IMG/VR virus record: IMGVR_UViG_3300050821_006870
Span: 1-39,545 of that record
DNA length: 39,545 nucleotides
Reading direction: 5' to 3' (one strand)
DNA from: a virus
Positions 1 to 39,545 of this stretch are shown in pieces (the first letter of the stretch is position 1; each line of letters begins with the position of its first letter). Position numbers and translations under genes: made by a program. The notes beneath the pieces were generated by a model, which was not told the origin of the DNA, searched no databases, and saw only the letters and a list, made by a program, of their open reading frames with translations.

Positions 1-6
1 AGCCAT
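1..6 (-). CDS. Start of next tail gene (partial, cut by left edge)
   Basis: On the minus strand an ATG at 6-4 followed by GCT lies nine bases after a perfect AAGGAG ribosome site formed within the last codons of the tape measure gene. Only two codons are inside the window. By position after the tape measure gene, a distal-tail or tail-tip protein is expected. That is inference from siphovirus gene order; no protein sequence is visible. Confidence 0.6.
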
Positions 7-10
7 ATCT

Positions 11-2242
11 TTATGCTCCTTGCCTCATCGGGCTGGTTTGCGGAAGGCGACGAGTCAGGTCATGTTGATATGCAACCGACGCGGTCACCATCGTCGGCAT
101 ATAGGCTCGCATGGCGCGATGCACCGCAGCGTTGACTGCCGCTGGATCGTTCGCGCCGCGTGCGTCGACGTATGTCGGACCGTGCGTCGTCGTCGATCCG
201 AATGCGCGATTCATGGCAGCGTTGGTGCCGATGGTCCCAGAGACGCCCGGGAAGAATGGTTCTGGTCCGCGTTCGCCCACCAGATACGCACTCCCCGGCA
301 TCACCGGCCCGCCGCTGGCGTGGGGAATGAACGCGGAGATGATGTCGCCGAAGATCCCGCCTGCAGCCTTGCTGAAGAAGCCGCCCGAGTCATTGCTGGT
401 GGTTGGATCGGGACTGCCCTTTGCGGCTCCGAGAATGTCGGTGCCGGTCTTCTTCACGTCGTTGGCGCTGATCGTATACAAGGCTGCCTGCGCCGATTGC
501 CCATCGCGCTTGTTGGGTCCACCAAGTCCTCCGAGCAATTTGCCTTCGGCGGTCTGCAGTCCCGACTTGGCCATCGACGAAAAGATGCCGCTGAACATGT
601 TGCCGAAGCTGGTTCGCTTCCCGGTCATCAGATTGACCAGCTGATCGTTGACACCGGTGATCGTCGCCGTGAAAGTCTCTTTGATCATTCCGGCAGTATC
701 GGCAGCACGCTTGCGCATATCATCGAGTGCGCCCTGAAGCCCTTTCGCCTCTTCCTGCTGCTGAAGCACATTAAGCTGGTGCTCGATTTCGTAACGCTCT
801 TTTGCGGCTTCGCGCAGGATTTCCGTCTGCTTCGCTTCATTGCCTTGGTACTCATTCAATTCACGCGCATAGGATTCCTGCGTGGCCTGCTCCTCCGCCA
901 CGAGACGGTCCTGCAACTCCGCGATGCGCTGCTCATCTGTCTCCTGCCCCATTGCCACTCTGTCAGCTGACTGCTCTGCGAATTGCTGGTAGCTTTCGGA
1001 AACCTCCTCGCGAGTCGTGCGTTCAGTCTGCGATGCAAGTTCCTGCCGCTGCTTCTGGGCCGCGATAAACGCTGCGGTGGTTTTCTTGATTGCTTCTTCT
1101 TTCTGGCGTTCGGCTTCGGTATCGATGCGTGCGCCTTCCATCCACGTTGCCGTTAACGAGTCAGTCAGTCTTTGCTGGAACTCGATGCCGTGCTGCCATT
1201 CCTGCGTGTCGCGATTCAACTCCGTCCGCAAATCTTCCAGCGCTTTTTTGTTGCGGTCGGCGGCACTCAGCCCGGTCTCGCCGAACTTTTCATTTTTGAG
1301 CGTCATGTTGTCGAACGACAGCATGGCGTGGTCTTCTGCGGATGAGAGCGCGGCAATGGACCCATTCAACACGTTGATGACATCGGTCATGTTCCTCGCG
1401 CCGTGCGTCCAGTGCGACGAGAAATCTTTTTGCTTGTTGTTTGCGTCATCCAGTTGCTTATTCAGGTCTTTGAGTTCTTTGTCATATTGCGATTTGACAC
1501 TGGTCCGTTCGGTGCCGAGGGTTGTTGTGAAATCTTTGGGCGTTTGGGTGTCGCGATCTTTCCGCAGCCGCTCCAGCGCATCGTCGGTGGTCTTCTTGAT
1601 GTCCTTGCGGAACTGATCGGTCTGCTTTTGAAGGTCGCCGGTGCCAGCAAGCCCCATGAAGATTTTGCCGAAAATGCTGACCTGATTTTCCTTGAACAAC
1701 TTTTGCAGTTCGTCGTTGTCTTTGTTCAGCGCCTCGGCCAGCTTTCCCGCTTCAACGGTCGCTGCTGCCAGTCCCTCAGCCAGTTTGTTTTCCGGCACGC
1801 CTTTGAATTTGTTGATGGCATTTTGTAGTTCGATATTTTGCAGCGCCAGTTCGTCGTTTTGGACTCTGATCGAGCCGGTCAGCTTGTCGAAGTCCTCCGC
1901 GATTTTCGTCGGCAACTCATGCATCTTCTCGAAGGCTTCGTAAATCTTTTTCGCCTGCTCGACGGCGATCATGCCAAGGCCGACGACAGCTGTGGCGCTG
2001 AACGCTGCTGCCATCGCAGATGCGACACCGGGAAGCTGCGCGACGAAGGACCGCAGATGGCGCGGCAGCTTCACGCCGACTTCTTCGCCGAGCAGCGCGA
2101 TCGACGCCTGCGCCTCGTGGATGTCGGCCTTCATCTCCCGGGCGGCTTTGCGGGTCGCGGCCCGCGCCTGTTCCATGCCGGAGACGACGCCACCGGTGCG
2201 GGCTGTGAAGTCAACGTATGCAGATCCTGCTTGGCGGCCCAT
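11..2242 (-). CDS. Tail length tape measure protein (743 aa)
   Basis: This protein sets siphovirus tail length and is threaded through the tail tube during assembly. The N-terminus is charged and helical, followed at about residues 70-95 by a hydrophobic Ala/Gly/Val stretch typical of tape measure proteins. The centre (about 110-520) is long, Gln/Glu/Lys-rich and predicted coiled coil. The C-terminus has the Gly-Pro-rich segment ASGGPVMPGSAYLVGERGPE that is common at tape measure ends. At roughly 0.15 nm per residue (a rule of thumb) the tail would be about 110 nm. The gene starts one base after the chaperone stop, consistent with the usual chaperone-tape measure order. It is the longest gene in the window. 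Confidence 0.93.
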   Translation of the reverse strand: MGRQAGSAYVDFTARTGGVVSGMEQARAATRKAAREMKADIHEAQASIALLGEEVGVKLPRHLRSFVAQLPGVASAMAAAFSATAVVGLGMIAVEQAKKIYEAFEKMHELPTKIAEDFDKLTGSIRVQNDELALQNIELQNAINKFKGVPENKLAEGLAAATVEAGKLAEALNKDNDELQKLFKENQVSIFGKIFMGLAGTGDLQKQTDQFRKDIKKTTDDALERLRKDRDTQTPKDFTTTLGTERTSVKSQYDKELKDLNKQLDDANNKQKDFSSHWTHGARNMTDVINVLNGSIAALSSAEDHAMLSFDNMTLKNEKFGETGLSAADRNKKALEDLRTELNRDTQEWQHGIEFQQRLTDSLTATWMEGARIDTEAERQKEEAIKKTTAAFIAAQKQRQELASQTERTTREEVSESYQQFAEQSADRVAMGQETDEQRIAELQDRLVAEEQATQESYARELNEYQGNEAKQTEILREAAKERYEIEHQLNVLQQQEEAKGLQGALDDMRKRAADTAGMIKETFTATITGVNDQLVNLMTGKRTSFGNMFSGIFSSMAKSGLQTAEGKLLGGLGGPNKRDGQSAQAALYTISANDVKKTGTDILGAAKGSPDPTTSNDSGGFFSKAAGGIFGDIISAFIPHASGGPVMPGSAYLVGERGPEPFFPGVSGTIGTNAAMNRAFGSTTTHGPTYVDARGANDPAAVNAAVHRAMRAYMPTMVTASVAYQHDLTRRLPQTSPMRQGA

Positions 2243-2243
2243 T

Positions 2244-2537
2244 TCAGTTGTTTCCGATCATCAACAAGTTCGGTTCGCCGAACAGCCGCACCAGCTTGCG
2301 GCGCACGTACTCTGCCTGCTGTTGTGGCGTCAGCGGTTGCGGTTTAAGTTGCTGCGGCGGATGGAGCATGAAGTCCACCGGACGCTTCAACGGGTCGGGC
2401 TGACAGAAGGAATAGTTGGCGACCGTGGAGTTCAGGATTCCCAACAGCAGATCTTCCCTCTGCCGCTCCACCAGTTTGCGTTCCGCAATCCGGTCGAACA
2501 TTGCAGGTGTCATGGCTAGAAATTCATCGCTGGTCAA
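2244..2537 (-). CDS. Tail assembly chaperone, downstream (T-like) segment, probably made by -1 frameshift
   Basis: The open segment lies between the short chaperone gene and the tape measure gene, the place of lambda gpT. A start could be placed only at TTG 2537 or ATG 2513. However, the frame stays open far upstream and reads WDELWAIARYDFHL directly before the TTG. That stretch continues naturally into TSDEFLAMTPAMFDRIAER, which resembles the C-terminal part of Gram-negative tail assembly chaperones. There is no ATG, GTG or TTG between the upstream gene's stop (2579) and 2537. I infer that the real product is a fusion with the upstream gene via a -1 shift, about 247 aa in total. The C-terminus is Pro/Gln-rich. 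Reinitiation at TTG is the alternative. Confidence 0.75.
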   Translation of the reverse strand: MTSDEFLAMTPAMFDRIAERKLVERQREDLLLGILNSTVANYSFCQPDPLKRPVDFMLHPPQQLKPQPLTPQQQAEYVRRKLVRLFGEPNLLMIGNN

Positions 2538-2578
2538 GTGGAAGTCGTATCGTGCAATCGCCCATAATTCATCCCACG

Positions 2579-2640
2579 TTACGACGGGCTGATCGTCGAG
2601 GGATTCGTAGGGTCGCCTTTGTCTTTCGTCGTGAAGGACG
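2579..2640 (-). other. Candidate programmed -1 frameshift window
   Basis: Within these bases the short chaperone frame (ending ...KDKGDPTNPSTISPS, stop) and the -1 frame (...YESLDDQPVVTWDELW) overlap. No canonical X XXY YYZ heptamer is present. The best slip candidates in frame are CCT in GAC CCT ACG, which re-pairs perfectly as CCC after a -1 shift, and the two AAA-G codon contexts just upstream. A CCT slip would join GDP to YESLDDQ. The exact site is inference. Confidence 0.5.
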
Positions 2641-2986
2641 CCAGCCGCGCTGCGAGGATGGCACGGTATGCGGGCTGGATCTGATCCTGCGTGAGACGAT
2701 CCGTGACGACCTCTTGTGTCATCGTGCAGCCGTCCCTCTTCAGCAGAACAAACAGCATGGCTGAAAGGGCATGGAGAGTTGGTCGGTTGAACACTTTCTC
2801 TCCATCCATCAAAATACTCAGCCCGGTAAGCTGCTCGAATTCAATCAGCGCACCGTTGGTCATCACGAGGTTGTAGGTGCGTCCAGCGAAGGCCAGTTTC
2901 GTCGCGCTGGTCAAAAGCGCCGTTGCCGTCTGACCATTGGGCGACGACGCAGGAGCGGGTTTCTGCTTTCGTGTCTTCATAGGCAT
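2579..2986 (-). CDS. Tail assembly chaperone, short (G-like) form (135 aa)
   Basis: This small protein is encoded between the tail tube and tape measure genes, where lambda gpG lies. The family binds the tape measure protein and helps the tube polymerise around it. The gene starts at ATG 2986 within a TAATG overlap with the tail tube stop. A second ATG lies two codons later. The N-terminus is Lys/Pro/Ser-rich, then comes a helical domain (TYNLVMTNGALIEFEQLTGL, then LHALSAMLFVLLKRDG) of the kind seen in phage chaperones. The frame ends at TAA 2579 after a Lys/Asp/Pro-rich tail. The -1 frame beneath the last 30 codons is open and runs into the next gene. Confidence 0.8.
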   Translation of the reverse strand: MPMKTRKQKPAPASSPNGQTATALLTSATKLAFAGRTYNLVMTNGALIEFEQLTGLSILMDGEKVFNRPTLHALSAMLFVLLKRDGCTMTQEVVTDRLTQDQIQPAYRAILAARLASFTTKDKGDPTNPSTISPS

Positions 2987-3483
2987 TAGGCGAGCGAGAT
3001 GGTGACGATGCCGGTGATCTGGATCTGCGCGGAGAACTTGATCGCCTTGTCCGCGCTGACCTTGCCGAGCGGCGCGATCTTTTCGAAGAACCCCATCCCG
3101 GTGACGGTGTAGGTCTTCGAACTGTTCTGCACGAGGTTCTGCACCTGAAAAGCGAAGGTCTGGCGCGTGGACGCAAGCTGATACATATTGGTCTGCGTCG
3201 CATCGTCCAGCCAGTTGCCTTCCAGCGCAATCGTGCCGGGATCGACCAGCGATGGCTTGTATTCCCGGTAAGCGTTCGGCGAACCGAGATTGGTGACGTC
3301 CTCTTTGCCGATGGTGATTCCCGCCCAATCGATGTCGGTAACCTCGGCGACCTGGACATAGGTGATCGGCGATGTGATGAGCGTGGAAATGCCGAATGCG
3401 GAGCCGTACCCGATGACAGCTTGAGACGGCAAGGTGTTAGTGTTTGGCTGAGTTGGTGCAGCCTGCACCGTGGCTTCTGTCAT
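2986..3483 (-). CDS. Major tail tube protein (165 aa)
   Basis: This is the tail tube building block, placed directly before the chaperone pair. The start chosen is ATG 3483 (MTEATVQAAPTQP). The frame is open further upstream, but that part overlaps the previous gene out of frame. The protein is rich in Thr, Val and Ile and looks beta-sheet dominated, with a TYVQVAEVTDIDWAGI segment near residue 40 and GNWLDDATQTNMYQL in the middle, which resembles lambda gpV/HK97-type tube proteins. Its stop codon shares bases with the chaperone start (TAATG). Assignment rests on size, composition and position. Confidence 0.85.
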   Translation of the reverse strand: MTEATVQAAPTQPNTNTLPSQAVIGYGSAFGISTLITSPITYVQVAEVTDIDWAGITIGKEDVTNLGSPNAYREYKPSLVDPGTIALEGNWLDDATQTNMYQLASTRQTFAFQVQNLVQNSSKTYTVTGMGFFEKIAPLGKVSADKAIKFSAQIQITGIVTISLA

Positions 3484-3527
3484 GGCGGTTGTGCTCCTGT
3501 TTGGTTGTGAGAATTGAGTTGATGGTT

Positions 3528-3938
3528 TTAGGTGCCGCTTGCCTTGCGTAAGAAGTGGAGTTCGTACTCCAACATGCGGCGATAATTTCTGACCGTTGAA
3601 TCGAAGAAGTCGGTGATGTCTGAACGGAAGATTCCCTGCACTCGCGTCTGGTCTGGATCTGGAAGGTCGCCGCGATACATATTCAGCACGTTGTCGATCG
3701 CGCACGCCAATTGCATGCACTCGCCACCGTCATCGCTATAGACATCGATCTGCCAGCGTTCGAGACACAGGAGCAGCTGTGCGCTCAATGTGCGCTCTGT
3801 CGAACTCGAGATGACGGAATAGCACCAACTCGGGAGACACGGATCTTTTGATAGCGATAGCCAGTAGCCTCCGAACTTGCAGAGACTCTGCACAACGGGA
3901 TCGGCCTGCACCAGCATGACGATCCCCTGCTCGATCAA
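3528..3938 (-). CDS. Tail terminator-like protein, DUF3168 type (136 aa)
   Basis: The protein lies between the gp10-like tail component and the tail tube gene, the usual position of the DUF3168 / lambda gpU-type terminator that caps the tail tube. It begins MIEQGIVMLVQADPVVQSL, close to the usual opening of DUF3168 proteins. That supports TTG 3938 (overlapping the upstream stop as TTGA). An ATG at 3917 has a better AGGGG ribosome site and is the alternative. The middle (QLLLCLERWQIDVYSDDGGE) and the QGIFRSDITDFFDSTVRNYRR end fit this family. Confidence 0.75.
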   Translation of the reverse strand: MIEQGIVMLVQADPVVQSLCKFGGYWLSLSKDPCLPSWCYSVISSSTERTLSAQLLLCLERWQIDVYSDDGGECMQLACAIDNVLNMYRGDLPDPDQTRVQGIFRSDITDFFDSTVRNYRRMLEYELHFLRKASGT

Positions 3939-4420
3939 CTTGGCGGCTCCGCTGCGGCGACCGTTCCTTTGCCCATCGACATCTTTTCGAACTCAGTCGC
4001 TGTCACTTCAATGCAGTAATCGATCGCGGCACTTCCCGCGTCGTCGATTGTGTTGCGCATGAACGGCTGCGGGTGTGGATTGTGGACCGATCCGTATTCG
4101 ACGAACCGGCAGTAGTAGCCGGGACTCTCTTGGCCTTCCTTCTTTTCATAGGTCGGCGAAATAGTCGCAGCGATGACATCGGGACGGTCCTGATTGAATT
4201 TCTTCGGGAGCACATCAATGGCGTCCCGCATCTCGCCGGGTTGCTTTTCGAAGGACACTCCAACCGGGCAGCGGCCTTTCATCTCCGCTGCGAGCAGCTG
4301 GCTCGCGGCGAAGACTCCGCGAGTGACGCATCGCCGCGAGAACTCTGGACCCAACTCCTGCATCATGCGGTCTATCTCGTCCCATCCGACAAAGGAAAGA
4401 TCGAGCGATACGTTAGGCAC
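3935..4420 (-). CDS. HK97 gp10-like tail completion protein (161 aa)
   Basis: This is a minor tail/neck protein of the HK97 gp10 family. The frame continues upstream of the likely start, but I place it at GTG 4420 because a GGAG ribosome site lies six bases before it and it overlaps the head closure stop. The protein has an N-terminal helical half (DEIDRMMQELGPEFSRR...AASQLLAAEMKGRCPVG), followed by the hallmark RFVEYGSVHNPHPQPFMRNT. FVEYGT-x-HxPAQPFxRP-like wording is the signature of this family. The C-terminus overlaps the next gene by a TTGA junction. Confidence 0.85.
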   Translation of the reverse strand: MPNVSLDLSFVGWDEIDRMMQELGPEFSRRCVTRGVFAASQLLAAEMKGRCPVGVSFEKQPGEMRDAIDVLPKKFNQDRPDVIAATISPTYEKKEGQESPGYYCRFVEYGSVHNPHPQPFMRNTIDDAGSAAIDYCIEVTATEFEKMSMGKGTVAAAEPPS

Positions 4421-4820
4421 ACTTATCTCCGGTGCCAGCGCCGCCACCGCCGCCAGTGCTTCCGTCGCCTTGCTGCTGGCCCATCTGAACGCAATTGAGT
4501 ATGAGCAGGATGTTGCGATAGCCAGGATTCTCGATCGCCTGAATGATGAACACATCGTTCGTGTCAGTTTGAACTCGCTGGTCGGAATAGATGCCCGGTT
4601 GCCAGCGCATAGTGACTCTTACAAACAGCGTGGTCGTTGCCTGCCCGCCGCTGATGACGTCCTTGCCGCTCACCGGCTCGATCTCTGCCCACGTAGTCAG
4701 GAACGGCACATAGGTCGTCCTCATTCCCGAGGCATCCACGATTTCGTTCTCAGCCAAGATCGTGACCCGGTGCACCATCTTGCCGGGATCGATCTGTGGC
4801 CAGATCACGCGGGTGCTCAT
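4413..4820 (-). CDS. Head closure / head-tail joining protein (135 aa)
   Basis: A phage head-tail adaptor of the SPP1 gp16 / Phage_H_T_join kind, which closes the portal channel. The start is ATG 4820, which overlaps the connector stop as ATGA. The beta-rich core reads MVHRVTILAENEIVDASGM, then TWAEIEPVSGKDVISGGQ, then FVRVTMRWQPGIYSDQRV and VFIIQAIENPG, a pattern typical of the family. The C-terminus is a Gly/Gln-rich tail, longer than usual. It sits between the gp6-like connector and the gp10-like protein, exactly as in HK97-type phages. Confidence 0.85.
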   Translation of the reverse strand: MSTRVIWPQIDPGKMVHRVTILAENEIVDASGMRTTYVPFLTTWAEIEPVSGKDVISGGQATTTLFVRVTMRWQPGIYSDQRVQTDTNDVFIIQAIENPGYRNILLILNCVQMGQQQGDGSTGGGGGAGTGDKCA

Positions 4821-5545
4821 CGCGCTCTCACCATCGACCCATACGACAGGCACGAGGACACCGCATACGGATACTCTGCCGCCGCGCTAAGACCTTTCTC
4901 GAACGGCATGCGGTTGTTGTACCAAGCGGAGATCAGCAGCTTCATTCCGTTCTTGATCCGCTGTCCCGATCCGTACCACCACGGATGGGTCGCGGGATAT
5001 CCGCTGGTGAAGCGCAGCAGGATCGCGCTGCTCGGCTGTGGCGTGAAGGTTGGCCACGTGCCGTTGTAAGGCGGATAGATGATCCCCGGCTCCTTGGCGT
5101 TGTCGATCATGTAGTCGGTAAGGGGATTCAGCACGATCAGGTTGCCGTCGCTGTTCGTGTACTGCACCAGATCCACCGTTTGCAGCGGTGCGCGGGTTTC
5201 GATGCGATAGGACGTCCAGTAGTCGAAGCTCAGGTCCCATTGCTTCTGGACGATGTCGCGTCCCTGAAGAATCTCCGCTTGCTCTCGCGCCGCGCTGATC
5301 AGCGAGCCGAGGAACAGGTCTTCATCGGTGTCGGCTGGCAAGCGTTCGGGGATCTTGAGATACGACCGGATTTCTTTCACCGTGCACGGCTCCACCAGAG
5401 ACTGCGGCGGCGACGATTCGGTGAGGCGCAGCGTGCCGTATGGCGACAGGATGCCGTAGTACGCACCCCAGTAGGTGCCATATTGCCCATAGGAATAGGC
5501 GAACTGATTCAGCCCTGCGCCACCGATCAGATAGGAGCCGCTCAT
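4817..5545 (-). CDS. Head-tail connector, HK97 gp6-like (242 aa)
   Basis: The protein should form the ring under the portal. I place the start at ATG 5545, which overlaps the glycosyltransferase stop as ATGA. The first 45 residues are Gly/Tyr-rich (SYGQYGTYWGAYYG), an extension unusual for this family. The gp6-like part begins at about residue 54 with the typical CTVKEIRSYLKIPERLPADTDE and LFLGSLISAAREQAEILQGR. The end has LLRFTSGYP, then IKNGMKLLISAWYNNRMPFEKG, also characteristic. It is the first core virion gene after the sugar cassette. Confidence 0.85.
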   Translation of the reverse strand: MSGSYLIGGAGLNQFAYSYGQYGTYWGAYYGILSPYGTLRLTESSPPQSLVEPCTVKEIRSYLKIPERLPADTDEDLFLGSLISAAREQAEILQGRDIVQKQWDLSFDYWTSYRIETRAPLQTVDLVQYTNSDGNLIVLNPLTDYMIDNAKEPGIIYPPYNGTWPTFTPQPSSAILLRFTSGYPATHPWWYGSGQRIKNGMKLLISAWYNNRMPFEKGLSAAAEYPYAVSSCLSYGSMVRAR

Positions 5546-6252
5546 AGTTGCTGCACCTGCAATGGTCCTGCCCACTTGAGGGAAACCTCAGCGGGGAAAA
5601 GATCGCCGATCACCATGTGCTTGTAGTGATCCTCGAACTCGTTGTGCGGATCGATTTGGTTGTACCAGTGGAATTTCCGAACGCGATCTTCTTTGTGCAT
5701 GTAGCCGTAGTGCAGCAGGCGCACCGGCATCTCAATCAGGTATCTCAGCAATTCTTCTGGAGCCGATGAGCAGTGGAGATTGCCGCCATACACGGTCTGC
5801 TTGAAACGCATCTGAGGATTCGAAAGCTGGAACATCGAAGCGCGCCGTGCGCTGCTATACCAGCGGTCGACCCTGATCTGGCGCTCGTTGTCCCAGAGGT
5901 ACAGCACGCGGAAAGACCCGCAATGCAGGAACGGCATTTTGAGATATTCCTGCAGCAGCGGCACGTCTGCCTTCATCAGTTCTTCGTCGCCGTCGACCAT
6001 GATGACGTAATCGCCGACCTTCGCACCGCGCTCCCATATCTTGTCCAACAGGTAATCCTTGTCGCGGGTTTCATTGAAATCGGCGAACGGCGATTCGAAC
6101 ACTTGGCAGCCGAGCGACCGGCAGATCGCCACGGTGTCGTCGGTGGAGTGGTCGTCAAAAATCAGAATCTTGTCGCAGACTGGCCACAGAGACTTGACGA
6201 CCCGATCGATCCACCGTCCTTCGTTCTTGATGCGCAGCGCACCAAAAATCAT
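5542..6252 (-). CDS. Family 2 glycosyltransferase (236 aa)
   Basis: A GT-A fold sugar transferase. MIFGALRIKNEGRWIDRVVK begins the nucleotide-binding fold, ILIFDDHSTDDTV carries the conserved DDxSTD segment, and YVIMVDGDEEL supplies the DxD-like metal/nucleotide-sugar motif at about residue 95. No membrane segment or signal peptide is visible, so a cytoplasmic enzyme is expected. The start at 6252 makes an ATGA overlap with the preceding glycosyltransferase. It is the last of three glycosyltransferases in a row and overlaps the connector gene by ATGA, so all are translated with virion proteins. The sugar and acceptor are unknown. Confidence 0.88.
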   Translation of the reverse strand: MIFGALRIKNEGRWIDRVVKSLWPVCDKILIFDDHSTDDTVAICRSLGCQVFESPFADFNETRDKDYLLDKIWERGAKVGDYVIMVDGDEELMKADVPLLQEYLKMPFLHCGSFRVLYLWDNERQIRVDRWYSSARRASMFQLSNPQMRFKQTVYGGNLHCSSAPEELLRYLIEMPVRLLHYGYMHKEDRVRKFHWYNQIDPHNEFEDHYKHMVIGDLFPAEVSLKWAGPLQVQQL

Positions 6253-6917
6253 TGCGTGATTCCCCATTTCTCACAGAACAGCTTTTGGTTCTGCGCAAAA
6301 GATCGATACGCATGTGGATCGCCGCGATAGGTGCTCATGAGACTCGAGTGGTCGACAAAGCAGTGGTCGTAGACGGCGCACTTCAATCCCGCCCGCTTGA
6401 CCGCTTCGCAGTAGTCGTTGTCTTCCACTCCGTAGTCGATGCAGTAGCGTTCGTCGAGCAGCCCCACCCGGTTGATCGTCGTTCGTCGGATCAGCACGCA
6501 GACGAAGGCGAAGAACGGCAACTCGCGCAGGCCGATGCCATGCGGCATCTGCAACGGCTGCCCTGCAACGTTGGTGACCGCGCCGACGATGCCGATCTGC
6601 GGATCGATCAGCGCCGCCTGCATCTGCGTGAAGCCGTGCGCGGTGCGCAGCAGCGCGTCGTCGTTCAGGAGGATGACATCGTGGTCGGGCGGCGCTGCCT
6701 TGATGCCGATGTTGCAATTGCGAGCAAAGATGAACTCGTCGTTAACAGGAATCACTCTGACCGGTGGGAGCGGCCAGATCGGGATCGGACCGTCATTGCC
6801 ACGGCTGCGGTCCCAGACGACGATGATGTCGCAGTTGTCGTTCTGCCTCACGGCATCAACGCACGCGTGCAGATTGAATGTGTTCCTGCTTGGGATTACG
6901 ACTGTGAGGTTGCCCAT
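6249..6917 (-). CDS. Family 2 glycosyltransferase (222 aa)
   Basis: The N-terminus MGNLTVVIPSRN is the classical first strand of GT2 enzymes. VILLNDDALL around residue 83 is the nucleotide-sugar/metal motif (DDA type, as in rhamnosyltransferase-like proteins). GLLDERYCIDYGVEDNDYCEA provides the conserved ED-x-D region near the acceptor site. The protein is soluble and slightly short for the family, with only the catalytic domain. Its start overlaps the preceding glycosyltransferase by 22 bp and its stop overlaps the next by ATGA. Specificity cannot be read from sequence. Confidence 0.9.
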   Translation of the reverse strand: MGNLTVVIPSRNTFNLHACVDAVRQNDNCDIIVVWDRSRGNDGPIPIWPLPPVRVIPVNDEFIFARNCNIGIKAAPPDHDVILLNDDALLRTAHGFTQMQAALIDPQIGIVGAVTNVAGQPLQMPHGIGLRELPFFAFVCVLIRRTTINRVGLLDERYCIDYGVEDNDYCEAVKRAGLKCAVYDHCFVDHSSLMSTYRGDPHAYRSFAQNQKLFCEKWGITQ

Positions 6918-7507
6918 GCGATTTGTTTCCAGTTGCTGCCAAAGATGCGCGGACTGCTGTTGCCTGCATGAATCGTGGCGTGCATTCTGTTCTCCGCATG
7001 CACGCTGACCAGCTTCCCTGCCGCCGCCGCTTCTGCGACGAAGGCGTTGTCTTCACCGATATTCACCGTCTTGAACGGATGCGCCCGCCACCAATCCTTC
7101 CAGTAACAGAGCGACGTGCCCAACGCGTAATTCGGCTGCGAGGTGTACTCCCACCGATTGCTGCCGTCCGTAAACTCCATCGAGCGATACCCTGTCACGC
7201 TGCACTCGTTCAACCGCCCGACCTGATCCTCCAACCGATCGGCTGCGCTCCAATCGTCGTCATCCCAATGGCAGATCGCGGACCCGACTGCGCGGCTGCA
7301 CGCATAGTTGCGCTTCTCGCCGATGCTGCGTGACTCGGCCAGATGGATGAGCCGGATGCGCCGCTCATCGTGCGGGACAAGATCACGGACGTCTTCGCCG
7401 TCGGCTATTATCAGCAGTTCGCTTCTTCGGTACGTTTGACTTCGGAAGCACGCGATTGCTTTTGGGAGCCACTGGCGACGGTTTCTTGTCAGGCACATGC
7501 ACGTCAC
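6896..7507 (-). CDS. Family 2 glycosyltransferase (about 203 aa)
   Basis: GT2 catalytic domain: VTCMCLTRNRRQWLPKAI at the very N-terminus, LLIIADGEDV, then SRSIGEKRNYACSRAVG and the acidic motif CHWDDDDWSA (DxD). Frame-open sequence extends upstream, but it lies within the previous gene. GTG 7507 is the earliest sensible start and ATG 7498 is the alternative; neither has a clear ribosome site. The gene therefore overlaps the 108-aa gene upstream by about 125 bp in another frame. First of the three glycosyltransferases. No membrane helix is seen. Confidence 0.87.
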   Translation of the reverse strand: MTCMCLTRNRRQWLPKAIACFRSQTYRRSELLIIADGEDVRDLVPHDERRIRLIHLAESRSIGEKRNYACSRAVGSAICHWDDDDWSAADRLEDQVGRLNECSVTGYRSMEFTDGSNRWEYTSQPNYALGTSLCYWKDWWRAHPFKTVNIGEDNAFVAEAAAAGKLVSVHAENRMHATIHAGNSSPRIFGSNWKQIAWATSQS

Positions 7508-7709
7508 GAAAGGGACGTTCAGGACGCACCTCGGGCGTCTCGGCTGGCTCGATCGCCTGCGTCTCATAGACCACCGTGGGCGGACCCGCCTTTCGAGCGT
7601 AACCAGCAGCCAGAAGCTGCAGCGCAATTTCGTCGCGGACTTCGAAGGTTTGATCCGGCCCGACGACACCGTACTCGCCAGCCAGCTGACAGTTCGATAT
7701 CAGTTTCAT
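7383..7709 (-). CDS. Small unknown protein with basic tail (108 aa)
   Basis: Starts at ATG 7709 in an ATGA overlap with the methyltransferase. The N-terminal 45 residues (ISNCQLAGEYGVVGPDQTFE, then EIALQLLAAGYARK) look like a small beta domain that I have seen in other phage head regions but cannot name. After residue 60 the chain is Pro/Glu-rich, then Lys/Arg-rich, ending in RRRRRP. The C-terminal 40 codons overlap the first glycosyltransferase in another frame. That overlap could be genuine or could mark a frameshift that displaced an earlier stop. Confidence 0.6.
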   Translation of the reverse strand: MKLISNCQLAGEYGVVGPDQTFEVRDEIALQLLAAGYARKAGPPTVVYETQAIEPAETPEVRPERPFRDVHVPDKKPSPVAPKSNRVLPKSNVPKKRTADNSRRRRRP

Positions 7710-8167
7710 GGCTTGACTGCCTCCAGAGTGATCGTCAGACGCGGCCCGTCCACGCTGATGTCTATGCGCTCGGATTTCACTGCGAACTTTGCCACGATGC
7801 CGTAGAACGCCGCGAAGCGATCGCGGTATAGATTCCCTGCCTCGTAGTAGACAAAGCTGCGCCGGTTCCAGAACGATACGTGCGTCGGATCTTGAAACGC
7901 TCCCGGGCCGTCCGTGGTCGGCACCGCGATCTCGATCCGTCCCTGCGGCTCCAGCACCCGCCACGCTTCATTCATGGTCAGAATCTTGTCGGGCAAGTGT
8001 TCGATGATGTCCCATGCGCGGATATAAGCAATCGTGCTGTCGAGCCAAGGCCACGCTCGCCGAAGGTCCGTGACCAGATCCACACCGGGCGCGGCGATGA
8101 GGTCCACGTTCACAAAGTCACGCAGCGGAGCATCGCAACAACCCAGATTGAGTTTCACCGGCAGCAT
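7706..8167 (-). CDS. Small class I SAM-dependent methyltransferase (153 aa)
   Basis: The N-terminus KLNLGCCDAPLRDFVNVDL has the methyltransferase motif I (LNLGCG-like, here GCCDAP) followed by the acidic end of strand 2. Later strands follow with YIRAWDIIEHLPDK (the usual D-x-x-EHL segment) and EAWRVLEPQGRIEIAVP. This is the Methyltransf_11-like fold common in glycan-modifying enzymes, and TDGPGAFQDPTHVSFWN is typical of it. It opens the sugar cassette and is adjacent to the decoration-type gene (stop next to start). Likely substrate: the sugar or protein acted on by the three glycosyltransferases. That is inference from context. Confidence 0.87.
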   Translation of the reverse strand: MLPVKLNLGCCDAPLRDFVNVDLIAAPGVDLVTDLRRAWPWLDSTIAYIRAWDIIEHLPDKILTMNEAWRVLEPQGRIEIAVPTTDGPGAFQDPTHVSFWNRRSFVYYEAGNLYRDRFAAFYGIVAKFAVKSERIDISVDGPRLTITLEAVKP

Positions 8168-8602
8168 TTAGACGTTGCCGCTCTGCGGCGAACTTTCTTC
8201 TATCACTGCGTTGTTCTGTATGCGCCACGCAGCGACTTGGTTGGCAGTTACTGTTTGGTTTGCGAAACGCGGCATGAAGGTGCCGCAGATGGTTTGATTC
8301 GTATTGGCCAGCGTCTCTTCTGTCGCCGTGTCATTGTCCTCAGAAATGAACTGAAGAATGTTTTCAGCGGTCGCCTCGTCCTGCAGGAAGTAGCCGATGG
8401 TTTGCATGGTCACAGAGTCCATCGCCATCGGGATACCTTCCGCGACGATGCGCTGGCGCACCCAGTCATCGCTGGCGGGATCAGGTATAGGCAAGGCGAC
8501 GGTGTAAGCCGCCCACTGCGACAGCGTGACCGAGTTACGCTGACGCACGATTGGACGCTGCAGGTATTTCGAAATGGTGATGTTATTTGCCGCTGTTGCC
8601 AT
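8168..8602 (-). CDS. Unknown protein following the capsid gene (144 aa)
   Basis: A soluble protein encoded directly after the major capsid gene, rich in Thr, Asn and Gln and with few Lys. It has no recognised motif. Position suggests a head decoration or capsid-associated protein, but the sequence alone does not prove that. The start at ATG 8602 follows a GAGGG ribosome site at nine bases. Two strong stem-loops separate it from the capsid gene, which may set its dosage differently. It ends one base before the methyltransferase start. Confidence 0.7.
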   Translation of the reverse strand: MATAANNITISKYLQRPIVRQRNSVTLSQWAAYTVALPIPDPASDDWVRQRIVAEGIPMAMDSVTMQTIGYFLQDEATAENILQFISEDNDTATEETLANTNQTICGTFMPRFANQTVTANQVAAWRIQNNAVIEESSPQSGNV

Positions 8603-8635
8603 GAGTTTTTACCCTCTAACTACCGTGTAAGTACA

Positions 8636-8705
8636 GGCAGCGGAACCAGTCCCCGTCCGGTTCTAATCCCGCTGCCTTTTTCCTTCGCTAAGTCCCGTTA
8701 GCGAA
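8636..8705. terminator. Two stem-loops between capsid gene and downstream gene
   Basis: Two hairpins lie after the capsid stop. One has GGCAGCGG (8636-8643) paired with CCGCTGCC (8669-8676), plus an inner GAACC/GGTTC stem. The other has TTCGCTAA (8684-8691) paired with TTAGCGAA (8698-8705) around a 6-base loop. T-runs follow each only on the plus strand, so they would terminate antisense transcription. On the sense (minus) transcript they lack a U-tract and may act as mRNA stabilisers or partial attenuators. Confidence 0.6.
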
Positions 8706-8717
8706 AGCTTCGTTTTT

Positions 8718-9914
8718 CTACGCTGGCGATGCGCCCGCGAAGCTGCCAGTGACATACGAGGCAGGACGTTTCACAAGGAGCACAAGCCGTTTCTCAGCGC
8801 GGATCGCGACCATGTTCTGCACGAAGTAAGTGCTGTGCTCAGTCGAGATTTCAACCTGCATTTCCATTCGGTCTCTGATCTCCGCAGCGATGGGGCTGCC
8901 CGAGCCGACGAGGAATTGGTTGAACGACATTGACGTGGTGTAGACCACATCGAGTCCGAACAGCGATGGGCGCACATTCGTCTGGGGATCGCCCAGAATA
9001 TATCTGCCAAAAGAATCTTTGAGCAGACGCATGTTCCACCAGTTGTTCGGGTGCAGGATGACGAAGGTTGGATCGAGTTCCTTCGCGGCGGTGATCTGCT
9101 CGATGGCGCGTCCAACATAGTCGATGCTATTGGACGGGCCGACTAGCAGGCTGCCCTGAAACGGTGTCGCCTGCGGGATTAATCCGTGCAGGTTTTCGCC
9201 GGTTCCGTCACCGCTCAATAGCTGAAGCTCTTCCCCCAGATTCACGTAGTACGGCATCGATGAATTGATAAACGACATCAACTCCTGCATGTCATCGATG
9301 ATCTGGCGGGTCGCCGGAATCCACGTTGCCAGCAGCCGAACCTTCTCAGAGATCGAGTTGAAGTTCAGCTGGTTCTCCGGCTTGGTCGATGCCTCTGGGA
9401 CCGGACTGCCGACCGTCAAAGGCTGGCTGACACGAACGAAATCGACAACCTGCATCGTGGTCGGAGACGCGCTGAGAAGATCGCGAATCTTCAGCTGCTG
9501 CCGCGCTTCAACCGTGATGCCGGGAATGCGATCGATCTGCAGGACACCGGTTGTCGCTGTGCCGACTGTGCCTGCGGTGATCGTGGTTTTGCGACCGAGG
9601 AACCTCTGCATCGCATTGTCTTTGAACTGAAGCACCGCGCTGCCGCGCTTCTCTTTCATCAGGCGCGTGAGGCTTTCTGACTGCTTCACCACCTGCTCGA
9701 TGCCATCGTCCGCAGTCTGGTCCTCGTTCGAGAATCGCTTCGCAAGCCGAATATCGATCGCATCCACCTGCGTTTGCAGATTGGTCATTTTGGTCACGGT
9801 GTCTTCGAGGATGGTGCCGTGCCTCTTCTGCTGCTCCTCGCCGAGTTTGTACTGCTCCGCGAGCAGCTCCTTGAGTTCCTTCAGTTGCTTCTCGAGATTG
9901 CTGTTGTCTTCCAT
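8718..9914 (-). CDS. Major capsid protein, HK97 fold (398 aa)
   Basis: This is the main head subunit. Residues 1-80 form a charged coiled coil (NLEKQLKELKELLAEQYKLG...) that corresponds to the scaffolding delta-domain cleaved by the S78 protease in HK97-type phages. The HK97-fold part follows, with VGSPVPEASTKPENQLNF, the typical EKVRLLATWIPATRQIIDD, ELQLLSGDGTGENLHGLIPQ, and a VEISTEHSTYFVQNMVAIRAEKRL ending. I choose ATG 9914, with AAGGA 11 bases upstream. A GTG at 9941 in frame would add nine residues. Delta-domain cleavage probably occurs near residues 80-95, but the exact site cannot be read. Confidence 0.95.
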   Translation of the reverse strand: MEDNSNLEKQLKELKELLAEQYKLGEEQQKRHGTILEDTVTKMTNLQTQVDAIDIRLAKRFSNEDQTADDGIEQVVKQSESLTRLMKEKRGSAVLQFKDNAMQRFLGRKTTITAGTVGTATTGVLQIDRIPGITVEARQQLKIRDLLSASPTTMQVVDFVRVSQPLTVGSPVPEASTKPENQLNFNSISEKVRLLATWIPATRQIIDDMQELMSFINSSMPYYVNLGEELQLLSGDGTGENLHGLIPQATPFQGSLLVGPSNSIDYVGRAIEQITAAKELDPTFVILHPNNWWNMRLLKDSFGRYILGDPQTNVRPSLFGLDVVYTTSMSFNQFLVGSGSPIAAEIRDRMEMQVEISTEHSTYFVQNMVAIRAEKRLVLLVKRPASYVTGSFAGASPA

Positions 9915-9975
9915 TGCGACACTGATCCTTCTGAACGCCACTCGGCGTCCGGTTGCACTTACAAAGTGGAACTGC

Positions 9976-11046
9976 TTATGCGCGGCGGCGGGATTTCACC
10001 AGCGCGATGATGTCGGTCAGCAGTGCCGAGTGGCTTGTATCCGGCTCGGTTGTTTTCGCGGCGGCTGCGGTGGTTGGAGTGGCGGGCGGCGGCTCGGGTT
10101 TCTTTTTGCCTCCGCTGGTGCTATCAGCGGAGTCATCCTCTTCCGAGTCGCTGTCGTCGGCTCCATCCTCGCCCAACAGTGCCTGAAAAATTTCATCCAG
10201 CGCAGACTGCGAATCGCCAATGCTCTTGACGTGGTCGTGCGCGGTTTGCAGCTTTTCCTTATTCGCTGCGGAAAATTCGCGACCCTCTTTGGTCGTCAGG
10301 ACGTTCAGCACGCGAAACGCCTTCAGCGCTTTCCGCCCCATGCGCTTGCGTGCCATCGTTTCCATCGTCCCGTATTGCTCATCCAGATAGTCGAGGAACG
10401 CGGGCAGGTACGCCATGAACGCATCGTGGAACTGCGAGAGGATGTCTTCCGCTGCGGCGGTCTTATCCGCGTTGGACATTCCGGTCGTCCAGACCAGCGA
10501 TGAGATCGCGCTATAGAGCGCATTCATGATTTGGCTTCCGGCATCCTGCAGCTGCTGCTCGGCAAGCTCCGCGTTGAAGTCGTCCTTCTGTTCGCGCATG
10601 GCTTTGATCGACGTGATCGTGGCCAGTTCGTTCATCGGGAAGGTGACGATGCTGCCTTCCCAGAGGCGCAGTTCTTTGAGGTAGCGCGTGCCGTTGTCGA
10701 CGTTGTCTTTGATGGTGTCGTAGCCAATACTCAGCCCTTTGATCACGCCTGCCTTGATCAGCCGATAGGCTTTCTGCGCGGTCGGCAATTCCATCAGCAG
10801 CTTGCCGGTGACGCGCAACGCATCGGAACTGTCCTGCAGCGTCAGCGTGCCGATCGGCTCGTCAGACTTGTGCTGCCAGAGCAGCGGCACGGTCGACCCG
10901 CGTTCCTGAATGGTCTTCGTGAACGCGCCCGGCAGGATGACATCGCCACCGAGATCCTTTTGTGAATAGACTGCAAGGTCGCCGTGGAAAGTTCCGTCCT
11001 CGGCGATCTCCTTGATCAGCATCAGGCGGTGATGTTTGTTTGCCAT
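9976..11046 (-). CDS. S78-family prohead protease with C-terminal scaffold-like extension (356 aa)
   Basis: Residues 1-150 are an HK97-type prohead protease. The likely catalytic residues are His59 (LLWQHKSDEPIG), Ser106 (IKGLSIGYD) and Glu140 (FPMNELATI), with spacing very close to HK97 gp4. Residues 150-356 are helical, then acidic (EDGADDSDSEEDDSADS) and Pro/Thr/Ala-rich. This is a long extension for the family and may add scaffolding or targeting function. The enzyme matures the capsid by removing delta-domains. The start is ATG 11046; the longer upstream open frame is antisense-like and overlaps the portal gene. Confidence 0.92.
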   Translation of the reverse strand: MANKHHRLMLIKEIAEDGTFHGDLAVYSQKDLGGDVILPGAFTKTIQERGSTVPLLWQHKSDEPIGTLTLQDSSDALRVTGKLLMELPTAQKAYRLIKAGVIKGLSIGYDTIKDNVDNGTRYLKELRLWEGSIVTFPMNELATITSIKAMREQKDDFNAELAEQQLQDAGSQIMNALYSAISSLVWTTGMSNADKTAAAEDILSQFHDAFMAYLPAFLDYLDEQYGTMETMARKRMGRKALKAFRVLNVLTTKEGREFSAANKEKLQTAHDHVKSIGDSQSALDEIFQALLGEDGADDSDSEEDDSADSTSGGKKKPEPPPATPTTAAAAKTTEPDTSHSALLTDIIALVKSRRRA

Positions 11047-11072
11047 TGGAGTTGAATCCTTCCTCGTGAAAT

Positions 11073-12536
11073 TTATTCGTCCGATTCGCCGAGATCGACG
11101 ACCGATTGATTTGGCCCTTGGACCGGAGCATTCAGTGGTACGAGCGATGGGTTCGGTGTGCCCAGCGGCACAGAGGCGCCTGCGGGAATTGCGCTTGCCG
11201 ACATGTTCTGCATGTTGAGTTGAATGTGATGAATGTCGCCGCCCGTGATCGGGTTGAGCCATTCCCAATCGCGCACCTCGTTCACGCTGGTAACGCCGTT
11301 CTGAAGCAGCGTCGCATATCCGGCAACGCGGCTGGCGAAGTCGCCGCGCAACAGATCGTCCAGATCGTGGTGGAAGAAATAGCCAGCCTTCTGTTCTGCC
11401 GGTGTGAGAACGCAGCGGCGCAGTTCGCTTTCCCACGATCGAATCCATGTCGTCAGCGTCAGCTTCACAAACTCCATCGCCAGCTGCTCGATGTTGTTGA
11501 AGGTGGCGCGGGACAGGTCGCCGACCAGATGCGGCGAGATCGCGAACCAGCGGCAGATCTCGTGAATGTCGAACAGCCGCGTCTGCAGCATCTGCGCGTC
11601 CACGGCATTCAATCCGATCTGCTGATACTTCATCGAGTTTTCGAGGATGGGAACTTTGTGCGGCTCGGAGTAGGTCCGCTCCCAATCGTTGCGGAATTTG
11701 TCGAACTCGCCATCGCTCGAAAACTTCTTATCCATCGTGAGCAGGTACGGCACGCGACCGCCGTTGGCGTAGAACCGGGCAACGTGGCGTTCGGCAGAGA
11801 TCGCGGTCCCGATCGACTGCCGTCCCATGTTGATCACCGAGTAGCCGCGCAACCCATCAAAGCCGATTCCCTTGATGTGCAGGATGTCCTGCGGCTTATT
11901 GGGCTGGATGTAGAACGTGTCAGACGGCTCGTTGTTGCCCGGGTCGACTTTGTAGTACACGCGGCGCTGGCCATCTTTCTCGCGACACACGGTCACCTGC
12001 GCGGGATCGAGCGGCTGCAGATCGATCGCCGTGCCCGTCCCGCTGCGCCTGATCACTCTTGCAAACCCGTTGCCGGTTAAGAGCGCATGGCTGGTGCGCG
12101 TCTCGCGGAAAGTCATCGCCGTCATTTCACCGTTCGGCAGCGAGTGCATCAGCGCGTCGTACATCGGATGATCGGTTGCGATCACCTTCCCTTTGTCGGT
12201 GTTGCGCATCAGGATCAGCGGCAGCGAGCCGACCGATTCGCAGATGAGTTTGTTACAAGCCCACACAACGGAGTGGTTCAGTGCGGTCTGAAGGTTGACC
12301 GGCTCGCCCGACCACGCGGGCAAACCACCAGCGAGCAGGTAGTACAGACCGGGATAACCATTTCGCGCATACCACCCGACGTTGACGGTGTCGAAGGTGA
12401 AGTTGATGGCCTTCTGCTCTTCCGGTGTGGTCGTGGCAAGATCCAACGTCACAGGATCGGCATTGATAGTGCGCATGCCGTTGACGGTGCGATTCACGAG
12501 ACTGCGTACCATTGAAGTCAGTTCTGGAAAGGCCAT
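11073..12536 (-). CDS. Phage portal protein, HK97 family (487 aa)
   Basis: The dodecameric portal forms the DNA entry channel. Family landmarks in order are ALNHSVVWACNKLICESVGSL (stem region), then MTFRETRTSHALLTGNGFARV, ILHIKGIGFDGLRGYS, then MEFVKLTLTTWIRSWESELRR (C-terminal helix), and GVTSVNEVRDWEWLNPI near the end. The length is normal for HK97-type portals. The C-terminus is Pro/Ser-rich. It lies one base after the large terminase stop on the minus strand and is followed after 26 bp by the protease. Confidence 0.95.
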   Translation of the reverse strand: MAFPELTSMVRSLVNRTVNGMRTINADPVTLDLATTTPEEQKAINFTFDTVNVGWYARNGYPGLYYLLAGGLPAWSGEPVNLQTALNHSVVWACNKLICESVGSLPLILMRNTDKGKVIATDHPMYDALMHSLPNGEMTAMTFRETRTSHALLTGNGFARVIRRSGTGTAIDLQPLDPAQVTVCREKDGQRRVYYKVDPGNNEPSDTFYIQPNKPQDILHIKGIGFDGLRGYSVINMGRQSIGTAISAERHVARFYANGGRVPYLLTMDKKFSSDGEFDKFRNDWERTYSEPHKVPILENSMKYQQIGLNAVDAQMLQTRLFDIHEICRWFAISPHLVGDLSRATFNNIEQLAMEFVKLTLTTWIRSWESELRRCVLTPAEQKAGYFFHHDLDDLLRGDFASRVAGYATLLQNGVTSVNEVRDWEWLNPITGGDIHHIQLNMQNMSASAIPAGASVPLGTPNPSLVPLNAPVQGPNQSVVDLGESDE

Positions 12537-12537
12537 C

Positions 12538-14235
12538 TCAGTTGAGGCTCCGCAATCCGGTGTAAGAGATCGTGTCCGGTTCGGATACCAGTGCGCGATT
12601 CGTTGCCGTGATCAGCGCCTGCATGGTGTCGATGCGCCGCGAGGATTTCATGCGTTCCGGTTTGTGCGGCTGGCAGTTATCCTTGCGGTCGTACTGCAGC
12701 TGCAGGCAGGCCGCATGCCAGTTCATCACCGGATTGTTTCCGTGCCGCAGTTTCAGGTCGAGATAGGAACTCAGGATGAACTTGGTCGGATAGCCAAGCT
12801 GCATGAAGTTCTGCGCGACCTCGATCGCCTCGATGCCTTCGTCGTTAAGCTCCATCGCTTCGCTGCGGAAGTTGCAGCGATCGAAAGCCATCTCGCGCAG
12901 TTCGAACATCTCCTTCGCCCACCGGATGCGGTCCTTGACCACGCGCAGATCGATGGCGTTCCCGGGCGTTGATTCCAAGAAGCCGCGATCGATCCAGTCG
13001 GTGAACGGCATGCGGCAGATGCGCTCCAGTTCAACCACTCGATCTTCCGGCACCCACGCGAACGACAACAGCGTCCACTGCTCGCAGCCGGTGAACGGCG
13101 GGAAGACCAGCACCAGCGCCGTGAAGTCGGTCGTCCACGATGCGTCGACGCCTGCCCAACATGGCTTGTCGACTAAGTTCCACTTCTGGATGAGCAGATC
13201 GATGTCATAGGCGGGCCACTCGCGCAGATCCACGCCGCCGCCGTTCTGCGACCAACGGATCATCTCGACCACCGGCTCCTGCGTCATGGCGACCGGCATG
13301 TTGAGGTGGTAGCGCATGTATTTCGACTTCTGCGCGGGCTGCGCGACCGCCTTGCTGAGTTCGCGCACGATGGCTTCATCGCGCAGGAAGCCGCCGTTGT
13401 CTTCGTGGCTCGGGTTGGCGGCCACTCGCGCTGCGCGGGACTTCCAGTAGTCGGGATCGTCTGCCAGCTGCTTCCGGTCGGCTTCCCAGATCACCGCATA
13501 GAAGCCGGAGATGTCGAGCGACTTGTCGATCACGCGCTTTGCCAGTTCGTATTCCTGAAACCACAGCGGCGATTCATACTCCGCGCCCGCAGTGGTGATG
13601 GCGATGTCCAACGGCTCGTTGCGCGAGATCTGGCCCTTCGTCGTTACGTCCAACAGCGTCTCCGCTTTCGAACTTCTCCAGCGGTGCATCTCATCGCGGA
13701 TGAGCAGGCTGGGCCGGATGCCATCCTGCACGTCGCCGTCTGCCGACAGCACTTGGTAGGTGCCACCGCCGTCGCGCCGCACGATGCGTTTGGTGCTTGG
13801 GAGCACTTTGAGTTTCGATCGCAGATCGGGATTCGGGTCGACCAGCAGCTTCGCCGCCTTGAATACAATTCCCGCCTGCTCCTTCGCCGCCGCGCAGCCA
13901 TAGGCTTCGGGATGGTCCTCGTCTTCCATGAGCAGGTGATAGATGGGCAGGCCGCCAGTGAGAAACGATTTCCCGTTCTGCTTGGCTGCGGAGATGTAGG
14001 CACGCTGAAAATTTCGCCGGCCATCATTTCGATTGACGGTGCCGTAGAGATCGCGCAGCACTCGACGATGCCAGGGCAGCAGCGAATACCCGAGCGGCGG
14101 ATAAAGAATCTCTGAGAAGAAGCGTTCGACTTTGCAGGCGCGGCATTGCGGTCGCCCGGTCCAACGCATCTCGCACCAAGTGTCCGCGCCGCAGTAGTCA
14201 CACGTGTTCGGTTCGTAGTAAGTACTCCTACCCAC
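12538..14235 (-). CDS. terL: Terminase large subunit (565 aa)
   Basis: The DNA packaging motor. Residues 12-34 hold a CX2C...CX2C zinc ribbon, an N-terminal addition seen in some P27-associated terminases. The ATPase has the Walker A-like AAKQNGKS at 83-90 and the Walker B LLIRDE at 177-182. The nuclease begins with AGVDAS (Asp364) and continues to the C-terminal RRIDTMQALITATNRAL. The start is GTG 14235, overlapping the small subunit stop by 8 bp; no strong ribosome site is seen, so coupling to the upstream gene is likely. The length is typical. Confidence 0.95.
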   Translation of the reverse strand: MGRSTYYEPNTCDYCGADTWCEMRWTGRPQCRACKVERFFSEILYPPLGYSLLPWHRRVLRDLYGTVNRNDGRRNFQRAYISAAKQNGKSFLTGGLPIYHLLMEDEDHPEAYGCAAAKEQAGIVFKAAKLLVDPNPDLRSKLKVLPSTKRIVRRDGGGTYQVLSADGDVQDGIRPSLLIRDEMHRWRSSKAETLLDVTTKGQISRNEPLDIAITTAGAEYESPLWFQEYELAKRVIDKSLDISGFYAVIWEADRKQLADDPDYWKSRAARVAANPSHEDNGGFLRDEAIVRELSKAVAQPAQKSKYMRYHLNMPVAMTQEPVVEMIRWSQNGGGVDLREWPAYDIDLLIQKWNLVDKPCWAGVDASWTTDFTALVLVFPPFTGCEQWTLLSFAWVPEDRVVELERICRMPFTDWIDRGFLESTPGNAIDLRVVKDRIRWAKEMFELREMAFDRCNFRSEAMELNDEGIEAIEVAQNFMQLGYPTKFILSSYLDLKLRHGNNPVMNWHAACLQLQYDRKDNCQPHKPERMKSSRRIDTMQALITATNRALVSEPDTISYTGLRSLN

Positions 14236-14755
14236 ACAGTTTCAATTCCAGTGGATCGACTTCCGAGAAACCACTGCCGCCGCCGCTGCCCAGACCCGCG
14301 TCAATGCGCGAACGAGCCGATGGCGTCAACCCGAACTCGCGCCGCTGGACAATCACGCCGTTGCGGAAGTTAGTCAGAGTGGAGAGTGCCGACCGTCCCG
14401 CCTTCTGCATGAGCAGCACCCAGACTTCATTGGCCTTCAGGTTCTTTCCCTGCGCGATCGCTTCCTGCTTGATGGCCTTCGCCATGTCCCAGAGACCCGC
14501 ATAGGCAGACTCGAGAATTGCTTCGTCCTCGCACAGCTGCCAGAGCGCACGCGAATCGGCGGCGCACAGCAGCCCTGACGTTTGCATCTGGCCGACCAGA
14601 GCATCCCAGATCGGTTTTGCTCTCGCGCTGATGCGTCGCGGTCTGATGGGCGCACCGGGAAAGTGTGGTTCGCGTTTCGGCAACGGGCGACCCGAAGGAT
14701 TGCCTTCGAGCCTGCGGATAGCGGTCGGCTTAGGTGCCGGTCCTCTCAATCCCAC
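14228..14755 (-). CDS. terS: Terminase small subunit, P27 family (175 aa)
   Basis: Recognises phage DNA for packaging. The N-terminus MGLRGPAPKPTAIRRLEGNPS is an almost exact match to the P27-family opening and fixes GTG 14755 as start. KPIWDALVGQMQTSGLLCAAD and the C-terminal NFRNGVIVQRREFGLTPSARSRI (an LGLTPSSRAR-like motif) complete the family pattern. It is immediately followed by the large subunit with an 8-bp overlap. A plus-strand gene begins 116 bp upstream, so this gene and its neighbour are divergent. Confidence 0.95.
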   Translation of the reverse strand: MGLRGPAPKPTAIRRLEGNPSGRPLPKREPHFPGAPIRPRRISARAKPIWDALVGQMQTSGLLCAADSRALWQLCEDEAILESAYAGLWDMAKAIKQEAIAQGKNLKANEVWVLLMQKAGRSALSTLTNFRNGVIVQRREFGLTPSARSRIDAGLGSGGGSGFSEVDPLELKLCG

Positions 14756-14871
14756 AGCATCAATTCTCCGAATGAAGTCAAGTGCTTTAAATCTTTCCGA
14801 ATCGCTTGCAATGTGCCGCCACTCAAGCGTTCATGGACATGCAGCACAAGCGCAAAGGAGCGCATACGACG

Positions 14872-15282
14872 ATGAAGACGACAAAGACAACCGCCAAGAA
14901 GACCGCAGCCAAAGCCACCAAGCCGACCACCAAGAAGGCCGCCGCGCCCAAGGCCGCGAAGCCCGCGAAGGTAGCGAAGCCCGCCGCCGAGAAGAAGACC
15001 AGCCGCAAGGACACGATCATCGCCCTGATCAGCCGCCCGGGTGGAGCGACCCTCGCCGAGATCATGAAGACCACCGAGTGGCAGAAGCACAGCGTGCGCG
15101 GGATGATTTCGATCCTCGGCAAGACGATGGAGATCGCGAGCACCAAGAACGACGCGGGCGACCGCACCTACATCGCGGGCAACGCGCCCAAGGCCGCGCC
15201 CGCGAAGAAGGCCGCCAAGGTAGCCAAGCCGAAGGCAGCCAAGCCCGCGCCCACCGCGCCGGTCGACGCACCCGCCGCGTAA
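14872..15282 (+). CDS. DUF3489 domain protein with histone H1-like tails (136 aa)
   Basis: The centre (about residues 42-100: DTIIALISRPGGATLAEIMK, then WQKHSVRGMIS) is a DUF3489 winged-helix-like domain. On both sides lie Lys/Ala/Pro repeats (KAAAPKAAKPAKVAKP, then KKAAKVAKPKAAKPAP), giving an H1-like, very basic protein likely to bind DNA. It is the only plus-strand gene inside the packaging block, with its own terminator, as expected for a cargo (moron) gene. Start ATG 14872 has AAAGGAG 11 bases upstream; an in-frame ATG at 14833 would lengthen the N-terminus by 13 residues. Role unknown: nucleoid packing of phage or host DNA is an inference. Confidence 0.82.
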   Translation: MKTTKTTAKKTAAKATKPTTKKAAAPKAAKPAKVAKPAAEKKTSRKDTIIALISRPGGATLAEIMKTTEWQKHSVRGMISILGKTMEIASTKNDAGDRTYIAGNAPKAAPAKKAAKVAKPKAAKPAPTAPVDAPAA

Positions 15283-15304
15283 CCGGGCGAACAGCCCCAA
15301 CCCG

Positions 15305-15332
15305 AAACCGGAGCCAAGCGGCTCCGGTTTTT
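15305..15332 (+). terminator. Rho-independent terminator after DUF3489 gene
   Basis: An 11-bp perfect stem, arms 15305-15315 and 15320-15330 (core CCGGAGCC/GGCTCCGG), with the four-base loop AAGC, is followed by a run of five T. It lies 23 bp after the DUF3489 stop. The A-run before the stem makes it potentially bidirectional, but the minus-strand methyltransferase ends at 15441. Confidence 0.92.
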
Positions 15333-15440
15333 GCTCGTCCCGGCTTCCCCCACAACCGCCCGGGATCGCGCCACGTTGGCCCACGTCGCGCCCGTTGCCC
15401 CACAGCCCGGGAAACCTACCGCCTGCCGCCCGCCGCGCCG

Positions 15441-16679
15441 TCACGCCGCCACCGGCTTCCGGTTGTCGGCTATCTCGCCAAAACTGCGCCCGTCTCTGTC
15501 CAGCGCGGCTTGCTTCCCGGCAAAGTTCTGCCAGCGGTGCACAATCACGTCGCAGTAGATCGGATCGATCTCGACCAGCCGTGCGTTGCGCGATGACTTC
15601 TCGCAGGCGATCAAGGTCGACCCTGCGCCGCCGAATAGATCGAGGACCACGTCGCCGCGCTTGCTGCTGTTGGCGATCGCCCGGTCGATCAACTCCACCG
15701 GCTTCATGGTCGGGTGCAACCGGCTCGCCGATGGTTTCTTTTCCTGCCACAGCGTCGATTGCGATTTGTCGCCATACCACGGATCGCTCTGCCCTTTGCG
15801 ATGGCAGTAGAAGATCGGCTCGTGCTGAAACTTGTATCGTCCGAATCCCCACGCGAAGGTGTTCTTCGCCCAGATGATCTGGCAGCGAACTTCGAAGTCC
15901 GCGCTCTCGAGTGAGTCTTCGAACTCGCGCTGCCACGATGAGGGATGGCAAACGTAGAGGGAGGCACCATCCTTCAGGCCGCGCTTGCCGGTCACAAACG
16001 CCGCGACCAGAAACGATTTGAACTGCTCCCGCGTCATGCGGTCGCCTTGGATGGTCAGCTTCTCTTCTGTGTAGCCTTCGTAATCGACGTTGTATGGCGG
16101 ATCGGTGAACGCCATATCCGCCAACTCGCCGCGAGCCAGCAGCTGCTCGACGACCACGTTCCCTTTGGTGCTGTCGCCGCAGAGCAGCCGGTGCGGACCG
16201 AGCAGCCACAGATCCCCGGGCTGCGTAACCGCGATATCAGGCGACGCTGGCACCTCGTCTTCATCGGTCAGCCCTGCGCTCTTGTCGACGAGGAATTGGG
16301 AGAGTTCGTCTTCATCGAAACCGGTGAGCGACAGGTCGAGATTCAATCCCTTGAGATCGAATAGCTCTGCGGTGAGCAGTTCGTAATCCCACGCCGTCTC
16401 ATCGTGGCTGCGGTTATCCATCAGCCGGTACTGGCGCACCTGCTCGGGCGTGAGTTCGGTCGCGACGTGGACCGGCACCTCGACGAGACCAAGCTTCTTC
16501 GCGGCAAGCAGACGCGCATGGCCTGCGATGATCACGTCTTCGACGTCGACCACGATCGGTTGACGCCAGCCGAACTCGCGCAGCGACGTCGCAACCTTCG
16601 CGATCGCCTCGTCGGTGATCTTGCGTGCGTTGCGCGGATACGGTTTTGGCCGTTCAATCGGCCACGGTTGAACTTGCAT
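15441..16679 (-). CDS. ParB-domain / DNA (adenine or cytosine-N4) methyltransferase fusion (412 aa)
   Basis: Residues 1-115 form a ParB/sulfiredoxin-like domain (PYPRNARKITDEAIAKVA..., VDVEDVIIAGHARLLAAKKLG). Residues 150-400 form a beta-class N6/N4 methyltransferase with catalytic DPPY at 193-196 (MAFTDPPYNVDYEG), the typical HPTMKPVELI segment and the SAM-binding FGGAGST at 349-355. Motif order IV before I marks the beta group. Such fusions are common next to phage terminases and may protect phage DNA or modify packaging sites. It lies between HNH/spacer and the terminase genes on the same strand. Recognition sequence unknown. Confidence 0.94.
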   Translation of the reverse strand: MQVQPWPIERPKPYPRNARKITDEAIAKVATSLREFGWRQPIVVDVEDVIIAGHARLLAAKKLGLVEVPVHVATELTPEQVRQYRLMDNRSHDETAWDYELLTAELFDLKGLNLDLSLTGFDEDELSQFLVDKSAGLTDEDEVPASPDIAVTQPGDLWLLGPHRLLCGDSTKGNVVVEQLLARGELADMAFTDPPYNVDYEGYTEEKLTIQGDRMTREQFKSFLVAAFVTGKRGLKDGASLYVCHPSSWQREFEDSLESADFEVRCQIIWAKNTFAWGFGRYKFQHEPIFYCHRKGQSDPWYGDKSQSTLWQEKKPSASRLHPTMKPVELIDRAIANSSKRGDVVLDLFGGAGSTLIACEKSSRNARLVEIDPIYCDVIVHRWQNFAGKQAALDRDGRSFGEIADNRKPVAA

Positions 16680-16815
16680 TCGCTTCAGTCTGACTTTTGG
16701 GGAAAAGCTGTTGAAAACCTGCCTGAGAAAAACCTTGGAAACCTGCTTTTTTTTGTGGATGGCCCCGGACGTGGTACGCCGGGCCAGCCACAGAGATTTG
16801 ACCCGCCCTACCCCT
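16680..16815 (-). other. Noncoding spacer between HNH and methyltransferase genes; candidate cos region
   Basis: On the minus strand the HNH stop is embedded in GAGGGGTAGGGCGGGTCAAA, followed by TCTCTGTGG and a GC-rich inverted-repeat segment (GGCCCGGCG... CCGGGGCC). From memory, many P27-terminase phages carry a very similar GGGGGTCAAATCTCT block right after their HNH gene, near the packaging site. The spacer also contains an 8-A run and two CAGGTTTYCAA copies. No gene fits here. The cos interpretation is inference. Confidence 0.4.
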
Positions 16816-17344
16816 CTATTTCACCGCTCGCAACCGCGATGCTATTCGCCTCGCCGCGCCGCAGTAGTTCGCGCATGGTCTTCGCCGCATGACATACATT
16901 GCATCGTGTCCGATAGTTGTCGAGGCTGAGACGGAGGTCGGGCCGCTCGTCGATCCGTTGCTCGTGCTCGCCGTGGAGGTGCTGCTGGTTGCGGAGCTTG
17001 GCTCGCCGCAACTCGTCGAGGATGATCTCGGTCGGTGGATCTTCGATACCGATAGCGCGGCACTCGCGGAGGCATTGCGGTTGCCAACCACAGTCAACGC
17101 ACGTCCAGTCGTCGCGCTTGAAACATAGCAGCCGCAGACGACGGTGCGCGTCGTCATATCCGCGTTGGCTGGGCGAACCGCGATGCGAGTCGAAGACGCT
17201 TTGCACTCGCTGTGCGCACGCAGCGCATCGCGAACCATGTTCAACCTGATTGCCGCAACCGGGTGTGGAGCAACTGCGGTGTGGTAATAGGCGCGGCGAT
17301 CGTGGCGACGTCATCATGCGCCGTGAAAGGTTGCGAGTATCCAT
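16808..17344 (-). CDS. HNH endonuclease near terminase (178 aa)
   Basis: Terminase-associated HNH nucleases assist packaging or cohesive-end cleavage in several phages. The N-terminal part has a CX4C...CX2C pair (CSTPGC, RCAAC) and the family segment FDSHRGSPSQRGYDDAHRRL. The metal/catalytic part has CVDCGW, then HLHGEHEQRID and LDNYRTRCNVCHAAKT. The central insert between the cysteine pairs is longer than usual. Starts at 17344, 17317 and 17314 are possible; none has a strong ribosome site. It follows the 53-aa membrane gene after 7 bp. Confidence 0.85.
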   Translation of the reverse strand: MDTRNLSRRMMTSPRSPRLLPHRSCSTPGCGNQVEHGSRCAACAQRVQSVFDSHRGSPSQRGYDDAHRRLRLLCFKRDDWTCVDCGWQPQCLRECRAIGIEDPPTEIILDELRRAKLRNQQHLHGEHEQRIDERPDLRLSLDNYRTRCNVCHAAKTMRELLRRGEANSIAVASGEIEG

Positions 17345-17351
17345 TCGGGAT

Positions 17352-17513
17352 CTACTTCGTGATGATCGGTCTTACGAACTCCAGCAGGAAGGCAAGCAAG
17401 CCGGTGAAGAACATGATCCGACCGACTTCTGCTGGCTTGGCATATTCAGGCTTCGAAACCAGATAGATAACTAATCCGACGATTGCGATCAGCAAACTCA
17501 GATAGATAACCAT
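17352..17513 (-). CDS. Two-helix small membrane protein (53 aa)
   Basis: A tiny protein beginning MVIYLSLLIAIVGLVIYLVS, then a polar loop (KPEYAKPAEVG), then a second hydrophobic segment (MFFTGLLAFLLEFV). A strong AAGGA ribosome site lies six bases before ATG 17513. The hairpin topology resembles small phage membrane proteins and some holins, but no lysin gene is nearby, so a lysis role is not shown. It is encoded just after the lipoprotein gene. Confidence 0.75.
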   Translation of the reverse strand: MVIYLSLLIAIVGLVIYLVSKPEYAKPAEVGRIMFFTGLLAFLLEFVRPIITK

Positions 17514-17525
17514 GTTGATTCCTTC

Positions 17526-17834
17526 TCACTTCTGCTTTGGCCCAGATACGTTTGTGATCGGCGGTGGTGGTGGAATCGATGCGAGAACGTAGCATGTTTC
17601 CTGCGCTTGCGCTTCGTCGATCTGTACCTGTGTGTCGCCTTGCCCGAAGCTATGTGTTCCGCCAGCCAGCGCCATGCAATGTGCAACTGGCGATAATGGC
17701 TGACTCGCGGATGCTGCGGTTTTGTTGATGCCGACATTCATCATGATCACGTTGTAGCAACCAGTCGTCAGCAACAGGGCGATCAGGAGCGACATTGCAC
17801 TCGCGGTGCTTTTGTATCGCCGATCGATGGCCAT
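17526..17834 (-). CDS. Predicted lipoprotein (102 aa)
   Basis: The N-terminus has basic residues followed by SLLIALLLTTGC, a clear lipobox (LTTG-C, Cys at about residue 26) for lipid attachment and export. The mature part is about 76 residues, with a Pro-rich end (SIPPPPPITNV). An AAAGG ribosome site lies seven bases before ATG 17834. Possible roles are outer spanin or superinfection exclusion lipoprotein. It lies in another frame over the end of the upstream gene, reminiscent of Rz/Rz1, but that upstream protein lacks a membrane anchor. Confidence 0.72.
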   Translation of the reverse strand: MAIDRRYKSTASAMSLLIALLLTTGCYNVIMMNVGINKTAASASQPLSPVAHCMALAGGTHSFGQGDTQVQIDEAQAQETCYVLASIPPPPPITNVSGPKQK

Positions 17835-18109
17835 GCACGCACCTTTCGTCGCGCCCAGATGATTTCGTTATAGCGATCGCATGCACCGGCATTTGCCTGA
17901 TTGATGCGAGCATTCAAACTCGCTGCACTTCTGCGGCAGCGTTGAATCATGGATTTCACTTCAGAAAAAAGCCTGAAGACATGAATCCGCGATCGGATCG
18001 GTGTCAGCCGTTCGATCCATCCACGAGTCATGTAGTCGTCGATTTCAGCGAAGGAGCGATAACCGACGAATTGATCCATGTGGTCGTAGAGGAGTGCGCG
18101 TTTTGACAC
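17783..18109 (-). CDS. Unknown basic protein (108 aa)
   Basis: GTG 18109 preceded by AAAGG at nine bases. The first half (YDHMDQFVGYRSFAEIDDYM) could be helical; the second is Arg-rich. It has no membrane segment or recognised motif. Its last 17 codons overlap the lipoprotein gene in another frame. It is the first gene of the minus-strand late block, next to the divergent intergenic region. Expression is plausible, but function is unknown and the C-terminus may be shorter in reality. Confidence 0.55.
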   Translation of the reverse strand: MSKRALLYDHMDQFVGYRSFAEIDDYMTRGWIERLTPIRSRIHVFRLFSEVKSMIQRCRRSAASLNARINQANAGACDRYNEIIWARRKVRAWPSIGDTKAPRVQCRS

Positions 18110-18336
18110 CGTGTCGCCTTTCAGAGTTCTGATTTTTGAGTAAGCGGGATCATCGAGAAGGTCACCCGTATCGCCGATGAGTGCAGCCTGCTGTGGAAAA
18201 CCGCATCACAGTGCTGCGCGGAAATCAGTTCTAATTCGCTGCCATCTTCACCGTGGAACTGATTCAGTTTTCTTGCGGTTAGATCGGCGCGAACTTGCCA
18301 CTCTTTTTATCACATCCGACTAACTCGCAAAAATAA

Positions 18337-18345
18337 TTATCCACA
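18337..18345 (+). promoter_or_regulatory. DnaA box
   Basis: TTATCCACA is a perfect match to the consensus bacterial DnaA box (TTATNCACA). It lies in AT-rich sequence about 120 bp before the tandem 10-bp repeats and 220 bp before the first plus-strand gene. A single box can occur by chance, but its placement in the only large gap before the replication genes is suggestive. Confidence 0.6.
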
Positions 18346-18460
18346 GCTTTGCGAAATCAAATTTTCAGTGTTAGGGTTTTGCGGTGCAGTTATCGCGGAC
18401 CCGCATGGATGGCTGATTTTCTATTAGTTGAAGGCTATTAACAAGTAATGATTCTTATCT

Positions 18461-18500
18461 ACTTTAATCACCTTTAATCGGTTTTAATCAGTTTTAATTC
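18461..18500 (+). repeat. Four tandem 10-bp repeats (iteron-like)
   Basis: Four consecutive decamers follow the pattern NNTTTAATYN: actttaatca, cctttaatcg, gttttaatca, gttttaattc. The 10-bp period places each copy on the same face of the helix. Such arrays are typical of replication-initiator or repressor binding sites. They end 56 bp before the first plus-strand gene. Confidence 0.75.
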
Positions 18501-18556
18501 CAGCAGAACGCCGCATAAGCATTTTGAAGATGTTTTAAGGCAAAATAAGCGATTTT

Positions 18557-18925
18557 ATGAGTTCTCCACTCACCATCGATCTGACACAAGTTGCGACCGT
18601 GCAACTGTGCTCCGAATTGACGCGACGCAAGATTTTTAATCATCCACGCATCCGGCTTGTTCCCTGCGAATTCTGCGGCGACGACTTTCCCAACCAGAAG
18701 ATGAAGTTTCATCGCAGAGTCTGCCCGAAGCGTCCGTACGGCTGGCCGTTTGTTTATCACGCCTGCAAACACTGCGGGCAGCAATTCACGGCGCGGGTAG
18801 TGCGCGAACATCAACCCATTTGCAGCGAGAACCCAAAACAGAAAAAAGCCGCTCAAGCAGCAGCGGCGGAAAAGGCAGTTAATCATGGCAACTTCGACGA
18901 CAACGATACCAGAAAGACCATCTGA
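18557..18925 (+). CDS. Putative tandem zinc-finger protein (122 aa)
   Basis: Two zinc-binding modules of C2HC type are visible: CEFCGDDFPNQKMKFHRRVC (about residues 47-66) and CKHCGQQF...HQPIC (about 79-97). Both follow C-x2-C-x(11-12)-H-x4-C. The ends are polar. As the first gene after the iteron region it may be a DNA-binding regulator or replication accessory factor; this is inference. The ribosome site is weak. Its end overlaps the next gene by 41 bp. Confidence 0.72.
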   Translation: MSSPLTIDLTQVATVQLCSELTRRKIFNHPRIRLVPCEFCGDDFPNQKMKFHRRVCPKRPYGWPFVYHACKHCGQQFTARVVREHQPICSENPKQKKAAQAAAAEKAVNHGNFDDNDTRKTI

Positions 18926-20051
18926 CGCGCTCATAGCTTTTGGTAATGGCGGAAATCAACTTCAGCAAACCAACGAGGCGAATGTCGCCAGCAGTGTGGC
19001 GCGAGTGCAAGCCGAAACCCAAGCTGCAATCATCGTCGCGCAGCGTTTCAGGCGCAGCGAAATGCAGTGTCGCCAAGATTTGATCAATGCCGTCAAAGCA
19101 TCTCCGCGATTGGCGGAAAAGACGACTTACAGTTTCCCGCGTGGCAAAAAGCAAGATCCAGTTACTGGCGAATGGGTCGAGAACATCGTTAGCGGTCCGT
19201 CGACCTACATCGCACGCGAGGCAGCGCGAACATGGGGAAATCTCTCTTACGGCACAGAAGTCATTCGCGATGAAGAAGGCGAGCGACAGATCCGCAGCCA
19301 CGCATGGGACATGCAGACGAATGTTCGCGTCTTTGCCGAAGCATCATTCAAAAAGCTAATCCAGCGATCCGAATGGATCACGAAGAATGGCAAACGCGAG
19401 CGAGCCACGAAATGGGTTGTGCCGGATGAGCGCGATCTGCGCGAACTTACAAATCGCTACGGCAGCATTGGCGAACGCAACTGCATTCTAAAAATCGTTC
19501 CATCGCACATGATCGATGAGGTGATCGATACCTCGAAACAGGTCTCGAAAGAAGAAGCCGCGAAGCATCCAGAAGCGATTCGCGCAAAGCTGGCAGATGC
19601 ATTTCAAGGCGAAGGCATCACTGTCGCAATGCTCGAAGAGTATCTCGGCCATTCACTGAAAGAACTCACACCCGACAAGCTGGTGGAATTGCGCTCGATC
19701 TATCAGGCGTTGCACGAAGGCAGCGCTACGTGGGATGACTATCGCAATCCGACCACACTGCCGAGTGTCGAGGAAGTTCCTGAACTGCCGAAGCTGAAAG
19801 AACTCGCCGCGAAGCTGAAATGGAATGATGCACGACTGTCGAATGAGATCGGTCGCAATCGCGCCAATGTTCCCGGCCTGATTAATCAACTCACCGAGCT
19901 GGTCGGCAAAATGGTCGCCGCTGCGACAACCGGCACCAGTTCTCCGCTTCCCGGTGATCAGAACGTGTCGCCTTTGCCCGGGCAAACGGCAGCGGACTCC
20001 AAACAGCAGCGCTCGACCAAACAACAGCGCGGCGAACCAAAGGACTTCTGA
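18885..20051 (+). CDS. Conserved phage protein, candidate recombination (annealing) protein (388 aa)
   Basis: I do not recognise a named domain with certainty. Residues 55-210 contain segments I recall from a widespread phage family (SGPSTYIAREAARTWGNLSY, then SHAWDMQTNVRVFAEASF, then NCILKIVPSHMIDEVI). It is encoded directly before a PD-(D/E)XK nuclease and a Rad50-like ATPase, the place where phages put single-strand annealing proteins of the RecT/Erf type. The C-terminal 50 residues are low-complexity Ser/Gln/Pro. Start ATG 18885 has AAAGG at nine bases. The function proposal rests on context and should be treated as a hypothesis. Confidence 0.8.
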   Translation: MATSTTTIPERPSDALIAFGNGGNQLQQTNEANVASSVARVQAETQAAIIVAQRFRRSEMQCRQDLINAVKASPRLAEKTTYSFPRGKKQDPVTGEWVENIVSGPSTYIAREAARTWGNLSYGTEVIRDEEGERQIRSHAWDMQTNVRVFAEASFKKLIQRSEWITKNGKRERATKWVVPDERDLRELTNRYGSIGERNCILKIVPSHMIDEVIDTSKQVSKEEAAKHPEAIRAKLADAFQGEGITVAMLEEYLGHSLKELTPDKLVELRSIYQALHEGSATWDDYRNPTTLPSVEEVPELPKLKELAAKLKWNDARLSNEIGRNRANVPGLINQLTELVGKMVAAATTGTSSPLPGDQNVSPLPGQTAADSKQQRSTKQQRGEPKDF

Positions 20052-20057
20052 ACTGTG

Positions 20058-20330
20058 ATGAAAGCGATCTGGAAATATCCGCTGATTCCGCCCACGTATA
20101 ACTGCCGCGTTGAAATGCCGATCGGCAGCACGATCGTCGACGTGCGCGAGCAAAACGATCAAGTGAATATGTGGGCGGAAGTCGACACCGATGCCGCTGA
20201 TATGGAGATCCGCACGTTCGCAGTATTCGGCACCGGTCACATTCTTCCCAATCGCGGTTTGAAGTATGTCGGCACCGCGCACCTGTTTCACGGCGAATTG
20301 GTGATGCACGTTTTCGAGGTGACTGCATGA
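20058..20330 (+). CDS. Small conserved phage protein, DUF7352-like (90 aa)
   Basis: Starts at ATG 20058 (a GTG directly before it is also in frame). The protein is beta-rich: MKAIWKYPLIPPTY, then VEMPIGSTIVDVREQND, then TFAVFGTGHILP and LKYVGTAHLFHGELVMHVFE. This pattern matches, from memory, small proteins annotated as DUF7352 in many phages. Function unknown. It overlaps the nuclease gene by ATGA, so the two are probably translated together. Confidence 0.78.
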   Translation: MKAIWKYPLIPPTYNCRVEMPIGSTIVDVREQNDQVNMWAEVDTDAADMEIRTFAVFGTGHILPNRGLKYVGTAHLFHGELVMHVFEVTA

Positions 20331-21484
20331 GCAAAACCACCGAATACTGGGTTGCGCCTGCCAAACCAACTGCAACACCGCTTCCGCCGTTGACGCAGTC
20401 GATGTATGAGACGATGGCGTGTCCTGCGTCGTATCAGGCGCAATACATCTTAGGCATTCAGCAATTACCGAATCCGCTCGGGCAGCTTGGCAAGGAAGAG
20501 CACGACTTACTACTCGACTATGTCAGCCATCTGCGCGATGCCGATGCGGAGGCGGACTGGGCATTCTTCGGCGAGCTGCTGCGCAAAGCTGGTCCAGAAG
20601 CACAAGCGATCCTGCGCGGGCTGATCGGACAGATCACTTTTGATCCGCGATCGATCCTGACCACGGAAATCCGCTTTGAATATCCCGATGCCACAGGCAA
20701 GCCGGATCTGGTGACACTCGAAACACCGCACGACGCCACCATCTGGGATTACAAAAACTACTTCGACATCGTCGAGGCAAACACTTTTCAGTCGAAGCTT
20801 TATCCGCTGCTGCTCTTCCGCCACAACCCGAATATCGAAACAGTTCGATTCGTTCTGCTTTTTCTCCGCTACGGAAAGATTCGCGATGTCACTTACACCC
20901 GCGATCATGTCCCATATCTCGAAGATGCACTCGCGTCAGCGCGGGCCAAGCAGCAACAGATCCACACAACGCACGAAACCGAAGGACTCGCGCAAGCGAT
21001 CCCCGGCAAGCCATGCGATTACTGTCCGCTCCTCGGCAGGCGATCATGCCAAGTGAACGACTGGAATCCACGCGCCAGCATGAGCGAAACAGATCGCCTG
21101 CAATATGCGATCTATCTTCGCGCCGCGCTGCGTCAGCAGATGGCGATCCTGCATGATCTGACGCGGTATCGTGCGATCGCCGCTGCCGACAATAACGGCA
21201 ATGTGTACACCGCGAGTTACGAGTATCGCGAGAAGCGCACGCTGCCACTTCAACCCACGCTGCAGGTACTGCAGCAGCACTTCACCGACACTGGCGAAGA
21301 CCTGTCGCCGAAGTGCAATGTATCGCGCACGTCGCTGGCTGGACTACGAGCCGCCAAGAAGCGCGCCAAGCTGGACATCGCATTGCGCGGAATAGAAGCA
21401 GTGCGCGAGGGAACCACGTTCACCATCACCCGCACCAATCCTGAATTACCCCACGACGACGACGACAACAACACGGACCAATGA
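20327..21484 (+). CDS. PD-(D/E)XK nuclease with Fe-S cysteine cluster, RecB/AddB/Cas4-like (385 aa)
   Basis: The nuclease core is visible: Glu in LTTEIRFEYPD (about 114-121), the catalytic Asp127 in GKPD and D141-Y-K143 in WDYKNYF (D-x-K). Four cysteines could hold an iron-sulfur cluster as in AddB and Cas4: Cys32 in MACPASYQ, then Cys230, Cys233 and Cys241 in PCDYCPLLGRRSCQ. This is a probable 5'-3' or ssDNA-resecting exonuclease in recombination. The C-terminal 120 residues are an extra domain with an acidic tail. It is part of an overlapping run of genes with the DUF7352-like protein and the Rad50-like ATPase. Confidence 0.9.
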   Translation: MSKTTEYWVAPAKPTATPLPPLTQSMYETMACPASYQAQYILGIQQLPNPLGQLGKEEHDLLLDYVSHLRDADAEADWAFFGELLRKAGPEAQAILRGLIGQITFDPRSILTTEIRFEYPDATGKPDLVTLETPHDATIWDYKNYFDIVEANTFQSKLYPLLLFRHNPNIETVRFVLLFLRYGKIRDVTYTRDHVPYLEDALASARAKQQQIHTTHETEGLAQAIPGKPCDYCPLLGRRSCQVNDWNPRASMSETDRLQYAIYLRAALRQQMAILHDLTRYRAIAAADNNGNVYTASYEYREKRTLPLQPTLQVLQQHFTDTGEDLSPKCNVSRTSLAGLRAAKKRAKLDIALRGIEAVREGTTFTITRTNPELPHDDDDNNTDQ

Positions 21485-21502
21485 CGAAAGGCAGGACAGC
21501 CT

Positions 21503-23404
21503 TTGCTGCAGAAAATACGACTCAAGCATTTTCGTAGTCACCGCAACACGCCGCTGCACTTTCAGCGGCTCACATTCATTCGCGGATTAAACCGCACCGG
21601 CAAGAGCAGCATTCGACTGGCAATCGAAATCGCGCTTTCCGGCCGCAACGAGGTCACCGACGAAGGCGGCAAGGGTTGGGAAGAACTGATCGAAGAAGGC
21701 GCACCATTCGCCACCGTGGAACTCGAGTTTGACGAATACACGATCTTCGTCAAGTTGGATCGAAATGCGGGCCGCACCTTCAAAGTCAGCTTTCCCAACA
21801 GCACCACGATTCTCGGCACACATGCGCAGGGCTGGATTGCGCAGAATATCGCCGCGCCCGACATCATCAACGCCTGTCTGAATGCGACGCGCTTCTTCAG
21901 CATGAAGACCGACGATCAGTCCGACCTTCTGGCGCGTGTGCTGCTTCCCGCGACACTCGAAATCGAACCTGCGATCGGAGAATGGCTGAAGGCGAACAAC
22001 CTGTCGGTGGTGTTGAAGTCGTCGCTGTTCGCGACCATCGAAGCAACGCACAAGCTGATCGCCAACGCACGCACGGAGGTGAATCGCAAACTTCGGGATC
22101 TCAAAAATATCGAGGAACCGGAGATCCCGGCAATGACTCGCGACTCTGTCAAAGCGAACGTCAACGCTCTCCGCGCCGACGAAGGAATCCTGCTCCGTCG
22201 CATTTCTGCCGCTTGCGAAATCATCACTGCGGTGCAGCGCGACATCGAACAGATAACTGCGCTCGATCGCCAGATCGCCGAACAGCAGGACCAGCTAAAC
22301 GCGACGACGACAGTAGCCACCCTGTTGTCTCTTGACGAACGCACTGCCCTGTTAGCAATCGCCGATAAAGCGCAGGACCACTATCAACTGAACGGTTACC
22401 TGTCGACGTATCAGACGCAGCTACAGCGAATCACAGAAGCACTTGAGCACCTGATGTATGCGACCGAATCCGACACCTGTCCAACGTGTAAACAGGCCAT
22501 CACGCCGGAAATCCGCCAGACACTGTTTGCGCCGTTGAACCGCGAACGCGATGAGTTGCACGCAAAGATTGTGGCCATCAAAAACCGCTTCGACACCGAA
22601 GGCAATCCTGCTGACGCCAACCAGCGTTTGCAGCGTGATAACGAAGCCATCAACACCCGCATGCGCTTGGCCGACACGCGAGATACGCTGCAGGCGCAGC
22701 GGGATGAATGCGAGCAGCGTATCGCCGACCGCAAGCTGCCACCCGAGAGCGGCGACGGATCGCTTGAGCAGCTGACCGCAGCACTCGAAGCCGTGAAACA
22801 GAACATCGTCAAAGGGCTGGATGTGCTGGTCAAGGTCGTCGAGCAGGAAGACCGGCACAGCGAATATCGCAAGCAGATCGCCGCCCGCGCAGTTGCCGAA
22901 GCGCGGCACGCGGAACTCGAGAAGCTGCTGGAGTACTTCGGGCCAGCCGGTATCAAAGCGAGGCTGATCGCCGAGCGGCTGAATATCTTCACCGAGAAGG
23001 TCAACGCGGTTCTGCGGTTTTGGAACTACGAAATGCAGTTCAACATCGAGCCGTTCATCATTCGGGTGCACGAGTTCGATACCACATTCTCACTATCGCC
23101 GAAGCAGCTGAGCGCTTCGGAAAAGTATCGGCTCGGTGTTGCCTTTGCCGTCGCGATCGCGCAGTGGACCGGCTTCAACATGCTGATCTGTGACGCTGCA
23201 GAGATTCTCGACAAAGTCGACAAATGGCAATTAGCGCAGGCGTTGTTACAGTCCGACATTCAGCAGGCGATCGTGTGCGCGACCGGCATCGCAGGCACGT
23301 TTGAAGCGGGCGGCACGGCTTTCTACACATTGTCGAAAGAGCAAGGCGTCACCGAATACCAGCTAGACGAAGAGACAGAAGTGCGCGAGGCGGTGGGTGC
23401 CTAA
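21503..23404 (+). CDS. Rad50/SbcC-like AAA ATPase (633 aa)
   Basis: The N-terminal Walker A GLNRTGKSS is at 28-36 after the typical LQKIRLKHFRSHR opening. Two coiled-coil arms follow, joined at about residue 326 by CPTCKQ, a Rad50 zinc-hook-like motif. The C-terminal lobe has LSPKQLSASEKYRLGVAFA (signature-like) and MLICDAAEILDKVD (Walker B region of the phage type). The start TTG 21503 is supported by AGGA six bases upstream; an ATG at 21481 opens only an 18-codon frame. It probably works with the nuclease upstream in DNA end processing, like SbcCD or T4 gp46/47. Confidence 0.9.
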   Translation: MLQKIRLKHFRSHRNTPLHFQRLTFIRGLNRTGKSSIRLAIEIALSGRNEVTDEGGKGWEELIEEGAPFATVELEFDEYTIFVKLDRNAGRTFKVSFPNSTTILGTHAQGWIAQNIAAPDIINACLNATRFFSMKTDDQSDLLARVLLPATLEIEPAIGEWLKANNLSVVLKSSLFATIEATHKLIANARTEVNRKLRDLKNIEEPEIPAMTRDSVKANVNALRADEGILLRRISAACEIITAVQRDIEQITALDRQIAEQQDQLNATTTVATLLSLDERTALLAIADKAQDHYQLNGYLSTYQTQLQRITEALEHLMYATESDTCPTCKQAITPEIRQTLFAPLNRERDELHAKIVAIKNRFDTEGNPADANQRLQRDNEAINTRMRLADTRDTLQAQRDECEQRIADRKLPPESGDGSLEQLTAALEAVKQNIVKGLDVLVKVVEQEDRHSEYRKQIAARAVAEARHAELEKLLEYFGPAGIKARLIAERLNIFTEKVNAVLRFWNYEMQFNIEPFIIRVHEFDTTFSLSPKQLSASEKYRLGVAFAVAIAQWTGFNMLICDAAEILDKVDKWQLAQALLQSDIQQAIVCATGIAGTFEAGGTAFYTLSKEQGVTEYQLDEETEVREAVGA

Positions 23405-24240
23405 TGGCGTTGCGCGGGACATTGACGCATTGGAAGACGCAGCTACTCGCAAAGGCACTCGGCATCGACTTATCACACGCACTCGGATTACTCGAAGCAA
23501 TGTGGCACGTAACAGCAGAAAAAACTCCATCAGGGAATATAGGTCGCTTGGATAACAAGGCAATCGCGATGCAAATGTTTACGCGGATCAAACCGGACAA
23601 GTTAGTCGCCGCACTAATCGCGTCCAGGCATCTTGATCCACATCCAGAACACCGCTTGCTAGTACACGATTGGGCACAACATGCCGACTACAACACGAAG
23701 CGAAAAGTGTCACGAAACCACGGGGAAATCTTCACTGCGAACGGCGCGGTTCCACCCGTGACGCTTCGTGACGCGTCATCTTCCGCCAAAACGCGCCTTC
23801 CAGATGCCAGTATCCAGATGCCAGAGAAAGACAAAGACACTGCCGCTGACGCGTCATCGGTGTCGTCGTCTTTTTATCCGAAGTGGGATGCGGACACCTG
23901 TCGTTCTTGCTGGAATCGGCTGCGCGGCTCCATGCGGGAGAGTAAGAAACTCACGGCGACGCACAAGCGGTTGTTCACAGCACGCGAGAAAGAAGGATTG
24001 ACGGCGACGGTGTGCCATCAGGCAATCGTGAAGATGGCAGCAACGCCACACTTCACCGGCGACACCACCGGCTGGATCGCAGACTTCAACTGGCTGCTCG
24101 GCACGCACCGCGAAACTGGCGATGCCAACTTTCAGAAAGTACTGCGCGGCGACTACGATCCGCGCCCAACGACGACGAAGAAGAAAGCCGTGGTGATGCA
24201 GCGCCCGCCAAGCTACAAGGACTTCGCTCACAATGCCTAG
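23404..24240 (+). CDS. Winged-helix replication protein / helicase loader-like (278 aa)
   Basis: The N-terminal 100 residues form a winged-helix domain (WKTQLLAKALGIDLSHALGL, then AIAMQMF...KLVAALIASRHLD, then LLVHDWAQHAD) as in phage replisome organisers. The middle is a Ser/Lys/Asp-rich linker. The C-terminus has TGWIADFNWLLGTH...NFQKVLRGDYDPR, the motif found at the end of such proteins. It overlaps the Rad50-like stop as TAATG and the DnaB start by 8 bp. It probably recognises the origin and loads the helicase. Confidence 0.83.
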   Translation: MALRGTLTHWKTQLLAKALGIDLSHALGLLEAMWHVTAEKTPSGNIGRLDNKAIAMQMFTRIKPDKLVAALIASRHLDPHPEHRLLVHDWAQHADYNTKRKVSRNHGEIFTANGAVPPVTLRDASSSAKTRLPDASIQMPEKDKDTAADASSVSSSFYPKWDADTCRSCWNRLRGSMRESKKLTATHKRLFTAREKEGLTATVCHQAIVKMAATPHFTGDTTGWIADFNWLLGTHRETGDANFQKVLRGDYDPRPTTTKKKAVVMQRPPSYKDFAHNA

Positions 24241-25618
24241 GAAAGTCACAATCCGCGAAGACGGTCATCCCGACTTCCTTTTCGAACGCGGGCTGCCTGC
24301 CAGCGTTGAAGCGGAGCGCAGTATTCTCGGCGCGATCCTACTCGACAACGAAGTATTCGATGAAGCGGGAACGATCACCTACAACGATTTCGTTCTCGAC
24401 TCGCATCAGCGCATCTTCCACGCGATGGCGCAACTGATGGACGAAGGCCACGCGGTCGACATCATCACGCTGTCTGAAGATTTGCGGCAACGACACGAAG
24501 TTGAGTCTGTCGGTGGTGTTGCCTACATCGCGTCGCTGACAGAAGGGCTGCCGCGCCGCTTGTCTATCGACGAATACGTGCGCATTGTGAAAGACAAATC
24601 GCAGCTGCGGCGCACGATCAACGTGTGCTCGTTGGCGATCACACAAGCTGCGGACCAGAGCGTCACTGCCGACGAAGTCTTGAATGAAGCTGACATGCGT
24701 CTGCTGGAGATTGCAGCGGACGGCGCGAACGAGCCGCAGCCGCTGGCGATATCGTGCACGGCTGAGTTCGACGCCATCGTGAAAGAACGCGAATCGCGGC
24801 AGCCAGCAGTCGGCGTGCCGTGCGGCTTGACGATTCTCGATGAAGCACTCGGCGGCGGATGGGCGGAAGGCGAACTCGCGATCATTGCCGGGAAGCCGGG
24901 ACAGGGCAAGTCGTCGCTCGCGATCCAGACGATCGTGGAATGCGGGCGGCGCGGTATACCTGCGCATTTCTTCCAGCTGGAGATGACGCTGAGTCAGGTA
25001 CTGCGGCGGATGTGGTCCTGCATGACGGGCATCAGGATCGGCAGGCTGCAGCACGCCGCATATCTCAGCGAACAGGAAGTCGAGTTGCTCGCGCAGGCGC
25101 GGCAGGACACCGCACGCTTCCCGGTGATCGTCGACGTGAATGCGTACCTGACAAAGCAGCAGATCATCTCGCGGGCGCGGATCTCGAAGCGGCGGCACGG
25201 CACGCGGCTGGTCGCGGTCGACTACCTGCAGAAGTTGCGCTTCGAATCGAAGGCTGAATTCCGGCACATCGAAGTCGGCGACACTTCAAAATTGCTGGCT
25301 ACATTCGCCAAAAATGAACACGTCGCTGTGGTGGCTTTGTCGTCGCTCACCGACAAGAGCGGACGCGCCACGGACGCTGAGCCAACGCTCGCGGACCTTC
25401 GGCAGTCGGGCGACATCCAGTACGAGGCGTCGACGGTACTGTTCGTGCACCGTGTCCACATCGAGCGCAAAGGGCTGGATAGGAAAGGCCAGCTGATCAT
25501 CGGCAAGCAGCGCAATGGCGTCACCGGCAGCGTGCCGGTGCTTTACAGCCAGTGCTCAACGTTTGATCCAGATCCCGAAGCCGTGACAGACGAGCGGCAG
25601 TACGAAATGGAAATTTGA
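24233..25618 (+). CDS. dnaB: Replicative DNA helicase, DnaB family (461 aa)
   Basis: DnaB N-terminal domain at about 22-120 (LPASVEAERSILGAILLDNE...), linker to about 190, and RecA-like ATPase with Walker A GKPGQGKS at 220-227. Later elements are HFFQLEMTLSQVLRRM (H1a), LVAVDYLQKL (Walker B) and LADLRQSGDIQYEASTVLFVHR with the conserved SG-x-I motif. The length is close to cellular DnaB. It unwinds DNA at the phage fork and is probably loaded by the preceding protein, whose gene overlaps it by 8 bp. Confidence 0.95.
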   Translation: MPRKVTIREDGHPDFLFERGLPASVEAERSILGAILLDNEVFDEAGTITYNDFVLDSHQRIFHAMAQLMDEGHAVDIITLSEDLRQRHEVESVGGVAYIASLTEGLPRRLSIDEYVRIVKDKSQLRRTINVCSLAITQAADQSVTADEVLNEADMRLLEIAADGANEPQPLAISCTAEFDAIVKERESRQPAVGVPCGLTILDEALGGGWAEGELAIIAGKPGQGKSSLAIQTIVECGRRGIPAHFFQLEMTLSQVLRRMWSCMTGIRIGRLQHAAYLSEQEVELLAQARQDTARFPVIVDVNAYLTKQQIISRARISKRRHGTRLVAVDYLQKLRFESKAEFRHIEVGDTSKLLATFAKNEHVAVVALSSLTDKSGRATDAEPTLADLRQSGDIQYEASTVLFVHRVHIERKGLDRKGQLIIGKQRNGVTGSVPVLYSQCSTFDPDPEAVTDERQYEMEI

Positions 25619-25619
25619 A

Positions 25620-25895
25620 ATGACGATGACTGGAGAAGAAACGACTATGCCACGTGATGCATTGAAGGCCGCATGGGAAGTTCGCGCAGGAGTCATTCCC
25701 GGCACGCCGATACCGGAATACACGAAGCAGTTTTTCTACACCTCTCGCGACCACGAAGAGGACGGGGATCACGCGAAGGACATCGGTTACCAGCCGCTGT
25801 TCATGAAGCAACTGGCGTGCGCCACTGCGTACCACCAGCAGATGAGCGATCCGCGAGTGAACAACTGGGCCGATCTAACTTTCATTTGGTACTGA
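25620..25895 (+). CDS. Unknown protein after dnaB (91 aa)
   Basis: Small, polar and acidic, with no recognised motif. Tyr/Trp/His residues are frequent near the end (ATAYHQQ, then NNWADLTFIWY). ATG 25620 lies one base after the DnaB stop; ATG 25650 with upstream GGAG may be the real start. No role can be assigned. Confidence 0.65.
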   Translation: MTMTGEETTMPRDALKAAWEVRAGVIPGTPIPEYTKQFFYTSRDHEEDGDHAKDIGYQPLFMKQLACATAYHQQMSDPRVNNWADLTFIWY

Positions 25896-25898
25896 CCA

Positions 25899-26213
25899 AT
25901 GACGCCGACCATCACGAAGCCATATCGATATCGCTACAGTGAGACGTTTCGCAACGACGAGATCCACGCTCGCTTTCACTTTCCGATCTGGGTTGCGGAG
26001 CGCTGCATCCATCGCGAAGGCTTCGACGATTGGGGAGGCTTGCCTGCGATGACGCGGGACTTCCACCAGTGGTGCGAGCAGGCAGGCGTGCCGCCGATCA
26101 CCGACGAGTGGTTTCTGCGCATGCTGAAGGCGCATGGATACGAGATCCAACTCGGCATGGTGGGCGGCTTGTTTCTGGCGGCGGACGCGTGGGCATTGGA
26201 GAAGAGACGATGA
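25899..26213 (+). CDS. Unknown protein (104 aa)
   Basis: The protein reads TRDFHQWCEQAGVPPITDEWFLRMLKAHGY in its second half, reminiscent of a short helical module at the end of viral primase/helicases (WCxxxGxPPxS...F...L...G), but this is a weak resemblance. The N-terminus is Tyr/Arg-rich. It overlaps the next gene by ATGA at 26210. No function is claimed. Confidence 0.68.
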   Translation: MTPTITKPYRYRYSETFRNDEIHARFHFPIWVAERCIHREGFDDWGGLPAMTRDFHQWCEQAGVPPITDEWFLRMLKAHGYEIQLGMVGGLFLAADAWALEKRR

Positions 26214-26539
26214 CGACAGCGGCAAAACCATCAACGTGGGTGATACCGGCGATATCTAACTCTTTCATCAATCTTGTGATGAAAGATCGCGAACGAATAG
26301 CAGAAATCGACAACAGGATGTCCGAACTGATGAATGAGTGTGCGCCCGGCCTTGTTGCTGCCGCCGACCTAACCATTCGCGAGTCAGTGGCGACCGAGAT
26401 GGCTGAACTCGACTTTGAACGTAACGTACTGTTTGCAAGCGAGCGTTCATTGAACGAGTACCTGCGATTAGAACGCCTGATGAAACTTGAACTCGCAAAA
26501 CAACACGTCATGTTGCGGCAGAACTCGGAGAAACGATGA
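26210..26539 (+). CDS. Unknown helical protein (109 aa)
   Basis: Starts at ATG 26210 in an ATGA overlap. The chain is predicted coiled coil for most of its length (KDRERIAEIDNRMSELMNE, then SLNEYLRLERLMKLELAKQ). It could be a small structural or regulatory partner of its ParB-like neighbour, whose gene it overlaps by ATGA at 26536. No recognised domain. Confidence 0.7.
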   Translation: MTTAAKPSTWVIPAISNSFINLVMKDRERIAEIDNRMSELMNECAPGLVAAADLTIRESVATEMAELDFERNVLFASERSLNEYLRLERLMKLELAKQHVMLRQNSEKR

Positions 26540-27339
26540 CGACGACGAACGGATACCAAGTACACCCGGCAGCGGATATCTTCCCGATGCTTGACGACGA
26601 CGAGTTGCGGGAACTGTCGCTCGATATTCAAAACAACGGGCAGCGATTCCCTATCATGCTCGATCACCAAGGTGAGTGGCTGATAGATGGTCGCAACCGT
26701 CTGGCAGCGTGTCAGCTACTCAACATCGAGCCAATCGTAGAAACTCTGCCAGCCGGTGAAGATCCACTTGCCTATATCGCTTCGGTGAATCTTCATCGCC
26801 GGAATATCTCAAAAGGTCAGCAGGCAATGGCGCTGGCGATGATATATCCCGAAGACAGCAAAGGTGGACGTGGTAAGAAAAACAAGGAATTTAATTCCGG
26901 GTTTTCTGCGAAGCGACTTCAACAAGCGCGTTCGGTGCTGCGCTTCTCCCGACCCCTTGCTGACGAAGTAATCAGCGGGACAACGCCGCTGAACGATGCA
27001 GTCGAGATAGTTCGCCAGCAGGAACAGCGTTCAATGTCGAAAGAAGCACAGCTTGAACGGTTGCAGAAGGCCGCGCCCGATCTGGCTGAACAAGTCAACG
27101 AAGAACGCCTAAAGATCAACGAAGCCATCGCCGCGCTCGCTGCGCGTGAACAGGAGATGCGACAGATTTGCGAGAGTGGTCGCCATTCGGCTGAGGATAT
27201 CGTCGTCGAATTCGGCGCACATGTTACTGCCATCGTTCAAGCTATCGACAACGGGGAACCGATAGTAATGGCTCGCGATGCTTTGAAACAGCTTGCAACT
27301 AGCTACAAGCTACTTCTGGATCGGGTAGGAAAGGAGTGA
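26536..27339 (+). CDS. ParB/sulfiredoxin-fold protein (267 aa)
   Basis: Residues 1-100 form the ParB N-terminal fold: HPAADIFPMLDDDELRELSLDI, then FPIMLDHQGEWLIDGRNRLAA (the DGRNR signature), then DPLAYIASVNLHRRNISKGQ. A helix-turn-helix-like region follows, then a coiled coil (about 160-215) and a helical end. Such free-standing ParB-like proteins in phages can be nucleases, transcription regulators or NTP-dependent DNA-binding proteins. It is one of three ParB-fold proteins in this window. Confidence 0.87.
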   Translation: MTTTNGYQVHPAADIFPMLDDDELRELSLDIQNNGQRFPIMLDHQGEWLIDGRNRLAACQLLNIEPIVETLPAGEDPLAYIASVNLHRRNISKGQQAMALAMIYPEDSKGGRGKKNKEFNSGFSAKRLQQARSVLRFSRPLADEVISGTTPLNDAVEIVRQQEQRSMSKEAQLERLQKAAPDLAEQVNEERLKINEAIAALAAREQEMRQICESGRHSAEDIVVEFGAHVTAIVQAIDNGEPIVMARDALKQLATSYKLLLDRVGKE

Positions 27340-27345
27340 TTTGCA

Positions 27346-27900
27346 ATGAGGACTCGACAGGAACTACGTGCAGAAGCAATTCGGAATACACCACCTAGAC
27401 CGGATGGGTCGCAAGATCAGGATGAAGTCATCCGCTACATCAAAGAGCACTCCGTCCCGCCGAATATCGAACGTGCACACCATCGCTGGGCTGTCGATGT
27501 ATTCAATGAGGGATGTGATATCAACCCTGCCGAGGCCGACGGGTTGCCTTTTCAGTATTGCTTCGAGGGCTTCGATGCCGAACCCTTCAAAGACGACAAA
27601 ATTGTGCTCGGCAATGATCGCACTTTCATGTTGGAAGAAACAGCCACTCCCAAATACACGACTGCCGAGGCGCAACGTGCGATGACGAATGGTCGCCACG
27701 TAATGAAAAAGGCCGAGTTCAGATTACATAAGGCCGTCAAGCATCAAGAATGGGCAACGATCAAGCAGATCATGGAAGGCCCTGATGCTGATATCTCGCA
27801 AGGTCGCTTTCTGCGTGAAACCGGCAATATACAGCCGCGTCCACCACAGCTTCCATTCAACCCTGACGACGATCAGCCGGACACTCGACCACACGCATGA
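27346..27900 (+). CDS. Unknown protein (184 aa)
   Basis: ATG 27346 with AAGGAG at nine bases, six bp after the ParB-like gene. The N-terminal 30 residues are Arg/Pro/Asp-rich and polar, the C-terminal 30 Pro/Asp-rich. The middle (IERAHHRWAVDVFNEGCDI, then FQYCFEGFDAEPFK) has no recognised fold. It overlaps the 51-aa gene by ATGA at 27897. Probably a regulator or host-takeover protein; this is a guess from location only. Confidence 0.7.
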   Translation: MRTRQELRAEAIRNTPPRPDGSQDQDEVIRYIKEHSVPPNIERAHHRWAVDVFNEGCDINPAEADGLPFQYCFEGFDAEPFKDDKIVLGNDRTFMLEETATPKYTTAEAQRAMTNGRHVMKKAEFRLHKAVKHQEWATIKQIMEGPDADISQGRFLRETGNIQPRPPQLPFNPDDDQPDTRPHA

Positions 27901-28052
27901 CGCCGCAGGTCTACATCTATCGCTGGAACCGCATGGGTCGCAAGGGCCAGCGCTGCGTGGTGCTCTGTCGCGGCGCGATGAATAGTTGCATGGTGCGCTT
28001 CGAGGATGGATTCGAAGCGGTGACAAGTAGGAACGCACTAAAGAAAGCGTGA
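27897..28052 (+). CDS. Small conserved phage protein (51 aa)
   Basis: Starts in an ATGA overlap with the previous gene. The sequence YIYRWNRMGRKGQRCVVLCRG, then MNSCMVRFEDGFEAVTSRNAL is very close to a small protein family I recall from many phages (GxRCxVLxRGxMNSxLVEFEDG...TSRNALR). Beta-rich and basic, function unknown. Confidence 0.85.
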   Translation: MTPQVYIYRWNRMGRKGQRCVVLCRGAMNSCMVRFEDGFEAVTSRNALKKA

Positions 28053-28057
28053 AGTCA

Positions 28058-28213
28058 ATGAGCGACGGGAAACCTCAGCCAGAGCCGGAAGAAATCGGAA
28101 CCACGGTCGCCGCGTCATCGCAACGCGAAGCCGACTCGAATCAGGAATTCGCCAAGGCGCATCTGGCTCGCTTCGAGGACGAAGTCGAGCGGTCGCCAGC
28201 AGACAAGTTCTGA
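28058..28213 (+). CDS. Small acidic protein (51 aa)
   Basis: ATG 28058, five bp after the previous stop, reads a Glu/Pro/Ser-rich sequence ending ARFEDEVERSPADKF. It is short and without a clear ribosome site, so it may be translated by coupling. No domain. It could be a regulatory peptide or simply an open frame. Confidence 0.5.
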   Translation: MSDGKPQPEPEEIGTTVAASSQREADSNQEFAKAHLARFEDEVERSPADKF

Positions 28214-28287
28214 AACAAAGCGTGGGGCATTGCAACACCGGTGACCCATCAACCTCAAACCGACGACGAACCGAAAGGACAAAGGCA

Positions 28288-29085
28288 ATGCAAAAGAAAG
28301 AATCAACCTCTAACCCTGAGATTCACATCGAGCCAGTCAAAACCGGGATAGTACATGTCTGCATAGTTGGTCGCAGTCCGCTGATCTGTAACCGGATGAG
28401 TGAAAAAGCTATGCGTACACTGTTACTCCCCGGCGGGAAAATGAATGCTGCGCAGAAAGCGGTGAACTTAAAACACGATCCACTAAAGGAGTTTCGTGAC
28501 AGCGTATACACGAATCCGGAGCAAGGATCGACTCGCATACAGGGTCTGAATTCCTTTTTCAAGAAGGGCATGATGACGGCGGCGGTCGACATACCGCACG
28601 CGAAGAAAGCACAGATCGGGCGACTAGTTTATCTGCCAGAAGATCGCGTCGACATTTACGGCGTGCCAAAGCTGATGATGTCGGTTACACGCAGTTCAGA
28701 TCAGAACCACACTCCAGACGTTCGCACGCGTGCCATTTTGCCTCGGTGGGCAGGTCGCTTTCCCATCCACTATCGAATTCCTTTTTTCAACGACACAACG
28801 ATAGTCAATCTGTTGGCGTCGGCAGGCGTCACGGCAGGCGCGGGCGATTGGAGGATTGAGAAGGGCGGAAGTTACGGTCGCTATGAACTTGTCAATGATG
28901 ACGACGCGGAATTCCTCTCGCTTCTCGAAGAAGGGCGCGAAGCACAAGATCTGGCGCTTGCGAATCCTGTGGCATATAACGACGAAACACAAAGCCTCCT
29001 CGAGTGGTTCGCAATCGAACTTGACCGTCGCGGTAAGGATCAGGAGCAACGCGACAAGAAGAAGGAGTTGCGTCGTGCTGCTTAA
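28288..29085 (+). CDS. Conserved unknown phage protein (265 aa)
   Basis: ATG 28288 with AAAGGACAAAGG before it; an in-frame ATG at 28222 is less likely. The core runs HVCIVGRSPLICNRMSEKAM, DPLKEFRDSVY, then FKKGMMTAAVDIPHAKK and TIVNLLASAGVTAGAGDWR, with ending KGGSYGRYELVNDDD. I recall this combination from a common phage protein that often precedes a 150-170 aa partner, as it does here (overlap 11 bp). It has no named function. It might be a nucleic-acid binding protein; that is speculation. Confidence 0.78.
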   Translation: MQKKESTSNPEIHIEPVKTGIVHVCIVGRSPLICNRMSEKAMRTLLLPGGKMNAAQKAVNLKHDPLKEFRDSVYTNPEQGSTRIQGLNSFFKKGMMTAAVDIPHAKKAQIGRLVYLPEDRVDIYGVPKLMMSVTRSSDQNHTPDVRTRAILPRWAGRFPIHYRIPFFNDTTIVNLLASAGVTAGAGDWRIEKGGSYGRYELVNDDDAEFLSLLEEGREAQDLALANPVAYNDETQSLLEWFAIELDRRGKDQEQRDKKKELRRAA

Positions 29086-29569
29086 TACCGAAACCAGACA
29101 GCTGCTAGAAGAAGAGTTGGACCGGCTCGCTAAGAAAGGAGCCGGTACTCTCACTCCGGTGAGCGTAGTAGACGCGGCGCGTTCACCGGAAAGCCCACTC
29201 CATAGATACTTCGAGTGGAATGATTCGCTTGCCGCTATAGCTCATCGCTTGGATCAGGCGCGTGTGTTGATTCGCAGCGTGCGTGTATCTGTAACCGTGG
29301 AAGAGAAGATTCTGGTTGTTCCGCGTTACGTTCACAACCCAAGTGTAGAAGAGGGTGAATCGGGTTACTGTGCTCTGCTCACCATCGACGACAACCAGCA
29401 AAAGCGGAATGTTATTTCAAGCGAACTGGCGACCGGCATGGCGCATCTGCGACGTGCTGGCAACATCGCATTGGCCATCGATAACTCACAGTTACATGAC
29501 CAGCTATTGCGGGACATTTCTCGAATTGAGAAATATCTCAAACGAATGTCGGGAAGCGAGGAAGAGTAA
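29075..29569 (+). CDS. Conserved unknown phage protein (164 aa)
   Basis: GTG 29075 with a strong AAGGAG at seven bases, overlapping the upstream gene. The segment LTPVSVVDAARSPESPLHRY, then FEWNDSLAAIAHRLDQARVLI and IRSVRVSV closely matches a conserved phage family (LTPEAVVxAAxDPxSPLHxxFEWDD...YRLDQARxLI). The C-terminus is helical and probably interacts with other proteins. It directly precedes the pentamer array, which starts six bases after its stop. Confidence 0.82.
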   Translation: MLLNTETRQLLEEELDRLAKKGAGTLTPVSVVDAARSPESPLHRYFEWNDSLAAIAHRLDQARVLIRSVRVSVTVEEKILVVPRYVHNPSVEEGESGYCALLTIDDNQQKRNVISSELATGMAHLRRAGNIALAIDNSQLHDQLLRDISRIEKYLKRMSGSEEE

Positions 29570-29574
29570 AACGC

Positions 29575-30251
29575 GGCAGGCAGTGCTTGTTGAGGCGGGG
29601 CGAGGTCTGGAGCGAGTGGTTAGGCGGGGCGTGGCAGGCATGGCTTGGATAGGTTCGGTGGGGCGAGGTTTGTTGAGATCCGGCTCGGCGGTGCATGGCA
29701 GGCGAGGTATGGCGTTGAAGTGGCGACGCATGGCAGGGCACGGTGAGATCAGGTCAGGCGAGGCAGGCAAGGCGAGGCACATCTTGGCGGGGCCGCGTTA
29801 GTTATGGTTTGGCGGGGTGAGGCATGGCAGGCGAGGTTAGGTGAGCAGAGTCAAGGCGGCGTCTGGTGTGGCTTGGCTGGGTACGGTGTGGCACGGCGGG
29901 GCGAGATTAGGTTAGGCGCGGCAGGCGAGGCTTGGCAAGATGACGCGGGGCGTGGTCGGGGTTAGGTCTGCTAACGGCGAGGCAGGCGTGGTGAGGCGCG
30001 GAGAGGTTGTGCTTGGTTGGGCCGCGCAGTGTTGGGCAAGGCAGGCTTGGCGGGGTCCGGTTTCTTTCCGGCAGGGCACGGTCGGGCCACGTTTGTTCGG
30101 GCAGGGCGTGGTTTGGCAGGCAAGGCAGGCACGGCGAGGAAAGGTCAGGTCAGATCTGATGCGGCACTGTCTGGTATGGCATGGCAGGCATGGTCCGGTT
30201 TGTTCCGGTAAAGCACGTTATGGTCGGGCGAGGTCTGGCGAGGCGAGGTGC
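29575..30251 (+). repeat. G-rich degenerate pentanucleotide array (GGYNN)n, about 680 bp
   Basis: The whole gap between the genes ending at 29569 and starting at 30281 is a degenerate tandem array of five-base units, best written GGYNN, with G-runs on the plus (coding) strand. The GG doublets fall in strict 5-nt register over long runs: for example at 29637-29686 (ten units, eight with GG) and 30128-30187 (twelve units, nine with GG). They also do so from 30222 to the end. Where GG is lost to GA, CG or TG, the 5-base phase is kept. The phase slips only at four-base GGCA steps. It ends 29 bp before the next gene start. No CDS is supported inside; open frames there are Arg/Gly/Ala/Trp-rich artefacts. 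Confidence 0.93.
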
Positions 30252-30280
30252 AATTCTCTGGAAGAAAGGAGTTATCAGCG

Positions 30281-30505
30281 GTGGCGTTTCCACAAACACT
30301 GAACGAACTGGAAGCCAACAATTATCGCTTCAACGGCCACGGTCGCTGCAAGGGCTGCGGTGCGGCGATCGAGTGGTGGTACACGCCGGAAGGCGGGCGC
30401 ATGCCGCTCGACATCATGCTCGAAGCTACGACGCCAGTTACATCGCACTTCGCGACGTGCCCGAACGCTGCGGAGTTCCGCAAGAGGAAAGCAGGAGCAC
30501 GTTAA
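30281..30505 (+). CDS. Small zinc-ribbon phage protein (74 aa)
   Basis: GTG 30281 with AAGGAG at nine bases directly after the pentamer array. The sequence has GRCKGCGAAIEWWYTPEGGR (CX2C, then the W-x-TP-x-GK-like segment) and SHFATCP (H-x3-C), a CCHC zinc-ribbon of a kind common in phages. Role unknown. It ends 5 bp before the HNH gene. Confidence 0.85.
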   Translation: MAFPQTLNELEANNYRFNGHGRCKGCGAAIEWWYTPEGGRMPLDIMLEATTPVTSHFATCPNAAEFRKRKAGAR

Positions 30506-30510
30506 ACCCG

Positions 30511-31071
30511 ATGATTACCCTGCGCGATTTCAACGACGCCACATCCCGCAAGCGCAACGACATGGCGAAGCGGCTGAAGCCGAAGTACTGGCGCAGCGGC
30601 AAGCGTGCCGGGAAGCTGCGTCGCGCAGGGCAGTCACTCCCGTTCACGCTCGATGAGTTCCGCGCATGGGCTATGGAAAAGATCGGGTTCAATGCTGTCC
30701 GCTGCTACTACTGTCCGCGTGCGATCGACGTGCTGCACTTCGAGCCAGATCACTACGTGCCGCTGGAGCTTGGCGGCAGCCCTGGCATCGAGAATCTTGT
30801 CGCCGCGTGCGAAGACTGCAATCGGCTGAAAGGGTCGATGCTGCCGGCCGATTTTATCGAATTCAAAAAGTTCATTGAAGAGAAGATGTCGCATGTAAGT
30901 CACGACGACATCACCAAGCGTCTGCGGGCTGGCTCGATGGGCATCCGGCTGCGGTATCACCTGAAGGTGGGCGACGGCGCGAAGGCGCCAGCGCTGCCGA
31001 CGCCACAACCGCAGCACCAGTTGACGGGCGCGACCGCTGCGAAGCCGAGAGATTTGTTTGACGACTTTTGA
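30511..31071 (+). CDS. HNH endonuclease (186 aa)
   Basis: The HNH core spans about residues 63-110: Cys65/Cys68 (CYYC), HFEPDHYVPLELGG with Asp80-His81, ENLVAACEDCNRLKGS with Asn95, Cys100, Cys103 and Lys107. The N-terminus is very basic, as in phage nucleases that bind DNA. The C-terminus is Pro/Gln-rich. It could be a free-standing homing-like nuclease or a packaging/recombination enzyme. The start at ATG 30511 has no strong ribosome site, so coupling with the zinc-ribbon gene is plausible. Confidence 0.88.
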   Translation: MITLRDFNDATSRKRNDMAKRLKPKYWRSGKRAGKLRRAGQSLPFTLDEFRAWAMEKIGFNAVRCYYCPRAIDVLHFEPDHYVPLELGGSPGIENLVAACEDCNRLKGSMLPADFIEFKKFIEEKMSHVSHDDITKRLRAGSMGIRLRYHLKVGDGAKAPALPTPQPQHQLTGATAAKPRDLFDDF

Positions 31072-31103
31072 ATCACCACGCACGACGAAAGGAAGTGAAC
31101 CTA

Positions 31104-31817
31104 GTGAGACACGTTGACACCTTCTTTCGCGGTCATCGCCGCGAAACGCGAATCGAAGCCGCTTCGATTCTCTGCAACACCGCAGGCGAAAAGCGACTGA
31201 AACTCTCCATGCGCATTCCACTCGCGGGCGACCAGCTGGTCGGCATGCCCGCGTGGGTGAGCGAGCCGTTCAGCGCAATGGCCAAGCCCGACTTTGCCGG
31301 TAAGCATTGGGCAAGCGAGATGGAACTCGATCCCATGCTGCTGCACATCTTCGCGATGCCGCAGAGCGAAAAGGAAGTGATGACCTTCGACGCGGTGCGG
31401 CTGACCGGGTTCAAGATCGAGCACGACCACGACGATCCCGAGCATCCATCGCTGGCGCTGACCTTCACCGCATACGTGCCGCGCACCGGCAAGTTCCTGA
31501 AGTTCGCCGACGACAACTTCGGCTCGTCGCTCTTCATCCGGTTCGAAGCCGCGCAGGGCAGCCTGCTCGACGACAACCCGAACATCCAGCCGATCGACGC
31601 GCCGCGCAGCGCCAGCGCCACGCACACGCTTGTCGAGGACGAGGAAGAGGTCGTCGACGACGAAGGCAACGGCGGTGACGACGATGAAGGCGACGAGGAA
31701 GAACCGGAGACCAAGCCGGAAGAAGAAGCCGCCCAAGGTTCCCCCGAATCGGCAGCAGCGCCGATCCACGCAGCAGCGCGACGCGGACGCAAGGCCGACG
31801 CTGCTGTCATCCACTAG
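31104..31817 (+). CDS. Unknown protein with acidic tail (237 aa)
   Basis: GTG 31104 with AAAGGAA at nine bases; upstream in-frame starts at 31095 and 31068 exist. The first 160 residues form a mixed alpha/beta domain (ETRIEAASILCNTAGEKRLK, later FKIEHDHDDPEHPSLAL and GKFLKFADDNFG). From about residue 170 the chain is extremely acidic (EDEEEVVDDEG...DDDEGDEEEPE), ending in Ala/Arg. Acidic tails are typical of single-strand DNA-binding proteins, but no OB-fold motif is recognised. Function unknown. Confidence 0.78.
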   Translation: MRHVDTFFRGHRRETRIEAASILCNTAGEKRLKLSMRIPLAGDQLVGMPAWVSEPFSAMAKPDFAGKHWASEMELDPMLLHIFAMPQSEKEVMTFDAVRLTGFKIEHDHDDPEHPSLALTFTAYVPRTGKFLKFADDNFGSSLFIRFEAAQGSLLDDNPNIQPIDAPRSASATHTLVEDEEEVVDDEGNGGDDDEGDEEEPETKPEEEAAQGSPESAAAPIHAAARRGRKADAAVIH

Positions 31818-31876
31818 CATCCCCCGTTTCCCCAAATGAAGTATCTGCGGTAAAGGAGAGCAGCCAAAACACAATC

Positions 31877-32173
31877 ATGAAACTGACAGCTGAATACACA
31901 GTGGAATTCACAGCAGACGGCACCGAGGACACTCTCGAGTTCGATCTGACTGACGCACCGTTGAGCATCGACCTGAGCGGCACCGATCCGAGCGGACTGA
32001 GCGATGCCGACTTCCGCGTGAACCCAAACCAGAAGATTCCAGCCGTGCCGTTCATGAAGGAATGCACGCTGGACGGGACCAAGGTAACGGCGACCTTCGC
32101 GGGTCCGCTGCCCGGGACCGACTTCGAGAAGCAACCAGCCATTTACTCGCTATCGTTCCGGCTGGCCTTCTAA
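31877..32173 (+). CDS. Unknown beta-rich protein (98 aa)
   Basis: ATG 31877 after a moderate AAAGGAGAG site (about 16 bases away, long). Thr/Asp/Leu-rich, beta-sheet-like (LTAEYTVEFTADGTEDTLEF, then TKVTATFAGPLPG). No motif. Small soluble protein of unknown role. A stem-loop/repeat region follows it. Confidence 0.72.
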   Translation: MKLTAEYTVEFTADGTEDTLEFDLTDAPLSIDLSGTDPSGLSDADFRVNPNQKIPAVPFMKECTLDGTKVTATFAGPLPGTDFEKQPAIYSLSFRLAF

Positions 32174-32274
32174 CAGGGCCAAAACGACGCGCCACGTTGC
32201 CCTGTGAGCGGCTCGTGGGCGGGCGGTGGTAGATAGACGCCACCCAAAACGCCTGCGGGCCACAGGGCCAAACC
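32173..32274 (+). repeat. Repeated ACAGGGCCAAA and inverted GCCCTGT
   Basis: ACAGGGCCAAA occurs at 32173-32183 and again at 32262-32272. The complement GCCCTGT lies at 32199-32205 and can pair with either copy. A GGTGG/CCACC pair sits between. The region could fold as alternative hairpins in the plus-strand transcript between two genes. There is no T-run, so it is not a standard terminator. Confidence 0.5.
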
Positions 32275-32310
32275 GGGAGCCAAGAAACCGCGATGAAAAG
32301 GACATTCCCA

Positions 32311-32562
32311 ATGCGAACCGCGACGACGACGACGATGCCGCACAGCCCGCTGCCTTCCTTCAAGAGGCGTTATCTCAGTGTCAGTGATCTGGTTGAGCAG
32401 TACGGATTCACAGAGCGCGACCTGCGACGGATGCGACTAAAGAAGATCGGCCCACCGTTCCGCTATTTTCACGGCTCGCGGCAGAAGCCGATGTACGAGG
32501 TCGGAGCACTGGAGCGCTGGATTGAATCGAGGAATGGTGGCGGCGAAGTTTTCCGAAATTAA
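32311..32562 (+). CDS. AlpA/excisionase-like DNA-binding protein (83 aa)
   Basis: A winged-helix/MerR-like fold: RRYLSVSDLVEQYGFTERDL, then RRMRLKKIGPPFRYFHGSRQ, then MYEVGALERWIESR. This is the typical pattern of AlpA or Xis-type regulators (helix-turn-helix, then a beta wing with Y-x-x-xx-L-xx-W). Start ATG 32311 has AAGGA at eight bases; the earlier ATG 32293 adds six residues. No integrase is in the window, so an excision role cannot be confirmed; a transcription regulator is as likely. Confidence 0.75.
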   Translation: MRTATTTTMPHSPLPSFKRRYLSVSDLVEQYGFTERDLRRMRLKKIGPPFRYFHGSRQKPMYEVGALERWIESRNGGGEVFRN

Positions 32563-32582
32563 CCCGAAAGGATCACCGCACC

Positions 32583-34064
32583 ATGAAATCTAAATTCAAG
32601 TATCTCTTCCTCTTCGTGCTGCTAACCACCATCTGCATGGCGTTCGTTCTCTGGCTGATCTATCACCACGGGAAGCCAGCGGATATCACAGCGGACTTCG
32701 GCGATCGCACCAGCACCATCACCATTCCTCCCGACTTCTTCGGGACAGGCGGCGTGGGAAGCACGGTCTCTTCGCAGACAGGCATCGACAACATGACGAA
32801 TGTGCGCTTGCTCGGGAACAGAATCTGGATCAACGTCAACACCATTTTCCCGACCGGAGATGTGAACGCGCCGAGCTGGAGCGCATGGGATAACCAGCTG
32901 AAACGGGGCACGCAAAACGGCCTTGATCCGCTCATCACCGTTTGGGGCACACCGGCACCGACGCTGGGCGTGCAAGCCTGCTCCATGCCTACGGACGTGA
33001 ACAAGTGGGCAAAGCTGGCAGCCGCCGCCATCAAGCACACCGACGCGATTAAGCCCGGCCTATGGTACGAACTCTGGAACGAACCGGATACCGGATCGCT
33101 GTGCAACAGCACGAACTATCTGAACGACTACCTGCGGCTGTACGGAGCGCTCGGGCCGCTGTTCCGCGCCGCGTCCCCCACCGGCAAATTCGGAGGTCCA
33201 GCACTGGCAAGCTCGGCCAACACGACCAGCTGGATCGGGGCACTGACTACCAACGCCAGCACCGCTCCTTATGTCGAGTTCACGTCCCTGCACATCTACA
33301 TCACCGGCAGCTGGCTTCTCCCGAACATGACATGGCAGCAGGCTTACGACACCACCCAGAATCCCACCGCAGGGCTGGCCTATTACTACCGGCTGTTTGA
33401 ACAGACCACCCACAAAGGCACGCAGCCGAATGCCGCGACGACGCCGACCGTGATCAGCGAGTACAACACGAACTATGTTTACAGCCCGAATAACGTTCAA
33501 AACGATGCGATCTATGGGCCGCTTTGGAACACGGTGGCAGTCGCCGATTTTCTCAACAATGGACCGCAGGGATCGGTTCCACCGGCAAAGATCATTCACT
33601 TCATGAGCGGGGATAGCAAAGGCTACTTCTGTCTGGAGGGAGTGGCGAACGGCGATCTCAAGGCGTGCAAGCAGCCCACGGACGGGCAACCTTACAACGC
33701 CGTCTATGTGCCTTATCCAACGCTGCTGGCATACCAGTTATTCTGTGATCCAACCTACCTGAACATGGAGAACGGATTCAGCGTTGTGAACCCACCGGCA
33801 GCGCCGAATAGCCTGCTCACCACAGCTTTCTACACTGCGAAGGCGAACTCGGTCGTCATCATCAATCCCACGGCGACGGCTGTTAGCGGGCTGCGGGTGA
33901 AGCTATCGCATCTGGGTATCCATCCGACCTACGGAGACCAGAGCGTTCTCAGCAACGGCACCCTCGTGAAGAGTGATCTCAAAGTTTCATCCGGCAACAG
34001 CGTGACACTGACAACCGATGTGCCTGCGTATTCAACGGTGGCACTTACCGTGGGGCAGTCGTAG
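32583..34064 (+). CDS. Membrane-anchored glycoside hydrolase, clan GH-A/GH39-like (493 aa)
   Basis: The N-terminus has one hydrophobic segment (about residues 7-26, YLFLFVLLTTICMAFVLWLI) acting as signal-anchor; the enzyme should face outward. The catalytic barrel contains the acid/base Glu167 in WYELWNEPD and the nucleophile Glu293 in VISEYNTNY, 126 residues apart, as in clan A retaining enzymes. A C-terminal beta domain (about 410-493) follows, typical of GH39/GH51. The substrate is probably a plant or microbial polysaccharide; unproven. AAGGA site at ten bases. It lacks phage-structural context and ends in a terminator, as expected of a cargo gene (auxiliary metabolic gene). Confidence 0.9.
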   Translation: MKSKFKYLFLFVLLTTICMAFVLWLIYHHGKPADITADFGDRTSTITIPPDFFGTGGVGSTVSSQTGIDNMTNVRLLGNRIWINVNTIFPTGDVNAPSWSAWDNQLKRGTQNGLDPLITVWGTPAPTLGVQACSMPTDVNKWAKLAAAAIKHTDAIKPGLWYELWNEPDTGSLCNSTNYLNDYLRLYGALGPLFRAASPTGKFGGPALASSANTTSWIGALTTNASTAPYVEFTSLHIYITGSWLLPNMTWQQAYDTTQNPTAGLAYYYRLFEQTTHKGTQPNAATTPTVISEYNTNYVYSPNNVQNDAIYGPLWNTVAVADFLNNGPQGSVPPAKIIHFMSGDSKGYFCLEGVANGDLKACKQPTDGQPYNAVYVPYPTLLAYQLFCDPTYLNMENGFSVVNPPAAPNSLLTTAFYTAKANSVVIINPTATAVSGLRVKLSHLGIHPTYGDQSVLSNGTLVKSDLKVSSGNSVTLTTDVPAYSTVALTVGQS

Positions 34065-34121
34065 TCTTGAATCACCAGACGAAGCGTAATCGCGGAAATC
34101 TGGCAGACTTGAAATTCGATT

Positions 34122-34160
34122 CCCCGAGGACGATGTTGAGTCACACCTCGGGGGATTTTT
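34122..34160 (+). terminator. Rho-independent terminator after glycoside hydrolase gene
   Basis: CCCCGAGG (34122-34129) pairs with CCTCGGGG (34146-34153) around a 16-base loop, followed by GGATTTTTG. It lies about 60 bp after the glycoside hydrolase stop and separates it from the convergent minus-strand genes. The end of the small frameshifted gene lies in the stem. Confidence 0.88.
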
Positions 34161-34259
34161 GTTGGGGATCCAACCACGCGTAAGCTGCGAAAACGAGACC
34201 AGCGAGCTGATCAGGATCATCAGCGGACGGACGTCGAAGCCTTTGTCCGCGTTTTTCAT
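34141..34259 (-). pseudogene. Small single-helix membrane protein broken by a likely one-base deletion
   Basis: From ATG 34259 (ATGA overlap with the previous gene) the frame reads MKNADKGFDVRPLMILISSL, then VSFSQLTRGW. If one T is added to the TTTT run (plus 34190-34193), the -1 frame reads VSFFAAYAWLDPQQKSPEV and stops at 34141. This gives a compact 39-aa protein with a membrane helix, more natural than the 75-aa product that runs through the terminator to 34032. Sequencing error, real decay or a frameshift are all possible. Confidence 0.45.
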
Positions 34260-34468
34260 GGACGCTTTTCCAGACCGTGCTCGATGCGAAAACAGCGCTG
34301 CCTGAGCGAGATCAGAACTTTTGTCAGGAATACATCGGCGATCATCGCAGTACGCATTTCGGTTTCAGCGACATCTTCCGCATCTGCAAGCAGGATGCGG
34401 TCAGCCGCCTTCACAGCGTTCGTGAGAGCCTCCTGCCTGCGTACTTCTCTGTCTACGTCGTTCGCCAT
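34256..34468 (-). CDS. Unknown protein (70 aa)
   Basis: ATG 34468 with GGAG at nine bases. Charged, helical (REVRRQEALTNAVKAADRIL, then ETEMRTAMIADVFLTKVLIS). No motif. It overlaps the next gene by ATGA and lies over the end of the 110-aa gene. Confidence 0.68.
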   Translation of the reverse strand: MANDVDREVRRQEALTNAVKAADRILLADAEDVAETEMRTAMIADVFLTKVLISLRQRCFRIEHGLEKRP

Positions 34469-34733
34469 CGTCGTCGTCTCCTTGGTTGATCGCTTCCAGT
34501 TCGTACTTATCAGGAATAAACACGCCGAAGTATGCACCGCGCTTCTCGTCATAGAGCAGCGGCAGCATGTTGAACACGAAGCCCTTGCTTGCTCTGACGC
34601 CGCCATCGAGAGCGAGCGCAAGCGAGTCCGCGTTGGATGACGCGAGCATCACGCATGCTCCGGTCCATTCATCGTCACCAGCGCGGCGCACGCGCACCGG
34701 CATCTTCTCTTTCGTTATTGCGATTCGTGCCAT
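34401..34733 (-). CDS. Unknown protein (110 aa)
   Basis: Start ATG 34733. The N-terminus looks like a small beta domain (ARIAITKEKMPVRVRRAGDD, then WTGACVMLASSNADSL), the middle has FVFNMLPLLYDEKRGAYFGV, and the last 30 residues are Asp/Arg/Gly-rich and overlap the next gene (68 bp). That tail may be nonessential. No domain recognised. Confidence 0.7.
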   Translation of the reverse strand: MARIAITKEKMPVRVRRAGDDEWTGACVMLASSNADSLALALDGGVRASKGFVFNMLPLLYDEKRGAYFGVFIPDKYELEAINQGDDDDGERRRQRSTQAGGSHERCEGG

Positions 34734-35131
34734 CGAAACCTCTCTGGGATTTTGTACTTCTCGAAATTGGGCATCGCGCCGAAGATCTGATTGACTACGT
34801 GAACCGACTGCCACAGACCTTTGGGTCCAGCCATTTTTCCAGCCGAGCCGCATCCCCATCCACACAGCAACAGAAACCGCTCATATTCATTCTGCGTCAG
34901 CGTCAGATCGATAATCATGAATGCCGGGAAAGGACCGGTCGCAGGCTCCATTTGCCCGAAGACGCGTCGCGCAGTATCGGTGAACGACGTGTGCATTTCC
35001 TTATCGGTCTGGTGGGTATCGAGCAGTGCGTAAAAGCAGAGCAGCAACAGCGTAACGTATTCCGCCTTGGTCAACGTGGTGTGGATATGCACAGCGTCGT
35101 TCGTGTTAGGCTGACCGCTCTTCGATGTCAT
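34715..35131 (-). CDS. Unknown protein with an internal repeat (138 aa)
   Basis: Two similar helices appear: LTKAEYVTLLLLCFYAL (about 20-36) and LTQNEYERFLLLCGWGC (about 78-94), both with LT-xx-EY-xxx-LLLC. That suggests an internal duplication. No known family. The start at ATG 35131 overlaps the upstream stop (ATGA). Confidence 0.75.
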   Translation of the reverse strand: MTSKSGQPNTNDAVHIHTTLTKAEYVTLLLLCFYALLDTHQTDKEMHTSFTDTARRVFGQMEPATGPFPAFMIIDLTLTQNEYERFLLLCGWGCGSAGKMAGPKGLWQSVHVVNQIFGAMPNFEKYKIPERFRWHESQ

Positions 35132-35436
35132 CCCGCTGGTCCCTCGTCGTCGCCGCGCTCGACTTTCTCCTGATCGATCTTTGCGCGATAGTCGCGGAAG
35201 TACTGCATCAGAGCAGCTGCCGCGTCATCATCGAAATTGCCGGTCTCCGACATGAAAGCCAGCAGCATGGCGTCGACCTCGGTGCGGGCGCACATCTGCA
35301 GAATGTCCCATGCGACGCTGCGCGCTTCCCCCATCGATAGCTGTGCGATCATGCGTTCGTCGTTTGAAAGTTGGATGTACGGCTTCTTGTCACGATTAGA
35401 CACGATCCCGTTTACCCAAAAGTTAGGCACGCCCAT
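35128..35436 (-). CDS. Unknown protein (102 aa)
   Basis: Begins MGVPNFWVNGIVSNRDKKPY, then IQLSNDERMIAQLSMGEARS, a mixed beta-then-helix organisation. The C-terminus is Asp/Glu/Lys-rich and helical. No recognised motif. Overlaps both neighbours by short junctions (4 and 14 bp). Confidence 0.72.
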   Translation of the reverse strand: MGVPNFWVNGIVSNRDKKPYIQLSNDERMIAQLSMGEARSVAWDILQMCARTEVDAMLLAFMSETGNFDDDAAAALMQYFRDYRAKIDQEKVERGDDEGPAG

Positions 35437-35686
35437 GCTCCGTTTCCCGCACCACTTCAGTGAATGTCAGCTTGACCAGATAAATCCGCTGGCCATAGGT
35501 GTCTGCCTGCGCCTCGGCCTGCTGCCAGAATTTCTCCAGCTTGTGCTGCTCGGTCGACACCATCGGAATGAGTCCCGCTGGCACCAGACCTTGCTTGAGA
35601 CCGAAGGTGCCGGAACCGTACTCGTCCCGGCCCACCCATGCGTACACTTCAAAAGCCTGAATCTCTTTCGGTGCTTCCGCCGCCAT
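35423..35686 (-). CDS. Unknown protein (87 aa)
   Basis: ATG 35686 with GGAG about ten bases before it. Mixed alpha/beta: IQAFEVYAWVGRDEYGSGTF, then LIPMVSTEQHKLEKFWQQAE, then RIYLVKLTFTE. It overlaps the zinc-binding gene upstream by 38 bp. No domain recognised. Confidence 0.7.
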   Translation of the reverse strand: MAAEAPKEIQAFEVYAWVGRDEYGSGTFGLKQGLVPAGLIPMVSTEQHKLEKFWQQAEAQADTYGQRIYLVKLTFTEVVRETEHGRA

Positions 35687-36029
35687 CTGTTGTTCTCTCC
35701 TGTTGTTCCCAAAGTTCTACTGCGAGCCGCGCTGCTTGCCGTTTGGTGAGTTCCGGTGGATCTGTCTCGTCCGCGTCCGGCACAAAGCAGGAGCACCGCT
35801 TCTGGACGTGCGCCACGCTGCCGATCAGCGATCGCAGGTGACATTCGCGGTGCTCAATCAGGTAGGTGCCGTCGCCGATCTCAAACGCATGCGGCATGCC
35901 GATGCTGCGAATGGCGAAGCCGGTATCGTCCTCGCTAATCGGTTCGCGGCAGTGGAAGCACAACTCGCCGACCGGAGCGCGCAGGTATTCGTAGTCAGGA
36001 TGACGCTCGGGACCGAAGCTGTAGTTCAT
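35649..36029 (-). CDS. Putative zinc-binding protein (126 aa)
   Basis: ELCFHCREPISEDDTGFAIR is a CX2C zinc half-site; EHRECH and the later CSC may complete it. The C-terminal part (ELTKRQAARLAVELWEQQ) is helical and followed by a Gly/Ser tail. The role is unknown; a metal-binding regulator or host-interaction protein is possible. ATGA overlap with the upstream gene. Confidence 0.73.
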   Translation of the reverse strand: MNYSFGPERHPDYEYLRAPVGELCFHCREPISEDDTGFAIRSIGMPHAFEIGDGTYLIEHRECHLRSLIGSVAHVQKRCSCFVPDADETDPPELTKRQAARLAVELWEQQERTTDGGGSTERDSGF

Positions 36030-36268
36030 GCGATCCCCGCTTTTACGTCTTCGTTGAAGCGGCGCATCTCTTCTCGCAACCGGTGCATCATTTCGATATC
36101 GTGCTCGGTGACTTCATCGCCACCATCAAGTCGCTGCATCAACAGACCGTAAAGTGCTGCTGCGCCCGCGTAAAAGGTGCGCCGTAGGTCGATGTATTGC
36201 TGCTCCGAAATATCCCTGAAGCATGCCGAAGAAAAAGACTTCCATTCATGGTCGATGGTTTCGTTCAT
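36026..36268 (-). CDS. Unknown helical protein (80 aa)
   Basis: Nearly all helix (FRDISEQQYIDLRRTFYAGA, then EVTEHDIEMMHRLREEMRRF). I recall similar small phage proteins with the QxxDLRRxFYAGAxALxxLL pattern, but no function is assigned. Overlaps the neighbours by ATGA. Confidence 0.78.
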   Translation of the reverse strand: MNETIDHEWKSFSSACFRDISEQQYIDLRRTFYAGAAALYGLLMQRLDGGDEVTEHDIEMMHRLREEMRRFNEDVKAGIA

Positions 36269-36477
36269 ATCAGCACCGTCATCTTCACAAGTTTCCCTTC
36301 GATCACGTCGCGGTAGTTTCCAGAAGCGTCGCGCATCAGCGGCATCGAATTGTTAAAGCATCCCAACGTGCCGTCGAACATGACCACCACCATTCCGTCG
36401 GTCCCGATAGCCAGCGTGACCATTCCGCGGATCTTCGCGCCCGCCCGTTCGATGGTGACAAAGTCGCCACGCTTCAT
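36265..36477 (-). CDS. Small beta-barrel-like protein (70 aa)
   Basis: Start ATG 36477 overlapping the upstream stop (ATGA); ATG 36486 is also possible. Beta-rich with KRGDFVTIERAGAKIRGMVT, then VVVMFDGTLGCFNNSMPLM, resembling SH3-like small domains. No named family. Confidence 0.73.
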   Translation of the reverse strand: MKRGDFVTIERAGAKIRGMVTLAIGTDGMVVVMFDGTLGCFNNSMPLMRDASGNYRDVIEGKLVKMTVLI

Positions 36478-36713
36478 ACCAGCCATCCACAGGCTTTCAA
36501 GGCTTCGCACTCGGGACACAAGTCTGGGCGCGTGAGCCAATCTTCCGGCACCGCGATATCCGCGCCGCAAGCGACGCAGTCGTAGTGCATCGGCGACCCG
36601 GCAACCAGACTCGCGTTATCGATGCGGATGCGCTTCTCGTTGGCGAACCGTCGCCGCTTCAGTGCTTCGAGCGCATACGGTTTACCCTTTGTCGTTGTCG
36701 CGGTGATCGTCAT
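36474..36713 (-). CDS. Zinc-ribbon protein (79 aa)
   Basis: C-terminal zinc ribbon CVACGADIAVPEDW...LCPECEAL (two CX2C pairs). The N-terminus is basic (LEALKRRRFANEKRIRID). It could bind DNA or a host polymerase subunit. Overlaps both neighbours by ATGA. Confidence 0.78.
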   Translation of the reverse strand: MTITATTTKGKPYALEALKRRRFANEKRIRIDNASLVAGSPMHYDCVACGADIAVPEDWLTRPDLCPECEALKACGWLV

Positions 36714-36886
36714 TCGGCTTTGTCTCCAATGAAAAACGCGTGGCAGTTCCCGCAGTAGTTATTCGCCACATCGTGTGGGTTATGGCTCGTCATCCCACAC
36801 TTGGGGCAAGTGAAGCTCGGCGTTGCATGCGAATCTTTGAACAGCCCGCCGATCCACAGAAGCAGCCGCATCAGGAGCGTGAACAT
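36710..36886 (-). CDS. Membrane-anchored zinc-ribbon protein (58 aa)
   Basis: A very strong GAGGAGG ribosome site lies before ATG 36886. The first 16 residues (MFTLLMRLLLWIGGLF) form a hydrophobic helix. The rest is a zinc ribbon, FTCPKCGMTS...YCGNCHAFF (two CX2C pairs). The combination of membrane helix and zinc ribbon is uncommon. Role unknown. Confidence 0.75.
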   Translation of the reverse strand: MFTLLMRLLLWIGGLFKDSHATPSFTCPKCGMTSHNPHDVANNYCGNCHAFFIGDKAE

Positions 36887-37440
36887 TTTCCCTCCTCGAT
36901 AGTGATCGTCACCCGCGCATTCTCTTCTTCCGTCAGGTGGGCGCGGATCGCCGCTACTGACGCGTCTCGTCCTTCGTCGCTGGTCAGCGTGATCTCCAGC
37001 ATTTCGCAGTCGGGATTGTTCTTCAGCATGCCGCGCACCTCGCGCGCCACCAGTTCGGACGTGAATTCCTCCTGCTGCTGGAATATCAGGCACTCCATGC
37101 TTTCGTGCATGTTGAGCGCATAGACGCGGAACGGCAGCTGGTCGCGCAGGCAGCGCCGCGCCCGGTGGTTGCCGTCGATCAATGCGAAGCCGCCGAAGCG
37201 CTGCGCCATGATCCCGGGTCGCGTCGGATCAACGTGGTCGATGTGCTCCGGCGTGTGCTCTTCATTGACCTGCAGCATCATCTCCATCAGCGCGGGCGCG
37301 ACCTCGTGCGCGACGTGCTTGCCGTCAGCAACGATCCGCCGTGCATGCTCGACGTCGAAGACGTATAGGCCAAGCTCGCCGTTCACCATATACACCTGCG
37401 CCTGCCCGGTGGTCGTCAATACGCATCGTGGACACGTCAT
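36871..37440 (-). CDS. ParB/sulfiredoxin-like protein (189 aa)
   Basis: The start at ATG 37440 overlaps the upstream stop (ATGA). A zinc-binding CX2C sits at the N-terminus (MTCPRC). In the middle, FALIDGNHRARRCLRDQLPF is the ParB/Srx signature (DGNHR). The C-terminal 70 residues are acidic and helical. It is the third ParB-fold protein in the window. Related proteins can be nucleases or DNA-binding; function here is unknown. Confidence 0.8.
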   Translation of the reverse strand: MTCPRCVLTTTGQAQVYMVNGELGLYVFDVEHARRIVADGKHVAHEVAPALMEMMLQVNEEHTPEHIDHVDPTRPGIMAQRFGGFALIDGNHRARRCLRDQLPFRVYALNMHESMECLIFQQQEEFTSELVAREVRGMLKNNPDCEMLEITLTSDEGRDASVAAIRAHLTEEENARVTITIEEGKCSRS

Positions 37441-37649
37441 GAGGCGGCTCGGTCCTTCCGCTTCGCGAGCACAATCTGTTTGTGCTTTTCCAGCGACGCA
37501 ATCAGGTTGTCGACATATTCCGGTTCCAACGCCACCCAAAGAACCGGCTTTCGAAATCCTATGAACACGGCATCGCCTTCAACGCCGACAATAACGTCGA
37601 GGGCACCTTCGTCGTCGATGCGCAGCTTGCCTTCGGGGAAGTTAGGCAT
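37437..37649 (-). CDS. Unknown protein (70 aa)
   Basis: ATG 37649 with GAAGG about 12 bases upstream. Beta-rich first half (GALDVIVGVEGDAVFIGFRK), helical end (VDNLIASLEKHKQIVLAKRK). No recognised family. Overlaps the ParB-like gene by ATGA. Confidence 0.72.
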   Translation of the reverse strand: MPNFPEGKLRIDDEGALDVIVGVEGDAVFIGFRKPVLWVALEPEYVDNLIASLEKHKQIVLAKRKDRAAS

Positions 37650-37663
37650 GGTGGTGTCAACCT

Positions 37664-37852
37664 TCAATCGAGATTCACCATTACGACTACAAAAACCAAA
37701 GTGTTCGCAGCCATCGCATAGACCAGCCAGCGCGCTCGTGTCCGGTACGGTTCGATCATGCGCGGCGAGGTCGCATTGCATACGTTGAATATAAAAACGA
37801 CCACCTGCACGAAAAGCGATAGCCAGACGATCCAACTGTAGTGCGGCTTCAC
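37664..37852 (-). CDS. Small two-helix membrane protein (62 aa)
   Basis: GTG 37852, overlapping the upstream stop as GTGA. Two hydrophobic segments are visible (WIVWLSLFVQVVVFIFNV and WLVYAMAANTLVFVVVMV) joined by a basic loop. Inner membrane location is expected. A holin, superinfection-exclusion or host-inhibitor role is possible but not shown. Confidence 0.74.
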   Translation of the reverse strand: MKPHYSWIVWLSLFVQVVVFIFNVCNATSPRMIEPYRTRARWLVYAMAANTLVFVVVMVNLD

Positions 37853-38463
37853 AGTTCGCCTCCGAGCAGCCGCAACATCACACCGAAGTTGCCGCTGATC
37901 TCCACCGGCAGGAACTTGCCCATGCGATCGAGCACGCGGCCTTTCTTCTTGTTGCTGTCACCGGCATTGAGATAGTAGCGTTCGAACCGCGCCGCGATCT
38001 GAATGCTCCGCGCCATGCTTTCTGTTTCGAGGCGCATCCAGCCAAGGTCATCGATCGGCGACTCACTCGAGTGAGCGTGCCCGGTGTCGAAGCCATACGT
38101 CACGCTGCCGTCAGCCCACTCCTGAAAGTAGGTGATGCCGCCGTGCACCGGCACGTAGGTGTAGATGCCGTCACGACCGGGAATCAGACCGGGCAGCTTC
38201 GCGAACTTGCAGTAACCGTTCCAGCGTCCGAAGTAGCGGGTCATAGACGGGAGCAGAATGCCTTCCCGGTAGATGCGCTGCATCTCTTCCCACATCGGTG
38301 CCTCGCAGATGTAGAGGTCGACACCGTCCTTCTGCCAATGCTCGACGGCAACCTCGGCGATGGTGTCGACGGGCAGAACTCCCCGGGTCCGCGCTTCTAA
38401 GTTGCTCTGGAGTTCGTCGCTCATGCGTTGCAGTTCTGTGAAGTCGAAGGGATCGTCGCTCAT
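37849..38463 (-). CDS. Conserved unknown phage protein (204 aa)
   Basis: A soluble mixed alpha/beta protein with NGYCKFAKLPGLIPGRDGIY, TYVPVHGGITYFQEWADGSV and TYGFDTGHAHS. I recall the VHGGITY...FGFDCAH segment from several phage proteins of unknown role. The N-terminus is acidic and helical. ATGA overlap with both neighbours. Confidence 0.82.
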   Translation of the reverse strand: MSDDPFDFTELQRMSDELQSNLEARTRGVLPVDTIAEVAVEHWQKDGVDLYICEAPMWEEMQRIYREGILLPSMTRYFGRWNGYCKFAKLPGLIPGRDGIYTYVPVHGGITYFQEWADGSVTYGFDTGHAHSSESPIDDLGWMRLETESMARSIQIAARFERYYLNAGDSNKKKGRVLDRMGKFLPVEISGNFGVMLRLLGGEL

Positions 38464-38732
38464 GCTCGCGGATACCTCGCCTCCTGAACCATCACCAGCG
38501 CCACGCCGATCTCGATCCCGATAGTGAAAGCGGTGCCCACCAGCGAAACCTGATCCGAGATTCTTCCCTTCAGCATGGCGTGCGCGAAGTGCTCGATGTA
38601 CTCGACGAACTGCGACGACGCGGGGAATATCTGGTTGACCAGCTGCTCGCGATCGAACTCGAATGACATCTGCAGCCGGATGGCTTCATCGATCAGTTGT
38701 GGCGTCGCGGCTTCGAGCATAGGTGGGCGCAT
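38460..38732 (-). CDS. Unknown protein, first gene of right-hand minus cluster (90 aa)
   Basis: ATG 38732. Mostly helical (AATPQLIDEAIRLQMSFEFD, later FAHAMLKGRISDQVSLV), with a hydrophobic C-terminal half (GTAFTIGIEIGVALVMV) that could be a buried or membrane helix. First gene of the right-hand minus cluster, so probably expressed earliest in it. No domain known. Confidence 0.74.
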   Translation of the reverse strand: MRPPMLEAATPQLIDEAIRLQMSFEFDREQLVNQIFPASSQFVEYIEHFAHAMLKGRISDQVSLVGTAFTIGIEIGVALVMVQEARYPRA

Positions 38733-39014
38733 TGATTCGAACCTCAGTCAAAATGTCACCGATAAATTACGGGTGCGTCATTTTCGTCTTATGCAACTTT
38801 TGTAACTGGCCTAGTCTAGCCCCATTCAGTTGTGGAGATTACCTAAGAGTGAAAAATATTGTATTTTACTTATTGACATCGAGTTTGGCGCAGAACTAAG
38901 GTACTACGCCAGAAGTGACTGTTGTTCGATTGGATTTACTCTCTCTCAACCGGTTACATTGCAAACTATCAATCGTAACTAGAATTGATTCAAAAAGAAA
39001 CGAAACGCCACTTA
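38733..39014. promoter_or_regulatory. Divergent intergenic region with imperfect palindrome
   Basis: AT-rich gap between the minus cluster and the plus-strand zinc-finger gene. It holds GGCCTAGTCTAGCC (38808-38821), an imperfect palindrome that might be an operator. An A/T-rich stretch (38851-38872) follows. A candidate rightward promoter is listed separately. No clear leftward promoter can be pinned down. Confidence 0.45.
38873..38902 (+). promoter_or_regulatory. Candidate sigma-70 promoter for zinc-finger gene
   Basis: A perfect -35 TTGACA (38873-38878) is followed after 18 bases by TAAGGT (38897-38902), a weak -10. The upstream stretch is A/T-rich, as UP elements are. It would drive the plus-strand gene starting about 110 bp further on. 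Confidence 0.4.
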
Positions 39015-39545
39015 ATGACACCAGACACGACGAAAATGACGAAAACGACAAAGATGACGAAAGCTACATCCCTGCGTTGTCCGAAATGTCCGCGCACTTT
39101 TTTGCGGGCAACCGGACTCGGGTCGCATATGCGCACCCACGGAATCGCAGGCAAATCCGCAGCGGTGATTTCGTACCATCGCCGCCAACAGCCCACCGAT
39201 TCACAACCGACGATGGCAGGACCGTTGATCTGCCCGCAATGCCAAGACCGAGGCGTCACCACGACCTTGCCGTCCAAGCTGCGTCTGGGCCAGCACCAGT
39301 GGAGCGCACACGGCATTCCCGGCAAGGCCGCGCAGAAGGCTTTAGAAAAAGCACAGCGTCTACAGTCAGAAAGAGGACCGAATGGCCATGCCATCATCCC
39401 GTCAGAAATCACTCCCCGTTTCCCAGATCGCAACACCGCCGACGCACCGCCCTTTGATCCTATTGCCGTCACCCTCGCGGTCGGGCAAGTCAAAGAGTTC
39501 TGCCGCAATTTTGCGGAAGAGCATGAGTACGTTACGCGCCACTTC
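39015..39545 (+). CDS. C2H2 zinc-finger protein (partial, cut by right edge)
   Basis: From ATG 39015 (or 39036 or 39054) the frame stays open to the window end, at least 177 residues. After a Thr/Lys-rich start comes a classical C2H2 finger: LRCPKC, then FLRATGLGSHMRTHG (C-x2-C-x12-H-x3-H). A second, longer module reads CPQCQDRG...LRLGQHQWSAHG (C-x2-C-x16-H-x4-H). The rest is polar with a helical end (VGQVKEFCRNFAEEHEYV). It is probably a DNA-binding regulator, divergently transcribed from the small-gene cluster. No clear ribosome site. Confidence 0.75.
   Translation, partial: MTPDTTKMTKTTKMTKATSLRCPKCPRTFLRATGLGSHMRTHGIAGKSAAVISYHRRQQPTDSQPTMAGPLICPQCQDRGVTTTLPSKLRLGQHQWSAHGIPGKAAQKALEKAQRLQSERGPNGHAIIPSEITPRFPDRNTADAPPFDPIAVTLAVGQVKEFCRNFAEEHEYVTRHF

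What the first reader, a model, noticed from the sequence alone, without database searches (positions are those of the whole stretch)
29575..30251. 680-bp G-rich pentanucleotide array filling the only large gap in a replication-gene operon
In a genome where neighbouring genes usually overlap, 711 bp without a gene is exceptional. It is filled by degenerate units GGYNN in near-perfect 5-nt register: GG starts at 30222, 30227, 30232, 30237, 30242 and 30247, and twelve in-phase units lie between 30128 and 30187. The phase survives even where GG is mutated, and shifts only through four-base GGCA steps. That suggests selection on spacing. Two-G runs with 3-nt loops form a continuous series of potential two-layer G-quadruplexes, and a G-rich nontemplate strand favours R-loops. 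Possible roles are replication priming or origin, recombination hotspot, RNA decoy or packaging signal. No known feature class explains it.
Basis: partly seen in the sequence, partly recalled or inferred. Interest (0 to 1): 0.88.

Follow-up and report, generated by a model that had tools for sequence, protein, structure and literature searches.

The report
Phage VIPR guide-RNA array (RNA-guided interference)
The odd G-rich five-base array is almost certainly the guide-RNA array of a VIPR system, a recently described CRISPR-like machine that phages use against rival phages, and two of its guides read out as pieces of a rival's capsid gene.

Summary
In detail: 29575-30249 is a genuine 5-nt array (lag-5 autocorrelation 11 s.d. 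above shuffles). It is not a G-quadruplex, origin or decoy element. It is the vrRNA array of a VIPR locus, a class described in an April 2026 preprint (PMC13142463). The gene at 28288-29085 encodes the Vipr protein: its family profile hits the solved SUSP1 Vipr chain (E=1.2e-12), and its AlphaFold2 model has a Csm3/Cas7 RAMP fold. The gene at 29081-29569 is a putative vap. In 159 of 169 loci with a vipr homolog, a same-strand GGYNN array lies within 1.8 kb, against 2 on the opposite strand. The 'four-base GGCA steps' are boundaries between about ten guides, most of roughly 9-13 pentamers. Decoded by the published 1-nt-skip rule, guides g3 and g4 spell motifs of the HK97 major capsid protein, in frame, with the skipped base at the codon wobble position. 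The window's own capsid gene is their best in-window match, but with 3-4 mismatched dinucleotides. This suggests guides aimed at a related competitor that spare self. New member of a known kind. Conserved GGCA delimiters, capsid targets and guides aimed at rivals' vipr genes are the useful additions. No expression or interference was tested.

The parts
28288..29085 (+). vipr gene (RAMP/Cas7-like protein, 265 aa; start inferred, the ORF opens at 28222); phrog_4652
   Evidence: family profile hits SUSP1 Vipr (PDB 36pp) E=1.2e-12; AF2 pLDDT 91; fold matches are Csm3/Cas7 RAMPs
29081..29569 (+). putative vap (vipr-accessory) gene, 162 aa, phrog_15946; function unknown
   Evidence: homolog accompanies vipr in most loci; confident AF2 model, no PDB fold match
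29575..30249 (+). vrRNA array: about 10 guides of GGYNN pentamers separated by 4-nt GGCA register breaks
29579..29632 (+). guide g1 (irregular)
   Evidence: parse
29637..29696 (+). guide g2; 1-nt-skip decode I-F-Y-S-G-D-F-D-P-S-G-I (resembles a DUF2399 motif; lead only)
29701..29761 (+). guide g3; decodes to a C-terminal major-capsid motif (own MCP EMQVEISTEHST, 8/11 dinucleotides)
29766..29825 (+). guide g4; decodes to capsid motif KDT(L/F)GRYI(F/L)GD (10/12 in capsid genes of four contigs, 8/12 in own MCP)
29830..29919 (+). guide g5 (18 pentamers; perhaps two guides with a lost boundary)
29924..29980 (+). guide g6 (with internal register breaks)
29985..30039 (+). guide g7
30044..30114 (+). 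guide g8 (with internal register break)
30128..30182 (+). guide g9 (preceded by one stray pentamer between two GGCA breaks)
30187..30249 (+). guide g10 (last in the array)
8718..9941 (-). own major capsid gene, containing the partly matching counterparts of the g3 and g4 targets (about 8864 and 9020 downwards)

Best explanation
The array is the guide-RNA (vrRNA) array of a phage-encoded VIPR system. It is transcribed on the G-rich strand, in the direction of vipr and vap. Several Vipr (RAMP) subunits would coat each vrRNA, holding every GGY and displaying every NN dinucleotide. The RNP pairs with double-stranded DNA non-contiguously, two bases read and one skipped, and blocks transcription of the target. 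The GGCA register breaks would separate about ten guides. At least two guides (g3, g4) read as the major capsid gene of a related competitor, at sites where the phage's own gene differs by 3-4 dinucleotides. Shown here: array anatomy, vipr homology and fold, strand-specific linkage, and guide-to-capsid correspondence under the 1-nt-skip code. Inferred from the published SUSP1 system: transcription, RNP formation, repression. Inferred here: guide boundaries at GGCA and self-sparing.
For: Array statistics. Profile of the protein family hits SUSP1 Vipr, PDB 36pp (E=1.2e-12). The AF2 model (pLDDT 91) has Csm3/Cas7-type RAMPs as its top matches (Foldseek E to 1.4e-5; VIA Z 9.9 over 157 residues, rmsd 4.1). 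In 169 loci with the gene, 159 have a same-strand array within 1.8 kb against 2 on the opposite strand, and the array's place relative to vipr and vap is permuted while its strand is not. Delimiter spacing peaks at 10-11 pentamers, inside the 9-16 range of PMC13142463. Over 618 guides and 2.65 Mb of sequence, the 1-nt-skip rule gives 14 guides/40 sites; other skips give 3-6 guides, reversed guides 5, five shuffles 0-8. g3 and g4 beat all 200 shuffled guides on the own capsid gene, both on the sense strand, in frame, with the skipped base at wobble; other skip rules reach only 6 anywhere in the window. g4 matches 10/12 in capsid genes of four contigs.
Against: No RNA or functional data. The single window protein does not reach the PDB Vipr chain by phmmer; only the family profile does. 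No full 12/12 target was found, and about eight guides have no convincing target. The four contigs matching g4 carry near-identical sites, so they are about one independent hit. No structured 3' tail, promoter or terminator was seen in the array, unlike the SUSP1 vrRNAs. Some guides are irregular.
Confidence: 0.95

Rival explanations
1. G-quadruplex or R-loop element for replication priming or as origin.
For: GG runs every 5 nt on the coding strand; the array lies in a replication-type operon.
Against: In relatives the array travels with vipr/vap into non-replication places, such as Gordonia phage ODay between the tail assembly chaperone and tape measure genes. Some vipr loci use GTCNN or GTTNN units that lack GG runs in most units (L144, L126). 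NN positions decode to protein motifs.
Confidence: 0.02
2. Annealing or recombination substrate for a phage single-strand annealing protein encoded by the neighbouring gene.
For: Some annealing proteins bind a few nucleotides per subunit (own knowledge); the gene was unannotated.
Against: The neighbouring protein is a RAMP by fold and a SUSP1 Vipr relative by sequence profile; guides match capsid and vipr genes by the gapped code.
Confidence: 0.01
3. A degraded, inactive VIPR array: ancestry right, function lost.
For: About a quarter of the pentamers lack GG and some guides carry extra register breaks.
Against: The vipr frame is intact and the family's invariant residues are kept; register and delimiters persist; g3/g4 still decode cleanly. 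Related arrays show similar degeneracy.
Confidence: 0.06

Closest known systems
VIPR of Escherichia phage SUSP1 / Pseudomonas fulva prophage (PMC13142463; PDB 36pp)
   Same: Small RAMP protein with detectable profile homology, one small accessory gene, GGY/NN tandem repeats, 1-nt-skip decoding into coding sequence with the skip at wobble, phage-borne.
   Different: The array here is one continuous block of about ten guides split by 4-nt GGCA breaks, without the structured 3' tails of SUSP1 vrRNAs. It may match the preprint's 'staggered arrays' (its fig. S18 could not be read). Capsid genes are the best-supported targets rather than a satellite or lysogeny regulators.
Class 1 CRISPR Cas7/Csm3 backbone
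   Same: Fold of the protein; periodic guide contact in principle.
   Different: No CRISPR repeats or spacers, no other cas genes seen; 5-nt rather than 6-nt period; non-contiguous pairing.
Cheoctovirus (cluster F) mycobacteriophage locus (Saal, Philus, Brocalys)
   Same: Same vipr, vap and array module with the same GGCA breaks, present but unremarked in their annotations.
   Different: Order is array-vipr-vap, beside the immunity region.

Membership tests
VIPR | Vipr protein: minimal RAMP homologous to described Viprs | tested here: met
   Family profile against PDB SUSP1 Vipr E=1.2e-12; Csm3/Cas7 fold
VIPR | Adjacent RNA-coding tract of about 9-16 GGY/NN (YNNGG) repeats per guide | tested here: met
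VIPR | Small vap gene beside vipr | tested here: met
   phrog_15946 homolog next to vipr in most loci; assignment to a named vap class not possible
VIPR | Targets follow the 1-nt-skip rule | tested here: met
   Family-wide scan; g3/g4 against capsid genes. No perfect full-length target for the window's guides was accepted
VIPR | vrRNAs expressed and bound by Vipr; repression of targets | not testable with these tools
   Needs RNA-seq, pull-down, reporter
VIPR | Conserved structured 3' tail on each vrRNA (SUSP1 clade) | tested here: inconclusive
   The array is continuous; no terminator-like or Rfam match. Other VIPR types may lack it
CRISPR-Cas class 1 | CRISPR repeat-spacer array with multi-subunit cas operon | tested here: not met
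   No CRISPR-like repeat-spacer array found at the locus; neighbours are not cas genes

The most novel reading that the evidence does not exclude
The GGCA register break is a conserved boundary or processing element of tail-less VIPR arrays, kept even where the repeat unit has drifted to GTCNN or GTTNN. These arrays are also tuned to discriminate near relatives: guides aim at conserved motifs of a competitor's capsid or vipr gene exactly where the carrier's own gene differs by one to several dinucleotides, giving allele-specific exclusion.
Probability: 0.45. Interest if true: 0.65.

Novelty: new member of a known kind. Interest (0 to 1): 0.58.

Why it matters
It shows that a feature which looks inexplicable in raw sequence is a readable guide array. 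It extends VIPR to an uncharacterised siphovirus-like phage outside the tested examples and names probable targets that can be tested directly. It also gives internal punctuation (GGCA) for parsing hundreds of unannotated arrays, including those in well-known mycobacteriophages, and suggests how carriers avoid self-targeting.

Tried and rejected
Rfam: no match. TRF: array not seen. PADLOC, NCBIfam, Pfam: no family for vipr or vap. vap fold search: nothing significant. Collection scans for exact gapped cores: g2 in viral contigs gave only 8-9/12 chance-like hits. g2 in genomes gave one DUF2399 gene at 10/12, about 0.5 hits being expected by chance; kept as a lead only. g10: no hit. g9: 11/11 in one capsid gene (L186), but chosen from 17 core hits and in an apparently unrelated virus, so a lead only. 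g7: 38 core hits, none extending by two or more dinucleotides. Plain-protein search of viral contigs with the window protein found nothing; sub-family alignments were needed. Loci without an obvious array: L144, L126 and probably L149 carry variant-consensus arrays; L038, L097, L132 and L065 end shortly after vipr; L021, L122 and L153 remain unexplained.

Full report
Observation. The intergenic stretch after the ORF ending at 29569 is a true pentanucleotide array. Lag-5 identity is 0.49 against 0.31 +/- 0.016 in dinucleotide-preserving shuffles, with harmonics. A Viterbi parse gives 122 pentamers (89 GGY), score 249 against a shuffle maximum of 42.

Linkage. A blastn search with the array hit only cluster F mycobacteriophages. 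A separate tblastn search with the upstream protein (28222-29085, phrog_4652) hit the gene directly beside that same mycobacteriophage array. Further homologs in Gordonia phages and in Sulfitobacter, Paracoccus and Rhodoplanes plasmids all carry a G-rich array beside the gene, together with a second small gene of family phrog_15946, which in the window is 29081-29569. I then fetched 160 more loci from viral contigs. Of 169 loci, 159 have a same-strand array within 1.8 kb of the gene; 2 have one on the opposite strand; 6 of 159 have one further away on the same strand. Order is variable: gene-array-accessory 68, gene-accessory-array 60, array-gene-accessory 19. Strand is constant, as expected if the RNA matters.

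Protein. AlphaFold2 gives a confident model (pLDDT 91). Foldseek's best matches are Csm3/Cas7-type CRISPR RAMPs (E down to 1.4e-5), and VIA-align gives Z 9.9 over 157 residues (rmsd 4.1) to Csm3. A profile of the 90-sequence alignment finds PDB chain 36pp_D, 'SUSP1 Vipr protein', at E=1.2e-12. The window protein alone does not.

Literature. PMC13142463 (bioRxiv 2026.04.26.720920) describes VIPR: a minimal phage RAMP (Vipr), accessory vap genes, and vrRNAs of 9-16 alternating GGY/NN repeats. The NN dinucleotides pair with DNA while one target base is skipped between them, and targets lie in competing mobile elements. The array, vipr homology, accessory gene and phage setting match, so the window holds a VIPR locus.

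Guide anatomy. Across about 270 arrays the commonest register breaks are GGCA before GG (614), GGCG before GT (374) and GGC before GG (133). Spacing between breaks peaks at 10-11 pentamers, which fits one guide per interval. In the window this gives about ten guides. In L144 and L126 the unit has become GTCNN or GTTNN, yet the break still reads GGCA. That the breaks are guide ends is my inference.

Code test. I extracted 618 guides and scanned 2.65 Mb of fetched sequence (both strands counted) outside arrays. With one skipped base, 14 guides hit 40 sites; 0, 2 or 3 skipped bases gave 3, 3 and 6 guides, reversed guides 5, and five shuffles 0-8. Four guides hit vipr genes of other phages. L124 decodes as EDMVRVGM, L048 as YGTFAVAG, and L096 approximates the glycine-rich EKKGDFGTF motif. 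These three carriers' own vipr genes match less well: 5/8, 7/8 and 7/10. These cases were selected as hits, so the self-mismatch is suggestive rather than proven.

Window targets. Guide g4 matches 10 of 12 dinucleotides in major capsid genes of L193, L197, L199 and L200 (near-identical sites; PF05065 confirmed on L193 and L200), at motif KDTLGRYILGNP. Its best match in the whole window is the same motif of the phage's own capsid gene (KDSFGRYILGDP, 8/12). Guide g3's best match is a second site of the same gene (EMQVEISTEHST, 8 of 11 scored; its irregular third unit was left out of the count). Both are sense strand, in frame, with the skip at wobble, and neither is reached by any of 200 shuffled guides on that gene. 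Other skip rules reach only 6 anywhere in the window. The simplest reading is that g3 and g4 target the homologous capsid gene of a related competitor.

Limits. Transcription, processing, RNP formation and interference are inferred from the published system. The VIPR type and vap class could not be assigned because supplements were not readable. The accessory protein has no recognisable fold match.

Noticed in passing
L144 about 5195-5430; L126 about 4580-4770 and 5255-5430: vipr loci whose arrays use GTCNN or GTTNN instead of GGYNN units but keep GGCA as the break.
   Followed up: partly
L006 (Gordonia phage ODay) 3817-6772: A VIPR module with HTH genes sits between the tail assembly chaperone and tape measure genes, a place that suggests recent insertion as a unit.
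   Followed up: no
L002 4970-5215, L003, L009: Cluster F mycobacteriophages carry an unannotated VIPR locus beside the immunity region; in Philus (L003) gene 52 is called as starting inside the array.
   Followed up: partly
window 29637-29696: Guide g2 decodes to IFYSGDFDPSGI, resembling a motif in a DUF2399 protein; possibly a guide against such a gene, not significant here.
   Followed up: partly
window 15441-16679 (-): ParB-like/DNA methyltransferase fusion (phrog_498).
   Followed up: no
window 32583-34064 (+): 493-aa protein with a membrane-anchor-like N terminus, possibly a glycoside hydrolase (by eye); unusual next to early genes.
   Followed up: no
L021, L122, L153: vipr homologs with no array recognised nearby; reason unknown.
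   Followed up: partly
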